From: an uncultured Prevotellaceae bacterium
GTDB taxonomy: Bacteria > Bacteroidota > Bacteroidia > Bacteroidales > Bacteroidaceae
Assembly: GCA_902776195.1 (NCBI GenBank)
Contig: CACYPF010000023.1
Span: 1-64,000, forward strand
Length of the DNA stretch: 64,000 nt
Direction: 5' to 3'
Part shown: positions 1 to 64,000 of the stretch, piece by piece
How the letters are laid out: every line of letters starts with the position of its first letter
How positions within the stretch are numbered: the first letter of the stretch is position 1
Translations under genes and position numbers: made by a program
Notes under the pieces: model-generated
Told to the model about the DNA's origin: nothing
Seen by the model: only the letters and a program-made list of their open reading frames with translations
Databases searched by the model: none

Positions 1-94
<94 letters not shown>

Positions 95-104
95 TTTCAT
101 TGAT

Positions 105-140
105 GAAGCCCTGATTCAGTTTCTGAGTCAGGGCTTCTTT
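105..140 (+). terminator. Intrinsic terminator of the rRNA operon
   Basis: A 15-bp stem (105-119 with 123-137, one G-T wobble) closes a 3-base loop and is followed by a T run. It sits just after the 5S gene. Confidence 0.85.
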
Positions 141-171
141 CGTAATCAAACTATTCTTAAAGGGTTTATGT

Positions 172-1476
172 TTATTTTTTGAATTTTAGTATAGTCACCG
201 GGCGGTATACAGTTCCAAATTCATATGTAAGTCCTATCAATATCCTTTCGGAAATGAAAAGTTTCAATTGTTCATTATCGAGGAATAAGTAATAGTCAGA
301 ACCAATGCTTGCGCCTTGACTTTTGAAGGCTCCATGCTCTTTGATGATAGTATCAACTTCTGAGTAATTTGGTAACCGCCAGCCAGAAATGTCATTGACA
401 GTTAGCTGACTCAGATTATCTTTAATTTCATTCAATACTTCCGATTCTGTTTTCTCTGCAGGATCGATATTGAAATCTTTTTTGTGAAGAAGGATGACCT
501 CATTGTAGTCTTCTTTGCTGTAATCTACTTTTAATACGTAACAATCCTTATAGGAAGTGCGTGGATTGGGAGTGGTTTCGTTAATAATCGTTTCATTGTT
601 TGGAATGACAATTTCATTGTTCTTTGTGATATTGTCTCCAAATATGAATGTGATATCTTTTGTGCCAGTCCATGAGCTACCGGTAATGCTTCCTGTTATG
701 TTGACGTTTTCTTGGTACGTTGCAGTTATGAAAATTTGATGGTTCTTTATCAAATCCTCAGTGCATTGATAAGTATATTCTTTGACAGTACCATTATCTT
801 TGGTCATGCTGATATGGATACTTACTGAATCGGGGTTGAGGAGTGTCATCACCGGATGTGGAAGTCTCCACACTCCCTCTCCCTCATTGATGAGCTTGTG
901 ATATTGGATACTGTCAGTACTAAGTTCTCCGTTAATCTTTATTGCTCTGAAACATGATGACAGATAGAAACTGACGGAGGATATGTCGTCAGGAATATCC
1001 TGGATGGTAACATCAGAAAGTTCCACAACCTGTCTCTCCATGTTAAGGGTCAGTTCATAGTTTTTCTCCTCAGAGAGTTCAATATTTTTGTGGGTTGTCA
1101 TTAAATCGGCATGTTCTTTCTCTTTTTTCAGGACTATCTCCGACTCTTCTGTCACTTCTTCGTCTTTAGGAAAAATGTAAAGGTCCTCGTTAGCTCCTCC
1201 TATGGCATAGACGGAATAGTTGCCTTTAGGAAGACTGAAAGAGAATGGTGCTTCTTTGTCTGTTATTCTTTCATGCCTAATAAATTCCTTACTCTCATAG
1301 TTAAAAACATAGAGGTCAACAGGTAAACTGATCGTTTCCTCTTCATTGATTGATCGAGTAATGACACTCACTGAACTCTCAGTATCGATTGGTTCGTCAC
1401 TGACAAGTTCCTTCTCGCAAGCTCCTAGAGCCCACGAGGTCATGCATAGTAATGCGATTTTGGTCTTAGTTCCCAT
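172..1476 (-). CDS. FimB/Mfa2-like fimbrial lipoprotein
   Basis: The 434-residue protein starts with a lipoprotein signal peptide (WALGAC, lipid-anchored Cys at residue 20). The segment around residues 50-95 (LPVDLYVFNYESKEF, then a glycine-rich turn) and the following beta-rich region resemble fimbrillin-associated anchor proteins of the FimB/Mfa2 type, which sit in the outer membrane and carry or anchor fimbriae. The C-terminal part has GWRLPNYSEV, a motif seen in C-terminal domains of related Bacteroidales surface proteins. No other fimbrial gene is adjacent, and the upstream side is a divergent promoter region. The family call is from overall pattern and is moderate. A general surface lipoprotein is the alternative. 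Confidence 0.55.
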   Translation of the reverse strand: MGTKTKIALLCMTSWALGACEKELVSDEPIDTESSVSVITRSINEEETISLPVDLYVFNYESKEFIRHERITDKEAPFSFSLPKGNYSVYAIGGANEDLYIFPKDEEVTEESEIVLKKEKEHADLMTTHKNIELSEEKNYELTLNMERQVVELSDVTIQDIPDDISSVSFYLSSCFRAIKINGELSTDSIQYHKLINEGEGVWRLPHPVMTLLNPDSVSIHISMTKDNGTVKEYTYQCTEDLIKNHQIFITATYQENVNITGSITGSSWTGTKDITFIFGDNITKNNEIVIPNNETIINETTPNPRTSYKDCYVLKVDYSKEDYNEVILLHKKDFNIDPAEKTESEVLNEIKDNLSQLTVNDISGWRLPNYSEVDTIIKEHGAFKSQGASIGSDYYLFLDNEQLKLFISERILIGLTYEFGTVYRPVTILKFKK

Positions 1477-1535
1477 TATTTTATTATTTTATTTAAGAAT
1501 AGTTGATTCCGAATAGTTGAACCCGAAACCGATTG

Positions 1536-1567
1536 CAAAGTTAGTAATTGTATTCCTAATTACCAAA
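1536..1567 (-). promoter_or_regulatory. Bacteroidota promoter for the fimbrial lipoprotein gene
   Basis: On the minus strand TTTG (1564-1567) is followed by a 20-bp spacer and TAACTTTG (1536-1543), an exact match to the -33/-7 consensus. It lies about 60 bp upstream of the start codon. Confidence 0.75.
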
Positions 1568-1658
1568 TTTTTTGTTCTAAAATTACGATTTTTGTATTAC
1601 TTCTTTCTCTTGATTTATGTTAATTAATTGATAATCAATGTTATATTTTCTATTATTA

Positions 1659-1690
1659 TTTGGTGGGTAAAATAATAAGCAGTACCTTTG
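1659..1690 (+). promoter_or_regulatory. Bacteroidota promoter for the lysozyme-like gene
   Basis: TTTG (1659-1662), a 20-bp spacer and TACCTTTG (1683-1690) precede the start codon at 1760. It is divergent from the promoter at 1536-1567. Confidence 0.75.
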
Positions 1691-1759
1691 TGCGCGATAA
1701 CAATAGTGTGGCAGTTGAATGTCTCGTGGTGAGACGGTCATACTTAAACAGAGAAAGTT

Positions 1760-2188
1760 ATGATTAAGGTTGTTAGAAAAGTAGTGATGGTAGCGATTTT
1801 GATGGTTTGTACTGTTGAGTCGTTTGCCGGCACAAATGGAAAAGGAAGCTCTTTCGACTGGAATCCTGTTATGAATGCTATCATTCAGGTAGAGAGTGGG
1901 GGAAACCCCAAGGCCGTCAGTGGTCCCTCCTGTGGTGCGATGCAGATTACTCCTATTTGTGTGAAGGAGTGCAACAACATCCTGGAGAAGAGAAAGAGTA
2001 AGAAGCGCTACACCATGAACGACCGTTTCGACGTTCAGAAGTCGAAGGAGATGTTTCTCCTGATTCAGTCGTTTTTCAATCGCGCCAATGATGTTGAGCA
2101 TGCCATCCGTTCGTGGAACGGAGGTCAGCACTACTCAAGACGTGCTACTCAGCGTTATTACGAGAAGGTGATGCGCCACATGAAGTAA
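1760..2188 (+). CDS. Small secreted lytic-transglycosylase-like (SLT) protein
   Basis: The 142-residue protein has an N-terminal signal peptide (hydrophobic to about residue 20, SFAG cleavage region) and a short lysozyme-like domain. VESGGNP places the likely catalytic Glu at residue 45, and GAMQITP follows in the usual SLT position. A late AIRSWNGG resembles the AxxxYNxG motif of the same fold. It probably cleaves peptidoglycan glycan strands in the periplasm. It is shorter than most SLT enzymes and has no extra wall-binding domain. The gene has its own promoter and terminator, so it looks monocistronic. Confidence 0.75.
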   Translation: MIKVVRKVVMVAILMVCTVESFAGTNGKGSSFDWNPVMNAIIQVESGGNPKAVSGPSCGAMQITPICVKECNNILEKRKSKKRYTMNDRFDVQKSKEMFLLIQSFFNRANDVEHAIRSWNGGQHYSRRATQRYYEKVMRHMK

Positions 2189-2207
2189 GAAAATTCTTTA
2201 AACTACA

Positions 2208-2247
2208 AAAAAAGAGATGCAATCCAAATGGGTTGCATCTCTTTTTT
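2208..2247 (+). terminator. Intrinsic terminator, usable on both strands
   Basis: Perfect 15-bp arms (2208-2222 and 2233-2247) include A and T tails. The hairpin ends the lysozyme-like gene and also lies just beyond the 3' end of the opposing tRNA gene. Confidence 0.85.
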
Positions 2248-2255
2248 GATTTTAG

Positions 2256-2328
2256 TTGCGGAGGCAGGACTCGAACATGCGACCTCCAGGTTATGAGCCT
2301 GGCGAGCTACCAACTGCTCCACTCCGCG
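2256..2328 (-). tRNA. tRNA-Met(CAU), initiator type
   Basis: Read on the minus strand, a full cloverleaf forms: acceptor stem CGCGGAG/CTCCGC, D arm GAGC/GCTC, anticodon loop CTCATAA (CAU) and T loop TTCGAGT. Base 1 is C opposite A72, the unpaired end typical of initiator tRNA. Two oddities: the anticodon stem next to the loop reads AGG/CCT rather than the three G-C pairs usual for initiators, and the T stem GCATG/CCTGC has a T-C mismatch. CCA is not encoded. Confidence 0.88.
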
Positions 2329-2437
2329 ATCATTTCTTCTAAGCGGGTGCAAAGGTACGACTATTTTCTTAAAATCCAAAATATTTATCCGTTTTTTTTG
2401 TAATAATATTGTTTTTCACGTGTTTTCCATAAAATAA

Positions 2438-2469
2438 TTTGGCTGTTTGGAAAGTATTTTCTAATTTTG
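2438..2469 (+). promoter_or_regulatory. Bacteroidota promoter for the TetR-fabG pair
   Basis: TTTG (2438-2441), a 20-bp spacer and TAATTTTG (2462-2469) precede the start at 2519 by about 50 bp. Confidence 0.7.
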
Positions 2470-2518
2470 CACATTGTATTCAACATGTGCAATACGAGTA
2501 ATTTGGGAGGATAGAAAG

Positions 2519-3118
2519 ATGTCAATATCAAAGACCAGACAAAAATTGGTAGACGTGGCACGTCAGTTGTTTGCCAAGAACGGGATGGAGAATACGACGA
2601 TGAATGACATTGCCATTGCTTCTGGTAAGGGCCGCCGTACCCTCTATACCTATTTTAAGTCAAAAGAGGATATTTATTATGCCGTCATTGAGGGTGAGTT
2701 GGAGCGTCTGTCCGACAAGCTCGACGAGGTGGCTGCTCGTAAGATTCGTCCTCAGGACAAGGTGGTGGAACTGATTTACACCCATTTGAATATGATTCGT
2801 GAGACGGTGGTGCGCAATGGTAATTTGCGTGCCGAGTTCTTCCGTAATATATGGATGGTGGAGAAGGTCCGCAAGAGTTTTGATGCGGCGGAGATAGAGC
2901 TTTTCTGTAAAGTATTCCGTGAGGGCAAGGAAGACGGCGAGTTTGATATCGACAATGTTGATTTAGTGGCTAATATCACCCATTATTGCATTAAAGGTTT
3001 GGAGGTGCCTTATATCTATGGCCGTATTGCCCACGGTCTCTCAGAGGAAGCCACGAAGCCGCAGGTTGCCAAGTTTGTCTATGGTGCCTTGGGACATATT
3101 ACCATCAAGAATACTTAG
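2519..3118 (+). CDS. TetR/AcrR-family transcriptional regulator
   Basis: The 199-residue protein has an N-terminal TetR helix-turn-helix (about residues 8-55; MNDIAIASGKGRRTLYTYFKSK) and an all-helical C-terminal ligand and dimer domain. I chose the ATG at 2519 because it directly precedes MSISKTRQK and has a purine-rich GGGAGGATAG 5' to it; an in-frame ATG at 2474 would add residues unlike the family. It sits 44 bp upstream of fabG in the same direction, so it may control fabG or lipid synthesis, as TetR proteins often regulate neighbours. That link is inference. Confidence 0.85.
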   Translation: MSISKTRQKLVDVARQLFAKNGMENTTMNDIAIASGKGRRTLYTYFKSKEDIYYAVIEGELERLSDKLDEVAARKIRPQDKVVELIYTHLNMIRETVVRNGNLRAEFFRNIWMVEKVRKSFDAAEIELFCKVFREGKEDGEFDIDNVDLVANITHYCIKGLEVPYIYGRIAHGLSEEATKPQVAKFVYGALGHITIKNT

Positions 3119-3162
3119 AGATCATCAATCAAACATTAGTATATTAAAGATTAGAAAGAATT

Positions 3163-3900
3163 ATGGGATTATTAGAAGGTAGGACAGCCCTGATTACAGG
3201 TGCTGCACGTGGCATTGGAAAAGCCATCGCATTGAAGTTCGCCGAGGAAGGTGCCAACATCGCATTCACAGACTTGGAGGTGAATGAAGAGACAGAGAAA
3301 GAGATTGCCGCTAAGGGTGTGAAGGCAAAGAGCTATGCCTCCAACGCTGCCGACTTTGCTCAGACGGAGGAAGTTGTGAAGGCTGTGAAGGAAGAGTTTG
3401 GTTCTATCGATATCCTCGTGAATAACGCAGGTATCACCAAGGACGGACTGATGCTCCGCATGACCGAGCAGCAGTGGGATGCTGTGATAGCCGTTAATTT
3501 GAAGTCTGCATTCAATTTCATCCATGCCTGCGTACCCGTCATGATGCGTCAGCGTGGCGGTTCCATCATCAATATGGCATCCGTTGTCGGTGTACATGGT
3601 AATGCCGGACAGGCAAACTATGCCGCATCGAAGGCAGGACTGATCGCCCTTGCTAAGAGTATCGGTCAGGAGATGGGTCCCAAGGGTATCCGTGCCAATG
3701 CCATTGCCCCCGGTTTCATTGATACCGCTATGACACAGGCATTGCCCGACGATATCCGTAAGGAGTGGATCAACAAGATTCCATTGCGTCGCGGAGGTCA
3801 GGTAGAGGACATCGCCAACGTCGCCACCTTCCTTGCCAGTGACATGTCCAGTTACGTCAGCGGTCAGGTCATTCAGGTAGATGGCGGTATGAACATGTAA
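3163..3900 (+). CDS. fabG: 3-oxoacyl-[acyl-carrier-protein] reductase FabG
   Basis: A 245-residue short-chain dehydrogenase of typical FabG length. It reduces 3-oxoacyl-ACP with NADPH in the fatty acid elongation cycle in the cytoplasm. The Rossmann motif TGAARGIG is at residues 12-19, NNAG at 87-90, and the catalytic tetrad is complete: N112, S140, Y153, K157. The C-terminal SSYVSGQVIQVDGGM matches FabG closely. It follows the TetR gene in one apparent transcription unit and is not next to other fab genes. Confidence 0.93.
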   Translation: MGLLEGRTALITGAARGIGKAIALKFAEEGANIAFTDLEVNEETEKEIAAKGVKAKSYASNAADFAQTEEVVKAVKEEFGSIDILVNNAGITKDGLMLRMTEQQWDAVIAVNLKSAFNFIHACVPVMMRQRGGSIINMASVVGVHGNAGQANYAASKAGLIALAKSIGQEMGPKGIRANAIAPGFIDTAMTQALPDDIRKEWINKIPLRRGGQVEDIANVATFLASDMSSYVSGQVIQVDGGMNM

Positions 3901-3918
3901 TCCATCGAATTGGTGATT

Positions 3919-4254
3919 ATGCAGAAGAGAACATGGGCAGCAAGGCTTTTACTACTGGTATTCTTACCAGTACTCATGTTCTCTTCCCTGCATATTCATG
4001 AGTATGCGGCAGCGGAGGGCGAGTGCTATGAGTGTGCCAATCATCTGCATCATAGTGGACATATCTCTCTCCAGACAGCCAGTTTACATGACTGCGTGCT
4101 TTGCCAGTTCGTCACGTTGACTTTCGTGGCAGCGGTTGCCGTGGTACTGTTGATGGCAGTACAGGCACTGGCAGTCATCTTTGTTTCCCCCACAGCGTAT
4201 TGTCCATCCACATCACGCCGTCAAAACGCCCCCCGAGCCCCTCCAGTTATCTGA
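3919..4254 (+). CDS. Small His/Cys-rich membrane protein upstream of a TonB receptor
   Basis: About 111 residues. An N-terminal hydrophobic segment is followed by a short extracytoplasmic stretch dense in possible metal ligands (HIHEY, ECYECANHLHHSGH, HDCVLCQF), then a second membrane segment of Ala/Val/Leu and a basic, proline-rich tail. I chose ATG at 3919 over an upstream TTG at 3910. It lies 48 bp before the TonB receptor on the same strand, and the pair probably forms a transcription unit. The ligand pattern and the neighbour suggest a role in transition-metal handling. This is inference; I do not recognise a named family with confidence. Confidence 0.7.
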   Translation: MQKRTWAARLLLLVFLPVLMFSSLHIHEYAAAEGECYECANHLHHSGHISLQTASLHDCVLCQFVTLTFVAAVAVVLLMAVQALAVIFVSPTAYCPSTSRRQNAPRAPPVI

Positions 4255-4302
4255 TTCTTACTACACATTAATTATAATAGTAATTAATCAGATAACACAA
4301 AA

Positions 4303-6555
4303 ATGAAGACAATATATTTAGTATTGCTGTCATGGGTGTGCCTTTGCACGTCTGTGTCAGCCGAGCCATTGGCTCACAAGGCATCGTTGCAAGGAAAGGT
4401 GATGGATGCCGTAGACGGCAGTCCCGTAGTGGGAGCCAGTATCTATTTACCCCTGTTGAAACAAGGGACGGTGACTAATGAAGAAGGTTTCTATCGCATA
4501 GACGACCTTCCAGCAGTAAAGACAACGATACAAGTCAGTTATGTAGGTCACCTGACCATTATCGAGACCATCGACCTCCGTACGGTCCATGAACAAGACT
4601 TTTTGTTGCAGGAGAATAACGCCATGCTGAAAGAGGTCGTCGTGACCGGTCTGACCGGTAATGCCCGTGCCGACCATTCCCCTGCTCCAGTTTCTGTTGT
4701 GGCACCATATATTCTGCAGAGCACCTCATCCACCAATATCATAGACGCTGTCGCCCGTCAGCCGGGAGTTGATCAGATCACCACAGGCTCGGGAATCTCC
4801 AAACCCGTCATCCGTGGACTGGGCTATAACCGCATTGTCACAGTCAATGACGGCATCCGTCAGGAAGGACAGCAGTGGGGTGACGAGCATGGTATAGAGG
4901 TAGATGCCCAGACCGTCCATTCCGTCGAGATACTGAAAGGTCCCGCCTCGCTGATGTATGGTTCTGATGCCATGGCAGGTGTGCTGGTGCTCCATGAGCA
5001 CCCCGTGATGCCCCTTGGACAGATGGCGGCGACCGTAGGAGGTGAGTTCCAGACGAATAACAGCCTGTGGGACTATACCGTTGATTTTGCAGGCAACAAA
5101 GGAGGTATCGTATGGAATGGCAGATGGAGCCAGAAAGGAGCCAGTGAATACGAGAACAAACGAGACGGGAAGGTATGGGGCTCCCAGTTCAAGGAGCGAG
5201 CCTTCACCGGTATGCTGGGTCTGAACCGCCGATGGGGCTATTCCCATCTGAAATTCTCCACCTACCATATTAAACCCGGACTTGTGGAAGGAGAGCGTGA
5301 CGAGGAGACAGACGCTCTGTTACATTCAGAGGCATACCAGAAGATCTATCACCATAAGGTCGTGCTCGACAACTCCTTCATCCTCGGTGACGGCTCGTTG
5401 AAAGCAGTACTTGGCTATCAGCAGAACCGCCGTAAGGAGTTTAAGGAAGCTGATGAGTCAGGTCTCGATTTCCGCCTGCATACCATCAATTACGATGTCC
5501 ATTATACAGCAACGAAAGAGTTGTGGCAATGGGCAGCGGGTATCTCCGGTATGTGGCAGCACTCTGAGAACCTCGGTAAGGAATTCCTCATCCCGTCCTA
5601 CCGCCTGTTCGATATCGGTGCCTTTGCCTCTGTCACCCGCCATTTTGAGAAATGGACCGTGAGTGGAGGACTCCGTTTCGACCACCGCCACCTGCATAGC
5701 TATGCCCTGACGGACGATGGCGAGGAACGTTTTGAGGACTTCAGCCGCAATTTCAAAGGACTGACCGGTAGCCTTGGCGTTATATACCGCATCACCCCTC
5801 AATGGAATGCCCGTCTGAATCTCTCGCATGGTTTCAGAGCCCCCAATATCAGCGAGTTAGGCTCCAACGGTGAGCATGAGGGCACCTTCCGCTATGAGAT
5901 AGGCAACCACTCGCTGTCGCCAGAGAACAGTTGGCAGTTCGACTTGGGAGTGGACTATTCCTCAAGCATCCTCTCAGCACAGGCTTCCCTGTTTGCCAAC
6001 CATATCAATAACTATATCTTCCTGCAGCGGTTAGACCTGGCAAGCGACGAGTTCCAGTACATGTCCGGTGATGCCCGTCTGTGGGGTGGGGAAGTGGCTG
6101 TCGACCTGCATCCTATAGAGCCTCTGCATTTCGAGAATACTTTCTCGTATGTCCATGCTGTGCAGTTGCACCAACCCTCCGAGAGTCGTTATCTGCCCTT
6201 CACGCCAGCCCCCCGCTGGACGAGTGACTTGCGTTATGATATCATCCGTGACGGGCAAGTGTTGAACAATACCTTTATCAGTGTCGGACTGGAGTGTTAC
6301 CTCCGTCAGAGCCATGTGCATACCGCCAACGACACAGAGACGGCAACCCCGTCCTATACGTTGTTCAATCTGTCGTCAGGTACAGATGTCAAGTGGCACG
6401 GCAAGCGGGTCGCTTCCGTCTATCTGACAGCGAAGAACCTCTTCGACAGAGCCTATCAGTCACACCTCAGCAGACTGAAATATGCTGACGGTCCAGGTAT
6501 CTGTAATATGGGACGTAATATCGGCATTAAGGTCTTAATACCGATTATGTTATAG
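4303..6555 (+). CDS. TonB-dependent outer-membrane receptor, possibly for a metal
   Basis: The 750-residue protein has a signal peptide, a carboxypeptidase-D-like regulatory domain (about residues 28-110; LQGKVMDAVDGSPVVGASI), a plug domain (about 118-225; DAVARQPGVDQITTGSGISK, VEILKGPASLMYGSDAMAG) and a C-terminal beta-barrel. It imports a substrate across the outer membrane using TonB energy. The plug and barrel remind me of ZnuD-type zinc receptors, and the preceding His/Cys-rich protein fits metal uptake, but the substrate cannot be read from sequence. It is not next to a SusD gene, so a glycan role is less likely. Confidence 0.85.
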   Translation: MKTIYLVLLSWVCLCTSVSAEPLAHKASLQGKVMDAVDGSPVVGASIYLPLLKQGTVTNEEGFYRIDDLPAVKTTIQVSYVGHLTIIETIDLRTVHEQDFLLQENNAMLKEVVVTGLTGNARADHSPAPVSVVAPYILQSTSSTNIIDAVARQPGVDQITTGSGISKPVIRGLGYNRIVTVNDGIRQEGQQWGDEHGIEVDAQTVHSVEILKGPASLMYGSDAMAGVLVLHEHPVMPLGQMAATVGGEFQTNNSLWDYTVDFAGNKGGIVWNGRWSQKGASEYENKRDGKVWGSQFKERAFTGMLGLNRRWGYSHLKFSTYHIKPGLVEGERDEETDALLHSEAYQKIYHHKVVLDNSFILGDGSLKAVLGYQQNRRKEFKEADESGLDFRLHTINYDVHYTATKELWQWAAGISGMWQHSENLGKEFLIPSYRLFDIGAFASVTRHFEKWTVSGGLRFDHRHLHSYALTDDGEERFEDFSRNFKGLTGSLGVIYRITPQWNARLNLSHGFRAPNISELGSNGEHEGTFRYEIGNHSLSPENSWQFDLGVDYSSSILSAQASLFANHINNYIFLQRLDLASDEFQYMSGDARLWGGEVAVDLHPIEPLHFENTFSYVHAVQLHQPSESRYLPFTPAPRWTSDLRYDIIRDGQVLNNTFISVGLECYLRQSHVHTANDTETATPSYTLFNLSSGTDVKWHGKRVASVYLTAKNLFDRAYQSHLSRLKYADGPGICNMGRNIGIKVLIPIML

Positions 6556-6557
6556 GA

Positions 6558-6983
6558 TTATTTCCTCTTGAACTCAAGCGTCTTAGGGAGTTTCAGCCAT
6601 TTACCGTTCTTCGGTATCTTGACAGTGCTCCCTTTTTCCTGCTTGAAAATATAGATGGAGTCGTTCTTACGAGTCAGTGAAGCCGTCAGGTCCTCACTGC
6701 CGAAGTCGTTGATCATCGTCATCGTCGCCTTCTTCTCACTCTCCACCTTGGCATCTACCATCACCCAGCAGAACGAGTTATGCCTCTTGCCCAGATAGCC
6801 AGGCAGTTCCCCGTACAGGTCCTGCCCTGCAATCCTGATGTTCTTATCATAGAAATTAATCCGCAGGAATACCTCATACTCATCGTTGACGAGATAGCCC
6901 TTGAAAGTGCTTTCCTCCTTTTGTGCAAAGGCGGTAAGAGCTAAAAGACACGTTATGAATGTTATACCGATTCTTTTCATCAT
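6558..6983 (-). CDS. Small secreted protein of unknown function
   Basis: 141 residues with a clear signal peptide (MMKRIGITFITCLLALTAFA-Q). The mature part is about 120 residues, rich in beta-strand pattern and charged residues, with no cysteines in catalytic arrangement. I recognise no domain. It converges on the TonB receptor with only two bases between the stop codons. A lone -7 element (TACCTTTG on the minus strand, 6988-6995) lies immediately upstream of its start, so the transcript would have almost no leader. Confidence 0.75.
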   Translation of the reverse strand: MMKRIGITFITCLLALTAFAQKEESTFKGYLVNDEYEVFLRINFYDKNIRIAGQDLYGELPGYLGKRHNSFCWVMVDAKVESEKKATMTMINDFGSEDLTASLTRKNDSIYIFKQEKGSTVKIPKNGKWLKLPKTLEFKRK

Positions 6984-7071
6984 GCGGCAAAGGTACTAAA
7001 TCTATATCAATTATTTGTATAAAAGGCTAAAAATATATCGACAAACGTTCTCAATTTAAAAAATATTTAAT

Positions 7072-7079
7072 TAACTTTG
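7072..7079 (+). promoter_or_regulatory. -7 element (TAACTTTG) before the glycogen operon
   Basis: TAACTTTG matches the -7 consensus 22 bp before the start codon. No good TTTG is found at the usual distance upstream, so only the -7 box is supported. Confidence 0.5.
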
Positions 7080-7100
7080 CAGCCGTTATACTAGTATAAG

Positions 7101-8771
7101 ATGGGAAGAGAAATGTTAAAGCCTGATTGTATCTTTGAGTCGAGCTGGGAGGTTTGCAATAAGGTAGGCGGTATCTATACCGTTCTCTCTACTCGCGCAA
7201 AGACATTGCAGGATGCTATGAAGGACCAGATTATCTTTATTGGTCCAGATTTTTGGCAGGAAAAAGAAAGCCCATACTTCCGTGAGGACAAGGCGCTCTT
7301 TGCCGAGTGGCAATGGGAAGCCAAGGAAAACGGACTGACGGTAAGGGTAGGACGCTGGACAATTCCTGGAGAACCAATCGCTATCTTAGTGGATTTCCGT
7401 CCGTTCTTTGAGAAGAAGAATGAGATTTACGCATGGTTGTGGGAGCACTATCATGTTGATTCACTGCATGCTTATGGCGATTATGACGAGGCATCGATGT
7501 TCTCGTATGCTGCTGCTTTGGTAGTAGAGAGCTACTACAATCACTATCTACTGAAAACAAAGAAACGTGTGATTTACCATGCTAACGAATGGATGTGCGG
7601 ACTGGGTGCATTATATATAAATAATGTGTTGCCTCAGATCGGTACCATCTTCACGACCCATGCCACCAGCATCGGTCGTTCTATCGCAGGAAATCAGAAG
7701 CCCCTCTACGACTATCTCTTCGCTTACCATGGCGACCAGATGGCTGATGAGTTGAACATGCAGTCAAAGCACTCTATCGAGAAGCAGACGGCGATGTTTG
7801 TCGACTGTTTCACGACGGTGAGTGACATCACTGCCAATGAGTGTAAGGAACTGCTTGACAAACCCGTTGACGTTGTACTGCCTAACGGTTTCGACAACAG
7901 TTTCGTGCCCAAGGGAGCCGCCTTCACCAAGAAGCGCAAGGCAGCACGCAAGCGTCTTTTGGAGGTTGCCAATGCCCTGTTGGGTGAGAATCTCGATGAT
8001 GACACGCTGATTGTATCCACTTCCGGGCGTTATGAGTTCCGTAACAAGGGTATTGACGTCTTCGTGGAGGCAATGAACCGTCTGCTGCGTGACAGGGAAC
8101 TGAAGAAGAAGGTGCTTGCCTTCATCGAGGTGCCCGGTTGGGTAGGAGAGCCCCGTAAGGACTTGCAGGAGCGTCTTGCCAGCGGACAGTCTTACGACAC
8201 CCCGTTGGAAGTTCCGCAGGTGACCCACTGGTTGCATAACATGAGCCACGACAATGTGCTGGGTATGATGAAATACTACGATATGCACAACCGTAAGGAA
8301 GACAACGTGAAAGTCATCTTCCTGCCTTGCTACCTTGACAGCAAGGATGGTATCATGGATATGACCTACTATGATGTCGTGCTGGGTAACGACCTTTGCA
8401 TCTATCCCTCTTACTATGAGCCATGGGGCTATACCCCACTGGAGGCTGTTGCCTTCAAGGTGCCCTGTATCACTACCGACCTTGCAGGATTCGGCTTGTG
8501 GGCTAACAAGGTGTTCGGACACTATGGTGAGCTGGAGGATGGTGTGAAGGTGATCCATCGTACCGACTACAACTACTCAGAGGTGGCAGATGCCATCAAG
8601 GATACCGTCGCCACATTCTCCGCGATGAGTAAGAAGCAGGTTGACGAGTGTCGTAAGCATGCTGATGAGCTCTCGAAGAAAGCCCTTTGGAGCGAGTTCA
8701 TCAAGTACTATTATGAGGCATACGACATCGCTCTCCGCAAGGCAGAGGAGCGTATGAAGGCTAAGCAATAA
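7101..8771 (+). CDS. Glycogen synthase, GT3-like
   Basis: The 556-residue glycosyltransferase opens with FESSWEVCNKVGGIYTVLSTR, which matches the eukaryotic-type (GT3) glycogen synthase N-terminus rather than the bacterial GlgA (GT5) start. The C-terminal donor-site region YPSYYEPWGYTPLEAVAFKVP carries the retaining E-x7-E pair. It would extend alpha-1,4-glucan from a nucleotide sugar. It is followed 32 bp later by glucan phosphorylase, giving a synthesis and breakdown pair for storage glycogen. Bacteroidales are known to use this GT3-like form. An alternative start at 7113 would remove four residues. Confidence 0.85.
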   Translation: MGREMLKPDCIFESSWEVCNKVGGIYTVLSTRAKTLQDAMKDQIIFIGPDFWQEKESPYFREDKALFAEWQWEAKENGLTVRVGRWTIPGEPIAILVDFRPFFEKKNEIYAWLWEHYHVDSLHAYGDYDEASMFSYAAALVVESYYNHYLLKTKKRVIYHANEWMCGLGALYINNVLPQIGTIFTTHATSIGRSIAGNQKPLYDYLFAYHGDQMADELNMQSKHSIEKQTAMFVDCFTTVSDITANECKELLDKPVDVVLPNGFDNSFVPKGAAFTKKRKAARKRLLEVANALLGENLDDDTLIVSTSGRYEFRNKGIDVFVEAMNRLLRDRELKKKVLAFIEVPGWVGEPRKDLQERLASGQSYDTPLEVPQVTHWLHNMSHDNVLGMMKYYDMHNRKEDNVKVIFLPCYLDSKDGIMDMTYYDVVLGNDLCIYPSYYEPWGYTPLEAVAFKVPCITTDLAGFGLWANKVFGHYGELEDGVKVIHRTDYNYSEVADAIKDTVATFSAMSKKQVDECRKHADELSKKALWSEFIKYYYEAYDIALRKAEERMKAKQ

Positions 8772-8803
8772 GAATATAAAGAAACTCAATACAATTATTA
8801 ATT

Positions 8804-11374
8804 ATGAAAATTAAAGCTGATTATGCTAATGCTCCGCAGTGGAAGGAGTTGATGGTAAAGTCAAGTCTTCCCGAGCAGCTGAAGTGTTTGGACGAGATTG
8901 CCCACAACATGTGGTGGGTTTGGAACTATGAGGCACGTGACCTGTTCCGTGACCTTGACCCTGAGCTTTATCACGATGTGAAGCACAACCCAGTGATGTT
9001 GCTGGAGCGTCTGAGTTTTAAGCGTAAGGAAGAGATACTGAAAGACAAGGCACTGATGAAGCGCATCAAGAATGTCTATGACCTGTTCCGCAAGTACATG
9101 GACGTGAAGCCTGACGCCAGTCGTCCTTCTGTTGCTTACTTCTGCATGGAGTACGGTATCCACTCAGCCCTGAAGATCTATTCAGGTGGTCTGGGAATGC
9201 TTGCCGGTGACTATGTGAAGGAGGCTTCCGACTCTAATGTCGACATGTGTGCCGTCGGTTTCCTCTATCGTTTCGGTTACTTCACACAGAGCCTGTCGAT
9301 GGACGGACAGCAGATTGCCAACTACGAGTCACAGAACTTCAGTTCACTGCCTATCGTGCGTCAGCTCGACAAGGACGGCAATCCTCTGGTGATTGATGTT
9401 CCTTACACCAACTACCAGGTACATGCCTACGTATGGTGTGTCAATGTCGGTCGTGTGAAGCTCTATCTGCTCGATACTGATAACGAGATGAACTCCGACT
9501 TCGACAAACCCATCACACACAGCCTCTATGGCGGTGACTGGGAGAACCGTCTGAAGCAGGAGATCCTGTTGGGTATCGGTGGTATGCTGCTGTTGAAGAA
9601 ACTCGGTATCAAGAAAGATGTCTATCACTGCAATGAGGGACATGCCGCCCTCTGTAACCTGCAGCGTCTGTGCGACTATATCGAGGGTGGTCTGTCATTC
9701 AACCAGGCTCTGGAACTTGTCCGCGCCTCTTCCCTCTATACCGTACATACCCCTGTTCCTGCTGGTCACGACTACTTCGACGAGGGTCTGTTCGGTAAGT
9801 ACATGGGTGGCTACCCAGCCAAGCTCGGTATCTCATGGGACGAGTTCATCGGTATGGGACGTACCAATCCAGATGACAAGGGTGAGAAGTTCTGTATGTC
9901 AACCTTCGCCTGCAACACTTGTCAGGAGGTGAATGGTGTGTCTAAGCTGCACGGATGGGTCAGCCAGCAGATGTTCGCTCCTATCTGGAACGGTTACTAT
10001 CCAGAGGAGAACCACGTGGGTTATGTCACCAATGGTGTGCACTTCCCCACCTGGTGTGCTACCGAGTGGCGTCGTGTCTATGCTAAGTACTTCGACGAGA
10101 AGCACATGAGCGACCAGTCCAACGAGGAGATCTGGCATGGTATCTACAACTGTCCCGATGAGGAGATCTGGGCTACCCGTCAGGCTCTGAAAAAGAAGTT
10201 GTTCGACTATATCGCTGTTCAGTTTACGGAGACATGGTTGAAGAATCAGGGTGATCCCGCCCGTGTCGTGAAATTGGTAGAGCGCTTCAATCCTAATGCG
10301 TTGGTTATCGGCTTCTGCCGCCGTTTTGCTACTTACAAGCGTGCCCACCTGCTGTTCACCGACTTGAACCGTCTCTCTAAGATTGTCAACAATCCTGAGC
10401 GTCCTGTTGTCTTCCTGTTCGCAGGTAAGGCTCACCCAGCCGATGGTGCTGGTCAGGGACTTATCCAGAAGATATTCGAGATCTCACAGCGTGATGAGTT
10501 CCAGGGTAAGATAATCTTCCTTGAGGACTACGACTTCCTGTTGGCTCGTCGTCTTGTCAGTGGTGTTGATATCTGGATGAATACCCCGACACGTCCTCTC
10601 GAGGCTTCTGGTACATCAGGTGAGAAGGCTGAGATGAACGGTGTTGTCAACCTCTCCGTGAAAGACGGATGGTGGCTGGAGGGCTATCGTGAGGGTGCCG
10701 GATGGGCTCTTACCGAGAAGCGTACCTACCAGAACCAGGGCTATCAGGATCAGCTCGATGCCGCTACTATCTATGGTCTGTTGGAGAACGAGATTATCCC
10801 TCTCTACTACGACAGAGACAAGAAGGGCATCAGCAAGGGCTGGATCAAGGTTATCAAGAACTCTATCGCACAGATTGCTCCTCATTACACCATGAAGCGT
10901 CAGCTGGACGACTACTATTCTAAGTTCTATGAGAAAGAGGCTAAGCGTTTCAAGGAACTCTCTAAGAACGACAACCGTCTTGCCAAGGAAATCGCTCAGT
11001 GGAAAGAGGCTGTTGCCGAGCGTTGGGATGCCATCAATGTGGTAAACTGTGAGTGGGACTTCCCCGCAACAGGTGCAGAGGCTGGACAGAAGTATCACCT
11101 CAAGTACGTCATCAACGAGCAGGGTCTCGATGATGCAGTAGGACTGGAGAAGGTGAATGTCTATGTCGACAAAGAAGGTCATGAGCGTGTCTATAACGTT
11201 GAGCCACTGAAGATGACCGGTAAGGATGGAAACAACTACACCTTCGAGGCTGACCTCGCTCCACAGCGCTTCGGTCAGTATAAGAGTGCTGTCCGCATGT
11301 ATCCGAAGAACAAGAACCTGCCTCACCGTCAGGACTTCTGTTACGTGAAGTGGCTGGAGTTGCCTTCTATGTAA
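8804..11374 (+). CDS. glgP: Alpha-glucan (glycogen) phosphorylase
   Basis: The 856-residue protein is of the shorter GT35 phosphorylase class that starts with an extra N-terminal domain. It releases glucose-1-phosphate from alpha-1,4-glucan. Key regions: [23 protein letters not shown] (about 108-130) at the substrate side, [11 protein letters not shown], and [17 protein letters not shown] followed by [12 protein letters not shown], where the Lys in SGEK is the expected pyridoxal-phosphate lysine. The C-terminal 90 residues form an additional beta-rich domain. It forms an operon with the upstream glycogen synthase and ends at the hairpin at 11398. Confidence 0.92.
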
Positions 11375-11397
11375 TCTCCAATAAAGATTCTAACATA

Positions 11398-11434
11398 AAA
11401 GGATGGCATCTGCGTTTTGCAGGTGCCATCCTTT
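11398..11434. terminator. Bidirectional terminator between glgP and the TlpA-like gene
   Basis: 16-bp arms (11398-11413 and 11419-11434, one wobble) flank a 5-base loop. A-rich and T-rich tails allow use from both converging genes. Confidence 0.85.
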
Positions 11435-11467
11435 GTTATTGTAAGTGCCAGTCAACAGGCAGCTTGA

Positions 11468-12565
11468 CTATTTCAATTGTCCGGCAATAAACTGCTCTAA
11501 CTGTTCTCCTCGTAGTCCGCGACGCAGGATCTTTCCCTGCTGGTCGACAACGATAGTGTGGGGGATACTGGTGATGTTGAACATCTGGGCGGCGGCATTC
11601 TCCCAACCTTTCAGGTCGCTCATCTGCGGCCATACGATACCCAGCTGGTCAGTGGCTTGTTTCCAAGCATCGCCATCCTCATCGAGGGAGATACCCACAA
11701 AACCAAGACCCTTGTCTTTGTATTTCTTGTAAATCTCCACCATCAGCGGAGTCTCCTGGCGACAGGGACCGCACCAGCTTGCCCAGAAGTCGAGCACGGT
11801 GATTTTGTTTTTCCTCACCTCACTCATGATGCTCATGGGAGCACCCTCGATAGACGGCATGGTGAAGTCTTCAATGACAGCACCTTCCTCAGTCTTCGAT
11901 GCATTCCCAATTTGCTGTTCTATCTCTTTGATGGCACTACGCTGACGCAGTTCCGCAGGCATCATCTTAATCAGACGCAGACGGTCCTTGTTGGGGATGA
12001 CCTCCTCGGGGAACATTGTCAGCAGGAAATAGCCCAACTCATTCTTGATGTTACGCTCCGTGAAGTCAAGTACCACCTTGGCATGACGCTGGTTGAGCTT
12101 CTCAATCTGTGCCATCGCCTTCTGTTGCTCCTCCTGTGTTGCCTTCTCATTGGCAAAGACTTTCTCCGCGATATTGTTGATCTCCTTGCCTATCACCATG
12201 GTGGAGTCAGACATACGCTGCCACTCGTCGTTGATGGCAGTGCCTCCGACGCGTGAGACACCAGGTGTCTTGGACAAGAGAACCTTGATCGTTCCAGGCT
12301 CAATGAAGAGGGGGATGTTCAATGCCTCCTCGTTCTTGCTGTAAATCATGCAGAAGTAAGTGGAGTCTGTCTCACCACTGAGTTCAAACTGTCCGTCCTT
12401 GACAAGGATGGTGTCACGGGGAGTCCCTTGCTGGAGGTCAGTTGTCAGAAAGAGGGTATCCCCCTGCACGTCTTCTACCGTACCTTTGATCTGGTACGTA
12501 TTAGACTGACAAGCAGCAAGCATGATGCCTGCTGCTGTCAAGATGAGAATGGATTTAACCTTCAT
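11468..12565 (-). CDS. TlpA-like thiol-disulfide oxidoreductase lipoprotein (DUF4369 + thioredoxin domain)
   Basis: 365 residues. A lipoprotein signal (GIMLAACQSN) is followed by a beta-rich DUF4369-like domain (about 25-125), a helical linker, and a C-terminal AhpC/TSA-thioredoxin domain (about 230-365) with the redox motif WASWCGPCRQE and the cis-Pro loop ITSIPHTIVV. It probably exchanges disulfides at the outer face of a membrane. It is the last gene of an apparent ThiE-like / prs / tlpA operon, 3 bp after prs. The operon partners give no hint of its substrate. Confidence 0.87.
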   Translation of the reverse strand: MKVKSILILTAAGIMLAACQSNTYQIKGTVEDVQGDTLFLTTDLQQGTPRDTILVKDGQFELSGETDSTYFCMIYSKNEEALNIPLFIEPGTIKVLLSKTPGVSRVGGTAINDEWQRMSDSTMVIGKEINNIAEKVFANEKATQEEQQKAMAQIEKLNQRHAKVVLDFTERNIKNELGYFLLTMFPEEVIPNKDRLRLIKMMPAELRQRSAIKEIEQQIGNASKTEEGAVIEDFTMPSIEGAPMSIMSEVRKNKITVLDFWASWCGPCRQETPLMVEIYKKYKDKGLGFVGISLDEDGDAWKQATDQLGIVWPQMSDLKGWENAAAQMFNITSIPHTIVVDQQGKILRRGLRGEQLEQFIAGQLK

Positions 12566-12568
12566 ATA

Positions 12569-13507
12569 TTAAATAATGTATTGGCTGGAGATACTCTCGT
12601 TGTTGATGACACGACGGATGGTCTCAGCAAACAAGTCGGCAACACTCAGCTGCTTCACCTTGGCACAACGCTGGGTGTAGGGGATGGAGTCGGTGAAGAC
12701 AATCTCCTCCAGGGCAGAAGCCTGGACACGCTCACTGGCAGGACCGCTCATCACACAGTGGGAGGCACAGGCACGTACCGTCTTGGCACCGGCAGCCTTC
12801 ATGATGTCTGCAGCCTTGGTGATGGTACCAGCGGTATCTACCATATCGTCGATAATCACCACGTTCTTACCTTCTACATCACCGATAATCTGCATCGAGG
12901 CAACCACATTGGCGCGGGCACGTGTCTTGTTACAGAGTACCAGTGGGCATCCCAGATACTTGGCATAGGTGTTGGCACGCTTGGAGCCACCCACATCAGG
13001 AGAGGCAATGACCAAGTCCTCTAAGTGCAGGCTCTGCAGGTAGGGCAGGATGACGTTAGAAGCATAGAGGTGATCTACGGGGACATCGAAGAATCCCTGA
13101 ATCTGGTCGGCGTGCAGGTCCATGGTGATGACACGGTCGATGCCAGCCACGGAAAGCAAGTCGGCAACCAATTTAGCACCGATGCTGACACGAGGCTTGT
13201 CCTTACGGTCCTGACGAGCCCATCCGAAATATGGGATGACGGCATTGATCGTACGGGCAGAGGCACGTTTTGCCGCGTCAATCATCAGCAGCAGTTCCAT
13301 CAGATTGTCACTGTTGGGGAAGGTACTCTGTACGAGGAAGATGTCACGTCCACGGATTGATTCCTCATAAGACACAGCAAACTCGCCGTCGGAGAAGGTG
13401 GTAATCTGCAATTCTCCAAGCGGGCACCCTAAACTTTGGCAGATTTTCTCTGCGAGGTACTTGGTGGCAGTACCGGAAAACACCATGTAGTTTTTGTTCG
13501 AGCTCAT
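12569..13507 (-). CDS. prs: Ribose-phosphate pyrophosphokinase
   Basis: About 312 residues, normal for the family. It makes phosphoribosyl pyrophosphate from ribose-5-phosphate and ATP for nucleotide, His and Trp synthesis. The PRPP loop is VVIIDDMVDTAGTIT, the flexible-loop region is YFGWARQDRK, and MDLHADQIQGFFD follows as in other Prs proteins. I chose the ATG at 13507 (MSSNKNYMVFSG); an upstream ATG at 13528 would add seven residues and overlap the preceding gene. It lies 13 bp after the ThiE-like gene. Confidence 0.93.
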   Translation of the reverse strand: MSSNKNYMVFSGTATKYLAEKICQSLGCPLGELQITTFSDGEFAVSYEESIRGRDIFLVQSTFPNSDNLMELLLMIDAAKRASARTINAVIPYFGWARQDRKDKPRVSIGAKLVADLLSVAGIDRVITMDLHADQIQGFFDVPVDHLYASNVILPYLQSLHLEDLVIASPDVGGSKRANTYAKYLGCPLVLCNKTRARANVVASMQIIGDVEGKNVVIIDDMVDTAGTITKAADIMKAAGAKTVRACASHCVMSGPASERVQASALEEIVFTDSIPYTQRCAKVKQLSVADLFAETIRRVINNESISSQYII

Positions 13508-13520
13508 GTTTATATATAAT

Positions 13521-14129
13521 TTATCCAATTACTTTCCTTAGTTTCTCAAAATGTGAGATCAGTTCCTTGTAGTCAAGTTCCTGATGGATATTAAAGCGGT
13601 TCCATAGGTCACCGCATATCACAACACCTCCGAAGCCGAGGTCTTTGGCAACGCGTATGTTGTCGATGTTCATACCGCCAAGGGCGTACACATGACGGTC
13701 AATCAGTCCTCGCTTGGCGGCATCTTCCAATTCGTTTGCCGTGAAAGACGACTTGCTCTCTGCAAAAGTCTGACTATCGAAGATGTTCTTCAGGAACACA
13801 TAGTCCATATGACGCTTTGCCTCCTTCAAGTCCTCTGTCTTATGACAGGTGCAGCTGATCTTCCCTTTGTAAGAGTTAGGTATGGGTGTGTTGATGTCAT
13901 CCATGTGGATACCTCTCAGCTTATACTCTTCTTTCAGGTAGAAATGGTCGTGTACAACAATCTTAGAGTAATATTCATCAGACAGAAGAGTCAGTAATCG
14001 CTCCGCATACATTGGGGAAGAGCCGGGCTTATACAGATGCAGGCAATCCAGTCCCTCCTCGAAGAGTGATGTGAGTATCTTGTCTTCCTCCACGAAAAAC
14101 GTGGGTTGAGTCATTACAATGAGTTTCAT
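13521..14129 (-). CDS. Thiamine-phosphate-synthase-like (ThiE/TenI family) protein
   Basis: About 202 residues from the ATG at 14129 (MKLIVMTQPTFF). The TIM-barrel pattern of the ThiE/TenI family is visible: LHLYKP near strand 2, IVVHDHFYLKEEYKLRGIHM in the middle, ISCTCHKTEDL, and YALGGMNIDNI with GFGGVVICGDLW at the C-terminus. Several substrate-contact motifs of true ThiE (such as the GQ.D.p segment) look weak, so it may be a TenI-like or otherwise diverged relative. No other thiamine gene is nearby; it heads the prs operon and is divergent from nspC. Confidence 0.75.
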   Translation of the reverse strand: MKLIVMTQPTFFVEEDKILTSLFEEGLDCLHLYKPGSSPMYAERLLTLLSDEYYSKIVVHDHFYLKEEYKLRGIHMDDINTPIPNSYKGKISCTCHKTEDLKEAKRHMDYVFLKNIFDSQTFAESKSSFTANELEDAAKRGLIDRHVYALGGMNIDNIRVAKDLGFGGVVICGDLWNRFNIHQELDYKELISHFEKLRKVIG

Positions 14130-14152
14130 GTCTTTCAGTCTCAATTCATCTG

Positions 14153-14184
14153 CAAAATTAATAATTTTAATGGAATAATGCAAT
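14153..14184 (-). promoter_or_regulatory. Probable promoter of the ThiE-like / prs / tlpA operon
   Basis: On the minus strand ATTG (14181-14184, three of four bases match TTTG), a 20-bp spacer and TAATTTTG (14153-14160) lie 24 bp before the start codon. Confidence 0.55.
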
Positions 14185-14202
14185 TTAACCACAATAAAAA
14201 GT

Positions 14203-14210
14203 TATCTTTG
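14203..14210 (+). promoter_or_regulatory. -7 element (TATCTTTG) before nspC
   Basis: TATCTTTG lies 30 bp before the nspC start. No clear TTTG occurs at 19-20 bp upstream. Confidence 0.5.
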
Positions 14211-14240
14211 CAGTCGAAAAATGATATTTCATCTGTAATA

Positions 14241-15362
14241 ATGGATTTACGTACACCTATTTATATTGTAGAAGAGAAGAAATTGCGGCGCAATTTGTCT
14301 CTCATCAAGGATGTCGCGGAGCGGACGGACTCTGAGTTTATTCTTGCCTTCAAGGCGTTTGCTTTATGGAAGACATTTCCCATCTTCCGGGAGTATATCC
14401 GTTCAACGACCGCCAGCTCCCTGTCGGAGGCGAAATTAGCCTTTCATGAGTTTGGCAGTAAGGCGCATACCTTCTCGCCAGCTTATACTGACGAGGAGAT
14501 AGATGAGATTGTCGCATGCTCGTCCCATCTGACATTCAACTCCCTGTCACAGTATGAGCGGTACCATCACCGGGCAGCGGCGTGCTCGATAGGCTTGCGT
14601 GTCAACCCGGAGTATTCTGAGGTAGGTACCTTATTATATAACCCGTGTGCCCCAGGTACCCGTTTTGGGGTCACGGCAGACAAACTGCCTCAGCAGTTGC
14701 CTTCCGATATAGAGGGCTTCCATTGCCATTGTCATTGTGAGAGTGGTGCCGATGTCTTTGAGCGTACCCTCAGGCATATCGAGGAGAAATTCTCTCCATG
14801 GTTCTCTCAGCTGAAGTGGATCAACTTCGGTGGCGGACATCTGGTGACCCGTAAAGACTATGACGTGGAGTTGTTGGTGAGAGTGATGCAGGGGTTCCAT
14901 CAGCGTTATCCGCATCTGAAAGTAATCTTTGAGCCAGGCAGTGCTTTCGCTTGGCAGACGGGTCCGTTGGTGTCACATGTGGTGGATATCGTGGAGGACA
15001 AAGGAATAAAGACCGCTATTCTTGATGTCAGCTTCACCTGTCATATGCCCGACTGTCTGGAAATGCCTTACTTCCCGGATGTCCGTGGAGCTGAGCATGT
15101 GGATGTGGAAACAGGGGACTGTGTCTACCGCTTGGGAGGAAATAGTTGTCTTGCCGGTGATTTCATGCGTGCCTGGCAATTCAGTAAGCCCCTTGCAATA
15201 GGGCAGGAGGTTATCTTTGAGGATATGATTCATTATACCACTGTGAAGACCAACACTTTCAATGGAATCACGCATCCTGCCATAGGCATGTTGCATGAGG
15301 ACGGACATCTGGAGATCCTCCGGAAGTATGGGTATGAGGACTATCGTGACCGTATGGATTAA
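14241..15362 (+). CDS. nspC: Carboxynorspermidine / carboxyspermidine decarboxylase
   Basis: About 373 residues, the usual length. It decarboxylates carboxy(nor)spermidine in the alternative polyamine route found in many Bacteroidota. It is a fold-III pyridoxal-phosphate enzyme; FILAFKAFALW holds the cofactor Lys. Conserved segments HCHCESGADVFERT and GGHLVTRKDYDV, the cofactor phosphate region FEPGSAF, and the active-site Cys segment GGNSCLAGDFM are all visible. I used the ATG at 14241 (MDLRTPIYIVEEKK) because upstream residues do not resemble the family and the -7 box lies between them. It stands alone, divergent from the ThiE-like operon. Confidence 0.9.
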   Translation: MDLRTPIYIVEEKKLRRNLSLIKDVAERTDSEFILAFKAFALWKTFPIFREYIRSTTASSLSEAKLAFHEFGSKAHTFSPAYTDEEIDEIVACSSHLTFNSLSQYERYHHRAAACSIGLRVNPEYSEVGTLLYNPCAPGTRFGVTADKLPQQLPSDIEGFHCHCHCESGADVFERTLRHIEEKFSPWFSQLKWINFGGGHLVTRKDYDVELLVRVMQGFHQRYPHLKVIFEPGSAFAWQTGPLVSHVVDIVEDKGIKTAILDVSFTCHMPDCLEMPYFPDVRGAEHVDVETGDCVYRLGGNSCLAGDFMRAWQFSKPLAIGQEVIFEDMIHYTTVKTNTFNGITHPAIGMLHEDGHLEILRKYGYEDYRDRMD

Positions 15363-15391
15363 AATTGTTGTCTGATTTTAACGCGGCAGGT

Positions 15392-15422
15392 TTTGTGAAT
15401 TCAAAATAAATACGTACTTTTG
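15392..15422 (+). promoter_or_regulatory. Bacteroidota promoter for the lipoprotein gene at 15459
   Basis: TTTG (15392-15395), a 19-bp spacer and TACTTTTG (15415-15422) precede the start codon by 36 bp. Confidence 0.72.
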
Positions 15423-15458
15423 CAAAAATTTAGCTAAAACTTAAATAAGCATTCGATA

Positions 15459-16292
15459 ATGAATAAACTACTGACTACGATAACGTCCTTATTGCTGGTG
15501 GCATGTGGGTCAAATACTGAAGAAGACGGCTTTGATTTAACCTCTCGCTTTAATGGAACGTGGAATATCCATGAGAAGTTTGAACATGGTAATGATGGTG
15601 AGATTATTTATCATGCCATCCCATGGGGTGGGTTGGTCGGTTCTATGCGTGAGCGCAATCTTCCTGTTGACTGGACACCCTTTGAGTCTGTCAGTGTAGA
15701 GTTTGCCGAGCCGACAAGAGTTGGAACGCAGTTGTTGATCAAAGACAAACTGAGAGTGTTTGGAAAGCCTGGGATAACCACGCTGACCTGTTATTTTGAT
15801 GGCCAGGATGTTACCCAGATCGATGAAGTGGCTATCCAATCGTCAGATACCAGTACATTAAAGGTGAAGCGGGTCTATCTGACTCCAGGAACCTCTGTCT
15901 GGGAGTCAACTCCCATCTGGGAAGGTCATTGTGTCTTTGGTAATTGGGAGAAAGGTTTTGTCATTCCATCTGAGAGTTTCCTGAATGCCCAGCCAGGTGA
16001 CAAGTTGGAATTCCTCTATGAGATAGACAGAAGTGATCCCAAGGTGGAGTATTGGCAATTCAAACCTATTTATAATGGTACGGAAAAGACACTGGAAGGT
16101 AACGCAGACCAGCAAAATGAATGGGGATGCACTCCCGTCGGCGAGTCCGGAGTGTTCCGTGTCAGACTGACTGCTAACGATGTGAGGGAGATCAGAAAAG
16201 TCGGCATGTTCGTCAATGGCTACTTTTGTATCGTGTCAAAAGTTAATTTGCTGAAAAAGGGTGTAACACCAGAAATGGCTCAGCAACAATGA
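15459..16292 (+). CDS. Lipoprotein of unknown function with a carbohydrate-binding-like C-terminal domain
   Basis: 277 residues. LLLVACGSN gives a lipid-anchored Cys at residue 16. The N-terminal part (about 30-130; FNGTWNIHEKFEHGNDGEIIYHAIPWGGL) and the C-terminal part (about 145-265; HCVFGNWEKGFVIPSESFLNAQPGDKLEFLYE) each have a beta-sandwich-like pattern rich in exposed Trp and Tyr, as in glycan-binding modules of Bacteroidales. I do not recognise a named family, and no polysaccharide-utilisation genes are adjacent. It has its own promoter. Confidence 0.75.
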   Translation: MNKLLTTITSLLLVACGSNTEEDGFDLTSRFNGTWNIHEKFEHGNDGEIIYHAIPWGGLVGSMRERNLPVDWTPFESVSVEFAEPTRVGTQLLIKDKLRVFGKPGITTLTCYFDGQDVTQIDEVAIQSSDTSTLKVKRVYLTPGTSVWESTPIWEGHCVFGNWEKGFVIPSESFLNAQPGDKLEFLYEIDRSDPKVEYWQFKPIYNGTEKTLEGNADQQNEWGCTPVGESGVFRVRLTANDVREIRKVGMFVNGYFCIVSKVNLLKKGVTPEMAQQQ

Positions 16293-16361
16293 GATAAAGG
16301 AGAAAATGCCGGATAGAATAATAACAAAAGAAAAATTTTTCAGAAAAAAATAGCAGAAAAG

Positions 16362-16392
16362 TTTGTCATTTCCGAAAAAAGCATTACCTTTG
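16362..16392 (+). promoter_or_regulatory. Bacteroidota promoter for the tRNA cluster
   Basis: TTTG (16362-16365), a 19-bp spacer and TACCTTTG (16385-16392) lie 31 bp before the first tRNA-Gly. Confidence 0.75.
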
Positions 16393-16423
16393 CATCCGCA
16401 ATCGAGAGAGATGGCGATAAAAT

Positions 16424-16496
16424 GCGGAAATAGCTCAGTTGGTAGAGCACAACCTTGCCAAGGTTGGGGTCGCGGGTCCGAGTCCCGTTTTCCGCT
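16424..16496 (+). tRNA. tRNA-Gly(GCC), first copy
   Basis: Cloverleaf: acceptor GCGGAAA/TTTCCGC, D arm GCTC/GAGC, anticodon arm CAACC-TTGCCAA-GGTTG and T stem GCGGG/CCCGT. The T loop reads TCCGAGT, so position 55 is C where nearly all tRNAs have U (pseudouridine). It is identical to the copy at 16716. Confidence 0.95.
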
Positions 16497-16546
16497 CACT
16501 TATTGAACAAAAAAGAGCGTTAAAGAATGGCTTTAGCGAAATAAAT

Positions 16547-16628
16547 GCCCAGGTGGCGGAATTGGTAGACGCGCACGTTTCAGGTGCGTGTGCCGCGAGG
16601 CGTGCAGGTTCGAGTCCTGTTCTGGGCA
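16547..16628 (+). tRNA. tRNA-Leu(CAG)
   Basis: A class II tRNA: acceptor GCCCAGG/TCTGGGC, anticodon loop TTTCAGG, a long variable arm (about 14 bases, GTGCCGCGAGGCGT), T loop TTCGAGT. CCA is not encoded. Confidence 0.95.
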
Positions 16629-16670
16629 CTCTTTTTTATTCCTTTGAGGGGGTAGTGTCAATTGCGACGT

Positions 16671-16695
16671 GGGAGTTCGAGTCTCCTCCTCTTCA
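16671..16695 (+). pseudogene. Remnant of a tRNA gene (T arm and 3' acceptor strand only)
   Basis: GGGAG-TTCGAGT-CTCCT forms a good T arm (16671-16687). CCTCTTC plus A (16688-16695) looks like the 3' strand of an acceptor stem. The matching 5' strand GAAGAGG, D arm and anticodon arm are not present upstream. It lies between the Leu and second Gly tRNAs, where an intact tRNA gene would be expected. Confidence 0.55.
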
Positions 16696-16715
16696 CATAG
16701 TTCAGATTCTTTCAT

Positions 16716-16788
16716 GCGGAAATAGCTCAGTTGGTAGAGCACAACCTTGCCAAGGTTGGGGTCGCGGGTCCGAGTCCCGTTTTCCGCT
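16716..16788 (+). tRNA. tRNA-Gly(GCC), second copy
   Basis: Identical in sequence to the copy at 16424, including the unusual C at position 55 of the T loop. It is the last tRNA of the cluster and sits 34 bp before the next protein gene. Confidence 0.95.
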
Positions 16789-16822
16789 CTTTTTTGAATA
16801 TTTTAGGAAACCAAACTATTCT

Positions 16823-17362
16823 ATGAATTATTATTTACGATATTTCGACAAGGAGATTCTCGTTGACAATGTGGATGATGCTATTGCATTCCTTGCAGAT
16901 ATTCCTGAAGTGGATATGAACCCGATGCTTGAGGAAGACATACGTATATATTGTGCAAGCGATGTGTATTATCCCAAGCGTTATAAGGTTCGCCCGCGTG
17001 TTTATTTCATTATTATAAAGACAGATGCCCCAACGATGCTTGACTTTAAGGAGAAGCGTGCCGTTCATCCTTCACTGGATAGAATTGAGAAACCAATGGC
17101 TCCGGTGTTAGTCCGTCTGAATGAGGAGTTGTACGGGTGGTATGAGGGCTCCCTTGATTTTAAGCGTGTATTAATGGTTCCTGGTACTGGTAAATTCCAG
17201 TATAGAGATACGCATTTTGTAGCTCAGTGTAAGGCTATGTCAGGTATGGACTGTTATAATCGTATTGTGGAGTATCTGCGTGGTCGTGTTGATGAGCGAA
17301 GTCAGTTCCCTTCTGCAAAAGGAAAAAATTTCAGGTTTCATTTCCTCGGACTGTGTAAGTAA
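16823..17362 (+). CDS. Conserved-looking hypothetical protein upstream of ssb
   Basis: 179 residues from the ATG at 16823 (MNYYLRYFDKEILVDNVDDAI). A longer frame running back through the tRNA genes is rejected. The protein is soluble, without signal peptide or membrane segment, and has regular alpha/beta composition with a basic middle part (YYPKRYKVRPRVYFIIIK). I recognise no domain. It is 12 bp from ssb, in the same direction, and may be co-transcribed with the tRNA cluster and the ssb-gldE pair. Confidence 0.75.
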   Translation: MNYYLRYFDKEILVDNVDDAIAFLADIPEVDMNPMLEEDIRIYCASDVYYPKRYKVRPRVYFIIIKTDAPTMLDFKEKRAVHPSLDRIEKPMAPVLVRLNEELYGWYEGSLDFKRVLMVPGTGKFQYRDTHFVAQCKAMSGMDCYNRIVEYLRGRVDERSQFPSAKGKNFRFHFLGLCK

Positions 17363-17374
17363 TACTTTCTTCTG

Positions 17375-17722
17375 ATGAATAAGGTAATGCTGATAGGTAA
17401 TGTCGGTGCCGACCCTGAGGTGCGGTATGTCGAACAGGGCGTTGCCGTGGCACGTCTGCGATTGGCAACCACAGAGCGCGGCTATACCTTGCAGAATGGC
17501 ACACAGGTGCCGGACCATACCGATTGGCATAATGTTATCTTATGGCGTAAGCTGGCGGAGATAGTAGAGAAATATGTCCATAAAGGTGACAAGCTCTATA
17601 TTGAGGGCAGGTTGCGTTATTCTACGTATGATGATAAACAGGGACAACGCCGTTACGTGACAGAGATATGGGCGGATAATATGGAGATGCTGAATGGAAG
17701 AGCTTCTACGGACAATCAATGA
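17375..17722 (+). CDS. ssb: Single-stranded DNA-binding protein, short form
   Basis: 115 residues that cover one complete OB fold: MNKVMLIGNVGADPEVRY at the start, TDWHNVILWRKLAEIVEKYVHKGDKLYIEGRLRY in the middle, YVTEIWADNMEML at the end. It binds single-stranded DNA in replication and repair. The usual disordered tail and acidic tip (D-D-x-x-F type), which recruits partner proteins, is absent; the protein ends RASTDNQ. The last 29 bp overlap the next gene, gldE. ssb directly before gldE is a common Bacteroidota arrangement. Confidence 0.92.
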   Translation: MNKVMLIGNVGADPEVRYVEQGVAVARLRLATTERGYTLQNGTQVPDHTDWHNVILWRKLAEIVEKYVHKGDKLYIEGRLRYSTYDDKQGQRRYVTEIWADNMEMLNGRASTDNQ

Positions 17723-19025
17723 TATTCAAGTGATGGCACCAAATCTTGGTGCCATGATTGCTATTATATTAGCATGTATTTTACTGCTGTTATCTGGCTA
17801 TGCCTCTGGCTCGGAGATAGCCTTTTTCTCTCTTTCTCCTGCAGACTTGAGCGAGTTGGAAGAGGAGAAAACGGAGCGTGACCGGCAGATATTGCAACTT
17901 CGTGAGGAGTCAGAAAGGACTCTTGCCACCATTTTGATTACCAACAATTTGGTGAATGTCACGATTATCATGCTGCTTAACTATTTCTTCTCGCAAGTCA
18001 TTGACTTTGGGAATGCCTATTGGATGAATTTCTTATGCCTTACCGTACTGTTGACCTTCCTGTTATTACTGTTTGGCGAGATAATGCCTAAGATATTCAC
18101 CCGTCAGCAGCCTCTTCGCTTCTGCCGTACCGTTGTCAATGGCATCCTGTTCTGTCGTAAGCTCTTTTATCCTTTTGCCACCATCTTGATGAAGTCTGGC
18201 ATTTGGGCAGGTAAGGTAGTGCAGAAGGAAAGTCATGTGCTGAGTGTGGATGATTTGGAGCAGGCTTTGGAGCTCACTGACAAGGAAGATATTAAGGAAG
18301 AGCAGCGTATGCTGGAAGGTATTGTCCGTTTTGGTGACGAGACAGCAAAGGAGATCATGACCAGTCGTCAGGACGTAGTCGACCTTGACTTTAAGTCGTC
18401 ATTCGATGAGGTGCTGAAGTGTATCGTGGATAATAACTATTCTCGTATTCCTGTTTACCAGGACAATAGTGATAATATCCGTGGTATCTTGTATATCAAG
18501 GACTTGCTTCCTCATCTCCGCAAACCTGCTAATTTCCGTTGGCAGTCATTGATACGTCCCCCGTATTTTGTCCCTGAGACTAAGAAGATTGATGACTTGT
18601 TGCGTGAGTTCCAGGAGAATAAAGTGCATATCGCCATTGTTGTAGACGAGTTTGGCGGTACCAGCGGTATCGTTACCTTGGAGGATGTCCTTGAGGAAAT
18701 CGTGGGTGAGATCAACGATGAGTATGACGAGGATGAGAAGAGTTATGTGCGCATCAACAGCAACACCTACATTTTCGAGGGAAAGACGCTGTTGAGTGAT
18801 TTCTATAAGATTTTGAAACTCGATGATGAGATATTCTCTGAGGTAGAGGGTGACGCTGATTCCTTGGCAGGACTACTGCTGGAAATCAAGGGCGACTTCC
18901 CTGAGTTACATGAGAAAATCGACTACCTGAACTTCACCTTTGAGATTCAGGAAATGGAGGAGCGTCGTATTTCCAAGGTGAAGGTGGTGGTTCACCAGCC
19001 AAGTTCCGACCAGCCCACCGCCTGA
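17694..19025 (+). CDS. gldE: GldE-like / CorC-HlyC family membrane protein (DUF21 + CBS pair)
   Basis: 443 residues. An N-terminal DUF21 membrane domain with about four hydrophobic segments (residues 20-170; SGSEIAFFSLSPADL), a CBS pair (about 205-330; IMTSRQDVVDLD, IVDNNYSRIPVYQ) and a C-terminal CorC_HlyC domain (about 350-430). Position after ssb matches the Bacteroidota gliding-associated gene gldE. Many carriers do not glide, so a role in ion transport or envelope function is equally possible. The first ATG overlaps ssb; a second in-frame ATG at 17733 would also fit. Its 3' end overlaps the convergent peptidase gene by 34 bp. Confidence 0.85.
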   Translation: MEELLRTINDIQVMAPNLGAMIAIILACILLLLSGYASGSEIAFFSLSPADLSELEEEKTERDRQILQLREESERTLATILITNNLVNVTIIMLLNYFFSQVIDFGNAYWMNFLCLTVLLTFLLLLFGEIMPKIFTRQQPLRFCRTVVNGILFCRKLFYPFATILMKSGIWAGKVVQKESHVLSVDDLEQALELTDKEDIKEEQRMLEGIVRFGDETAKEIMTSRQDVVDLDFKSSFDEVLKCIVDNNYSRIPVYQDNSDNIRGILYIKDLLPHLRKPANFRWQSLIRPPYFVPETKKIDDLLREFQENKVHIAIVVDEFGGTSGIVTLEDVLEEIVGEINDEYDEDEKSYVRINSNTYIFEGKTLLSDFYKILKLDDEIFSEVEGDADSLAGLLLEIKGDFPELHEKIDYLNFTFEIQEMEERRISKVKVVVHQPSSDQPTA

Positions 19026-20203
19026 TACCACGCCATTTTCTTGATGCCCTCGTTATACTTAATGGAAGTCCTGGTATATCGCTCCAAGGGTATGAACATG
19101 CTGACACCGCCGAAACGCTCTTCTGTCACCTCAAAGTCGAAGACCAGCGTGCCTAAGACTTGCCATTGTGTACTCATCTTCTTATATACCACGGCATTGT
19201 TGAGGGCTTTCTGCCATTCCTTATAGCTTGTCTCGTTAGCATGGCGAAGCAGGAAGTCGTTCATGTCGTACATCACATGTTCGTTGGCATCGGATACTCT
19301 ATAAGTATAATAGTATATCAGTCCGTCTGTGTCAATCGTTGTTCCAGGCTCATAGATATCCCTTAGGATACCCTTCGTCGCATTTGCCAACTGTGGCAGG
19401 TCTGCCGTACGGATGACAGAGATAGGCAAATGTCCGTCTTCTATGTCTGTCTTTGCATAATAGTCATCACAGGTCTTGGTGTACATCTGTACGTCATCAT
19501 ACAGGAACAGGTCTGGTATAATCTTGTCATAGGGGGCACCTTCACCGGGAATACCGGCTGGTGAGGCGATATAATATTCCGTCACATCCTTCAGTTCATA
19601 AGCAACCTCCACATTCTGCATATTACAGCAGTCGGCGAAGATAAACTTGAAAGGGTGGGGCAGTGCTTTCAAGGCAATGTGCAGTGATGGGATGTTCAGC
19701 CACATGCCACTATCGCTCACCTTGTTATTACCGTTGTCGACGGCAATCGCCCTGCGTGTCGCTACAGAGTCATTCATAATGACCCACCCGTTTCCATGTC
19801 CCCACAGCACCAATCCGTAGTCATCGGCTGGGTATGATGTCATGACTCTTGAAATGACCTCTTTCATGTGATCAGGATCAGAAGTCAGGAAGTCAGATGG
19901 ATATTTATAGATGGTGTCCGCCGGTTGTTTCTCATTGTCACGTAACCGGATAATGAAAGGGGGCTCCTGTGACCTGGCACGGTCGACAAACACGATCAGG
20001 TTGTCGTATCTGGATATCTTCTTTACTCCCTGTATCATTTCATCGATGTCATCTTGTGCATTCCCGGAGAGAGTATTCTCCGCAGCCATATATACGATGA
20101 CCGTTCGTTTAGCAGGCGTTGTTGACTCATTACTGCTGTCAGAACATGCTGTCAGCAAAATTATAGATGTGGCTAATAAGCAAAGTATCTTTTTCATTGT
20201 CAT
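18992..20203 (-). CDS. Clostripain-family (C11) cysteine peptidase lipoprotein
   Basis: About 403 residues from the ATG at 20203 (MTMKKILCLL). IILLTACSDSS marks a lipoprotein. The peptidase core shows the family catalytic pair: His in DYGLVLWGHGNGW and Cys in FIFADCCNMQNVEVAYEL. RTVIVYMAAENTL starts the caspase-like fold. Such enzymes cleave after basic residues and are usually exported in gut Bacteroidales. No activation-linker site or C-terminal secretion domain is obvious. A lone -7 element (TACTTTTG, minus strand 20219-20226) lies 16 bp upstream. The 3' end overlaps gldE. Confidence 0.87.
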   Translation of the reverse strand: MTMKKILCLLATSIILLTACSDSSNESTTPAKRTVIVYMAAENTLSGNAQDDIDEMIQGVKKISRYDNLIVFVDRARSQEPPFIIRLRDNEKQPADTIYKYPSDFLTSDPDHMKEVISRVMTSYPADDYGLVLWGHGNGWVIMNDSVATRRAIAVDNGNNKVSDSGMWLNIPSLHIALKALPHPFKFIFADCCNMQNVEVAYELKDVTEYYIASPAGIPGEGAPYDKIIPDLFLYDDVQMYTKTCDDYYAKTDIEDGHLPISVIRTADLPQLANATKGILRDIYEPGTTIDTDGLIYYYTYRVSDANEHVMYDMNDFLLRHANETSYKEWQKALNNAVVYKKMSTQWQVLGTLVFDFEVTEERFGGVSMFIPLERYTRTSIKYNEGIKKMAWYQAVGWSELGW

Positions 20204-20276
20204 GATGCATTGATGTTGCAAAAGTACGAAATATTTTTTGATATTGTGTCTTTTGTGGATAATTTGTGTCATTTAT

Positions 20277-20307
20277 CTTGTTTAATCGGAGGAAATTTGT
20301 ATCTTTG
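20277..20307 (+). promoter_or_regulatory. Promoter of the ZIP transporter gene, near-leaderless
   Basis: CTTG (20277-20280, one mismatch), a 19-bp spacer and TATCTTTG (20300-20307). The start codon at 20316 is only 8 bp beyond the -7 box, so the message should start at or just before the ATG. Confidence 0.6.
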
Positions 20308-20315
20308 CTACCGTT

Positions 20316-21095
20316 ATGACCATTATAGCGATAGGATTACTCATCCCCTTGTTGGGTACAGTGCTCGGTTCAGCATTCGTGTTCTTGATGAAAGACGAGA
20401 TGTCAGATCGGGTTCAGAAGACGTTGCTTGGTTTTGCCTCAGGTGTCATGGTGGCAGCCTCTGTCTGGTCGTTGCTGATACCTGCTATGGAGATGGAGGA
20501 GTCGAAGGGTGCCTGGTCTGTATTGCCGGCAGCCGTCGGGTTCCTGTTGGGCATGGGCTTCCTCCTTGTGCTTGACGAACTGACTCCCCACCTGCACATC
20601 GGTACCGATACGCCCGAGGGTCCCCGTTCCCGCTTGTCACGTACGGCGATGCTTGCCCTTGCCGTTACCATCCATAACCTGCCGGAAGGTATGGCTGTCG
20701 GTGTCGTCTTTGCTGGAGCGGAACAAGGTGTTGCCCGTTTATCATTGGCGTCAGCTGTAGCCGTATCAATTGGTATCGCTATTCAGAACATACCAGAGGG
20801 AGCCATCATCTCCATGCCCATGAGGGCAGAGGGCAATTCCCGCTGGCGTTCTTTCCTTTTAGGCAGTCTCAGTGGTGCCGTGGAACCCATCGGTGGGTTG
20901 GCAGTCATCCTGCTCGCCTCCCTGTTGACCCCAGTACTTCCCTATATGCTTGCCTTTGCGGCAGGAGCGATGTTCTATGTGGTTGTCGAGGAACTGATTC
21001 CTGAAGCATCCTCCGGCAAGCACTCCAACCTCAGTACCATTGGTTTTGCCATTGGCTTCGTCCTGATGATGGTACTCGATGTTGTCATGGGGTAA
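20316..21095 (+). CDS. ZIP-family metal transporter
   Basis: 259 residues with about eight hydrophobic segments. The ZIP metal-binding helices are clear: HNLPEGMAVGVVFAG (about 118-132) and IAIQNIPEGAIISMPMRAEG (about 152-171). It takes up divalent metal such as zinc or iron into the cytoplasm. It stands alone, with a near-leaderless promoter and no zinc-regulator gene nearby. The loop between helices 3 and 4 is short and lacks the His-rich stretch of some family members. Confidence 0.9.
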   Translation: MTIIAIGLLIPLLGTVLGSAFVFLMKDEMSDRVQKTLLGFASGVMVAASVWSLLIPAMEMEESKGAWSVLPAAVGFLLGMGFLLVLDELTPHLHIGTDTPEGPRSRLSRTAMLALAVTIHNLPEGMAVGVVFAGAEQGVARLSLASAVAVSIGIAIQNIPEGAIISMPMRAEGNSRWRSFLLGSLSGAVEPIGGLAVILLASLLTPVLPYMLAFAAGAMFYVVVEELIPEASSGKHSNLSTIGFAIGFVLMMVLDVVMG

Positions 21096-21248
21096 CCATT
21101 TCGACGCAATGGTTAAAACAAGCGTCAGCCAACTGAGCGCAGGACGGACACAAGCCCTTATCCAGCAGCCTCGGCTTCCTTTTTCTTTTTGATAGTGGAA
21201 AAGAACAAGGAAGCGAAAAAGAAGCCGCCTGAAGCGACAACTCAAAAA

Positions 21249-21962
21249 TTAGTTTCCTAACACTCTCAATGCAAAAGCACCTAATAAAATGGCAATGGTG
21301 AAACTTGACAGCGTACCTATCATTACATATTCGGTGATTTTCACTTCCCTTGCCTTTGTCAGTTCTCCAAAACGGAAGATGGATTTTGCCGCAAGCAGGA
21401 AGCCGATTCCCTCCATGCAGCCAACGAGCATAAAAGTCAGTATCAGCACCCTTTCAAGGTAGCCAATCCATGCGCCGGCATTAGGCAGACTGTTCTTGTC
21501 ATTATTCGATGGTGTCCACTTTGCGATGAATGTTCCAAGCAGTATGGATGCAGGCTTCAATGCCAGCATATAGCACAAGGCAACTATCCATACCCGATAG
21601 TCCGAAAACCATTCTGCGCTAATGCACATGTCAGTATCAGTCAACCATACCCACAATCCACAGATAATTGCCAGATGCAGCAACTGGTCTGTAATGAACA
21701 TCCAAAGTGAGCCACTGCCGATGGCAGATTTGGCATAGTCTATCAGATAATGCGTAAAAAACACTATGACAGGTATCTGCCAGCATTCCCACAAAGCGGC
21801 AAACAGCCAGGCCAACAGGGCATTGATACCACTGTGAATGGCAAGATAGCCAAGACGTCTGGCCCCCTTTGCATATTTACCCTCGCATATTTTGTCTGTC
21901 TGAAGAAAGAAATCACCGACAATATGGGCTGCAAGCAGTTTGAGAAGTATGAGTATGTTCAT
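21249..21962 (-). CDS. DUF3307-type integral membrane protein
   Basis: 237 residues with six or seven hydrophobic segments. The N-terminal LLAAHIVGDFFLQTDKICEGK and the following IHSGINALLAWLF and FFTHYLIDYAK carry the conserved His, Asp and Gln pattern of DUF3307. The C-terminal half adds a helix pair after ITEYVMIGTLSS. Its function is unknown. The start overlaps the SatD-like gene by 4 bp, so the two are translationally coupled and almost certainly act together. The polar residues in the first helices could form a site for a small ligand, but that is inference. Confidence 0.85.
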   Translation of the reverse strand: MNILILLKLLAAHIVGDFFLQTDKICEGKYAKGARRLGYLAIHSGINALLAWLFAALWECWQIPVIVFFTHYLIDYAKSAIGSGSLWMFITDQLLHLAIICGLWVWLTDTDMCISAEWFSDYRVWIVALCYMLALKPASILLGTFIAKWTPSNNDKNSLPNAGAWIGYLERVLILTFMLVGCMEGIGFLLAAKSIFRFGELTKAREVKITEYVMIGTLSSFTIAILLGAFALRVLGN

Positions 21963-22603
21963 TGCTCCTTATGTTTTTTTATGATTGTTTCAAAACGGTC
22001 TGAGAATCTGACAAGCAGAGATTCCTTCGCTGATGTCAGTGTCTTGCTGACATTCTGTTGAGATTTGGCTATGGCGCTTGCAATGTTAGCCTGCGAGAGC
22101 CCTCTTCCGACAGATAGATAGACGGCATTGGCCTGATTCACGCTCCATCCTGTTATGAGGTCATCTACAAATGCTAGCCCGGCATCCAGTTCCTCATTTA
22201 CATCTTGCCAGCAGGTATTAACCGCCAGTCGGTTCTTCTCCATTGTGTCAAGTCCCCTGCCTGAAAGTTTGAAAGCCTCGCCGTCAGAAGTGACAATGCT
22301 GTCCCCCCGATAGTCTATAGTTCCTATTCCAATGGAAATTCTGGCATCCCATTCTGTTTTGGAGCCTTTTGGTGTATTGGATTTAAGCCCGGCACGCATC
22401 ATTGATGCAATCTTCAATGACATTTCCGGAGAATCAACCACTATCTGGAAACTATCTCCTCTGAACAGCTCCATACGCATTGGACTCTTGTCTTGCAGAT
22501 TTTCGACAATCTGATGCAAGACCTGTATCAACAGATCTCTCTTGTCCAGGGCTATCAACTCTGAACGGACTATATCACCTGTTATGACAGCTTTTATCTC
22601 CAT
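21959..22603 (-). CDS. SatD-like protein: cyclase-like N-terminal part and C-terminal HTH
   Basis: 214 residues. The N-terminal region has ITGDIVRSE (Asp10), ELFRGDSFQIVV (Asp50), ARISIGIGTI (about 88-96) and GEAFKLSGRGLD (108-119). The order and spacing resemble class III nucleotidyl cyclases, where two Asp residues hold the metals and a late G-x-A-x-x-A-x-R-L helix follows; whether it is catalytic is unknown. Residues 168-190 (GLSQANIASAIAKSQQNVSKTL) form a helix-turn-helix. The family name comes from the streptococcal sat locus. It is the first gene of a two-gene operon with DUF3307, preceded by three palindromes that the HTH may bind. Confidence 0.8.
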   Translation of the reverse strand: MEIKAVITGDIVRSELIALDKRDLLIQVLHQIVENLQDKSPMRMELFRGDSFQIVVDSPEMSLKIASMMRAGLKSNTPKGSKTEWDARISIGIGTIDYRGDSIVTSDGEAFKLSGRGLDTMEKNRLAVNTCWQDVNEELDAGLAFVDDLITGWSVNQANAVYLSVGRGLSQANIASAIAKSQQNVSKTLTSAKESLLVRFSDRFETIIKKHKEQ

Positions 22604-22631
22604 TTTTATCCTATCTATTGGTTGTCGGGTG

Positions 22632-22662
22632 CAAATTTACATAAAAGAATTGAGAATAACAA
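22632..22662 (-). promoter_or_regulatory. Promoter of the SatD-like / DUF3307 operon
   Basis: On the minus strand TAAATTTG (22632-22639) matches the -7 box, 28 bp from the start codon. The -33 position (about 22659-22662, TTGT) falls inside the first palindrome, so a protein bound there would block RNA polymerase. Confidence 0.6.
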
Positions 22663-22734
22663 CCATTTTTAGTTGTTTCTCTCTTTTACAACCAAAAAAG
22701 GTTGTGTTTTGACTTTACAACCAAAAAAGGTTGT
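22659..22734. promoter_or_regulatory. Three palindromic operators at exact 29-bp spacing
   Basis: Copies at 22659-22676, 22688-22705 and 22717-22734. Copies 2 and 3 are ACAACCAAAAAAGGTTGT, perfect half-sites around six A. Copy 1 is ACAACC-ATTTTT-AGTTGT with one half-site change. The starts are 29 bp apart. The array covers the -33 element of the SatD-like operon and nothing else nearby, which suggests autoregulation by that protein's HTH. Confidence 0.75.
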
Positions 22735-22803
22735 TGAAAACAAATAAATGAGCATGCCAAAAGAGTCGAATTGGCTCTTTCGCTTACTCCTATAAGATAA
22801 AAG

Positions 22804-22959
22804 CTATTTCACAAAAAATAAGTCATATTCCACCTGACTTCGGAATTTGATGGACTTCACAGGCCGACCATGCCAGCGGCAGAAGGCGATGTAGTTGTTG
22901 TAGATGTTGCTGTCTTCCCGTCTGTTCCAGAAACATTTAACCCAAAATCTTTTGCTGTT
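22804..22959 (-). pseudogene. Orphan C-terminal coding fragment
   Basis: A 51-codon open stretch on the minus strand ends with a stop and has protein-like composition: CFWNRREDSNIY, then YIAFCRWHGRPVKSIKF, then SQVEYDLFFVK. There is no start codon, and a stop lies just upstream. A short hairpin (22760-22765 with 22775-22780) lies beyond its 3' end. It looks like the tail of a lost gene. I do not recognise the family. The RM-operon promoter overlaps its 5' edge, so the RM locus may have replaced the rest. Confidence 0.45.
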
Positions 22960-22981
22960 TCAAAAAGATTTGCTAATTTTG
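22951..22981 (+). promoter_or_regulatory. Promoter of the type III RM leader
   Basis: TTTG (22951-22954), a 19-bp spacer and TAATTTTG (22974-22981), an exact consensus match. Transcription would begin near 22988, leaving a leader of about 290 nt before mod. Confidence 0.65.
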
Positions 22982-23064
22982 CCCTTGCATTGCCAATAAG
23001 CTTTAGCGAAAGCGGCGGTGCAAAATTTTGTGGGTAATTAACATTAGCGTTGGCTATTATTCAA

Positions 23065-23228
23065 GATGTTCCGAAACTTGCAGGTAGAAAGAACATACAA
23101 CGATATAATGGACGCGCCTACTGTCATAGTGGGCGTTTTTCCGTTTTCGTTGTATAGGTTTCCTGCAAGTACCTGGAACATCAAACGGGGATTCGTCCAC
23201 GTTTTGTGTCCTTACGGGTGCTTGCAGG
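23065..23228 (+). ncRNA. Candidate structured leader RNA of the type III RM operon
   Basis: Four nested helices: GATGTTCC 23065-23072 with GGAACATC 23175-23182; ACTTGCAGG 23076-23084 with CCTGCAAGT 23162-23170; ATACAACGA 23095-23103 with TCGTTGTAT 23147-23155; CGCCTACT 23115-23122 with AGTGGGCG 23128-23135 (loop GTCAT). A second CTTGCAGG at 23221-23228 could pair with 23162-23169 instead, giving two exclusive folds 50 nt before the mod start. I see no reading frame that explains it and recognise no known RNA class. Confidence 0.6.
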
Positions 23229-23276
23229 TAATTGTTTTGTTTGGTGGCACGACGCATTATAAAACTATAATGCTAC

Positions 23277-25223
23277 ATGGCTAAATCATTGATTGAAGAG
23301 CTGCCCCGCATCGTGAGCGAGGGTCGGCGTGAGGCTGCTCAGATACTGGAGCGGCTGAGTAGTGGTACGCAGATTGGTTTGCAGACCAACGAACTGGTGT
23401 TGCCGAGTAAGGACGTGAGCGGACTGTTCAAGGGCAGTTCGCCTCAGATACCTAATGCCTTCAATATGGCGGGAGGCAATGGCGAGTGGATGAACCGTCT
23501 TATCTATGGCGATAATCTCTTAGCAATGCAGGCTCTGCTGGCTGGGGATGCCCAAACGGGATTGTTTTCGCTTCGCGGAAAAGTCGATTTGATATATATT
23601 GACCCGCCATTTGATTCGAAAGCAGATTATCGCACAAAGATTTCCTTGCCCGGAACGGATATTCAGCAGAAACCAACGGTTATTGAGCAGTTTGCATATG
23701 CGGATACATGGGAGGAAGGGACGATTTCCTACTTAAAGATGATTTATCCAAGATTGACACTTATGAGAGAGATGCTTTCAAGTTTCGGAAGTCTCTTTGT
23801 ACATATTGATTGGCATATTGGTCATTATATGAAAGTAATCCTTGATGATATATTTGGAAAAGAAAAATTCAGGAACGAGATAGTATGGCAGTATTCTGGC
23901 TGGAACAAGAAACTAAAGAATTCATTTGAAAAGCGACATGATGTAATACTTTATTATTCGTTAGATGATGAAGGACATAAATTCAATTCATATTTTGAAC
24001 AGTGGGAGTCTGAAGAGGAATATATAAAACGGAGAAAACAAAAAGCATATACCGATGAAAATGGTAGAAAATATGTAATGTCGGATGCTGGAAATGGCAA
24101 TCGAGTTAGACGATATGTTGATGAAGCAATGAAGGATGGAGTCGTTGTAGATGATGTGTGGAATCTGGATAAATTAAACAATTCTGCTAAAGAAAATGTT
24201 GGCTACGCCACCCAAAAACCAGAAGTCCTCCTCGAACGCATCATCAAAGCCTCATCTAACGAAGGTGACCTCGTCTGCGACTTCTTCGGTGGCAGCGGCA
24301 CGACGGCTGCAGTCGCCGAACGATTGGGCAGACGATGGATTACCTGCGACATCGGTAAGCCTGCTTCATTGGTGATGCGCAAGCGGTTTATCGATCAAGA
24401 GGTGAAGCCCTTCCTCTATCAGAGCATCGGTGACTACCAGAAGGAGGCCTTCCGCAACAACAAGCGCTATAAGCATGTGGGCGACTTGAGCCAAGTGGTG
24501 CTGGGGCTGTATGGAGCATTGCCCTTCACCCCAGAGCAGGCGAACGACCGTAACTTTGGATATATTAAAGGAACGCGGACATTGGTGATGGTGGATTCGC
24601 CTAATCGCCTGACAACAGCCGCTACGATTCGTCGGGCCGTGGAGGCTAAGGCCTCGTTGTTGGGTGGAGATTGGGAAAAGGTGGTCGTTTTAGGTTGGAA
24701 CTTCGCTTTCGATATCTCGCAAGCCATCCAGAAGTATCAGGACTCGAACGTGGAGGTGCTGGTGATTCCACCCGACCTGCTGGATAAACTGGCAAAGAAG
24801 GGCTACAAGAAACTGATTGACGACAAGTCGGTACGCTTCTCGTCGCTGCAATACTTAGTGGCGAAGCCGCTGGTAGTGAAGCAGCAGGGCGAGCAGGATG
24901 AGATAGACGTGGAGTTAGAGAACTACGTGTTGCTGTCGCCCGACAACATCCCATTGGACGATAAGGACAAGGAGAAACTTCAACAGGTGTTGGAGTGTGA
25001 CCCGCTTTCGCTGATAGAGTACTGGAGCATCGACCCTGACTACGACGGGGTGACCTTCCGCTCAACATGGCAGGACTATCGTGAGAACGTAGATAATGAC
25101 AACGACCCGCTACATTGTGTCTATAAGACGCGACTGAGAGTGGCTCATAAGGATCAACGACGGGTGTGCATCAAGGCCGTGGATGTGTTTGGTTTTGAAA
25201 GTCAAGTAGTGGAGAGCGTATGA
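23277..25223 (+). CDS. mod: Type III restriction-modification DNA methyltransferase (Mod)
   Basis: 648 residues. It is an N6-adenine (or N4-cytosine) methyltransferase of the beta order: DPPF at residues 109-112 first, then a central target-recognition region, then the SAM-binding FFGGSGTT at 336-343. It recognises the target site for the whole complex. The central part (about codons 150-310, roughly 23720-24205) is visibly more AT-rich than the flanks, with a sharp edge near 24205, which suggests an exchanged recognition domain. The stop overlaps the res start by 4 bp. The gene follows a long structured leader. Confidence 0.92.
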
Positions 25224-28117
25224 AGACAAATGGAATGAATGCTTCGCTGGAGTTAGCCAAGCGACTCAGCGAGACTGTAAATGCAGCATGGGAAAGTGGT
25301 GAGCTGTTGGAACAGGTGACGCCCACGACCCAAGAGCTGTTGAAATTCTGGTTCTCGGAGGAGTACTGCTCTTTGAGGAATCGTAACTTCCATGCGGGTC
25401 AGCGTCAGGCAATTCTCAACATTGTCTATCTGCATGAGGTGATGGGTGTTAAGAATGTGATGGAATATTACGAGCAACTGACACCTGACCTAATGCCTGT
25501 TGTGGAGTTAGCAACCTTAGGACAACAGAAATATCAGATGTCTAAATATGCAGTAAAGATGGCAACGGGTACTGGCAAGACGTGGGTAATGCATGCCCTG
25601 TTGCTTTGGCAGATGTTGAATGCTCGTCACGAAGATGTTAAGAGTGGGCGTTTTACAAAAAACTTCCTGATAGTGGCTCCGGGTTTGATAGTTTATGACC
25701 GTCTGCTGGATGCATTCTGCGGTCGTATGCAGCGAGATAAAGAGGAACGGGATATTGAAACCAATGACTTCTATCTAAACCAGGAAGTCTTTATACCTGT
25801 TCACTATCGGCAGGAGGTTTTTTCGTTTATCCAGAACAATGTGGTGACGAAGGAAGAGGGCATCGGACGAAAAACAACAGGCGACGGGCTGATTGCACTC
25901 ACGAACTGGCATCTGTTTGAAAACCAGATGAATGACGAATCAGCAGAACCACAGCAGATGGATGTGCCGGGCATCATCAACGAACTGCTGCCCATCCGTC
26001 CAGGCAAGGCTGCAGGCAATGACTTAGGTATGTTGGATCGTCGCTATCTGCGAGGTTCAGAATTAGAGTATCTGGCAGAGTTGGAAGACATCATGGTCAT
26101 CAACGATGAGGCTCACCATATCCACGAGCTGAAACGGAATGGCGAAATAGAGGAAGTGGAATGGCAAAAAGGACTGAACGTCATCTCAGAAAAGAAAGGT
26201 GAACGATTCTTCCAAGTGGATTTCTCGGCTACGCCCTACGACCAAAGAGGATCTGGCAAGAAGGCACAGAAATGCTACTTCCCGCATATCGTCGTAGATT
26301 TCGATTTAGCTACTGCTATGCGTAAGGGCTTAGTAAAAACGTTGCTTTTGGATAGGAGACAAGAGCTGACAGAGCTGAAGGACTTGGATTACAAGGCAGT
26401 TCGAGATGAGCGGAATAAGGTCTGCGACCTGAGCGACGGACAACGGCTGATGCTACGTGCCGGATTGGCAAAACTGAAAAGACTGGAAACAGAGTTTACG
26501 GCTCTTGATGAAAAGAAGAATCCAAAGATGCTGGTCATCTGCGAAGACACGTCTGTGGCTCCTTTCGTAAACCAACTGATGTTGGAAGATGGATTGGCAC
26601 AAGAGGATGTCGTCACCATCGACAGTAATGCCAAGGGTGAGGTAAGCGAGGAGGAATGGAAAGAAACCAAAAAGAAACTCTTCGACATCGACAAATATCA
26701 GAAGCCAAAGGTAATTATTTCTGTATTGATGCTGCGTGAGGGTTTTGATGTAAATAATATCTGTGTGATTGTACCGCTGCGCTCCTCGGAGGCTCCTATC
26801 TTGTTGGAACAGATTATAGGCAGAGGCTTGCGCCTGATGTGGCGAGAACCAGATTATCAGAGCATCAAGGAACTTGACCGAAAGCGGGTGCTTCAACTCC
26901 ACACGCATCCCAATACTTATATTGATATGCTGAGCATCATTGAGCACCCAGCCTTTTTACAATTCTATGAAGAATTATTTGCTGAAGGACTGGCAGCTGA
27001 GGATACTGGCGAGACAGGCGCAAGTGGTGCAACAGGTGACTTAATCAGAGTGGGGTTACGTGAGGACTATGAGCAGTTTGACTTTGAATGGCCCATGATA
27101 GTCAGAGAAGCGGAAGAGGAACTGGAGGATATAGAGATAGACATCAATAGCCTAATGCCTTTTACTGCCTTCCCTTTAGCAAAATTGCGCCAGTTCCTGG
27201 CTCAAGATGGAGAGACGTTTATCTCCCAAGAAGCAATTTCAAAAACGCAGTTCGGAAGATATAAAGTTACAGCAAATCTGTTTACGGCAACGGGTTATAA
27301 TGAATATTTGCAGAAATTACTTCGGACAATAACCCTGAGATTTGACAGAGTCACTTCTCATAGAGAGATGCCTGTGCCTAATCTGCAAATCAATGAGGCA
27401 AAGACTATCGCTGTTGTAGATAGATATATACGCACCCGTTTGTTTGGTCAGCCATTCAATCCGTTTAATGGTAGCGACTGGAAGATTTTGCTCTCAAAGG
27501 ATGCGATAGTGACAAAGCATATCATTGAGGAAATGGCTCGTGCTATCTTCAATCTGCAAAACAACATCATGACTACTGATGCACAAGTCGTTCATACAAA
27601 GTTCTCGTCTGTAGCAGAAATCAAGATGCGAGAATCATTCTCGTTGGAGGTAAACAAATGCATCTATGAGCGATTAGGCTATCCTTCCAGTAGAGGTGGG
27701 TTCGAAAAGGCTTTTATCATGTTTCTTAATACTGATGGAGAGGTAGAGCGATTCTTGAAAATCAGTGAGAACATGCATCCTTTTGCTGTCATTTACTATA
27801 TGCGTCGAGATGGTTTAATGGCAACCTATCATCCAGATTTTATTGTTGCAACACAAAAGAAAATATATTTGATAGAAACAAAGGGCAATGATAAGCTATT
27901 CGATAAGAATGTACGCCAGAAACAGACAGCCGCTGTAGAATGGACACGTAAAATTAATGAATTAAGAAAAGAAGAAAGAATGAATCGTGAATGGGAATAT
28001 GTGCTTATCAGTGAGGATAATTTCTATGGTCTCTCTTCTAACGGAGCATCTATTACGGATATATGTGAAAGATGCAAAGTATCTTTGTCTGCAGCCATGG
28101 GTGAATTGTTTGTTTAA
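25220..28117 (+). CDS. res: Type III restriction enzyme, helicase-nuclease subunit (Res)
   Basis: 965 residues, a normal Res length. It has a superfamily 2 ATPase: Walker A MATGTGKT (114-121), DEAH box [17 protein letters not shown], and motif [14 protein letters not shown]-terminal PD-(D/E)xK nuclease is visible as [20 protein letters not shown]. With Mod it cuts unmethylated DNA that carries two inverted target sites. The reading frame is intact, so the system looks functional. The last third is more AT-rich than the start. Translation is coupled to mod through an ATGA overlap. Confidence 0.93.
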
Positions 28118-28254
28118 TGAAAAATGACGGGACTCAGAATGATTCGCTCTTAGTCAAATATGACAATATTATTTGAAAATATGACTGGCGGAATGAAAAA
28201 TCTGCCAGTTGTATTGTTTAATAATAGTATCAGAAATTTGAAGAACACTTACGT

Positions 28255-28494
28255 ATTTCGCAAAAACATATAACCATATAACATGATGTGGCTCAAATGC
28301 CCTTGTACAAAGGGATTGAGCCATGTTACATGTTGCTCAAACATGTAACAAACATGTAACATACATATAACATTTGGGTGAGAAGCATGTTATATGTATG
28401 TTATATGTTCAGCAAACATATAACATGCTTTAAAGCCTCTGGTTATCGGGGTTTGCGCCCTGTCATGTTATATGGTTATATGTTTTTGCGAAAT
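28255..28494. repeat. 240-bp palindromic (MITE-like) element with 32-bp terminal inverted repeats
   Basis: The 32 bp at 28255-28286 are the exact reverse complement of 28463-28494. The interior holds more palindromes: GGCTCAA...TTGAGCC around 28289-28323, and AAGCATGTTATATG paired with CATATAACATGCTT. Copies of ACATGTAAC and ACATATAAC recur many times. No coding capacity. It resembles a non-autonomous mobile element or a very large transcript hairpin. Confidence 0.7.
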
Positions 28495-28530
28495 TCTTTT
28501 TTTATTCAGCACAGAGACACCGTATGCGGG

Positions 28531-28772
28531 TTGCGAAGCCCTAGGCTCCGAGGCCCGAAGCCCTGGGCTCCAAGGGTCGGAGGTACGGGCTTCAAAGTAC
28601 AACTATAGGCATCGTCAATGAAAACCCTATCATGCAGAATTGCAATCCAATATGGTTTGCAATGTAAATCAATTTGATTTACTCAGTAATTCAATTTGAT
28701 TTACTTTGCAAATCAATTTGATTTACAATGAAAGGAGGCATCCTTTACAATGGTTGTCGCTACTGGTGTCAA
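28531..28772 (+). repeat. Intergenic repeat family, copy 1
   Basis: Composite block also found at 43060-43303. A GC-rich part contains repeats of GAAGCC-T-AGGCTCC type; then CATGCAGAATTG; then three units built on the palindrome GTAAATCAATTTGATTTAC (first at 28664-28682); then a conserved tail with an AAAGGA/TCCTTT hairpin. The tail can encode a 19-residue peptide beginning MKGGILYNGCRYWCQ (28728-28787). Confidence 0.75.
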
Positions 28773-28964
28773 AGGTATCAAGGGTGATAAGGGATGTTTT
28801 CATAGGAATCTATCAATCTGTCAGCCTATCTGTCAGCCTTATAATCCACTGTTTGTCAGTGCATTATGTCCTCTCGCTGATAGATTGACAGATGTTTTTC
28901 GAATTTTAAAACTTAGGTAAATAAAAAAGAGGGGAGATATTATACATATTTGATAATTTATTTG

Positions 28965-28972
28965 TATCTTTG
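28965..28972 (+). promoter_or_regulatory. -7 element (TATCTTTG) before the carboxylesterase
   Basis: TATCTTTG lies 80 bp before the start codon. No TTTG is found at 19-20 bp upstream. Confidence 0.45.
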
Positions 28973-29052
28973 CACCGAAGGCGTTTCAAATTACAGTCCT
29001 GAACACGTACTTGCAGTGAAATAAAGAAAAAGTATAACTGAAAAATAATGCT

Positions 29053-30630
29053 ATGGATTTAAAGGAAATGTATGGTGGCGAGAACCGGCAGATTACCGAC
29101 GGTAACTATGACCAGGCACTCGCCGTCAAGTGTATTAACGGCACCTTCGTCGGCAAGAAAACTGAGCATACCATTGCTTTCAAGGGTATTCCGTTTGTTG
29201 GCGAACAGCCCGTCGGTAAAAACCGTTGGAAAGCACCAGTGCCCTATGTACCGAATGACGGTGTGTACGAGGCATACTACAATGCGAAAACCTGCTCACA
29301 GGCACCTGGTGACATTGCCGCCGAGTATGTGCAGGGTGAGGACTGCCTGTGTCTGAACATTTGGCGAGCTGACGATGCGACTACACAGAAAAAGCCTGTC
29401 ATGGTATGGATCCATGGCGGCGCTTATGAAGTCGGTGGTACGGCAGACCCCAACTACGAGTGTCATAACTTCGTCGAGGAGAATCCAGATGTCATCGTCG
29501 TCTGCGTTGGCTACAGACTCGGAGTGCTCGGCTTCTTCCACTTGTCCCACCTGTCGGATGGCAATGACTACCCGGACGCACAGAACTTAGGACTCATGGA
29601 TCAGGTGATGGCGCTCAAGTGGGTACATGAGAATATCGCAGCCTTCGGCGGTGACCCGGACAACGTGACGATCTGGGGCGAATCAGCTGGTGCGGGATGC
29701 TGTACCATGCTGCCACTGGTTAATGGTGCCCAGAAGTATTTTAAGCGTGTCATCGCACAGAGCGGTACAGTAGGACAAACGAGGTCTGCCGAGGAGGCTA
29801 TCCGTTTCACGGACGAGCTGATGAAAGAACTTGGTTGCAAGACTGTCGCAGACCTGCAGAAGGTCAGTGTCGAGGAGCTTGTGGAGACGTGGGGACGCTT
29901 GTACGGACTGTTCCAAGTGCTTGGAATCCGCACAGCCCCTGAGCGGGACGGTAAGATTCTGCCTTTGGAGCCGTGGAAGGAGTATGCGAACGGTGCCGCA
30001 AAGGATATCGTGTTCCTTCAGGGCTGCAACAAGGATGAGTTTAACACCTTCGTGCCTCCCTTCGGTGTGGAAGGCTTCACCGAATGGGGTAAGCAGCGCC
30101 TGGAAGAGAATCTGGCAAGGTTTACCGACGAAGAGAAAGCGCTGGTGAAGAGCTTCTGCCAGAGTGTGGAGGGTGAAAGTTACGAGCCATACAGCCGAGT
30201 GTTTGGACAGATGCTGTTTATCGTACCACAGATCAGACTGTCAGAGGAGCAGACCAAGGCAGGTGGCAAATCGTACACCTACTATTTTACAGTAGAGTCC
30301 ATCCTGCCCATTATTAAGGCAGGGCATGCTATTGAGGTTTCGACATTATTCAAACATCCAGAGGATACTTGCTTTTCAGGAAGGGCGTTTGACGAGACCT
30401 TTGCGAAAACACTGCGCAAGATGTGGGTGCAGTTCGCCAAGACCGGCAATCCATCACTTACCGCCGACCTGTCGCCTGACGGCAAGGCAAAGGAGTGGCC
30501 GCTCTACGACCTGAAGGACAAACAGGTGATGGTGCTCGACGAGCAGGACATCCATCCTGCTAAGGAGTCAGACCTGAAGATTGTTGATTGGGAGAGGACT
30601 TATTTCCTGACCAATTATTACATGCCTTAA
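29053..30630 (+). CDS. Type B carboxylesterase
   Basis: 525 residues, alpha/beta-hydrolase of the carboxylesterase/cholinesterase family. The oxyanion-hole motif VMVWIHGGAYEVGG, the nucleophile elbow TIWGESAGAG and a late acid/His region (AGHAIEVSTLF, with the His near residue 420) are visible, as is the family signature EDCLCLNIW. It hydrolyses carboxylic esters. There is no signal peptide, so it acts in the cytoplasm. It follows the repeat region and ends at a strong terminator, so it is monocistronic. The physiological substrate cannot be read. Confidence 0.9.
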   Translation: MDLKEMYGGENRQITDGNYDQALAVKCINGTFVGKKTEHTIAFKGIPFVGEQPVGKNRWKAPVPYVPNDGVYEAYYNAKTCSQAPGDIAAEYVQGEDCLCLNIWRADDATTQKKPVMVWIHGGAYEVGGTADPNYECHNFVEENPDVIVVCVGYRLGVLGFFHLSHLSDGNDYPDAQNLGLMDQVMALKWVHENIAAFGGDPDNVTIWGESAGAGCCTMLPLVNGAQKYFKRVIAQSGTVGQTRSAEEAIRFTDELMKELGCKTVADLQKVSVEELVETWGRLYGLFQVLGIRTAPERDGKILPLEPWKEYANGAAKDIVFLQGCNKDEFNTFVPPFGVEGFTEWGKQRLEENLARFTDEEKALVKSFCQSVEGESYEPYSRVFGQMLFIVPQIRLSEEQTKAGGKSYTYYFTVESILPIIKAGHAIEVSTLFKHPEDTCFSGRAFDETFAKTLRKMWVQFAKTGNPSLTADLSPDGKAKEWPLYDLKDKQVMVLDEQDIHPAKESDLKIVDWERTYFLTNYYMP

Positions 30631-30643
30631 TTGGCCCACATAA

Positions 30644-30676
30644 CCGCCCGAAAGTTATAGTCTCACTTTCGGGCGG
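30644..30676 (+). terminator. Terminator after the carboxylesterase
   Basis: Perfect 12-bp arms CCGCCCGAAAGT / ACTTTCGGGCGG (30644-30655, 30665-30676) followed by a short T-rich stretch. Confidence 0.75.
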
Positions 30677-30697
30677 AATTTTATAAAAGGTAAAGAA

Positions 30698-31405
30698 ATG
30701 AAACGAACGATACTATTTACTTTATTTATAATTATAGGCACACTGTCAGCTGGTGCCCAAGGGTATGCAGGATATGATGTTCAGTGTGAGGATACTTGTT
30801 CCCATGTGCATGGCATAGACATGAGCCACTATCAGGGGAACGTGTTTTGGGAGACAGTAGGTGACAATACGAAAATGGCGTATGTCTACCTGAAGGCGAC
30901 GGAAGGTGGGGACAGGATAGATGAGATGTTTGAGCGTAACATCAATCTTGCTCACCGCTATGGTCTGAAGGTGGGCAGTTACCATTTCTATCGTCCGAGA
31001 GCTGATCAGACAACCCAGTTGGAGAATTTCAAGACCCAGTGTCTCCCAGGAGAGCAAGACCTGATCCCGATGATTGACGTGGAGTCATTAGGAGGTCTGC
31101 CCGTCCATGAGTTCTGCGACTCGCTGTTGAAATTCCTGGATTTGGTGGAAGAGGCTTACCGGCAGAAGCCATTGGTGTACACCTATCGTAATTTCTATAA
31201 TAAATATCTGTTAGGCAAGTTAGATGACTATAAACTGATGATTGCCATGTACACGGATGAGGAACCTGTCCTTGCCGATGAGCATGACATCATCGCCTGG
31301 CAGTATACCGGCAAAGGAAGACTGACGGGTGTCAGCGGCTATGTGGACAAGAGCCGGCTGATGGGTCGGCATAAATTACGCGAGTTGCGTTTCAGACATC
31401 ACTGA
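30698..31405 (+). CDS. Secreted GH25 lysozyme-type muramidase
   Basis: 235 residues with a signal peptide (IIIGTLSAGAQG). The mature protein is a single GH25 domain: HGIDMSHYQGNV starts the barrel with the first catalytic Asp, MAYVYLKATEGG follows, and LIPMIDVES carries the Asp/Glu active site. It cleaves the glycan backbone of peptidoglycan. No wall-binding repeats are present. The stop codon is directly adjacent to the end of the convergent gene at 31406. Confidence 0.9.
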   Translation: MKRTILFTLFIIIGTLSAGAQGYAGYDVQCEDTCSHVHGIDMSHYQGNVFWETVGDNTKMAYVYLKATEGGDRIDEMFERNINLAHRYGLKVGSYHFYRPRADQTTQLENFKTQCLPGEQDLIPMIDVESLGGLPVHEFCDSLLKFLDLVEEAYRQKPLVYTYRNFYNKYLLGKLDDYKLMIAMYTDEEPVLADEHDIIAWQYTGKGRLTGVSGYVDKSRLMGRHKLRELRFRHH

Positions 31406-32206
31406 TTACTCCTCGATGTGTGAGAGGGAATGGGCGAGGTTGGCGAAGAAATTAGTGACAGCCTCGCTGGGGTAGTAGCTCATATATTTAGCAGAATGGC
31501 GTACATGCCACATCATCGCCCCAGAGTTGTTGGTACTGACAAATACATTCTTTCCTTGGGTGAAATACCAGTCGGCAACCTGTTCACTTGTGGTGTTGAG
31601 AATATCGTCAGCGATGCGTATAGTATCCTTATTGACCTTTACTGTTGTAAAGGGAATCTCTTCCTCCTTGAAGTCAAAGAAATGGATCAGTAATGCCGCT
31701 TCAAGTCGTGTTATCTTCGTCATCCGCAACTTCTTGATCCATGAGGAAAGCTGCTCGTAATTGATTTGGTCCTTCGTGGTGCGAAGATAGATGCCCAGCT
31801 CTACCAGATGACGCATGTTGATGCCCTGTGTGAGGATGTAGCGTGCCAGCCGGATGATATTATAAAGTAATTCGAGGGTAGGGGTCTCACCTTCCTTCTC
31901 AGTCAGTTGACGTAGCTGATGGTTCAGGAGAGGGTTGGTAAGCCGCTGCTCCTCATCCTTCACAATTTCGGTGTCCGCCAGTCTGGCACTCTCTTGCCAC
32001 TGTGTGACTTGTTCTGTGGTAAGCTTTAAGAAAAAGTCTTCTTTGCAGGCAACGATGCCATCATAAACCCATGGTGTCACATCATGCATCTGGGAGAGCT
32101 GGTATAGTCGTCTCCATTTCCATGCAGACATAGGCTCTATTTGCTCCCGTTGTCCGAAAGCCCCGCATTTAAGCAGTCTGAGGAAGTTGCGTTGTATGAT
32201 ATCCAT
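31406..32206 (-). CDS. Hypothetical protein resembling a nucleotidyltransferase family without its core
   Basis: 266 residues, mostly helical. The N-terminal 45 residues (FLRLLKCGAFG..., WRRLYQLSQMHDVTPWVYDGI) and the region after 130 (MRHLVELGIYLRTTKDQINYEQLSSWIKKL) recall the ends of the uncharacterised nucleotidyltransferase family called NTP_transf_5. The Gly-Ser and paired-Asp nucleotidyltransferase core that should lie between is not visible. It overlaps the NhaC-type gene by one base (TAATG), so it is the last gene of that operon. Function unknown. Confidence 0.6.
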   Translation of the reverse strand: MDIIQRNFLRLLKCGAFGQREQIEPMSAWKWRRLYQLSQMHDVTPWVYDGIVACKEDFFLKLTTEQVTQWQESARLADTEIVKDEEQRLTNPLLNHQLRQLTEKEGETPTLELLYNIIRLARYILTQGINMRHLVELGIYLRTTKDQINYEQLSSWIKKLRMTKITRLEAALLIHFFDFKEEEIPFTTVKVNKDTIRIADDILNTTSEQVADWYFTQGKNVFVSTNNSGAMMWHVRHSAKYMSYYPSEAVTNFFANLAHSLSHIEE

Positions 32207-33480
32207 TATGAGTATTTTCTAGGGTAGCGGAAAAGGATGGCAAGCAAAGACACAAGACCTAAGAGGAATGGATAATAGAGGTAGGGCACGATACTGATAG
32301 GGTTGATGGCGGCAAGTCCGCCAGCCATCAGTAACTGGGCACCGTAAGGGATGATTCCCTGCATCATACAGGAGAAGGTATCGAGTATTGACGCACATTT
32401 GCGATTGTCAACTCCAAACTGGTCGCCAATCTTCTTGGCGATACCTCCGACAGTTAAGATTGCGACCGTATTGTTTGCGGTACATATATTCACCAACGAT
32501 ACCAGTAGGGCAATCGACAACTCCGCACCTCGCTTGCTGCTGGTCCTCCGTGTCATAAGCTGGATAATGAAGTCTATACCTCCATTATGCTTAATAAGCT
32601 CCAGCAAGCCACCAGCCATGATCGTGATGATAATCAGTTCCCCCATGCTTAAGATACCGTCGCCCATCGCCTTCAGCCATCCGTATATATCGAAGGTGCC
32701 ATAGCTGAGTCCGATGATTCCGGACAGCAATATGCCGAGGGAGATGACAGCCATCACGTTCATGCCGAGAATCGCTGTGACAAGAACGACTAAATAGGGG
32801 ATGACTTTCAGGTATTCCACTTCGCCAACCTGATGTGACAGTTCTGTATGGATACCCATAAACAGATATACAATCAGCATCATAATGGCAACAGGCATGA
32901 CGATATAGGAATTGACACGGAATTTATCACTCAGACGACATCCCTGTGTGGAGGTCGCCACGATCGTCGTGTCAGAGATGAACGAGAGATTGTCACCGAA
33001 GAAAGAGCCTCCCACTACGATGGCGACGATCATCGGCAAGTCTATTCCCGTATGAGCGGCAATACCCGAGGCAATAGGAGTGAGTGCGACAATAGTACCC
33101 ACACTGGTACCAATGGAGATGGATATGAAACAGGCGGCGATAAATAGTCCCGCCAGTAACATGTTGGCAGGTAATAAGGTGAGGGTGAGGTTGACGGTGG
33201 CATCAATAGCACCCATCGTCTTTGCCGTATTGGCGAAAGCACCTGCCAGAATGAAGATCCATATCATCAGCATCATCTGTGATGTTCCGGCACCACGGCT
33301 GTATATGTCGATACGTTTCCTTAGGGGGATGCCGCCGGAAATAGTAACGGCATAGATACTTGCCACCATAAAGGCAACGGTGATAGGTACTTTATAAAAG
33401 TCACGAGCGATGATGCTCGTGACTAAGTAAAGTACTATAAACACCAGAAGCGGTGATAATGCGATGATTCCTTTTTTCAA
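32206..33480 (-). CDS. NhaC-family (Na+/H+ antiporter-like) transporter
   Basis: 424 residues with about eleven hydrophobic segments. Family hallmarks are present: CFISISIGTSVGTIVALTPIASG and GGSFFGDNLSFISDTTIVATSTQG, with the conserved Asp pair. NhaC-like proteins exchange Na+ with H+ or with an organic anion. The gene lies 13 bp downstream of altronate dehydratase in the lacI-uxaA operon, and no other sugar-acid transporter is seen there, so it may carry a uronate or aldonate. That substrate is inference. Confidence 0.82.
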   Translation of the reverse strand: MKKGIIALSPLLVFIVLYLVTSIIARDFYKVPITVAFMVASIYAVTISGGIPLRKRIDIYSRGAGTSQMMLMIWIFILAGAFANTAKTMGAIDATVNLTLTLLPANMLLAGLFIAACFISISIGTSVGTIVALTPIASGIAAHTGIDLPMIVAIVVGGSFFGDNLSFISDTTIVATSTQGCRLSDKFRVNSYIVMPVAIMMLIVYLFMGIHTELSHQVGEVEYLKVIPYLVVLVTAILGMNVMAVISLGILLSGIIGLSYGTFDIYGWLKAMGDGILSMGELIIITIMAGGLLELIKHNGGIDFIIQLMTRRTSSKRGAELSIALLVSLVNICTANNTVAILTVGGIAKKIGDQFGVDNRKCASILDTFSCMMQGIIPYGAQLLMAGGLAAINPISIVPYLYYPFLLGLVSLLAILFRYPRKYS

Positions 33481-33493
33481 TTCTTATTGTCAG

Positions 33494-34990
33494 TTATAAT
33501 GTTACACCATTCTTGAAGATGGAAATCTCACGATAGCCATTCGCTTCGTTGCGGGCATGCTCGCCACTTGCCACGGCAAGAACCTTGTCGATAAACTCAG
33601 GAACGAGTTCCTGCATGGTGCGACCCTCAACCAACTGTCCCGCAGAGAAGTCTACCCAGTGGGGCTTGTTCTTGGCAAGGGTAGGGTTGGTGGCAATCTT
33701 CATGGTAGGTACGAAGGTGCCGAAAGGTGTGCCACGCCCAGTGGTGAAGAGCACGATATGACAGCCACAGGATGCGAGTGCCGTAGAGGCTACCAAGTCG
33801 TTGCCGGGAGCAGACAGCAGGTTCAGTCCGTCATGCTGCAGACGGTCACCATATTCCATCACACCACTTACGGGAGCCTTACCGCATTTCTGCGTACAGC
33901 CCAAAGCCTTGTCCTCCAGGGTTGAGATACCACCCGCCTTGTTGCCCGGACTTGGATTCTCACCCACAGGTTCACCGTGTGAGAGGAAGTAGTTCTTGAA
34001 GTTATTAATCATCGATACCGTCTGGTCAAAAAGCTCCGTGGTTTTGCAACGGTTCATCAGAATCGTCTCTGCACCGAACATCTCAGGAACCTCTGTCAGT
34101 ACGCTGGTACCGCCCTGTGCTACCAACCAGTCGCTGAATTCACCTACCAATGGGTTGGCGGTAATACCGCTGAATCCGTCAGAGCCACCGCATTTAAGAC
34201 CAACACGCAGCTTGGAGACAGGAACATCCTGTCGCTTGTCCTGACGGGCTACATCATATAATTCACGGAGTATTGCCATTCCAGCCTCCATCTCGTCGCC
34301 TTCGACACGCTGTGTGACGAGTAACTTGATGCGCGACTTGTCATAATCACCCAGCATTGCCATGAAGTCCTCAGGTTGGTTGTTCTCACAACCCAGGCTT
34401 AATACGAGTATACCACCGGCATTAGGGTGCAGGCAAATATCGCGCAGGACCTTACGGGTATTCTCATGGTCCTCGGACAGTTGTGAGCAACCATAGTTGT
34501 GGTGCCATGTCCAGACAGCGTCAATATCCTTCTCGCCAGTCTCCTGACGTAATTGTTGGGCAAGGCGTTCTGCGATACCATTTACACAGCCGACTGTAGG
34601 TACAATCCATATCTCGTTACGTACTCCAACGTCCCCGTTCTTACGTACATAACCTTTAAAGGTCCGGTTTTCGTTTTTAATAGTAAGCGGCTCGTTTACA
34701 GGATTATATGTGTACTCCAGTGTACCACTCAGGTTCGTCTTGAGATTGTTCTCATTCACCCAGTCGCCAGCTTTCATGTCTTGACGTGTATGACCGATAG
34801 GATAGCCATATTTAATGATGTCCTCGCCTTCCTTCACATCTTTAATTAAGACTTTGTGACCTGCCGGTGTGTCTTGATTCACAATGATTTGTTTTCCGTC
34901 AATATCAATGATGTCTCCCTTCTTTTTGGGTTGAAGGCATACTACCACGGAATCGGCGGGATTAATCTTCAAATAGGTTTTCATTTCCAT
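33494..34990 (-). CDS. uxaA: Altronate dehydratase
   Basis: 498 residues, full length. It converts altronate to 2-keto-3-deoxygluconate in galacturonate breakdown. An N-terminal SAF domain (about 1-90; INPADSVVVCLQPKKKGD, AGHKVLIKDVKEGE) is followed by the catalytic domain with VWTWHHNYGCSQL, GGILVLSLGCENNQ, KCGGSDGFSGITANP and GKAPVSGVMEYG; the Cys residues are likely metal ligands. It follows the LacI gene by 21 bp. The product feeds KdgK and KdgA, encoded on the other side of the regulator. Confidence 0.93.
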   Translation of the reverse strand: MEMKTYLKINPADSVVVCLQPKKKGDIIDIDGKQIIVNQDTPAGHKVLIKDVKEGEDIIKYGYPIGHTRQDMKAGDWVNENNLKTNLSGTLEYTYNPVNEPLTIKNENRTFKGYVRKNGDVGVRNEIWIVPTVGCVNGIAERLAQQLRQETGEKDIDAVWTWHHNYGCSQLSEDHENTRKVLRDICLHPNAGGILVLSLGCENNQPEDFMAMLGDYDKSRIKLLVTQRVEGDEMEAGMAILRELYDVARQDKRQDVPVSKLRVGLKCGGSDGFSGITANPLVGEFSDWLVAQGGTSVLTEVPEMFGAETILMNRCKTTELFDQTVSMINNFKNYFLSHGEPVGENPSPGNKAGGISTLEDKALGCTQKCGKAPVSGVMEYGDRLQHDGLNLLSAPGNDLVASTALASCGCHIVLFTTGRGTPFGTFVPTMKIATNPTLAKNKPHWVDFSAGQLVEGRTMQELVPEFIDKVLAVASGEHARNEANGYREISIFKNGVTL

Positions 34991-35011
34991 AATTGTATTT
35001 GTTTAAGTAGT

Positions 35012-36088
35012 TTATCCAATGTTTTTACGGCGATAGAAATCAATATTCTCCTTTGTCAGCAGTTCGATAGGCATGTAGTTGACAGGCTCTACCTCTTTTT
35101 TCAGCACGATGGCGTTAAAGAGTGTCTCAATACAGGAATATCCCTGCATATACCCGTGCTGTGCAATGAGGAAGGAGATACTGCCTTGTCGCACACATTC
35201 CGCATTCTTGGGGACCATGTCATACCCCATGATCTGAATATTACGCCGGTTGGAACGTAACAGGTATTCACCCACCAGATGTGCCTTGGAGTTGAAGGTG
35301 ATACAATGGTGGGTTTGCGGATGCTTGCTGAAAAAGTCGTCAAGGATAGCATCATAATTCTCACGCTTCTCGTCCAGTGAGAGGTTAACCTCATTGATAG
35401 CCACCTCAGGGAAGTGGTCGTGCATATAATGGCGGAAACCCGTCTCACGGTTCTCTTGTTGTTTTGAGGCGACGTTGCCATTACGCATCTGTTTCATCAG
35501 CATGATTTCCTTCTCATGGGGAGCCATCATCATCAACATGCGTGCTGCAAAATAACCGCTCGAGAAAGAGTCTTGTCCATAGAAGGACAGCGGCTTGAGG
35601 TCGGGCATATAGGAGTCGAGCAGGATAAACGGAATGTCCTGTTCGTGCAACTGGTCAGTGAACTTACGGGTGACATCCAGTTTCGAGGGCACAATAATCA
35701 CACCATCAGGCTCCTGTCTCAGACATTCATTGGTGACTTTCGAGAAAGTCTCGGTAGAGAACCGGTTGTAGTACATCATCTTCTGACTGACACGGAAGTC
35801 GCTGCGGCGTTCACAAGCATCAATGACACCTTCCTCCACCTCTTCCCAATAAGCCTCAGACTCATGCTTGGGAATAATGCAATAGAAGGTATATGATTTG
35901 TTGTAAGCGAGGGCTGAGGCGTACATATTGGGCTTGTAGTCCATTTCCTTTAAAGCCTTCTCCACCTTCTCCAATGCGGTCTTCGACACGTTGGGGCGTT
36001 TATGAAGCACACGGTCTACCGTTCCGACGCTAACTCCGGCACGCTCAGCGATATCCTTGATTCTGATTTTACCAGTATCCATGTTCAT
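35012..36088 (-). CDS. LacI-family transcriptional regulator of the hexuronate locus
   Basis: 358 residues. The HTH is IRIKDIAERAGVSVGTVDRVLHKRPNVS (about 8-36), with the LacI hinge after it, then a periplasmic-binding-protein fold for ligand sensing (GVIIVPSKLDVTR, FILLDSYM). It lies between divergent kdgK-kdgA and its own operon with uxaA. It probably represses both in the absence of a uronate intermediate. A candidate operator sits just upstream. Confidence 0.9.
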   Translation of the reverse strand: MNMDTGKIRIKDIAERAGVSVGTVDRVLHKRPNVSKTALEKVEKALKEMDYKPNMYASALAYNKSYTFYCIIPKHESEAYWEEVEEGVIDACERRSDFRVSQKMMYYNRFSTETFSKVTNECLRQEPDGVIIVPSKLDVTRKFTDQLHEQDIPFILLDSYMPDLKPLSFYGQDSFSSGYFAARMLMMMAPHEKEIMLMKQMRNGNVASKQQENRETGFRHYMHDHFPEVAINEVNLSLDEKRENYDAILDDFFSKHPQTHHCITFNSKAHLVGEYLLRSNRRNIQIMGYDMVPKNAECVRQGSISFLIAQHGYMQGYSCIETLFNAIVLKKEVEPVNYMPIELLTKENIDFYRRKNIG

Positions 36089-36103
36089 TTGTTAATTTGA
36101 ATG

Positions 36104-36128
36104 CAAAGATAGAGAAAAAAAAACGTTT
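36104..36128 (-). promoter_or_regulatory. lacI-uxaA promoter -7 box with candidate LacI operator
   Basis: TATCTTTG on the minus strand (36104-36111) is a -7 box. AAACGTTT (36121-36128), with the central CG step typical of LacI-family operators and extended by TACG, lies between the -7 and -33 positions. No exact TTTG is found at -33. Confidence 0.5.
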
Positions 36129-36161
36129 ACGGAATTATTTAGGAATATTTTTGCCGATTAT

Positions 36162-36192
36162 TTTGGTATTTGGACATTTTGTGCTATCTTTG
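36162..36192 (+). promoter_or_regulatory. Bacteroidota promoter of kdgK-kdgA
   Basis: TTTG (36162-36165), a 19-bp spacer and TATCTTTG (36185-36192), 39 bp before the start codon. Confidence 0.75.
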
Positions 36193-36231
36193 CCAACTGA
36201 AAAGACGTAATTTTAATTAATACTAAAACAA

Positions 36232-37254
36232 ATGGCTAAAATTGTAACCTTAGGCGAGATTATGCTCCGCCTTTCTCCTAACGGTAACGACCGTTTCATT
36301 CAGAGTGAATCATTCCGTATTATTCCTGGTGGTGGTGAAGCAAATGTTGCTATCTCAGTGGCAAATTATGGTCATGAGGCTTATTTCGTGTCTAAACTGC
36401 CCAAGCATGAGATTGGTCAGATTGCTGTGAATGCCATGCGCCGTTATGGTGTGAACACTGATTTCATCGCCCGTGGTGGTGACCGTGTTGGTCTGTATTA
36501 TGCAGAGACAGGTGCCTCTATGCGTCCTTCAAAGGTGATCTACGACCGTGCTCATTCTGCTATCGCTGAGGCTGATCCCTCAGACTTCGATTTCGATAAG
36601 ATTATGGAAGGTGCCGCATGGTTCCACTGGTCTGGTATTACTCCTGCCATCTCCGACAAGGCTGCAGAGTTGACCAAGCTTGCCTGTGAGGCTGCCAAAC
36701 GTCATGGCGTGACGGTTTCTGTAGACCTGAACTTCCGTAAGAAGCTGTGGACTTCTGAGAAGGCGATTTCTATTATGCGTCCTCTGATGCAGTATGTGGA
36801 TGTATGTATTGGTAACGAGGAGGATGCAGAACTCTGTCTCGGTTTCAAGCCTGAAGCCGATGTGGAAGGTGGTAAGACTGATGCTGCTGGTTATGAGGGC
36901 ATCTTCAAGCAGATGAAGGAAGAGTTCGGCTTCAAGTATGTGGTATCTACCCTTCGTGAGTCATTCTCTGCTACTTTCAATGGTTGGAAGGCTTTGATTT
37001 ATGATGGTAAGGAGTTCTATCAGTCTAAGCGTTACGAAATCAATCCAATCATTGACCGTGTTGGTGGTGGCGACTCCTTCTCCGGTGGTCTGATTCATGG
37101 CTTGCTCACCAAGCCGACTCAGGGTGAGGCTCTTGAGTTTGCTGTGGCTGCTTCCGCTCTGAAGCATACCATTAATGGTGACTTCAATCTGGTAAGTGTT
37201 GAGGAAGTAGAGTCGCTTGCAGGTGGTAACGCAAGCGGACGCGTTCAGAGATAA
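36232..37254 (+). CDS. kdgK: 2-dehydro-3-deoxygluconokinase (PfkB family)
   Basis: 340 residues. It phosphorylates 2-keto-3-deoxygluconate. PfkB motifs: GGGEANVAISVANYGHEAYFVSKLP near residues 30-55 and the ATP-site/catalytic-base segment RVGGGDSFSGGLIHGLL near 280-297, with Asp in GGGDSF as the base. It is followed 37 bp later by kdgA. The assignment as KdgK rather than another sugar kinase rests on that neighbour and on uxaA. Confidence 0.9.
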   Translation: MAKIVTLGEIMLRLSPNGNDRFIQSESFRIIPGGGEANVAISVANYGHEAYFVSKLPKHEIGQIAVNAMRRYGVNTDFIARGGDRVGLYYAETGASMRPSKVIYDRAHSAIAEADPSDFDFDKIMEGAAWFHWSGITPAISDKAAELTKLACEAAKRHGVTVSVDLNFRKKLWTSEKAISIMRPLMQYVDVCIGNEEDAELCLGFKPEADVEGGKTDAAGYEGIFKQMKEEFGFKYVVSTLRESFSATFNGWKALIYDGKEFYQSKRYEINPIIDRVGGGDSFSGGLIHGLLTKPTQGEALEFAVAASALKHTINGDFNLVSVEEVESLAGGNASGRVQR

Positions 37255-37291
37255 TATCGGAATAACGTAATCTCGAAATATCGAAAAAATT

Positions 37292-37960
37292 ATGGCAAAA
37301 TTTGATAAGATAGCCGTCCTGAAGAAAATCGGCGATACGGGTATGGTCCCCGTGTTCTATAATAAAGACCTGGAGACTTGTAAGAATGTGGTAAAGGCAT
37401 GCTACGAGGGTGGCGTTCGTGCATTTGAGTTTACCAACCGTGGTGACTTTGCCCAGGAGGTATTCGGTGAATTGGTGAAGTGGGCGGACAAGGAGTGCCC
37501 TGAGCTTGCCTTGGGTATCGGTTCAGTAGTGGATGCTCCCACCGCAGCCCTTTACATTCAGTTAGGTGCCTGCTTCGTGGTTGGGCCGCTGTTCAACCCC
37601 GACATTGCACCTGTCTGCAACCGTCGTCTTGTTCCCTACTGCCCAGGCTGCATGACCGTCAGTGAGATTGGTAAGGCACAGGAGTTGGGTTGCGACCTGA
37701 CGAAGGTGTTCCCTGGTGATGTCGTTGGTCCTAACATGGTGAAAGGCTTGAAGGCTCCAATGCCTTGGTCTAAGATCATGGTGACAGGCGGTGTCGCTCC
37801 TGAGGAGGAGAACCTGCAGAAGTGGTTCAAGGCTGGCGTATATTGTGTCGGTATGGGCTCTAAGCTCTTCCCCTCTGACAAGGTAAAGGCTGGTGACTGG
37901 CAGTATGTAACCGACAAGTGCAAGGAGGCACTCGGTTATGTGGCTAAGGCTCGCGCTTAA
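37292..37960 (+). CDS. kdgA: 2-keto-3-deoxy-6-phosphogluconate / 4-hydroxy-2-oxoglutarate aldolase
   Basis: 222 residues, class I aldolase of the Eda family. It splits KDPG to pyruvate and glyceraldehyde-3-phosphate. [12 protein letters not shown], then [13 protein letters not shown] with the conserved Glu, and the Schiff-base region [28 protein letters not shown] and KVFPGD are visible; the Lys of the Schiff base is expected in the last of these. The 3' end overlaps the next gene by 23 bp, which couples a sugar-acid enzyme to a sensor kinase. Confidence 0.92.
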
Positions 37961-40900
37961 TCTTACAGTCGTTATTCTTTTCTCAGCTTGTTCACCGTCC
38001 GACAAGGCAGCGGTGGACAAGCTGAATTCACGTTCTTATGCCTGTCACTATCGTCATATTGACTCTACAGCTTATTACGCCCAACAAGCCTATCATTTGT
38101 CGGAAAGCTATGCGGATGGAAAAGCGGAAGCACTCAACCATTTGGCTTTTGTCAGTATCGTACGGATGGACTATGCCCGTGCGGAGAAACAACTGAGAGA
38201 AGCCATATCGTTGACCGACAATCAGATTGAGTTGTTTGTGGCAGAGGTACAACAGATGCGCCTCTGTCAGCGTCGTTCCCGTAACCGGGAGTTCTACGAG
38301 CATCGTGAGCGTGCTATCGGGTGCAGAAACCGTATTAACGAAGAGCGTCTTGCTTTGTCAGACCGTCAGTTCCGAAGACTCGTTTATGCCGAGAGTGAGT
38401 TTGCTATCGTCAACTCCACCTATTACTATTATGTAGGACTGGAACGGCAGTCTATAGAAGCATTACAAGAGGTTAATATGGATGAGATACGCCGTGATAC
38501 GGCACAGTATCTCAACTATCTCTATAACGTGGGAGCAGGAGGTATCATCACGGAAGGAACGGATGATGATATCTATCGGGCGGAAGTGGAGAGTCTTGAC
38601 CGTTGTCTGAGCATCTCCCAGCGTTATCACTATCCTTATTTCGAGGCGAATGCCAAAGAGGCACTTGCCGAGCATCTGGGAGACGTAGACCTCGCCCAGG
38701 AGGCGTTGGAGGGTTTCCAGGCTTATGGTGATGTCTACCAGATAGCGGGTGCCTATCGTACCTTTGCCTCCTGCTTTCATGCCATGGGAGATAATGGACG
38801 GGCATTGGAATATTTGCATTATGCTTTGTCCGATAAGCGCATTAACCAGGCTCCTGACTTGGTGGCGAGTATCCGTGAACAGATGAGTGTGGCTTATTCT
38901 GCCGTTAATGATAAGCAGAACAGCGACCTCAATCGTAATATCTATATCGACCTGCAGGAACAGACTCGTCAGGACCGGGAGTTAGAGGCGCGGGCTGCCA
39001 TGTATGATGAGGCAGCTGCCCAGCTCAACTGGATGATGGGTGCTGTGGTGATAGCTATCCTGCTCTTAGTATTCCTCTTGTGGTTGTTCAACCGGATGAG
39101 TAAGCGGGAGAAACAGAACAGTGAGTATGATGAGTTGTTGGAACTGAAGGCTGACGAAATCGCTGAGGCACAGTTGCGTGTTGAGAGAAATGAGCGTCGT
39201 CATCTGGAACAGCGTGCCAAGGTATCGATGGTCGTGAGCGTCACCCCGCTCATCGACCGGATTATTCATGAGATAAAATATATAGGCACTATAGGAACTA
39301 TAGATACTATAGGATCTATAGACTATATCCGTGAACTGACCGACCAGATTAACACACAGAATGACATCCTGACCCATTGGATACAGTTACGGCAGGGAGA
39401 ACTGAGCCTGCATATAGAGAGCTTCCCCATTCAGCCTCTTTTTGATATCCTTAGCCGCAGTAAGACGAGTTTCCAGATGAAAGGCATAGACCTGACAGTG
39501 GAGCCTTCTGATGCGGTAGTCAAGGCTGACCGCGTGCTGACGCTTTTCATGCTGAACACGCTGGCAGACAATGCCCGTAAGTTTACCGAGCAGGGTGGGA
39601 GGGTGAATATCTATGCCCAGGAGACTGCCGACTATGTGGAACTCTCCGTTGTGGATACGGGAAGAGGAATGTCTCAGGAAGAACTGGCACAGGTGTTCAA
39701 CCATCAGGTGAAGGGTGGACATGGTTTCGGCTTGATGAACTGTAAGGGCATTATTGAGAAATACCGTAAGATCAGTCAGATATTCCAGGTATGCCATCTT
39801 GCCGCTGAGAGCGAGGAAGGGAAGGGAAGCCGCTTCTTCTTTCGGTTGCCGAAGGGAATCAAGCGTATCATCCTCCTGCTGTTAATGTTCAGTACCTCCT
39901 CTCTCATGATGGATGTCTCTGCTCAGGACCATCTGTCGATGGCGCATGTCTTTGCCGACTCTGCCTATTTCTCCAATGTCAACGGTACCTATGGCAAGAC
40001 CTTGGAGTTTGCCGACTCCTGCCGTAAATACCTGAATGCGCATTATCTCCGGCAATATCCCAAAGGACACTTGCTGATGCAACGCCAGGGGAATACTTCC
40101 ATGATGGCACCGGAGATACAATGGTTGCATGACAGTGTCAATACCAACTACCAGATTATCCTTGATATCCGTAACGAGAGTGCGGTGGCTGCCCTGGCAC
40201 TCCATGAGTGGGAACTCTATGCCTATAATAATAAGGTGTACACCCAGCTCTTCAAGGAACTCTCTGCCGACAATACCCTTGCCGACTATTGCCGTATGAT
40301 GCAGCAGTCACAGTCTAACAAGCGTATCGCCATCATTTTGTTGATATTGATGCTGTTGTTGATCATACCAGCCTATTATATGCTCTACTATCGTCACCGT
40401 CTTTACAACCGCTTCCGCAAGGAGCGAATGCAGAAGACCAATCTGGAGATGGCAGAGGATGAGTTGCGGAGAGCGGAACTGGAGGACAGCAACCTGCATG
40501 TGTCGAATGCCGTGTTGGACAACTGCTTGTCGACACTCAAGCATGAGACGATGTACTATCCCAGTCGTATCCGCCAACTTGCAGATAAGGGGGATACACA
40601 GTCGATGCTGGAGGTTGCCTCCTATTATCGCGAGCTCTATGGACTGTTGAGTGAACAGGCAATCCGTCAGACTGAGCAGGTAAAGCTGCATCTGAAGAAA
40701 GTGGACCTTTATGGACAGGAAGTACTGGGTGATGAGCACATGCTGCGTTATCTCTTTGAAATCCTGAAGGGGGAAGTGTCGGCAACAGTGAGAGACAGTC
40801 AGTATCTGCTCTATACCATCCGTCGCCCTGATTTGGTATTGACGGACGAGGAAGCTGCCAACCTGTTTACTCCCCAAATGGATAACATTCCCTATCTGCT

Positions 40901-41024
40901 CTGCCGACAAATTGTCCGTGACCATGGAGAGGCGACTAACCGGCGTGGTTGTGGCATCTGGGCGGAAGTGGAAGATGGAACAACATGGATAAAAATAACA
41001 CTACCAAGATATGGAAAACTTTAA
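37938..41024 (+). CDS. Double-module sensor histidine kinase, DUF5112/DUF5113 type
   Basis: 1028 residues. First half: lipoprotein-like signal ([12 protein letters not shown]), TPR-like helices (about 25-340), a membrane segment (about 362-385), coiled coil, a phosphoacceptor candidate in [11 protein letters not shown], and an intact HATPase (N box [11 protein letters not shown]1 DTGRGM, G2 GHGFGL). Second half: another hydrophobic stretch (about 640-660), a sensory part, a second membrane segment (about 795-815), coiled coil with [15 protein letters not shown], and a degenerate ATPase-like end. It probably senses an envelope signal and signals to the response regulator that overlaps its end by 14 bp. 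Confidence 0.8.
39280..39324 (+). repeat. Five 9-bp tandem units inside the kinase gene
   Basis: Units of CTATAG plus three bases (first unit ATATAGGCA) run in frame and encode [14 protein letters not shown]. They lie directly after the HEIKY phosphoacceptor helix. Slippage would add or remove three residues without breaking the frame. Confidence 0.75.
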
Positions 41025-41727
41025 GTTGATTATCGTTGAGGACGTGCCCCTCGAACTCAAAGGCACAGAGGGTATCATACGTCATGAGATCCCTGAGGCA
41101 GAAATCATCGGTACTGCCAGTAACGAGGTAGAATACTGGCGGGTCATCAAACAACAGCAGCCCGATTTGGTGCTGCTTGACCTCGGACTGGGCGGCTCCA
41201 CCACGGTCGGTGTGGAGATATGCCGTCATACCAAAGAGTCATACCCGCAGGTGAAGGTGCTCATCTTCACCGGTGAGATCCTGAACGAGAAACTATGGGT
41301 TGACGTACTGGATGCCGGTGCCGACGGTATCATCCTCAAGAGCGGGGAACTGCTGACCCGTGCTGATGTCCGTGCCGTCATGGAAGGTAAGCAACTGGTG
41401 TTCAACGAACCCATTCTCAAGAAGATAGTGGAGCGCTTCAAACATGCGGTATCCTCCCAGCTGGCACGTCAGGAGGCTTTGGTCAATTATGAGATAGATG
41501 AGTATGACGAGCGTTTCCTCCGTCATCTTGCTCTGGGTTACACCAAGGAACAGATCACAAACCTCCGTGGTATGCCTTTCGGGGTGAAGAGTCTGGAGAA
41601 ACGACAGAACGAGCTGGTGCGTAAGCTGTTCCCCGGCGGGGAGAGTGTCAATGCTACCCGTCTCGTCGTCCGTGCGCTGGAACTCCGTATCCTTGATATC
41701 GATAATCTGGAACCCGATACAGAATGA
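41011..41727 (+). CDS. Response regulator with LuxR-like HTH
   Basis: 238 residues. Receiver domain: acidic pair in IIVEDVP, phospho-Asp in DLVLLDLGLGG, Thr in VLIFTGE, Lys in GIILKSGE. A linker follows, then a C-terminal HTH (about 165-228; LRHLALGYTKEQITNLRGMPFGVKSLEKR). It overlaps the kinase gene by 14 bp and the following membrane-protein gene by 4 bp, so the three are co-translated. Target genes are unknown. Confidence 0.88.
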   Translation: MENFKLIIVEDVPLELKGTEGIIRHEIPEAEIIGTASNEVEYWRVIKQQQPDLVLLDLGLGGSTTVGVEICRHTKESYPQVKVLIFTGEILNEKLWVDVLDAGADGIILKSGELLTRADVRAVMEGKQLVFNEPILKKIVERFKHAVSSQLARQEALVNYEIDEYDERFLRHLALGYTKEQITNLRGMPFGVKSLEKRQNELVRKLFPGGESVNATRLVVRALELRILDIDNLEPDTE

Positions 41728-42311
41728 AACGAGTCCTTCCCTATATCGCCCTGTTCCTCTTCCTGGCAGAGATCGTCCTGATTCTCGTGTCATGGCTCAT
41801 GAGCGCCGCACTGCCAACCAGTGGGGTGCGCTCTATGCTGTCGGGAGAGGGACTGCGCTGGTTTATGGGACATTTCGGTAATATCCTTGCCACTCCCCAG
41901 TTGTCATGGCTAATCCTTGGTGCCATAGCTCTTGGGTGTCTGAGATGCAGTGGTGTCTTTACCCATTCCTCTCCCCGCAGTTATCGGGAGCGTCGTGCCC
42001 TGTTGATAGGAGGAGGTGCCTTGTTGGTATGTATAATAGCCATTCTGCTTCTGACAGTCGTGCCCCATGCTGTCCTGCTGAGTGCCACAGGTGACTACAT
42101 CCCCTCGCCATTCTCCTATAGCCTGATACCTGTGTCATCGTTCAGCCTCTGTGTGTTCAGCATTGTCTATGGGGTTATTGCCGGTACCTTCCAGTCACTC
42201 CGTGACGTCTATGACTCCCTATTATATGGTATCCGATGGGCTGCTCCCTGTGTCTTTTTCTATATTTTATTAATCCAATTTTATGAGTCGCTGAGGTTCG
42301 TCTTCGGCTAA
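41724..42311 (+). CDS. Four-helix membrane protein of unknown function
   Basis: 195 residues with four or five hydrophobic segments (about 5-27, 56-75, 90-115, 130-155, 170-190). RWFMGHFGNILATPQLSWLILGAIALGC faintly recalls the N-terminal region of AbgT-type transporters, but the length is far too short for a transporter of that family. It starts inside the end of the response-regulator gene (ATGA) and is the last gene of the signalling operon. A flavodoxin fragment follows 14 bp later. Confidence 0.7.
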   Translation: MKRVLPYIALFLFLAEIVLILVSWLMSAALPTSGVRSMLSGEGLRWFMGHFGNILATPQLSWLILGAIALGCLRCSGVFTHSSPRSYRERRALLIGGGALLVCIIAILLLTVVPHAVLLSATGDYIPSPFSYSLIPVSSFSLCVFSIVYGVIAGTFQSLRDVYDSLLYGIRWAAPCVFFYILLIQFYESLRFVFG

Positions 42312-42325
42312 AACACTTATTTTTA

Positions 42326-42508
42326 GGTATCAAGGACAGCGGAGCGAAATTCATCGGTGCGGTCTCTACCGACGGCTATAACTTCAGTGACTCTGATGCT
42401 GTCGTTGATGGCAAGTTCATCGGTCTTCCTCTGGATGATGTCAATGAGGATGACAAGACGGATGGGCGTATCGACGCATGGATAGCAGCTATCTCACCTA
42501 ATCTTTAA
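42326..42508 (+). pseudogene. Flavodoxin, C-terminal third only
   Basis: Sixty codons end in a stop and match the C-terminus of long-chain flavodoxins: IKDSGAKFIGAVSTDGYNF, then FIGLPLDDVNEDDKTDGRI and WIAAISPNL. The FMN phosphate loop and first two thirds are missing, and there is no start codon. DUF2023, which commonly neighbours flavodoxin in Bacteroidales, follows directly. The gene was therefore probably truncated by a deletion whose edge lies near 42312-42326. Confidence 0.75.
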
Positions 42509-42521
42509 TCAAGCAAGGACT

Positions 42522-42887
42522 ATGACTCAGACGGAAATCATGCCTATCGACCTGAAAGTATTGATGAACCACATCTATGAATATAAGAAAGGTGTGCGTC
42601 AGATGATTCTCTTCACGATGAACAAGCGTTACGAGCAGTTTGCCACACAACGGCTGGAGCGGCAGAACATCCCGTATGTGCTGCAACCGGCAGGTAAGAA
42701 CACGCTCAACTTGTATTTCGGCAAGAAGGAATGTCTGGATGCCATCCGTCTGATAGCCACACGTCCACTGAACGAGCTGACACCGGAGGAGGACTTTATC
42801 CTCGGTGCGATGCTGGGATACGACATCTGTGCCCAGTGTGAGCGGTATTGCGAGCGCAAGTGCCGTACCTGTCAGAAAGCTCAGTAG
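42522..42887 (+). CDS. DUF2023-family protein
   Basis: 121 residues. The N-terminal half (VLMNHIYEYKKGVRQMILFTMNKRYEQFA) and LNLYFGKKECLDAIR match DUF2023. The C-terminus is Cys-rich (CAQCERYCERKCRTCQ), possibly a metal site. Function unknown; the family is usually beside flavodoxin and may relate to electron transfer. Here its partner is only a fragment. Two Met codons near the start (42522, 42540) are possible. Confidence 0.8.
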   Translation: MTQTEIMPIDLKVLMNHIYEYKKGVRQMILFTMNKRYEQFATQRLERQNIPYVLQPAGKNTLNLYFGKKECLDAIRLIATRPLNELTPEEDFILGAMLGYDICAQCERYCERKCRTCQKAQ

Positions 42888-42927
42888 GGTAGTGATATTC
42901 TTTTAGAAATTAATCATAAAGTTTTTT

Positions 42928-43003
42928 ACCCTTGCAACCGTTGCCACCTTGCAACACTGTCTGATAATCAGCGTGTTACGTGTGGCAACGAGGTGACAAG
43001 GGT
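42928..43003. repeat. Nested long hairpin before the second repeat copy
   Basis: Four nested pairings: ACCCTTG/CAAGGGT (42928, 42997), TTGCCAC/GTGGCAA (42941, 42982), AACAC/GTGTT (42953, 42973) and CTGAT/ATCAG around one central A. No coding role. Its place before the repeat block parallels the palindromic element at 28255-28494. Confidence 0.6.
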
Positions 43004-43059
43004 GACATCGAATAGCGGTTTTGACCTTAAAATGAGTAAAAAAACGAGGTGCTTCCTCC

Positions 43060-43303
43060 TTGCGCAGCCTTAGGCTCCATGGGTCGAAGCCTTAGGTGCC
43101 GATGGTCGAAGGTACGGGCTTCAAAGGTTGAAGCCTTAGGCATTGCAAATGAAAACAATATCATGCAGAATTGTAAATCAATTTAAATTACTTTGTAATT
43201 CAATTTGATTTACTCAGTAATTCAATTTGATTTACTTTGCAAATCAATTTGATTTACAATGAAGGGAGGCATCCTTTACAATGGTTGTCGCTACTGGTGT
43301 CAA
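43060..43303 (+). repeat. Intergenic repeat family, copy 2
   Basis: Same order as copy 1 at 28531: GC-rich part with GAAGCCTTAGG units, then CATGCAGAATTG, then AT-rich palindromic units (four here, three in copy 1), then the conserved tail. The tail's start region reads ATGAAGGGAGGC against ATGAAAGGAGGC in copy 1, a synonymous change that also keeps the hairpin through a wobble pair. The peptide frame ends at 43309 after 16 residues. Confidence 0.75.
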
Positions 43304-43311
43304 GAGTAAGC

Positions 43312-43336
43312 GGCACCTCCTGCTGATGGAGGTGCC
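43312..43336 (+). other. GC-rich hairpin after the repeat copy 2
   Basis: GGCACCTCC (43312-43320) pairs perfectly with GGAGGTGCC (43328-43336). No T run follows, so it is not a standard terminator. Nothing else is seen before the gene at 43476. Confidence 0.5.
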
Positions 43337-43475
43337 ATAGCTGCTAATTTATTGATGAATTTTCTTAGGTTTTTGAAGGTCCTGATTGTCAATGGATGTC
43401 TCGGTGCATGACAGAATTGATTTTGTCACTAAAACATTCGTTTATCTGGTGGAAAATGTGTACCTTCGCAGCCAA

Positions 43476-44222
43476 ATGAAGATAACGAAGAATAAATATC
43501 TGTTGGGGTTTGCTGTTTCTGTGATACTTCTCGCTTTTGTCAAAATGATTTTTCCCAGTGTGGCAGAACCTCTTCAGCAGCATGAAGCAGTCGTAGTGCA
43601 GCCAGACGTTGACGATGCTCAGATAGTACTGAGTTCACGTTCAAATGTCATCTCCCGTCTTTCCACTAAAAAGAAACATCGTATCCGTGGTGTTAATAAC
43701 TATCGAGAGGCATTTCCTGATAGTCAGGCGGTGCAAATCATGGCTGCCGAGAAATGGGGGGTGCGTCCTGTTAAGAATCGTGAGGATGCAGAGAGACGTA
43801 AGAAGGAGTTGGTATATGTGGGGTCCAATCCCTACTATCATGTAGACCCATTGTATAGCAGTATTCCGTATTTGGTACCTCGTGCAGCAGTACTCTTGCA
43901 AGATATCGGACAGGCATTCTACGACAGCCTGTACGTGAAAGGGGTTCCTTTTAATCAATTTATTGTCACCAGCGTGTTACGCTCAGAGTCCGATGTGGTA
44001 AAACTGCGCCGAAGAAACGGCAATGCGACGGAGCGCAGTTGTCATCTCTTCGGCACGACATTTGATATTTGCTATAACCGATATCATCCTGTCACTCAGC
44101 CTGTTCGCGATGATACGTTAAAGTGGGTGTTATGCGAGGTGCTAAGGGATATGCGTGAACAGGGACGCTGTTATATTAAGTATGAAGTGAAACAAGGTTG
44201 CTTCCACATGACCGTACGTTAA
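43476..44222 (+). CDS. DUF5715-type protein with an M15-like peptidase motif
   Basis: About 248 residues from the ATG at 43476 (MKITKNKYLLGFAV), which gives a clean N-terminal membrane anchor or signal. The C-terminal half carries SCHLFGTTFDI, which fits the SxHxxGxxxD zinc-site pattern of D-Ala-D-Ala carboxypeptidases and L,D-peptidases (M15). A late GCFHMTV could supply another His ligand. It may trim peptidoglycan peptides in the periplasm. A very weak -7-like TACCTTCG lies just upstream. It converges on thrC, with the stop codons overlapping. Confidence 0.75.
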   Translation: MKITKNKYLLGFAVSVILLAFVKMIFPSVAEPLQQHEAVVVQPDVDDAQIVLSSRSNVISRLSTKKKHRIRGVNNYREAFPDSQAVQIMAAEKWGVRPVKNREDAERRKKELVYVGSNPYYHVDPLYSSIPYLVPRAAVLLQDIGQAFYDSLYVKGVPFNQFIVTSVLRSESDVVKLRRRNGNATERSCHLFGTTFDICYNRYHPVTQPVRDDTLKWVLCEVLRDMREQGRCYIKYEVKQGCFHMTVR

Positions 44223-45520
44223 CGGCTCATGAGGAAAGCCTTGAAATCATCGAAATTCTTCGTCATCTCCACACTCTGTTTCTTCCCCCTCATGAAGGCT
44301 GCAAGGCGTTCAGGAATCTGAATGTCACCACCGATGATGTTGTCGACCGTCTCCTTGAACTTCGCAGGATGAGCCGTCTCACAAAACACGCCGACCTCAT
44401 TATCCTTCAGTCCCTCCTGCAGGGCACGATAGCCACATGCGCCATGGGGGTCGAGGGTATAGCCTGTTTCCGCATAACACTGACGCATGGTCTCACGGAT
44501 TTGTTCGTCACTATACGTGGCACCGCTGATAAGACTGCTGATTCGCTCATGACTCTTGCCATAGAGGTCGTAGATACGTGCGAAGTTGGAGGGATCACCC
44601 ACATCCATCGCATTGGCAAGAGTCTGCACGGAAGCTTTCGGCTCGTACTTCCCTGTCTGCAGGTATTTATAGAAGATGTCGTTGGCGTTATTAGCAGCGA
44701 TAAATCGTTTGATGGGCAGTCCCATCTCGTGTCCGAACAGGGCAGAGCAAATGTTGCCGAAGTTGCCACTGGGTACACACATGACGAGATTATCAGCTTT
44801 TCCAAGTGCTTTCATCCTGGCGTAGGCATTGAAATAGTAGAATGCCTGAGGCAGGAACCGGGCAACATTGATGCTGTTGGCAGAAGTTAGTTTCATGTGA
44901 TGATTCAGTTCCTCATCCATGAAGGCAGATTTCACCAAAGCCTGACAATCGTCGAAGACACCATCCACCTCGACTGCGGTGATATTCTTACCAAGGGTGG
45001 TAAATTGGCTCTCCTGAATCTTGCTGACCTTTCCTTTGGGATAGAGCACATAGACGTGGATGCCCTCCACACCAAGAAATCCGTTGGCTACAGCCGAACC
45101 TGTGTCACCACTCGTGGCGACGAGGACGTTCACCTGTTTATTCTGAGTATTCCGAATGAAATACTGCAACAGGCGTGCCATGAAACGGGCACCTACGTCC
45201 TTGAAGGCGAGGGTAGGACCATGGAAGAGTTCAAGGGTATAGATATTGTCCTTGACTTTCACCACGGGACAATCGAACGACAATGTGTCGTAGACAATCT
45301 TCTTCAGGGCATCAGCCTCCACATCCTCACCGAAGAAAGCATCGGCAACGGTATGGGCAATCTCCTGGAAACTCTTCGTCTCGATGGTGTCGAAGAACTC
45401 TTTTGGTAGTTTCTTGATGCGCTCAGGCATATACAGACCTCGGTCTTCGGCAAGTCCTTTGACGACTGCTTTGTGCAAATCAGCGATGGGCGCTTTCCCA
45501 TTGGTAGAATAGTATTTCAT
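44219..45520 (-). CDS. thrC: Threonine synthase
   Basis: 433 residues. It converts O-phosphohomoserine to threonine using pyridoxal phosphate. FHGPTLAFKDVGARFMARL holds the cofactor Lys; VLVATSGDTGSAVANGF is the phosphate-binding loop; VPSGNFGNICSALFG follows. The long N-terminal region matches the larger class. It is the last gene of the thrA / homoserine-kinase-like / thrC operon and overlaps the upstream gene by 4 bp. Confidence 0.94.
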   Translation of the reverse strand: MKYYSTNGKAPIADLHKAVVKGLAEDRGLYMPERIKKLPKEFFDTIETKSFQEIAHTVADAFFGEDVEADALKKIVYDTLSFDCPVVKVKDNIYTLELFHGPTLAFKDVGARFMARLLQYFIRNTQNKQVNVLVATSGDTGSAVANGFLGVEGIHVYVLYPKGKVSKIQESQFTTLGKNITAVEVDGVFDDCQALVKSAFMDEELNHHMKLTSANSINVARFLPQAFYYFNAYARMKALGKADNLVMCVPSGNFGNICSALFGHEMGLPIKRFIAANNANDIFYKYLQTGKYEPKASVQTLANAMDVGDPSNFARIYDLYGKSHERISSLISGATYSDEQIRETMRQCYAETGYTLDPHGACGYRALQEGLKDNEVGVFCETAHPAKFKETVDNIIGGDIQIPERLAAFMRGKKQSVEMTKNFDDFKAFLMSR

Positions 45521-46767
45521 ATCTTCATTAATTCGTTCATAAATTCATTCAGTCTCAATAAACCGTAGGAGCCGTTGACACAACTCTCCTCATCATAATG
45601 CTGTACCTCATCAGGGACGATTCCTTTGTGCCAGATGATGAAGGGTACAGGTTCGTTGACGTGGATACGCATCTCGACAGGGGTGGGATGGTCAGGGAGG
45701 ACAGCGACACAGACATCCTCATCCATCTCGTAGATAGCCTCCAGGATGGGCTTGATCAGCCGCTTGTCCAGATAGTCGATGGCTTTCAGTTTCAAATCCA
45801 AGTCACCGTCATGTCCTGCCTCATCAGTTGCTTCCACATGTACAAAGACGAAGTCGTCTGTTCTCAGTGCGTCAATGGCGGCCTCTGCCTTTCCTTCGTA
45901 ATTGGTATTGGCAAGACCTGTAGCACCGGGAACCTTGATGATACGCAGACCAGCATAACGTCCGATACCCTGGATGAGGTCGACAGCAGAGATAACAGAG
46001 CCACTCTTTACTTGCGGATATTGTGCCATCAGTGTCTGCATCGATGGACGATAGCCACCGCTCCAGGGCCAAATGCTGTTTGCCTGACGCTCTCCCTTTT
46101 CCGCTTTTGCGATATTATAGGGATGCTTGGCAAGCAATTCCTGCGATCTGAGTATGAGGTCGTTGATGAGGTCGGCTGTCTCTTGGGGAGTCATGCGTCC
46201 CTTTTCTGTTGAGACGGAGTCGCAACAGACAGTGTCATCTGGCTTTACCAATAGCGGGCGCCATGGTTCGTTGGGATGGTCATGGGGTGGGGCACATACG
46301 ATATGCTTGTTACCACCCTTGATGACCAGCAGGTGGCGGTATTGTATGCCCGTGATGAATTTCACCCGGTCACTGCCCAGGTGTTCATTCAGATATTCAA
46401 TGAGGATGCGGGCATCATCTGTTTCCAGATTTCCCCCATTATGGGTGATAATCTTTCCATCCTCCAAAGTGATGATATTACAACGGATGGCAAAGTCATC
46501 ATCCGTCATCTCATAGCCTATAGAAGCAGCTTCCAAAGGACCGCGTCCCTCATATACTTTGTTAAGGTCATAGCCGAGGATGGCTGTATTGGCAACCTCA
46601 GAACCAGGAGGAAAACCTTCAGGAACGGTTATCAACCGACCTGTACGTCCCTCCTTAGCCAGTTGCTCCATGTATTGTGGACGGGCATACTGCAACAGGG
46701 TCTTATCACCCAGTCTGGCGACAGGATGGTCTGCCATGCCGTCGCCTAATATAATAATGTGCTTCAC
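45517..46767 (-). CDS. Cofactor-independent phosphoglycerate-mutase-like protein, probable homoserine kinase
   Basis: 416 residues of the alkaline-phosphatase-fold, archaeal-type phosphoglycerate mutase family. IILGDGMADHPVARL gives the first metal Asp; AVLPDHPTPVEMRIH and FVHVEATDEAGHDGDLD carry further metal ligands. Placed between thrA and thrC, where homoserine kinase would be needed, it belongs to the group proposed to phosphorylate homoserine. No classical thrB is in the window. The functional assignment is from context and family knowledge. Confidence 0.82.
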   Translation of the reverse strand: MKHIIILGDGMADHPVARLGDKTLLQYARPQYMEQLAKEGRTGRLITVPEGFPPGSEVANTAILGYDLNKVYEGRGPLEAASIGYEMTDDDFAIRCNIITLEDGKIITHNGGNLETDDARILIEYLNEHLGSDRVKFITGIQYRHLLVIKGGNKHIVCAPPHDHPNEPWRPLLVKPDDTVCCDSVSTEKGRMTPQETADLINDLILRSQELLAKHPYNIAKAEKGERQANSIWPWSGGYRPSMQTLMAQYPQVKSGSVISAVDLIQGIGRYAGLRIIKVPGATGLANTNYEGKAEAAIDALRTDDFVFVHVEATDEAGHDGDLDLKLKAIDYLDKRLIKPILEAIYEMDEDVCVAVLPDHPTPVEMRIHVNEPVPFIIWHKGIVPDEVQHYDEESCVNGSYGLLRLNEFMNELMKI

Positions 46768-46770
46768 TGC

Positions 46771-49257
46771 TTAAATATTAGCGATAGACATAATATTCGC
46801 AAACACACCAGCGGCAGTCACGGCAGCACCGGCACCATAACCCTGGATGAGCATGGGGTACTCCTTGTAACGTTCCGTAGTCAGCAGAACGATGTTGTTG
46901 GAACCCTCCAGTCCGTAGAAAGGATGACCGTAAGGCACTTCTTTCAATGCGACATTCGTCTTGCCATTCTCCATGGTTGCCACGAAACGCCAACGCTTGT
47001 TCTCTGCCTCCAATACCTTACGGCGAGCCTCAAAGTCAGCATCCAGTTCAGGAAGACGCTTCCAGAAGTCATCAATGCTACCCTCGAAATAGCTGTCGGG
47101 AACGAAGAGGTGTTTCTCTACATCCTCCTGTTCCACCTGATAGCCTGCCTCACGGGTGAGGATGACCAGTTTGCGTATCACATCCGTACCAGACAGGTCG
47201 ATACGTGGGTCAGGTTCTGAATAACGCTGTTCCTTGGCACGACGTACGGTTTCTGAGAAAGGAACGTCAGCGGCTATCTCGTTGAAGATGAAGTTGAGAG
47301 TACCAGAGAGGATTGCCTCAATCTTCAGGATCTTGTCACCTGAGTTACAGAGGTCGTTAATGGTACCGATGATAGGAAGACCGGCCCCCACGTTAGTCTC
47401 ATAACGGAACCACACACCGCGGTCACGTGCTGTTTGTTTTAGTTTGATATAGCTCGCATAGTCGCTGGAAGCTGCAATCTTATTGGCAGCCACGACGGAA
47501 ATGTTATGCTCCAGGAATGTCTGATAAAGTGATGCGATCTGTTTACTTGCTGTGCAGTCGACAAAGACAGAGTTGAAGATGTTCATCTTCACAATTTCAT
47601 CCCGCATGTGTTCTGTATTGGCAGCAAAGCCGGCACGTAGTATTTTCTCATAATTGTCGAGGTCAATACCATCACGGTCGAGTACGAAGTTTTCAACATC
47701 CGAGATGCCTACCACATTCAGTTTCAGACGACGTGACTGCATAAGGAACTGCTGCTGTGTCCGAATCTGCTCCAGCAGCATACCACCAACAGTACCGATA
47801 CCACAGATAAAGATGTTCAGTACCTTATATTCTGAAAGGAAGAACGAATCATGGAGCACGTTCAGTGATTTGCGAAGGAACTTGCCATCAACAACGAAAG
47901 AAATGTTTGTCTCTGAAGCACCCTGTGCACAAGCGATGACAGAGATTCCTGAACGCCCGAGCGTACCAAACAGTTTTCCCGCGATACCTGGTGTCTGCTT
48001 CATGTTCTCACCAACGATGGCAATGGTGGCAAGTCCACTCTCCACCTGCATGGGGAACATGGCTCCCGTCTCAATTTCCTTGGCAAACTCAGAGTTGAGA
48101 ACCTCTGCGGCAGCCTTAGCGTCCTCATCACGCACACCGATAGAGGTGGAGTTTTCTGAGGAAGCCTGTGACACCATGAACACGGAGATACCTTTGTTGG
48201 CGAGGGTAGTGAAGATACGGCGGTTGACACCGATGACACCCACCATCGACAGACCAGTAACGGTAATCAGTGTTGTTCCCTTGATGCTTGAGATACCTTT
48301 AATAGGTTTGTTATCATCATCAATCTTTTCTTTGATAAGGGTACCTGGATGTTCAGGGTTGAAAGTGTTCTTCACCCTGATGGGTATGTTTTTGACACAG
48401 ACAGGATAGATGGTCGGAGGATAAATAACCTTTGCGCCGAAGTTACAGAGCTCCATCGCTTCAACGTAAGAGAGTTCGTTGATGGTGTAGGCACTCTTGA
48501 TAACTTTCGGGTCAGCTGTCATGAAGCCGTCCACATCTGTCCATATCTCCAGTACCTCGGCATTCAGCACGGCAGCGATGATAGATGCTGTGTAGTCAGA
48601 ACCGCCACGGCCGAGATTCGTTGTCTCATGACTGTCACGGTCCCGGGCTATAAAGCCAGGTACCACATAAATCGTTTTATCGTTGAGCTCCTTGAAGGTT
48701 TCCTTAACCAGTTGTGTGGTCAGGTCGGCATCAATCACATGCTTACCCTGTTTCTTCTCGGTACGGATAAAGTCACGGCTATTCATGCGAACACCGTTTT
48801 TCACCATTGCGGCTACGATATGAGAACTCAGTCGCTCACCATAAGAAACGATGGCATCCTCTGTCTTCTTCGACAAGTCGTGAATCAGGTACACACCATA
48901 GTAGATGCTCTTCAACTGGTCGAAGAGCTGGTCTACATTATTAAATAAGTCTACGCGCTTTTTGTCATCAGAAATGATGGCATCAATCATTTGGTGGTGG
49001 CGTGTCACCATCGCGTCGAATTCCTCACGATAGCGTTCGTCGCCCTGTTTTGCCATCCTTGATGTGGCGATCAGTTTGTCGGTGATGCCGTCAAGAGCAC
49101 TTACTACTACTACGACAGGTTGCGTCCGAGCCTCTGTCTCCACAATTTTCTTCAAGCTTAAAATGCTTTTTACGGAACCTACGGACGTTCCGCCGGCAAA
49201 GATACGAAAAGGAGACAAAACGGCAAAGAAAAAGCGAGGAAAAATTTCCTCGCTCAT
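46771..49257 (-). CDS. thrA: Bifunctional aspartokinase / homoserine dehydrogenase, abnormal 5' end
   Basis: About 800 family residues: aspartokinase (RGGSDYTASIIAAVLNAE, EIWTDVDGFMTADPK), two ACT domains, and homoserine dehydrogenase from about residue 475 (IFICGIGTVGGMLLEQI, DCTASKQIA, ANKIAAS). The start is a problem. The only ATG (49257) lies inside a terminator hairpin and upstream of an exact promoter; the -7 box TATCTTTG runs into GCC-GGC-GGA-ACG-TCC. The family begins MKVLKFGGTSVG; here GGTSVGS is kept but the start codon and the Lys-Phe are missing. The next in-frame ATG is 49056. The aspartokinase half may be untranslated or impaired, unless a TTG or GTG is used. Confidence 0.85.
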   Translation of the reverse strand: MSEEIFPRFFFAVLSPFRIFAGGTSVGSVKSILSLKKIVETEARTQPVVVVVSALDGITDKLIATSRMAKQGDERYREEFDAMVTRHHQMIDAIISDDKKRVDLFNNVDQLFDQLKSIYYGVYLIHDLSKKTEDAIVSYGERLSSHIVAAMVKNGVRMNSRDFIRTEKKQGKHVIDADLTTQLVKETFKELNDKTIYVVPGFIARDRDSHETTNLGRGGSDYTASIIAAVLNAEVLEIWTDVDGFMTADPKVIKSAYTINELSYVEAMELCNFGAKVIYPPTIYPVCVKNIPIRVKNTFNPEHPGTLIKEKIDDDNKPIKGISSIKGTTLITVTGLSMVGVIGVNRRIFTTLANKGISVFMVSQASSENSTSIGVRDEDAKAAAEVLNSEFAKEIETGAMFPMQVESGLATIAIVGENMKQTPGIAGKLFGTLGRSGISVIACAQGASETNISFVVDGKFLRKSLNVLHDSFFLSEYKVLNIFICGIGTVGGMLLEQIRTQQQFLMQSRRLKLNVVGISDVENFVLDRDGIDLDNYEKILRAGFAANTEHMRDEIVKMNIFNSVFVDCTASKQIASLYQTFLEHNISVVAANKIAASSDYASYIKLKQTARDRGVWFRYETNVGAGLPIIGTINDLCNSGDKILKIEAILSGTLNFIFNEIAADVPFSETVRRAKEQRYSEPDPRIDLSGTDVIRKLVILTREAGYQVEQEDVEKHLFVPDSYFEGSIDDFWKRLPELDADFEARRKVLEAENKRWRFVATMENGKTNVALKEVPYGHPFYGLEGSNNIVLLTTERYKEYPMLIQGYGAGAAVTAAGVFANIMSIANI
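49197..49227 (-). promoter_or_regulatory. Bacteroidota promoter of the threonine operon
   Basis: On the minus strand TTTG (49224-49227), a 19-bp spacer and TATCTTTG (49197-49204). The predicted start of transcription falls within thrA codons (GGTSVGS). Confidence 0.75.
49225..49254 (-). terminator. Terminator after the acyl-CoA-synthetase pair
   Basis: AGCGAGGAAA / TTTCCTCGCT arms (49233-49242 and 49245-49254) with a 2-base loop and a T-rich tail on the minus strand. The tail overlaps the thrA promoter -33 box. Confidence 0.8.
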
Positions 49258-49262
49258 GCTAT

Positions 49263-50924
49263 TTAGGTATACAGGAATCGCTTGATACTCCGCTTAGGTG
49301 TCTTTGCAAACTCCTCAGAGCGTATCTCTATTTCAGTTATCTTCTCGTAGGCTGGTAACTGCTCGTTGAGCTGTTGACGGTTCTGTTCCATGACATTCTT
49401 GATGTCATCCTCGTTGAGATTCAAATTCTTTGCCTCGTCATAGTCTGGATATACGAGTCCGACGAGTTTCGTGTCACGTTGTACGACCACGCTTTCCACC
49501 ACCATTGACATAGAGTTCAGTTTGTCCTCAATCTCCTCGGGGTAGATATTCTGTCCGTTAGGACCTAACAGCATGTTTTTGCTTCGTCCGTTGATAAATA
49601 CATTACCGTCATAGTCCATCGTACCGAGGTCGCCTGTGTGGTACCAGCCTTCCTCATCGAGGGTTTCTTTGGTAGCCTCTTCATTCTTATAATAGCCCAG
49701 CATTACGTTCAGTCCACGGGCAAGAATCTCGCCGGGCTTGTGGGCAGGGTCGTCAGAGTTGATCTTCACCTCCATGTGGTATGCTGCCTGTCCGCAAGAG
49801 CCTTGGACGAAGGTATGCCAGTCGCGGTAGCAGATAATCGGGGCACACTCCGTAGCTCCATAACCGACAGTGTAGGGAAATTCTATCTTTTTCAGGAAAG
49901 ACTCCACCTCCTGATTGAAGGCAGCACCGCCAATGATGACCTCATAAAGTTGTCCGCCAAATGCTTTTACAACTTCAGCGCATATCATCTGACGTACTTT
50001 CTTCGAAATGACAGGCATGGAGAGTAACAGACGCATGCGGTTGTTCTGTATCTTGGGAAATACCTTCTTACGGATGATCTTCTCGATGACCAGTGGTACA
50101 GCAATGATAATCTTGGGCTTGATTTCAGCAAAAGCCTGTGCGATAATGGCAGGAGAGGGAATGCGGTTAAGGTAGTAAACATGACAGCCGTGCATGAACT
50201 CAAATATAAACTCAAATGCCATACCGTACATGTGTGCCATGGGTAGAATAGAGATGATGCGGTCACCCGTCTCAATCGTCTTGCCCAGCACATACTCTGC
50301 AAAGTCGTAGTTTGACCATAAGGCACGGTAGGGTACCATCACACCCTTTGAGAAACCTGTTGTTCCGGATGTGTAGTTGATCATGGCAAGTTCCTCACCA
50401 TTCTCTTCTATATAATAATGTACGTGTTCCTTTCTGAAATATTTAGGGAATTTCTTACCATACAACTCATTCAGATGTTCACGGGCATAAGTCAGCTTGT
50501 CCGTTCTTGACAACATCAGTGAATAGTCGGGATTATTGATAATACCCTCCAGGTGAGGCATCTGTGTGGGGTCTATCTGTGTTGCTACATGGTCGCCGAC
50601 AAAGAGTAGTTTGGCATCCGAGTGGTTGACGATATTATGAATCTGGTCAGCCATGAACTCATGCAGGATTGGGACGGCAACGGCACCATAGGTCAGGGTG
50701 GCAAGGAATGCCACTGCCCATTGGCTGGAGTTACGTCCGCAAAGGGCGATTTTGTCGCCTTTCTCAACCCCACAGTTCTCAAACAGAATGTGTAGTTTCT
50801 CTATCTTACGTGCCACGTCATGGTATTGCAATGTGGCTCCCTTGTAGTCAGTCAGTGCATCAAGGTCCCAGTGGTCGATGACGCTCTGCTGTATGATTTG
50901 GTTAAAACTGGGTACGTTTTCCAT
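49263..50924 (-). CDS. AMP-forming acyl-CoA synthetase, paralogue B
   Basis: 553 residues of the adenylate-forming family. The P-loop-like motif MINYTSGTTGFSKGVM, GYGATECAP, YHTGDLG and the C-terminal TPKRSIKRFLY with the catalytic Lys are intact. It activates a carboxylic acid, most likely a long-chain fatty acid, to its CoA thioester. It lies 12 bp after a closely similar gene (50937-52595), so the two come from tandem duplication. Substrate difference between them is unknown. Confidence 0.88.
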   Translation of the reverse strand: MENVPSFNQIIQQSVIDHWDLDALTDYKGATLQYHDVARKIEKLHILFENCGVEKGDKIALCGRNSSQWAVAFLATLTYGAVAVPILHEFMADQIHNIVNHSDAKLLFVGDHVATQIDPTQMPHLEGIINNPDYSLMLSRTDKLTYAREHLNELYGKKFPKYFRKEHVHYYIEENGEELAMINYTSGTTGFSKGVMVPYRALWSNYDFAEYVLGKTIETGDRIISILPMAHMYGMAFEFIFEFMHGCHVYYLNRIPSPAIIAQAFAEIKPKIIIAVPLVIEKIIRKKVFPKIQNNRMRLLLSMPVISKKVRQMICAEVVKAFGGQLYEVIIGGAAFNQEVESFLKKIEFPYTVGYGATECAPIICYRDWHTFVQGSCGQAAYHMEVKINSDDPAHKPGEILARGLNVMLGYYKNEEATKETLDEEGWYHTGDLGTMDYDGNVFINGRSKNMLLGPNGQNIYPEEIEDKLNSMSMVVESVVVQRDTKLVGLVYPDYDEAKNLNLNEDDIKNVMEQNRQQLNEQLPAYEKITEIEIRSEEFAKTPKRSIKRFLYT

Positions 50925-50936
50925 ATTGATTTTCGA

Positions 50937-52595
50937 TTATTTATATAAGTAGCGTTTAATACTCTTCTTCGGTGTTTTCTCAAATTCCTCCTGACGGAGC
51001 TCGATAGCATGTAGACGACTATAGGGAGGAAGGATGTCGTTAAGTTGCTGGCGGTTCTGTTCCATCACGTTCTGCAGGTCTTCCTCAGAGAATCCCATCT
51101 CTTTTGCTTCATCCATGTCAGGGTATACCAAGCCGATGAGGTGTTCTCCGCGTTGTACAATGATACATTCGCTGACCATTGTCATCGATCCGAGCTTGTC
51201 TTCAATCTCCTCAGGGTAAACATTCTGTCCGTTGGCACCCAGCAACATATTCTTGGAGCGACCGCGGATGAATACATGACCATCCCATGACATAGTGGCA
51301 AGGTCACCGGTGTGATACCACCCATCCTCATCAAGAGCCTGGCGGGTAGCCTCCTCATTCTTATAATAGCCCAGCATCACATTGGTGCCACGGGTCACTA
51401 TCTCACCTGCAATCTCTTGCGGATTAGAGGAGAGGATCTTCACCTCCATGTGGTCCACTGCTGTACCGCAGGAGCCAGACACGAAGTCATGGTAGTCGCT
51501 ATAGGTAATGAGTGGCGCACACTCCGTAGTGCCATAACCAACGGTGATGGGGAAATCAATGTCCTTCATGAATTTCTCAATCTCCTGATTCAGTGGGGCA
51601 CCTCCTACGATGACCTCGTAAGCCTCACCGCCGAAGGCGTTATATACCTCCTGACAGATACGCTCTTTCACTTTCTTCGAGACGACGGGCATCTGCATGA
51701 GAATCTTAATGGCATTGTTCTGTATCTTGGGGAACACCCGTTTGCGGATGATTTTCTCGATAATCAGCGGAACGGCGACTACCAGATGTGGTCTCACCGT
51801 CTTGAAAGCCTCTGCAATGATGGCAGGGGAGGGCAGGCGGTTGAGGAAGAACAGATGGTAACCAGAGCAGAAGGGAAACAGGAACTCAATAGCCTGTCCG
51901 TACATATGGGCCATGGGTAGGATGCTCAGCATACGGCTGAACTTAGGCATAAAGGGAGCCACCTTGTTCATACAGAAATCAACGTTACCCCACAACGAAC
52001 GGTAGGGTATCATCACTCCTTTCGAGAATCCTGTTGTACCACTGGTATAGTTGAGCATGCAAAGCTCCTCCGGGTCATCTGCATGCCAGTTGATATGCTC
52101 CGCACGGAAAGCCATCGGGTATTTCTCACCGAAGAGTTGGTTGAGACGTTCGCGGGCATCCATCAGTTTCTCATTTCTGCATGTGTGCAAAGAGAAGTCT
52201 GGGAGGTTAAAGATTCCCACTAAGTGCGGCATCTCCTTGGCATCGATGATATTCACAATATAGTCGCCTACGAATAAAAGCTTGGATTCCGAGTGGTTGA
52301 CGATATTGTGAATCTGCTCACCATTGAACTCGTGTAGGATTGGTACGATGACAGCACCGTAAGTCAGGGTGGCAAGATAGGCAACAGCCCAGTGGGCGGA
52401 GTTACGTCCGCAAACAGCGATGCGGTCACCTTTCTCGATTCCCGCTGCCTCCATCATGATATGCAGCTTCTCTATCTTGCGGGCTACGTCGTGATACTGT
52501 AACGTAGATCCCTTATAGTCTGTCAGCGCGTCGAGCAGCCAGTTCTCCTTGATCGACTTGACGATATAGGAGTTAAAACTTGGTATATCGTTCAT
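50937..52595 (-). CDS. AMP-forming acyl-CoA synthetase, paralogue A
   Basis: About 552 residues from the ATG at 52595 (MNDIPSFNSYIVKSIKENW), which aligns with the start of paralogue B (MENVPSFNQIIQQ). LNYTSGTTGFSKGVMIPY, GYGTTECAPL, YHTGDLATM and TPKKSIKRYLY match the adenylate-forming family. The upstream ATG at 52649 would place the promoter inside the gene and is rejected. An inverted repeat lies immediately before the start codon and may be an operator. It is the first gene of the pair. Confidence 0.88.
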   Translation of the reverse strand: MNDIPSFNSYIVKSIKENWLLDALTDYKGSTLQYHDVARKIEKLHIMMEAAGIEKGDRIAVCGRNSAHWAVAYLATLTYGAVIVPILHEFNGEQIHNIVNHSESKLLFVGDYIVNIIDAKEMPHLVGIFNLPDFSLHTCRNEKLMDARERLNQLFGEKYPMAFRAEHINWHADDPEELCMLNYTSGTTGFSKGVMIPYRSLWGNVDFCMNKVAPFMPKFSRMLSILPMAHMYGQAIEFLFPFCSGYHLFFLNRLPSPAIIAEAFKTVRPHLVVAVPLIIEKIIRKRVFPKIQNNAIKILMQMPVVSKKVKERICQEVYNAFGGEAYEVIVGGAPLNQEIEKFMKDIDFPITVGYGTTECAPLITYSDYHDFVSGSCGTAVDHMEVKILSSNPQEIAGEIVTRGTNVMLGYYKNEEATRQALDEDGWYHTGDLATMSWDGHVFIRGRSKNMLLGANGQNVYPEEIEDKLGSMTMVSECIIVQRGEHLIGLVYPDMDEAKEMGFSEEDLQNVMEQNRQQLNDILPPYSRLHAIELRQEEFEKTPKKSIKRYLYK

Positions 52596-52650
52596 TGCAC
52601 AAATTTCAAAATTTTGTGCAAAGGTAATATCTTTCCTGCACAATTCCAAA
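52595..52650 (-). promoter_or_regulatory. Promoter and operator-like palindrome of the acyl-CoA-synthetase pair
   Basis: On the minus strand TTTG (52647-52650), a 20-bp spacer and TACCTTTG (52619-52626). Between the -7 box and the ATG lies the inverted repeat TTGCACAAA (52595-52603) / TTTGTGCAA (52613-52621). TGTGCA also occurs near 52639 and 52655. A regulator bound here would cover the transcription start. Confidence 0.65.
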
Positions 52651-52719
52651 AATAATGTGCAGTTTTTTGCGGGTTAGGTTAAAATAAATAATAAATAGGT
52701 AAAAAGGGACAAGAACGTT

Positions 52720-54342
52720 TTATAGCTTAATCACCTCGTCACATAGTTCACTGACCGTTTTCCGGTGGGTGATAAACAGCATGGTCTTCTCCTTGCATGC
52801 AGCAAATAGTCTTTTGTACAGCTCTTGTTCTGTAGGTTCGTCGAGACTGCTGCTAATCTCATCAAGCAGAAGGACAGAACCGGAACATAGCAGACCGCGG
52901 GCAATAGCGATACGTTGTGCCTGTCCCTCACTGAGTCCTTTTCCCCGCTCTCCCAGTTCTGTATCGAGTCCTTGCGGCAACTCATTGACGAAGTCGGCAC
53001 AGGCTGTATGTAGTACTTCCTTCAATTTCTTGTCCGTAGCATCCGGATTAGCGAGTTGTAGGTTATAGCGGATGCTGCCGCTCATCAGGGTATTACCTTG
53101 TGGGACGAAGACGAAGTTGGGTCGTGTTTGAACACCGATATTCTCTTCTCCGTCCCGTTTGTAGAGGCAGATGCTTCCTTCTGTGGGTCGAATGAATCCA
53201 AGCAATAACCGGAATAGTGTAGTCTTTCCGATTCCTGTCTCTCCCATAATTGCTGTTTTGGTGCCAGCTTTGAAATCGTGGCAGAAATGGTTGACCACCA
53301 TTCTGTCTCCTGTTGCATAGTGGAAAGACACATTGTCAAAACGGATACCCGGGACTTCTTCCTCTGGTGTGTTCCCGTCATATTCATCATCTTGGCTTAT
53401 CTGATCCAATTCCTCCAGTCTGTCTATACTTGCGGTGGCATGGATCACAGCAGGTACCATGTTCAGCATTTGTAGGATTGGGTGCTGTATCATACCCACC
53501 AGTTGTAGGAAGGAGGTCATGACTCCAAAAGTAATAGTGCCGTTACGGAGGCCGATACCACCCCATACGAAAGCAAGCAGGTAACCCAGTCCGAAAGCGC
53601 ATCCCATAATTAAGCGTGTGATGACAGTAAAACGGGTGCGCCGCATCACATTACCTTCTAAGCGCTGTTGCATGGAGTCCAGCCGTTCTGTTATCCATTG
53701 CTCACTGCCTAATGAGCGCAGTACGGCATTATGCTCCATGGTCTCTTGTACCTGCATCTGTATCTTACTCTCATCTTGTCGGATGTCGAGTGTCATTTGC
53801 CGTAACTTCCGTGCAATCAGTTTTCCGAAAACAATGGCTATCGGGGTAAGTACTAACAATGCCCATGCAAGTCTGGCATCAAACCAGCGCATTAAAAGGA
53901 AAGCTCCACAGAGCTGTATTATAGTGACTCCCATCTGCGGTAGGGTGTCCGTTGTGACAGTGCTGACGGTATCAATATCCTTAGCAAGTCGCGAGGTAAT
54001 ATCTCCAGAATGCAGTGCCTTGTCATCGTACAGCTGCCGGCGGAAAAGACGGCTGAAGATATAAAGCCGTAATGTGTTCGTCTGCCGGACATTGGCAGTG
54101 GTTGTCATGTAATAGTATATTTGTCGGAGAACAACGCCGCCAACAACGGTCATGACCAGCCATATCACCATCTGCATCACATCGTCAGTGCTGCCCGTGC
54201 GAATGGTTTTGTCAATAAACAAGCGACTGAGCCATACCATTAACAGCCCCAGTCCTACTTGTCCGATACCTATGATGATGCGCATTGCTGAGTTCCAGCG
54301 AATGCCCAACATATTATGCCACAACCATGCGACGTATTTCAA
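52720..54342 (-). CDS. ABC transporter, fused permease and ATPase
   Basis: 540 residues. Five or six membrane segments (about 15-300) precede the ATPase domain: Walker A MGETGIGKTT, signature LSEGQAQRIAI, Walker B VLLLDEISSSLDE. It exports a substrate as a homodimer. There is no N-terminal peptidase domain, so any leader removal must be done by another protein. It is the last gene of a four-gene unit with an HPr-kinase-like protein, an S26-like peptidase and PqqD, which suggests peptide export. Confidence 0.88.
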   Translation of the reverse strand: MKYVAWLWHNMLGIRWNSAMRIIIGIGQVGLGLLMVWLSRLFIDKTIRTGSTDDVMQMVIWLVMTVVGGVVLRQIYYYMTTTANVRQTNTLRLYIFSRLFRRQLYDDKALHSGDITSRLAKDIDTVSTVTTDTLPQMGVTIIQLCGAFLLMRWFDARLAWALLVLTPIAIVFGKLIARKLRQMTLDIRQDESKIQMQVQETMEHNAVLRSLGSEQWITERLDSMQQRLEGNVMRRTRFTVITRLIMGCAFGLGYLLAFVWGGIGLRNGTITFGVMTSFLQLVGMIQHPILQMLNMVPAVIHATASIDRLEELDQISQDDEYDGNTPEEEVPGIRFDNVSFHYATGDRMVVNHFCHDFKAGTKTAIMGETGIGKTTLFRLLLGFIRPTEGSICLYKRDGEENIGVQTRPNFVFVPQGNTLMSGSIRYNLQLANPDATDKKLKEVLHTACADFVNELPQGLDTELGERGKGLSEGQAQRIAIARGLLCSGSVLLLDEISSSLDEPTEQELYKRLFAACKEKTMLFITHRKTVSELCDEVIKL

Positions 54343-54368
54343 AATAAATCAGGAATTAGAAATGATGA

Positions 54369-54638
54369 TTACTCTACGACTCCTTCTTTCTGCCATTGTT
54401 CTACTATCTTGGTGACATCCGCTTTAGCGACATCGCTGCTCACTTCATATTCCTCACAGAGTTTGTCGGCAAGTTGCTCAATGGTGAAGTCACCCATCTC
54501 GTCAGCCTTCTTCCATAACCATGCTGCTGTCTCGTTCAATGCAAGCAGTCTGCCGAAATTGACGGCTGTCAGTCCTTCACCAGTGATGACGTGCTCACCA
54601 CAAACCTCACGCAGTATAAATCCTTTTTTCAGTTTCAT
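54369..54638 (-). CDS. PqqD-family peptide-recognition protein
   Basis: 89 residues from the ATG at 54638 (MKLKKGFILREVCGEHVITGEG). AVNFGRLLALNETAAWLWKKA and the helical part FTIEQLADKLCEEYEVSSDVAKADVTKIVEQW match PqqD, the domain that binds leader peptides in ribosomal-peptide maturation. The start was chosen because the extra upstream residues lie over the neighbouring gene and do not fit the family. No precursor peptide gene is recognised nearby. Confidence 0.85.
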   Translation of the reverse strand: MKLKKGFILREVCGEHVITGEGLTAVNFGRLLALNETAAWLWKKADEMGDFTIEQLADKLCEEYEVSSDVAKADVTKIVEQWQKEGVVE

Positions 54639-54658
54639 CTTATTTTGTTTTTTCGATA

Positions 54659-55090
54659 TTAAACCAAACGCCGGTAAACAGCGAGTATGTATCTTCTGAC
54701 AGGGCGTATGTGCCACCAGAGCTTGGAGGCTCTGACACGCCACCGGTTGTATAAATCATGCTGCTTCCCGTCAGCACTCACCACATGGCTGGCAATGGCG
54801 CAGATGTCTTTTAGTGTACAATGCTCTGTGCCGATGATGTTGCCGTCACCCATCAGCACCACATGATCACCCTCTATCTGGATGATGCGGTGTACCACAT
54901 AGCGGCATCCCTCCACCCATGCCAGTACTACGTCACCGACCTTGGGGTTCTCTGGTTTCTGGAGAATGACACTCTCCTTGCCGCCAATGATAAACGGTAG
55001 CATGCTATTTCCCTTGACGGGCAGTGTTACGCTCACTCCATCTTTTGCCAGTCGGGTGGCTTCCTCCAATATCTGGTTGTCGCTAATCAT
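54659..55090 (-). CDS. S24/S26-family peptidase-like protein
   Basis: 143 residues. VKGNSMLPFI carries the expected Ser nucleophile, and CRYVVHRIIQI has His where bacterial leader peptidase has Lys, as in Sec11-type enzymes. The GDGN segment follows. There is no clear N-terminal membrane anchor; a basic C-terminal region (RPVRRYILAVYRRLV) may associate with membrane. In this cluster it could cleave a peptide leader. It starts 3 bp after the kinase-like gene ends. Confidence 0.8.
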   Translation of the reverse strand: MISDNQILEEATRLAKDGVSVTLPVKGNSMLPFIIGGKESVILQKPENPKVGDVVLAWVEGCRYVVHRIIQIEGDHVVLMGDGNIIGTEHCTLKDICAIASHVVSADGKQHDLYNRWRVRASKLWWHIRPVRRYILAVYRRLV

Positions 55091-55093
55091 TTC

Positions 55094-55957
55094 TTAACAC
55101 TTAATTTCTCCTTCGCAGACTCTCGCAGCCTCCTCGTCAGGAAGACATTCCAAGTGGTAGACGGGGGTTGCCATGGCAAGGGTATTCTCTGTCTCATGCA
55201 GCCCATCGGCAACGGACTTGTCCCACCGCTTGCCACTGATGCTGGGCACCAGGGCGGCATAAGCCTCGATACCCCTCATACGGCGAATCTTGTTATAAGG
55301 TGCCTGACTAAGCAGGACGATGCCTCCCAATGGGTAACTGACATTACGGTAGCAAGGGGTCTTGCCACTCCAAGGGCTGCCATAAACAGTGGCACTGTGA
55401 TCCTCGTTGATGCGCACTACAGGATTGTCGTCATTGACAAGTGCTGTCCCCTCGATGTGTTTCAGCCACAGACGGGCATGGGTGCTCTTACCCGTACCGC
55501 TCTTGCCCAGGAACATGTACGCTTTCTCCTGATGACTTACGACAGCGGCATGAAACAATACCGTCTTATAGGGTGCGGTGGCTAAGGCGTAAAGTACCAT
55601 CAGTGCATTGTCTATGGCAAGCTTACGCCATTTGCCGGTCATGATAAGTTCTCCTTTTTGATAATTGTCAGAGCATACCAGCCAACCAGCTGTCTCGTAT
55701 TGCCAGCGGAACTCAAACACCGACTTGCCGTCAGCAGTCTTGCCGCAGAAAATCTCCTGTCCTTCCTCTTCTTGGCGGAGTTCTTCAGTATAGCTTACGC
55801 TCTCACCGTCCTTTACGGTTAATGCAAATGTCAAACTGTCCTCTTCACTCCTGTTACAAAGGAATGGCTCATAGTTTTGCATCAGTGCAAAGTCTTCAGT
55901 CGATGTCTGTACACCGAACACGTGCTTGGCAACGCGGTAGTATCTTGTATCTGTCAT
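55094..55957 (-). CDS. HPr-kinase-like P-loop protein
   Basis: 287 residues. AYMFLGKSGTGKSTHARLWL is the Walker A of HPr-kinase-like proteins, followed by ALVNDDNPVV and GSPWSGKTPCYRN, which match the family's metal and loop regions. Similar kinases accompany lasso-peptide and other RiPP clusters, where they can phosphorylate the peptide. No HPr partner is present here. It is the first gene of the kinase / S26 / PqqD / ABC unit. A -7 box (TACCTTTG, minus strand 55975-55982) lies 17 bp upstream. Confidence 0.78.
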   Translation of the reverse strand: MTDTRYYRVAKHVFGVQTSTEDFALMQNYEPFLCNRSEEDSLTFALTVKDGESVSYTEELRQEEEGQEIFCGKTADGKSVFEFRWQYETAGWLVCSDNYQKGELIMTGKWRKLAIDNALMVLYALATAPYKTVLFHAAVVSHQEKAYMFLGKSGTGKSTHARLWLKHIEGTALVNDDNPVVRINEDHSATVYGSPWSGKTPCYRNVSYPLGGIVLLSQAPYNKIRRMRGIEAYAALVPSISGKRWDKSVADGLHETENTLAMATPVYHLECLPDEEAARVCEGEIKC

Positions 55958-56103
55958 TTTCTCTATTTTTGCTGCAAAGGTACTATCTTTTTTCGAAAAA
56001 CGAGCATCTATTGTCTATTTCTTTTGCTATCCGCAATATCGTACAGGATAATGGCTGATCATGTGATGAATGGTCGTTTGAATTGTTATAGATGATTCTT
56101 GTT

Positions 56104-56128
56104 ATTGTAAATCAATTTGATTTACAAT
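56104..56128. repeat. Solo 25-bp palindrome of the intergenic repeat family
   Basis: Twelve-base arms around a central T at 56116, containing GTAAATCAATTTGATTTAC, the unit of the repeat blocks at 28531 and 43060. It lies between the nifJ terminator and the kinase-cluster promoter. Confidence 0.7.
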
Positions 56129-56156
56129 TGCTCCGATGGCTCTTTTAGTATTAAGA

Positions 56157-56189
56157 AAAGGAGCATCCGACAGTTTCGGATGCTCCTTT
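56157..56189 (-). terminator. Terminator of nifJ
   Basis: 14-bp perfect arms (56157-56170 and 56176-56189) with a 5-base loop, 23 bp beyond the nifJ stop codon. Confidence 0.85.
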
Positions 56190-56211
56190 GAATATAGATA
56201 GGATAGGGGGA

Positions 56212-59802
<3,591 letters not shown>

Positions 59803-59845
59803 TAAAAATTAATACTTTTCGATATTTCGTTGTTTCGATATTTCG

Positions 59846-61033
59846 TCAATATAAGAAGCCCAATAACCATAACGGTATTTGATTGTCCTTGCCCACCTCT
59901 GTATTATAACGGGCATAAATCATGTCAGGCGCATACCTTATTTTATTATGGGAGTCCGCATCGCAAATGCGGAACTTGGTTTTCTCATCTACAATATAAA
60001 TGGAGTCACGTGGACCTTGGTTGACCTTATGGTCTTTCCATAGGGAGTTGACAAAGAATGTCTCCATAGCATCCTGTTTCTCCACGTGAATAGGGTAGAT
60101 GGCATAGAGCAGGTTGGAGTTATGAAGCATCACCTTGGAAGGCTTCTTGGGGAACTCTTCGCCCACGGGATAAATCATATTGAGCAGACGGGCATCTGTC
60201 AGATATTTGATGTAATTCATGACGGTAGCACGACTGGTCTCGATATCTTTGGCAAGTTTACTGACATTCGGAGCCTTGGATCCTTCCTTGGCAAGCTCAT
60301 AGAACAATTTCTTGATTTTTGAGAGATACTTCAACTCAATCTGCTTGATTAACAGAATGTCCACCTCAGTCATCATGTTCATTGTCTTCAATAAGTTCTC
60401 GCTATAGTTGCGGTCCTCTTGGAAGAAGGGATAGAAACCATGATGGATATAGTCTTGGAAATACTTGTTCGGTGATACTTTCGGAAGGATCTGCTTGATG
60501 ATGTGCTCATGGTTGTGCAATATCTCATCAAGCGTGTATGCCTTGAAGTCATTACCAGTCATCAGGTTGATGAACTCACGGAAAGAGAAACCGCGCAGGT
60601 TATAACTCTTTACAATACCATTCAATTCGGGATTCTCCTCTTTCAGTCGCATCACGCTGGAACCGGTGAATACGATTTTCAGTCCCGGATGCTCGTCATA
60701 GCAACGGCGCAGCTCCTTCGACCAGTCGGTCTGTTTGAACACCTGGTCTATCAACAGCACACGACCGCCTTTGTGGTAGAACTCCCCGGCAAAGTCGGCG
60801 ATACCGCGTCCCTGAAAATAGAAGTTGTTCATGTTGATGTAAAGACATTGCTTATCCTGAATGTCAAAGTGCTCTTTCGCATACTGGAGCAGGAAAGTCG
60901 TCTTTCCTACACCTCTCGTCCCCTTGATGCCAATCATGCGGTCGCTCCAGTCAATCTCATCCATCAGAGTACGACGGACAGGGGCATTCACATGCTCTAC
61001 CAAGTAACGATGCGTACGAAAAAAAGCCTCCAT
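59846..61033 (-). CDS. AAA+ ATPase of the DUF4143-associated type
   Basis: 395 residues. The N-terminal AAA+ part has Walker A IKGTRGVGKTT and sensor-like IVFTGSSVMRL; the middle has a winged-helix segment (SKLAKDIETSRATVMNYIKYLTDARLL), and the end a restriction-like fold region (IYIVDEKTKFRICDADSHNKI). The family is widespread in Bacteroidota and of unknown role. The Walker B stretch reads VLLIDQVFK, where relatives normally have LIDEIHK, so the catalytic Glu is replaced by Gln. It has a strong promoter and stands alone. Confidence 0.85.
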   Translation of the reverse strand: MEAFFRTHRYLVEHVNAPVRRTLMDEIDWSDRMIGIKGTRGVGKTTFLLQYAKEHFDIQDKQCLYINMNNFYFQGRGIADFAGEFYHKGGRVLLIDQVFKQTDWSKELRRCYDEHPGLKIVFTGSSVMRLKEENPELNGIVKSYNLRGFSFREFINLMTGNDFKAYTLDEILHNHEHIIKQILPKVSPNKYFQDYIHHGFYPFFQEDRNYSENLLKTMNMMTEVDILLIKQIELKYLSKIKKLFYELAKEGSKAPNVSKLAKDIETSRATVMNYIKYLTDARLLNMIYPVGEEFPKKPSKVMLHNSNLLYAIYPIHVEKQDAMETFFVNSLWKDHKVNQGPRDSIYIVDEKTKFRICDADSHNKIRYAPDMIYARYNTEVGKDNQIPLWLLGFLY

Positions 61034-61060
61034 TTAATTAGATTTGTTTTAAAACAGATG

Positions 61061-61091
61061 CAAAGGTAATACATTTCCCGCAATTTGCAAA
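61061..61091 (-). promoter_or_regulatory. Bacteroidota promoter of the AAA+ ATPase
   Basis: On the minus strand TTTG (61088-61091), a 19-bp spacer and TACCTTTG (61061-61068), 27 bp before the start codon. Confidence 0.72.
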
Positions 61092-61144
61092 GCAGAGATT
61101 GCAAAATCTTGTGAAAAAGCATTATTTTTGTTCTATCTAAATAA

Positions 61145-61169
61145 GAAAAGGAGCCTTTGCAGCTCCTTT
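61145..61169 (-). terminator. Terminator after the TonB receptor
   Basis: AAAGGAGC (61147-61154) and GCTCCTTT (61162-61169) around a 7-base loop, with an A-rich left side that is a T run on the minus strand. Confidence 0.7.
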
Positions 61170-61171
61170 CC

Positions 61172-63667
61172 TTAGAATTTATATCCAATATCAAACATGA
61201 ACCAGCGCCCTCGCTGAGGGATGGGACCTGTGTTCAGTCCGCTTTGCTTGTAGCTCTTGTTGAACAGGTTCTTCACGTCTGCGGAGATGGTCAGCTTACC
61301 AAACTTACAGGTAGCACCGAGGTCGAAGAGAACACGGGGACTGAAATCGTGGGTGACGTTGACTTTTTGATATGCCTCATACATTGCCATCTCAGCTTGG
61401 TTCATTAACTTTTCGTTTTCCGGAGTTGGATCAAGCATCCACTGTTTATACATTTCTCCGTAATGATTCGTTGCTGAATTGTAAAGTGCGTATCCAATTG
61501 CGTCTGTCGTCCAGGATTTCTGACTGCTGTAATAGTCGATATGCCCATGCACATTAAGCCATTTGGTTGCCTGCCATGCCAATACCGTACTGACAGAGAG
61601 TTTGGGTGTGCAGAAGGCAAAATTGAACTCTGTGTTATTAATAGACGATTTCTTGACATCCTGCCAAGCGGCACTGAGGTTCGCCGTGAAGTTGCGATAC
61701 TTGTATTTGGCGGAGAGTTCTACTCCATAGATATCACTGCTACCGGAGTTCTCGTGCTCAATGATGTTCATATAGATGATGTCTCTGGCACGGTTATAGA
61801 ATCCATTGACTTCAAAGTCGAGCCCAGGCAGCCATTGGTTGGCACCGAAGGTGAGCTGGTAAGAATGAAGTGCTTCTGGATCGAGCTCGGTAGCAAGGTC
61901 TTTGTATCCTGCAAAGGTGGCGAGGAAGAGGTTAATCTTGCGATACATGTATGGCGCATCAATAAACGACTTGGAGTAGCTGAGTTTGACGTTCCACTTC
62001 GGCTGAACAAAGATGAGCGCCACACGAGGTGAGAACTCGCGGATCTTCGTGTCGTTATAGCGGTTCTTATAGTCGAAGCGCAGACCAGCGTTGAGGATGA
62101 ACGGTCCCCAATGGTGTTTCAGCTGTACGTAGCTGTTGATATTGCTCTCATGTCCCTTGCCAAGTATTGGAATGCTGTCGTTACTCGTAGCTTGTTTATC
62201 GAAGTTATAGCCAAACATGTATTGTACGTCGTCGAGTTGGAAGTAGCTGTATTCGGCACCGAAAGAGAGAATACCCTTGTGATGTTTACTGTTTATGTAA
62301 CTCCAGTCCCCCTGAATCTTACCACCAATGGTATGCTCTTGTCCGTTGAGATAACGCGAAAGACCACCGTTGCTGTTGATGAGTGTTTTTTTCAAGTCAC
62401 CTTGAATAGGAAGTGACGGGATGATAGAGGCGGCAGGATTGTCAGAGATGACCTGATAGTGTGTCAAGTCACTGTTGTCGTAGGTGACCGTTCCTTTCAG
62501 GTATACGTTACCCAGTTGTTGTCCGTAATTAAGTTCACCATGGTGGGAGAGAGTGGCGAAACTGGGTTTGATGCCATTGAATGACCGGTATTTGTCGTAG
62601 TCATAAGGCGTGAACAGGACATTGAGTGTCATGGGCGAGATGATCTGCGAGAACTGAGCGTTATAAAGGAAACTCAGGTTCTTGTATTTCAGCTGTGCAC
62701 CGACATCGTAGGATGGTTTGGGTCCAATACCACCAACAATCGCATCGCCACCTTCCCGCTTAAGACCAGTTTCCTCATCCGGTACATAGATTTTCTGACC
62801 TTTTGCCTTATAGAGGCCTCCCCAGATGAGCAGATCGAGATCGAAATAGCGTTTTCCCAGCATCATGGATGCTTTCAACTGTCCGTAGCTGCCGGCACCT
62901 GCATGTACCTCGATACCATCAATATCAGCACCCTGCCATGTGATGACGTTAACTACGGCTGTAAGCGACACACCACCGTAGAGTGATGAGGCAGGTCCGC
63001 GCAGCACCTCTATCTGCTTCACCTTGTCGAGTGAAATACTGAAGTCGGGGGCGGCGATATTGGTGGCATAGCTGTTCAGACGGTGACCGTTGAGCATGAT
63101 GAGGATTTTCTCCTGTCCGTTGCTGTAGATACCGCGCATGGCGATGTTGATATCATCGTCGCAGTCTACGATAGTCATGCCTGGGACATAGGCAGCAAGT
63201 ACCTCCTGCAGGTTGCGTCCGCCACAATTCTTGATCATCTCCGCCGTTATCAGCGTAGTGGGCACAGGAACCTCGTTCAGACTCTCTGCCTGGCTGGATG
63301 CTGTGGTAATCGTGGCGGAAAGACCTTTCTTGATACGCTCTACCATGTCAATGAACCGCTGAGGGTCATTGGCACTTGCCGTGTAATAAGGGTTTTCCTG
63401 TAACAACAGGCGGGTGCGTTCCTCTGCTTCTACTTCCAGATCATTCCCCAGACTACAGAGAGCCAACAGTCTATAGACACTCTGACGGAGATTGATGGGA
63501 AATTTCTTCAGGTTTTCCGTCAGTATCTGCTCTGCCTCGTCAATCTTACCGATGTTATAGTTTTCCTCAGCCATATCATAGACACTACGGTACTGCTCGT
63601 ACTGCCCCTGCGCACTGGCACTGAAGGAACATCCTATTAATAATATGGTGAAAAGAATCTTCCTCAT
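61172..63667 (-). CDS. TonB-dependent receptor with a helical N-terminal extension
   Basis: 831 residues. A signal peptide is followed by a TPR-like helical part (about 20-115; YDMAEENYNIGKIDEAEQIL) in place of the common carboxypeptidase-like domain, then plug (about 130-235; LQEVLAAYVPGMTI, IEVLRGPASSLYGG) and barrel ending in MFDIGYKF. It follows a histidine-kinase gene by 2 bp, so they form one operon. The substrate is unknown. The kinase link and N-terminal helices suggest a signalling or regulated-uptake role. Confidence 0.85.
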   Translation of the reverse strand: MRKILFTILLIGCSFSASAQGQYEQYRSVYDMAEENYNIGKIDEAEQILTENLKKFPINLRQSVYRLLALCSLGNDLEVEAEERTRLLLQENPYYTASANDPQRFIDMVERIKKGLSATITTASSQAESLNEVPVPTTLITAEMIKNCGGRNLQEVLAAYVPGMTIVDCDDDINIAMRGIYSNGQEKILIMLNGHRLNSYATNIAAPDFSISLDKVKQIEVLRGPASSLYGGVSLTAVVNVITWQGADIDGIEVHAGAGSYGQLKASMMLGKRYFDLDLLIWGGLYKAKGQKIYVPDEETGLKREGGDAIVGGIGPKPSYDVGAQLKYKNLSFLYNAQFSQIISPMTLNVLFTPYDYDKYRSFNGIKPSFATLSHHGELNYGQQLGNVYLKGTVTYDNSDLTHYQVISDNPAASIIPSLPIQGDLKKTLINSNGGLSRYLNGQEHTIGGKIQGDWSYINSKHHKGILSFGAEYSYFQLDDVQYMFGYNFDKQATSNDSIPILGKGHESNINSYVQLKHHWGPFILNAGLRFDYKNRYNDTKIREFSPRVALIFVQPKWNVKLSYSKSFIDAPYMYRKINLFLATFAGYKDLATELDPEALHSYQLTFGANQWLPGLDFEVNGFYNRARDIIYMNIIEHENSGSSDIYGVELSAKYKYRNFTANLSAAWQDVKKSSINNTEFNFAFCTPKLSVSTVLAWQATKWLNVHGHIDYYSSQKSWTTDAIGYALYNSATNHYGEMYKQWMLDPTPENEKLMNQAEMAMYEAYQKVNVTHDFSPRVLFDLGATCKFGKLTISADVKNLFNKSYKQSGLNTGPIPQRGRWFMFDIGYKF

Positions 63668-63669
63668 GA

Positions 63670-64000
63670 CTACTTAACAGGTATAGTGATATGGAAAGTG
63701 GTACCCTGACCTTCCTCGCTCTCAAAAGTCAGTGTTCCGTTGTGTTTGTTTTCTATAATGTCTTTCGTAATCGCCATGCCAAGTCCGGTACCTTGTCCCG
63801 CAGGTTTGGTGGTGAAGAAGTTCTCATAAAGCCGTTGTTTCACTTCGTCAGTCATACCCTCTCCGTTATCTCCAATACTGATGTGCAGTTTCTGGTCAGA
63901 GAAAGTGACTTTGACATCGATGGTAGGTTTGTATTCTTCTCCCATCCGTTGTGACTTATGCCATATAGTGTAGCATGCGTTGTTCATCAGATTAAGGATG
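63670..64000 (-). CDS. Sensor histidine kinase, C-terminal part (truncated by window end)
   Basis: About 110 residues are visible and the frame runs off the end. They form the ATP-binding half of a histidine kinase: LMNNACYTIWHKSQ (N box), IGDNGEGM (G1), FFTTKPAGQGTGLGMAI (F and G2 boxes). The stop is 2 bp before the TonB receptor start, so the two are co-transcribed. Sensor and phosphoacceptor parts are outside the window. Confidence 0.88.
   Translation of the reverse strand, partial: ILNLMNNACYTIWHKSQRMGEEYKPTIDVKVTFSDQKLHISIGDNGEGMTDEVKQRLYENFFTTKPAGQGTGLGMAITKDIIENKHNGTLTFESEEGQGTTFHITIPVK

Follow-up and report, generated by a model that had tools for sequence, protein, structure and literature searches.

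Introduction

SatD (PF16264) and DUF3307 (PF11750) are uncharacterised Pfam families, the second a domain of unknown function. According to PMC11323703, sat genes are tied to acid tolerance in Streptococcus mutans, and in Streptococcus pyogenes satD is accessory, being carried by 178 of 249 genomes, yet reported as essential whatever the strain or condition used in the transposon studies. The passages that mention satD in papers on S. gallolyticus and S. suis offer no mechanism for it, and neither a cyclase ancestry, nor an operator array, nor a shared partner module was found for SatD in searches of the open-licence PMC literature. Two better described arrangements couple a nucleotide enzyme to a membrane protein. 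In Pycsar (PycC with PycTM) the nucleotide activates, and PycC enzymes hold metal by means of two aspartates (PMC11224242); in Panoptes (mCpol with 2TM-beta) a nucleotide cyclase holds a toxic membrane effector in check (PMC12657230).

The locus described here brings SatD and DUF3307 together in one module that occurs in Bacteroidota, in Pseudomonadota and on a haloarchaeal plasmid. It consists of a regulator, ORF1, and a membrane protein, ORF2. ORF1 belongs to the same superfamily as SatD, and the partner of SatD-proper genes carries the same C-terminal module as ORF2, but ORF1 itself is not matched by PF16264. DUF3307 forms the front half of ORF2, whereas the part common to partners across the group is the C-terminal module, which lies outside the PF11750 model. 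The metal aspartate pair of class III cyclases (PF00211; Ma1120, 3mr7) and its flanking strands align with ORF1, which nevertheless lacks a PF00211 match, does not conserve the asparagine or, in most cases, the arginine of these enzymes (see below), and has an HTH fused to it. As in Pycsar, a class III-like domain goes with a membrane partner, but ORF1 and ORF2 form a self-regulated operon with an HTH. The likeness to Panoptes, in which a nucleotide enzyme likewise restrains a membrane effector, is one of working logic; mCpol is Cas10-related. The reading we favour, at a probability of roughly 0.5, is that ORF1 is a nucleotide- or metal-dependent autorepressor restraining a membrane effector, the pair travelling as a mobile two-gene module.

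Results

The locus and its operators

The window, that is, the whole 64,000-nucleotide stretch of DNA analysed, comes from an uncultured Prevotellaceae bacterium. A sequence-only reading of it had described two overlapping genes, the first with class III cyclase-like motifs and the second encoding a DUF3307 membrane protein, behind three phased palindromes of which the first covers a -33 box. All of these features were found again (Table 1), with one mismatch in operator 1. The reading frames overlap by 4 bp; Asp10, Asp50 and the GEAFKLSGRGLD motif are present in the ORF1 translation; and ORF2 scores 66.3 bits against PF11750 (cut-off 23) and has six hydrophobic segments according to a hydropathy script. 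The TAnnTTTG -7 box and the -33 TTG upstream of ORF1 constitute what we take, from the consensus, to be a Bacteroidales-type promoter. A lone operator half-site, GGTTGT, is found at 22620-22625, between the -7 box and the ORF1 start codon.

Table 1. Features of the module and its surroundings, in window coordinates.
Feature	Position	Strand	Description
ORF1, SatD-superfamily regulator, 214 aa	21959..22603	-	class III cyclase-like domain ~1-130 and C-terminal HTH ~150-205
ORF2, membrane partner, 237 aa	21249..21962	-	DUF3307 front half 5-110 and shared C-terminal membrane module ~160-237
-7 element TAAATTTG (TAnnTTTG)	22632..22639	-	
-33 element TTG	22660..22662	-	within operator 1
Operator 1, ACAACC-N6-AGTTGT	22659..22676	.	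one mismatch; holds the -33 TTG
Operator 2	22688..22705	.	exact palindrome
Operator 3	22717..22734	.	exact palindrome
Whole operator array	22659..22734	.	76 bp; starts 29 bp apart
Stretch absent from near relative G035	21096..22912	.	~130 bp there instead; pair and operators as presence/absence unit

Operators 2 and 3 are the sole exact ACAACC-N6-GGTTGT sites in the whole 2.97 Mb genome, so that regulation is probably local. With one mismatch allowed, the genome holds 8 sites against 13 for a reversed control pattern; a lone loose match thus carries no meaning, and it is the array that counts. Chance palindromes were also considered, and rejected as an explanation: within the window, the single-site pattern with up to three mismatches gave 26 matches against 24.5 expected. 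Because single sites are not enriched, an array statistic was used instead (see below).

The sequence-only reading had placed a restriction-modification locus beside the module; PADLOC matches it to type III restriction-modification models. By eye, the stretch at 23066-23284 seems to hold inverted repeats of the TTGCAGGTA type; it lies outside the module, between it and the type III methyltransferase gene.

Pairing of regulator and membrane partner

ORF1 and ORF2 constitute a widespread two-gene module. Relatives of ORF1 were found in 8 of the 100 genomes searched at E<=0.001 (the source genome, with two copies, included), in 16 plasmid records and in 104 of 395 Bacteroidota genomes; DUF3307 is present in 94 of these 395, and many Bacteroidota chromosomes carry a single copy of the ORF1-like gene. 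A SatD-like gene lies within 400 bp, directly 5', of 90 of the 95 DUF3307 genes listed from the 395 genomes, with SatD-like rows taken down to E 6.5e-30 only; around each of the other five, the 3.5-4 kb retrieved contained no SatD-like gene. At 60 loci (L088-L147), comprising 958 neighbouring proteins, the membrane partner is the only family constantly found beside ORF1: it formed a cluster in 56 loci and was matched by the partner profile in 59, while the second-commonest family occurs in 13, at scattered positions. A third component of the module was therefore rejected, no further family recurring beside ORF1 at these loci. Such tight pairing supports the suggestion that the membrane protein responds to the regulator, as do three partnerless lineages (see below). 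The genome surveys were of Bacteroidota, and other groups were sampled through plasmid and viral collections, among them the haloarchaeal plasmid with its SatD-DUF3307 pair (L207, 3974-5391). A script placed the start codons and the loci, so that some few could be misassigned.

Of the genomes with an unpaired DUF3307 gene (L209-L213, in G341, G197, G485, G143 and G218), three belong to a single family, f58. A frameshift or stop codon disrupts either the regulator or its membrane partner at L072, L084 and L087.

Constant and exchangeable parts of the partner

Loci that appeared to be orphans proved to be SatD-proper genes followed by a gene for a membrane protein. None of the five SatD-proper or short partners scanned matched DUF3307, and the notion of DUF3307 as the essential partner was abandoned on this count. 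What 14 aligned partners of the SatD-proper or short kind share with 20 DUF3307 partners is a C-terminal module, marked by the motifs G-IG-ER, AAKs-RF and EY-iGT-S, which defines a partner domain for which no Pfam match was obtained among the partner proteins scanned. Since the module is kept where DUF3307 is missing, it represents the constant part, and DUF3307 is one of several exchangeable front halves. The short partners approach the module alone (123 aa in L070; 138 aa in Sphingomonas parapaucimobilis, by eye). Very short partners, extending barely beyond the shared module, occur at L070, L072, L073 and L208.

The DUF3307 half conserves polar residues (H, D, Q and K), with H13, D17, Q21, Q93 and H96 invariant in 20 of 20 aligned sequences. 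Such a pattern would suit a transporter or a metal-dependent membrane enzyme, and ORF2 might on this account serve envelope homeostasis, with ORF1 an ordinary ligand-responsive repressor and neither toxicity nor defence involved. The ordinary-looking neighbours of the chromosomal copies (read by eye) and the acid tolerance linked to sat genes in S. mutans agree with this explanation. It sits less well with the dispensability of the DUF3307 half, given that all five scanned partners lacking it keep the C-terminal module, and the patchy occurrence of the pair, its presence on small gene-poor plasmids and a clean empty site (see below) better fit a selfish or conflict role. We regard homeostasis as somewhat unlikely, although it is the alternative that fares best, and prefer an autorepressor that restrains an effector.

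Operator arrays of fixed step and varied letters

The regions up to 220 bp upstream of related genes were scored for tandem palindromes, the offset being left free, in comparison with dinucleotide shuffles. Among 105 distinct loci, 62 had an array at p<=0.01, 76 at p<=0.02 and 80 at p<=0.05, leaving 25 with no significant array at 0.05. The step was 28 or 29 bp in 74 of the 76 loci with p<=0.02. For 32 loci that were scored twice, this tally uses offsets of 22-40 and 300 shuffles; the alternative (offsets 15-50, 150 shuffles) gives 72 of 105 at p<=0.02, 70 of them at 28/29, with three loci significant in one scoring and not in the other. The 180 control upstreams, drawn from 363 candidates after exclusion of ORFs next to arrays, gave 3 arrays at p<=0.01, with offsets of 45, 22 and 20 and thus none at 28/29; the best offset was 28 or 29 in 8 of the 180. 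In a less strict control, from which ORFs next to arrays were not excluded, 3 of 100 reached p<=0.01 (offsets 28, 22 and 28). In 40 of the 105 loci a TAnnTTTG box occurs no more than 120 bp from the start codon, compared with 5.35% of random 120-bp stretches.

The letters of the operators vary widely between loci (ACAACC, GTAACC, TTAGCC, TATATG, TATCGG and TATAAG are examples), making this an unusual case in which spacing is fixed while the operator sequence diversifies. The sequence-only reading had taken homologues lacking the palindrome as grounds for giving it up. The ACAACC letters are indeed absent beyond near relatives, but 74 of 105 loci keep an array with other letters and the same step; with letters lost and step retained, that condition needs rewording.

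Covariation was analysed in 72 loci picked because their array reached p<=0.02 at a step of 28 or 29 bp. Similarity between operators followed similarity between HTH domains once cyclase-domain similarity was removed (partial r 0.203; 0 of 2000 permutations), and did not follow similarity between cyclase domains once HTH similarity was removed (partial r 0.006; 864 of 2000 permutations). Because the operators track the HTH and not the cyclase domain, ORF1 very likely binds its own array. This result, together with the restriction of the exact operator to the module locus within the genome, strongly supports the earlier view of the operon as self-controlled. An array that overlies the gene's own promoter and covaries with the HTH is what an autorepressor would be expected to present; from it we infer repression itself.

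A cyclase-like domain with a conserved metal site

No Pfam model matched ORF1 above any cut-off, and neither PF16264 nor PF00211 matched at E<=0.1. The C-terminus resembles sigma-70 region 4 (TIGR02937, E 3.3e-5), at 23.6 bits against a cut-off of 42.9. By the PF16264 model (cut-off 29 bits), ORF1 of the window is placed on a neighbouring branch of the SatD superfamily and not in the Pfam family. At E<=1, 5 of 20 ORF1-like alignment rows match this model, and the cut-off was passed by 4 of 8 relatives, namely a SatD-proper protein, L207, L208 and the DUF3307-linked L049, with scores of 111.7, 112.6, 52.3 and 37.3 bits; L019 fell below it (24.5 bits), and L040, L018 and L010 had no SatD match.

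When a profile of 20 ORF1-like proteins was compared with PDB, the five best matches were class III cyclases (E 0.001-0.003). The profile left out L013, a chance pattern match, the near-copies L022 and L024, and L006, which is without a partner; a search for related loci with it yielded no conserved stretch. In hhalign, 107 ORF1-like rows matched 28 class III domains (28 of 30 loci having an open frame, from a 41-genome Bacteroidota search) with an E of 1.5e-4, for a single comparison, and a probability of 51%. D10 and D50 of ORF1 pair with the class III metal aspartates in both comparisons, and the cyclase rows of the profile alignment show an N-x-A-x-R motif. The scores are modest and the likeness is carried by the first half of the domain; it supports the N-terminal domain as a distant class III relative with both metal aspartates, which provides evidence of such an ancestry for SatD.

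Among 100 distinct partnered rows, 99 retain D10, all 100 retain D50 and 99 retain R88, the sole D10 exception being L072, whose N-terminus lies in another reading frame. (A fuller set of 103 included near-copies of one locus; L078, at a contig end, was placed in neither partner group, and L084 and L087, with interrupted partner genes, were counted as partnered.) In class III cyclases an asparagine and an arginine act in the transition state. The asparagine column of ORF1 is variable (V, I, H, R, T, Q, Y, K), and the arginine is kept in 43 of the 100 rows. The near-invariance of the aspartates shows strong constraint on the metal site, while the variability at the other two positions gives no indication of classical cyclisation. 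The description of ORF1 as cyclase-like thus stands as regards distant homology and an intact metal site; the suggestion that it makes a nucleotide is left unproven by the transition-state residues.

These data bear on a second explanation, in which a nucleotide made by ORF1 would open ORF2, as in Pycsar, or restrain it, as in Panoptes, with the HTH tuning dosage. The near-invariant aspartates, the class III homology, the membrane partner and the loss of Asp10 where the partner is missing (see below) all speak for a signal-producing cyclase, and Panoptes (PMC12657230) sets a precedent for a cyclase restraining a toxic membrane effector. The variable asparagine and the incompletely kept arginine speak against it. 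In addition, no PADLOC family, the PycC and Pycsar effector models included, matches ORF1 or ORF2 at E<=1, and the Pfam matches of the partners scanned include no named nucleotide receptor domain. We consider synthesis of a signal improbable, and binding of a metal-nucleotide by an autorepressor the better account of the conserved site.

Lineages without a partner

A partner is genuinely missing from three loci, namely L006 (G066:C19), L068 (G116) and L080 (G424). In these, D10 is replaced by E, K and H, and no significant array was detected (p 0.17, 0.53 and 0.93; L006, rescored as L136, gave p 0.06). They represent three changes on the tree, the placement of L006, on a long branch, being unsure. 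Since Asp10, array and partner are absent together in 3 of 3 lineages, metal site, array and membrane protein may be viewed as forming one unit; the cases are few but point one way. At L078 no partner is seen, but the contig ends there, and D10 and the array are kept.

Mobility and neighbourhood

G035, the nearest relative found, has no ORF1 match in its genome. Its ZIP protein is 98% identical to that of the window and the flanking blocks show 83-96% DNA identity; ~130 bp replace the stretch listed in Table 1, with the ZIP gene on one side and the restriction locus on the other as in the window. Dependence of the pair on the restriction locus was discarded, that locus being present in G035 although the pair is not. 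A transposon was discarded as well, there being no direct or inverted 10-mers common to both flanks. A repeat search did return an imperfect inverted pair flanking the module (21184-21204 and 22948-22968; 21 nt, 81% complementary), which, being A-rich and having its right arm also in G035, was not taken as the ends of an element.

Of the 16 plasmid records with an ORF1 match, 6 are 3770 bp long, and larger plasmids carry matches too. One of the 3770-bp plasmids encodes, besides the pair, only Rop, MobA and one hypothetical protein, although its gene table may be incomplete. The pair also occurs on IMG/VR contigs, beside an integrase-like gene in L027 and beside tail-fibre, UmuDC-like and ParAB-like genes in L026 (by eye); the viral scans gave five distinct contigs overall. 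No match to ORF1 at 1e-5 or to ORF2 at 1e-3 was obtained in the phage collection, nor any match to the pEC34A pair in E. coli genomes. We regard the module as mobile and self-contained. Maintenance of plasmids or elements by a toxin-antitoxin-like pair, with ORF1 as antitoxin and repressor, would accommodate the small plasmids, the contigs with phage-like or integrase-like genes, the self-regulated operon and a satD that is essential though accessory (PMC11323703, as above), but it is the least probable of the explanations considered, for no toxin family is found among the partner matches, many copies are single and chromosomal, and the operon order and array are unlike those of typical small toxin-antitoxin pairs as generally known.

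A defence role, raised earlier from the adjoining restriction locus, finds a mixed response. PADLOC identified GajB near the Enterobacter kobei copy, and PycC, a 2TM effector and a ThsB-like TIR protein near the copy of Sphingomonas insulae, whose pair adjoins the Pycsar locus. These defence-adjoining copies are 2 of 11 plasmid records examined, and no genes are listed in two of the 11. The PADLOC scan covered 7 neighbour proteins chosen from 4 plasmid records; 4 of the proteins matched and 3 did not. Some copies thus lie beside Pycsar, Gabija or restriction genes, which is suggestive, but the neighbours of chromosomal Bacteroidota copies look ordinary by eye, and give no pointer to a harmful effector, and G035 has the restriction locus without the pair. 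Defence may be regarded as possible. At L012 (25-2611), a Prevotellaceae locus, the pair is accompanied by a type I-like methyltransferase gene and one resembling DUF1016, both recognised by eye.

A model for the module

In the autorepressor model, the cyclase-derived domain of ORF1 most likely still binds a metal-nucleotide. Dimers of ORF1, to judge from the covariation, would bind at least two palindromes at the 28-29 bp spacing across the operon's promoter. Cooperation between dimers along the DNA is probable, and the position of the operators suggests that bound ORF1 shuts the operon off. ORF2 would be a membrane effector whose C-terminal module is constant and whose front half, in this case DUF3307, can be exchanged, and the regulator would keep it rare, and probably inactive, for as long as the nucleotide site is satisfied. 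A shift in nucleotide state, for which infection, envelope stress or pool stress are conceivable triggers, would lift repression and allow the membrane protein to act on the envelope. An essential yet accessory satD is what would be expected if satD restrains a harmful partner, and Panoptes indicates that restraint logic of this kind exists; polar or metabolic reasons for the essentiality are possible instead. The puzzle can now be put as a direct question, namely whether the membrane partner is harmful without satD.

It seems conceivable, if rather speculative, that the module goes further and acts as a guard in the manner of Panoptes, equipped with a gene switch of its own. In that case the cyclase-derived domain would read or maintain a nucleotide and silence a potentially lethal ORF2 both at the protein and at the promoter, and an attack on that nucleotide by a phage or another element would free ORF2. 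Were this true, streptococcal SatD and its partner would be a guard of the same type, which would explain a satD that is essential yet often absent, and the variation of the letters at an unchanging 28-29 bp spacing would prevent copies that coexist from silencing one another. The source genome offers an example in its two module copies, whose operators differ: the second (L128; G000:C1:134001-154000) has an operator of the ATCAA...TTGAT type. By eye, this copy adjoins an apparent tyrosine integrase gene.
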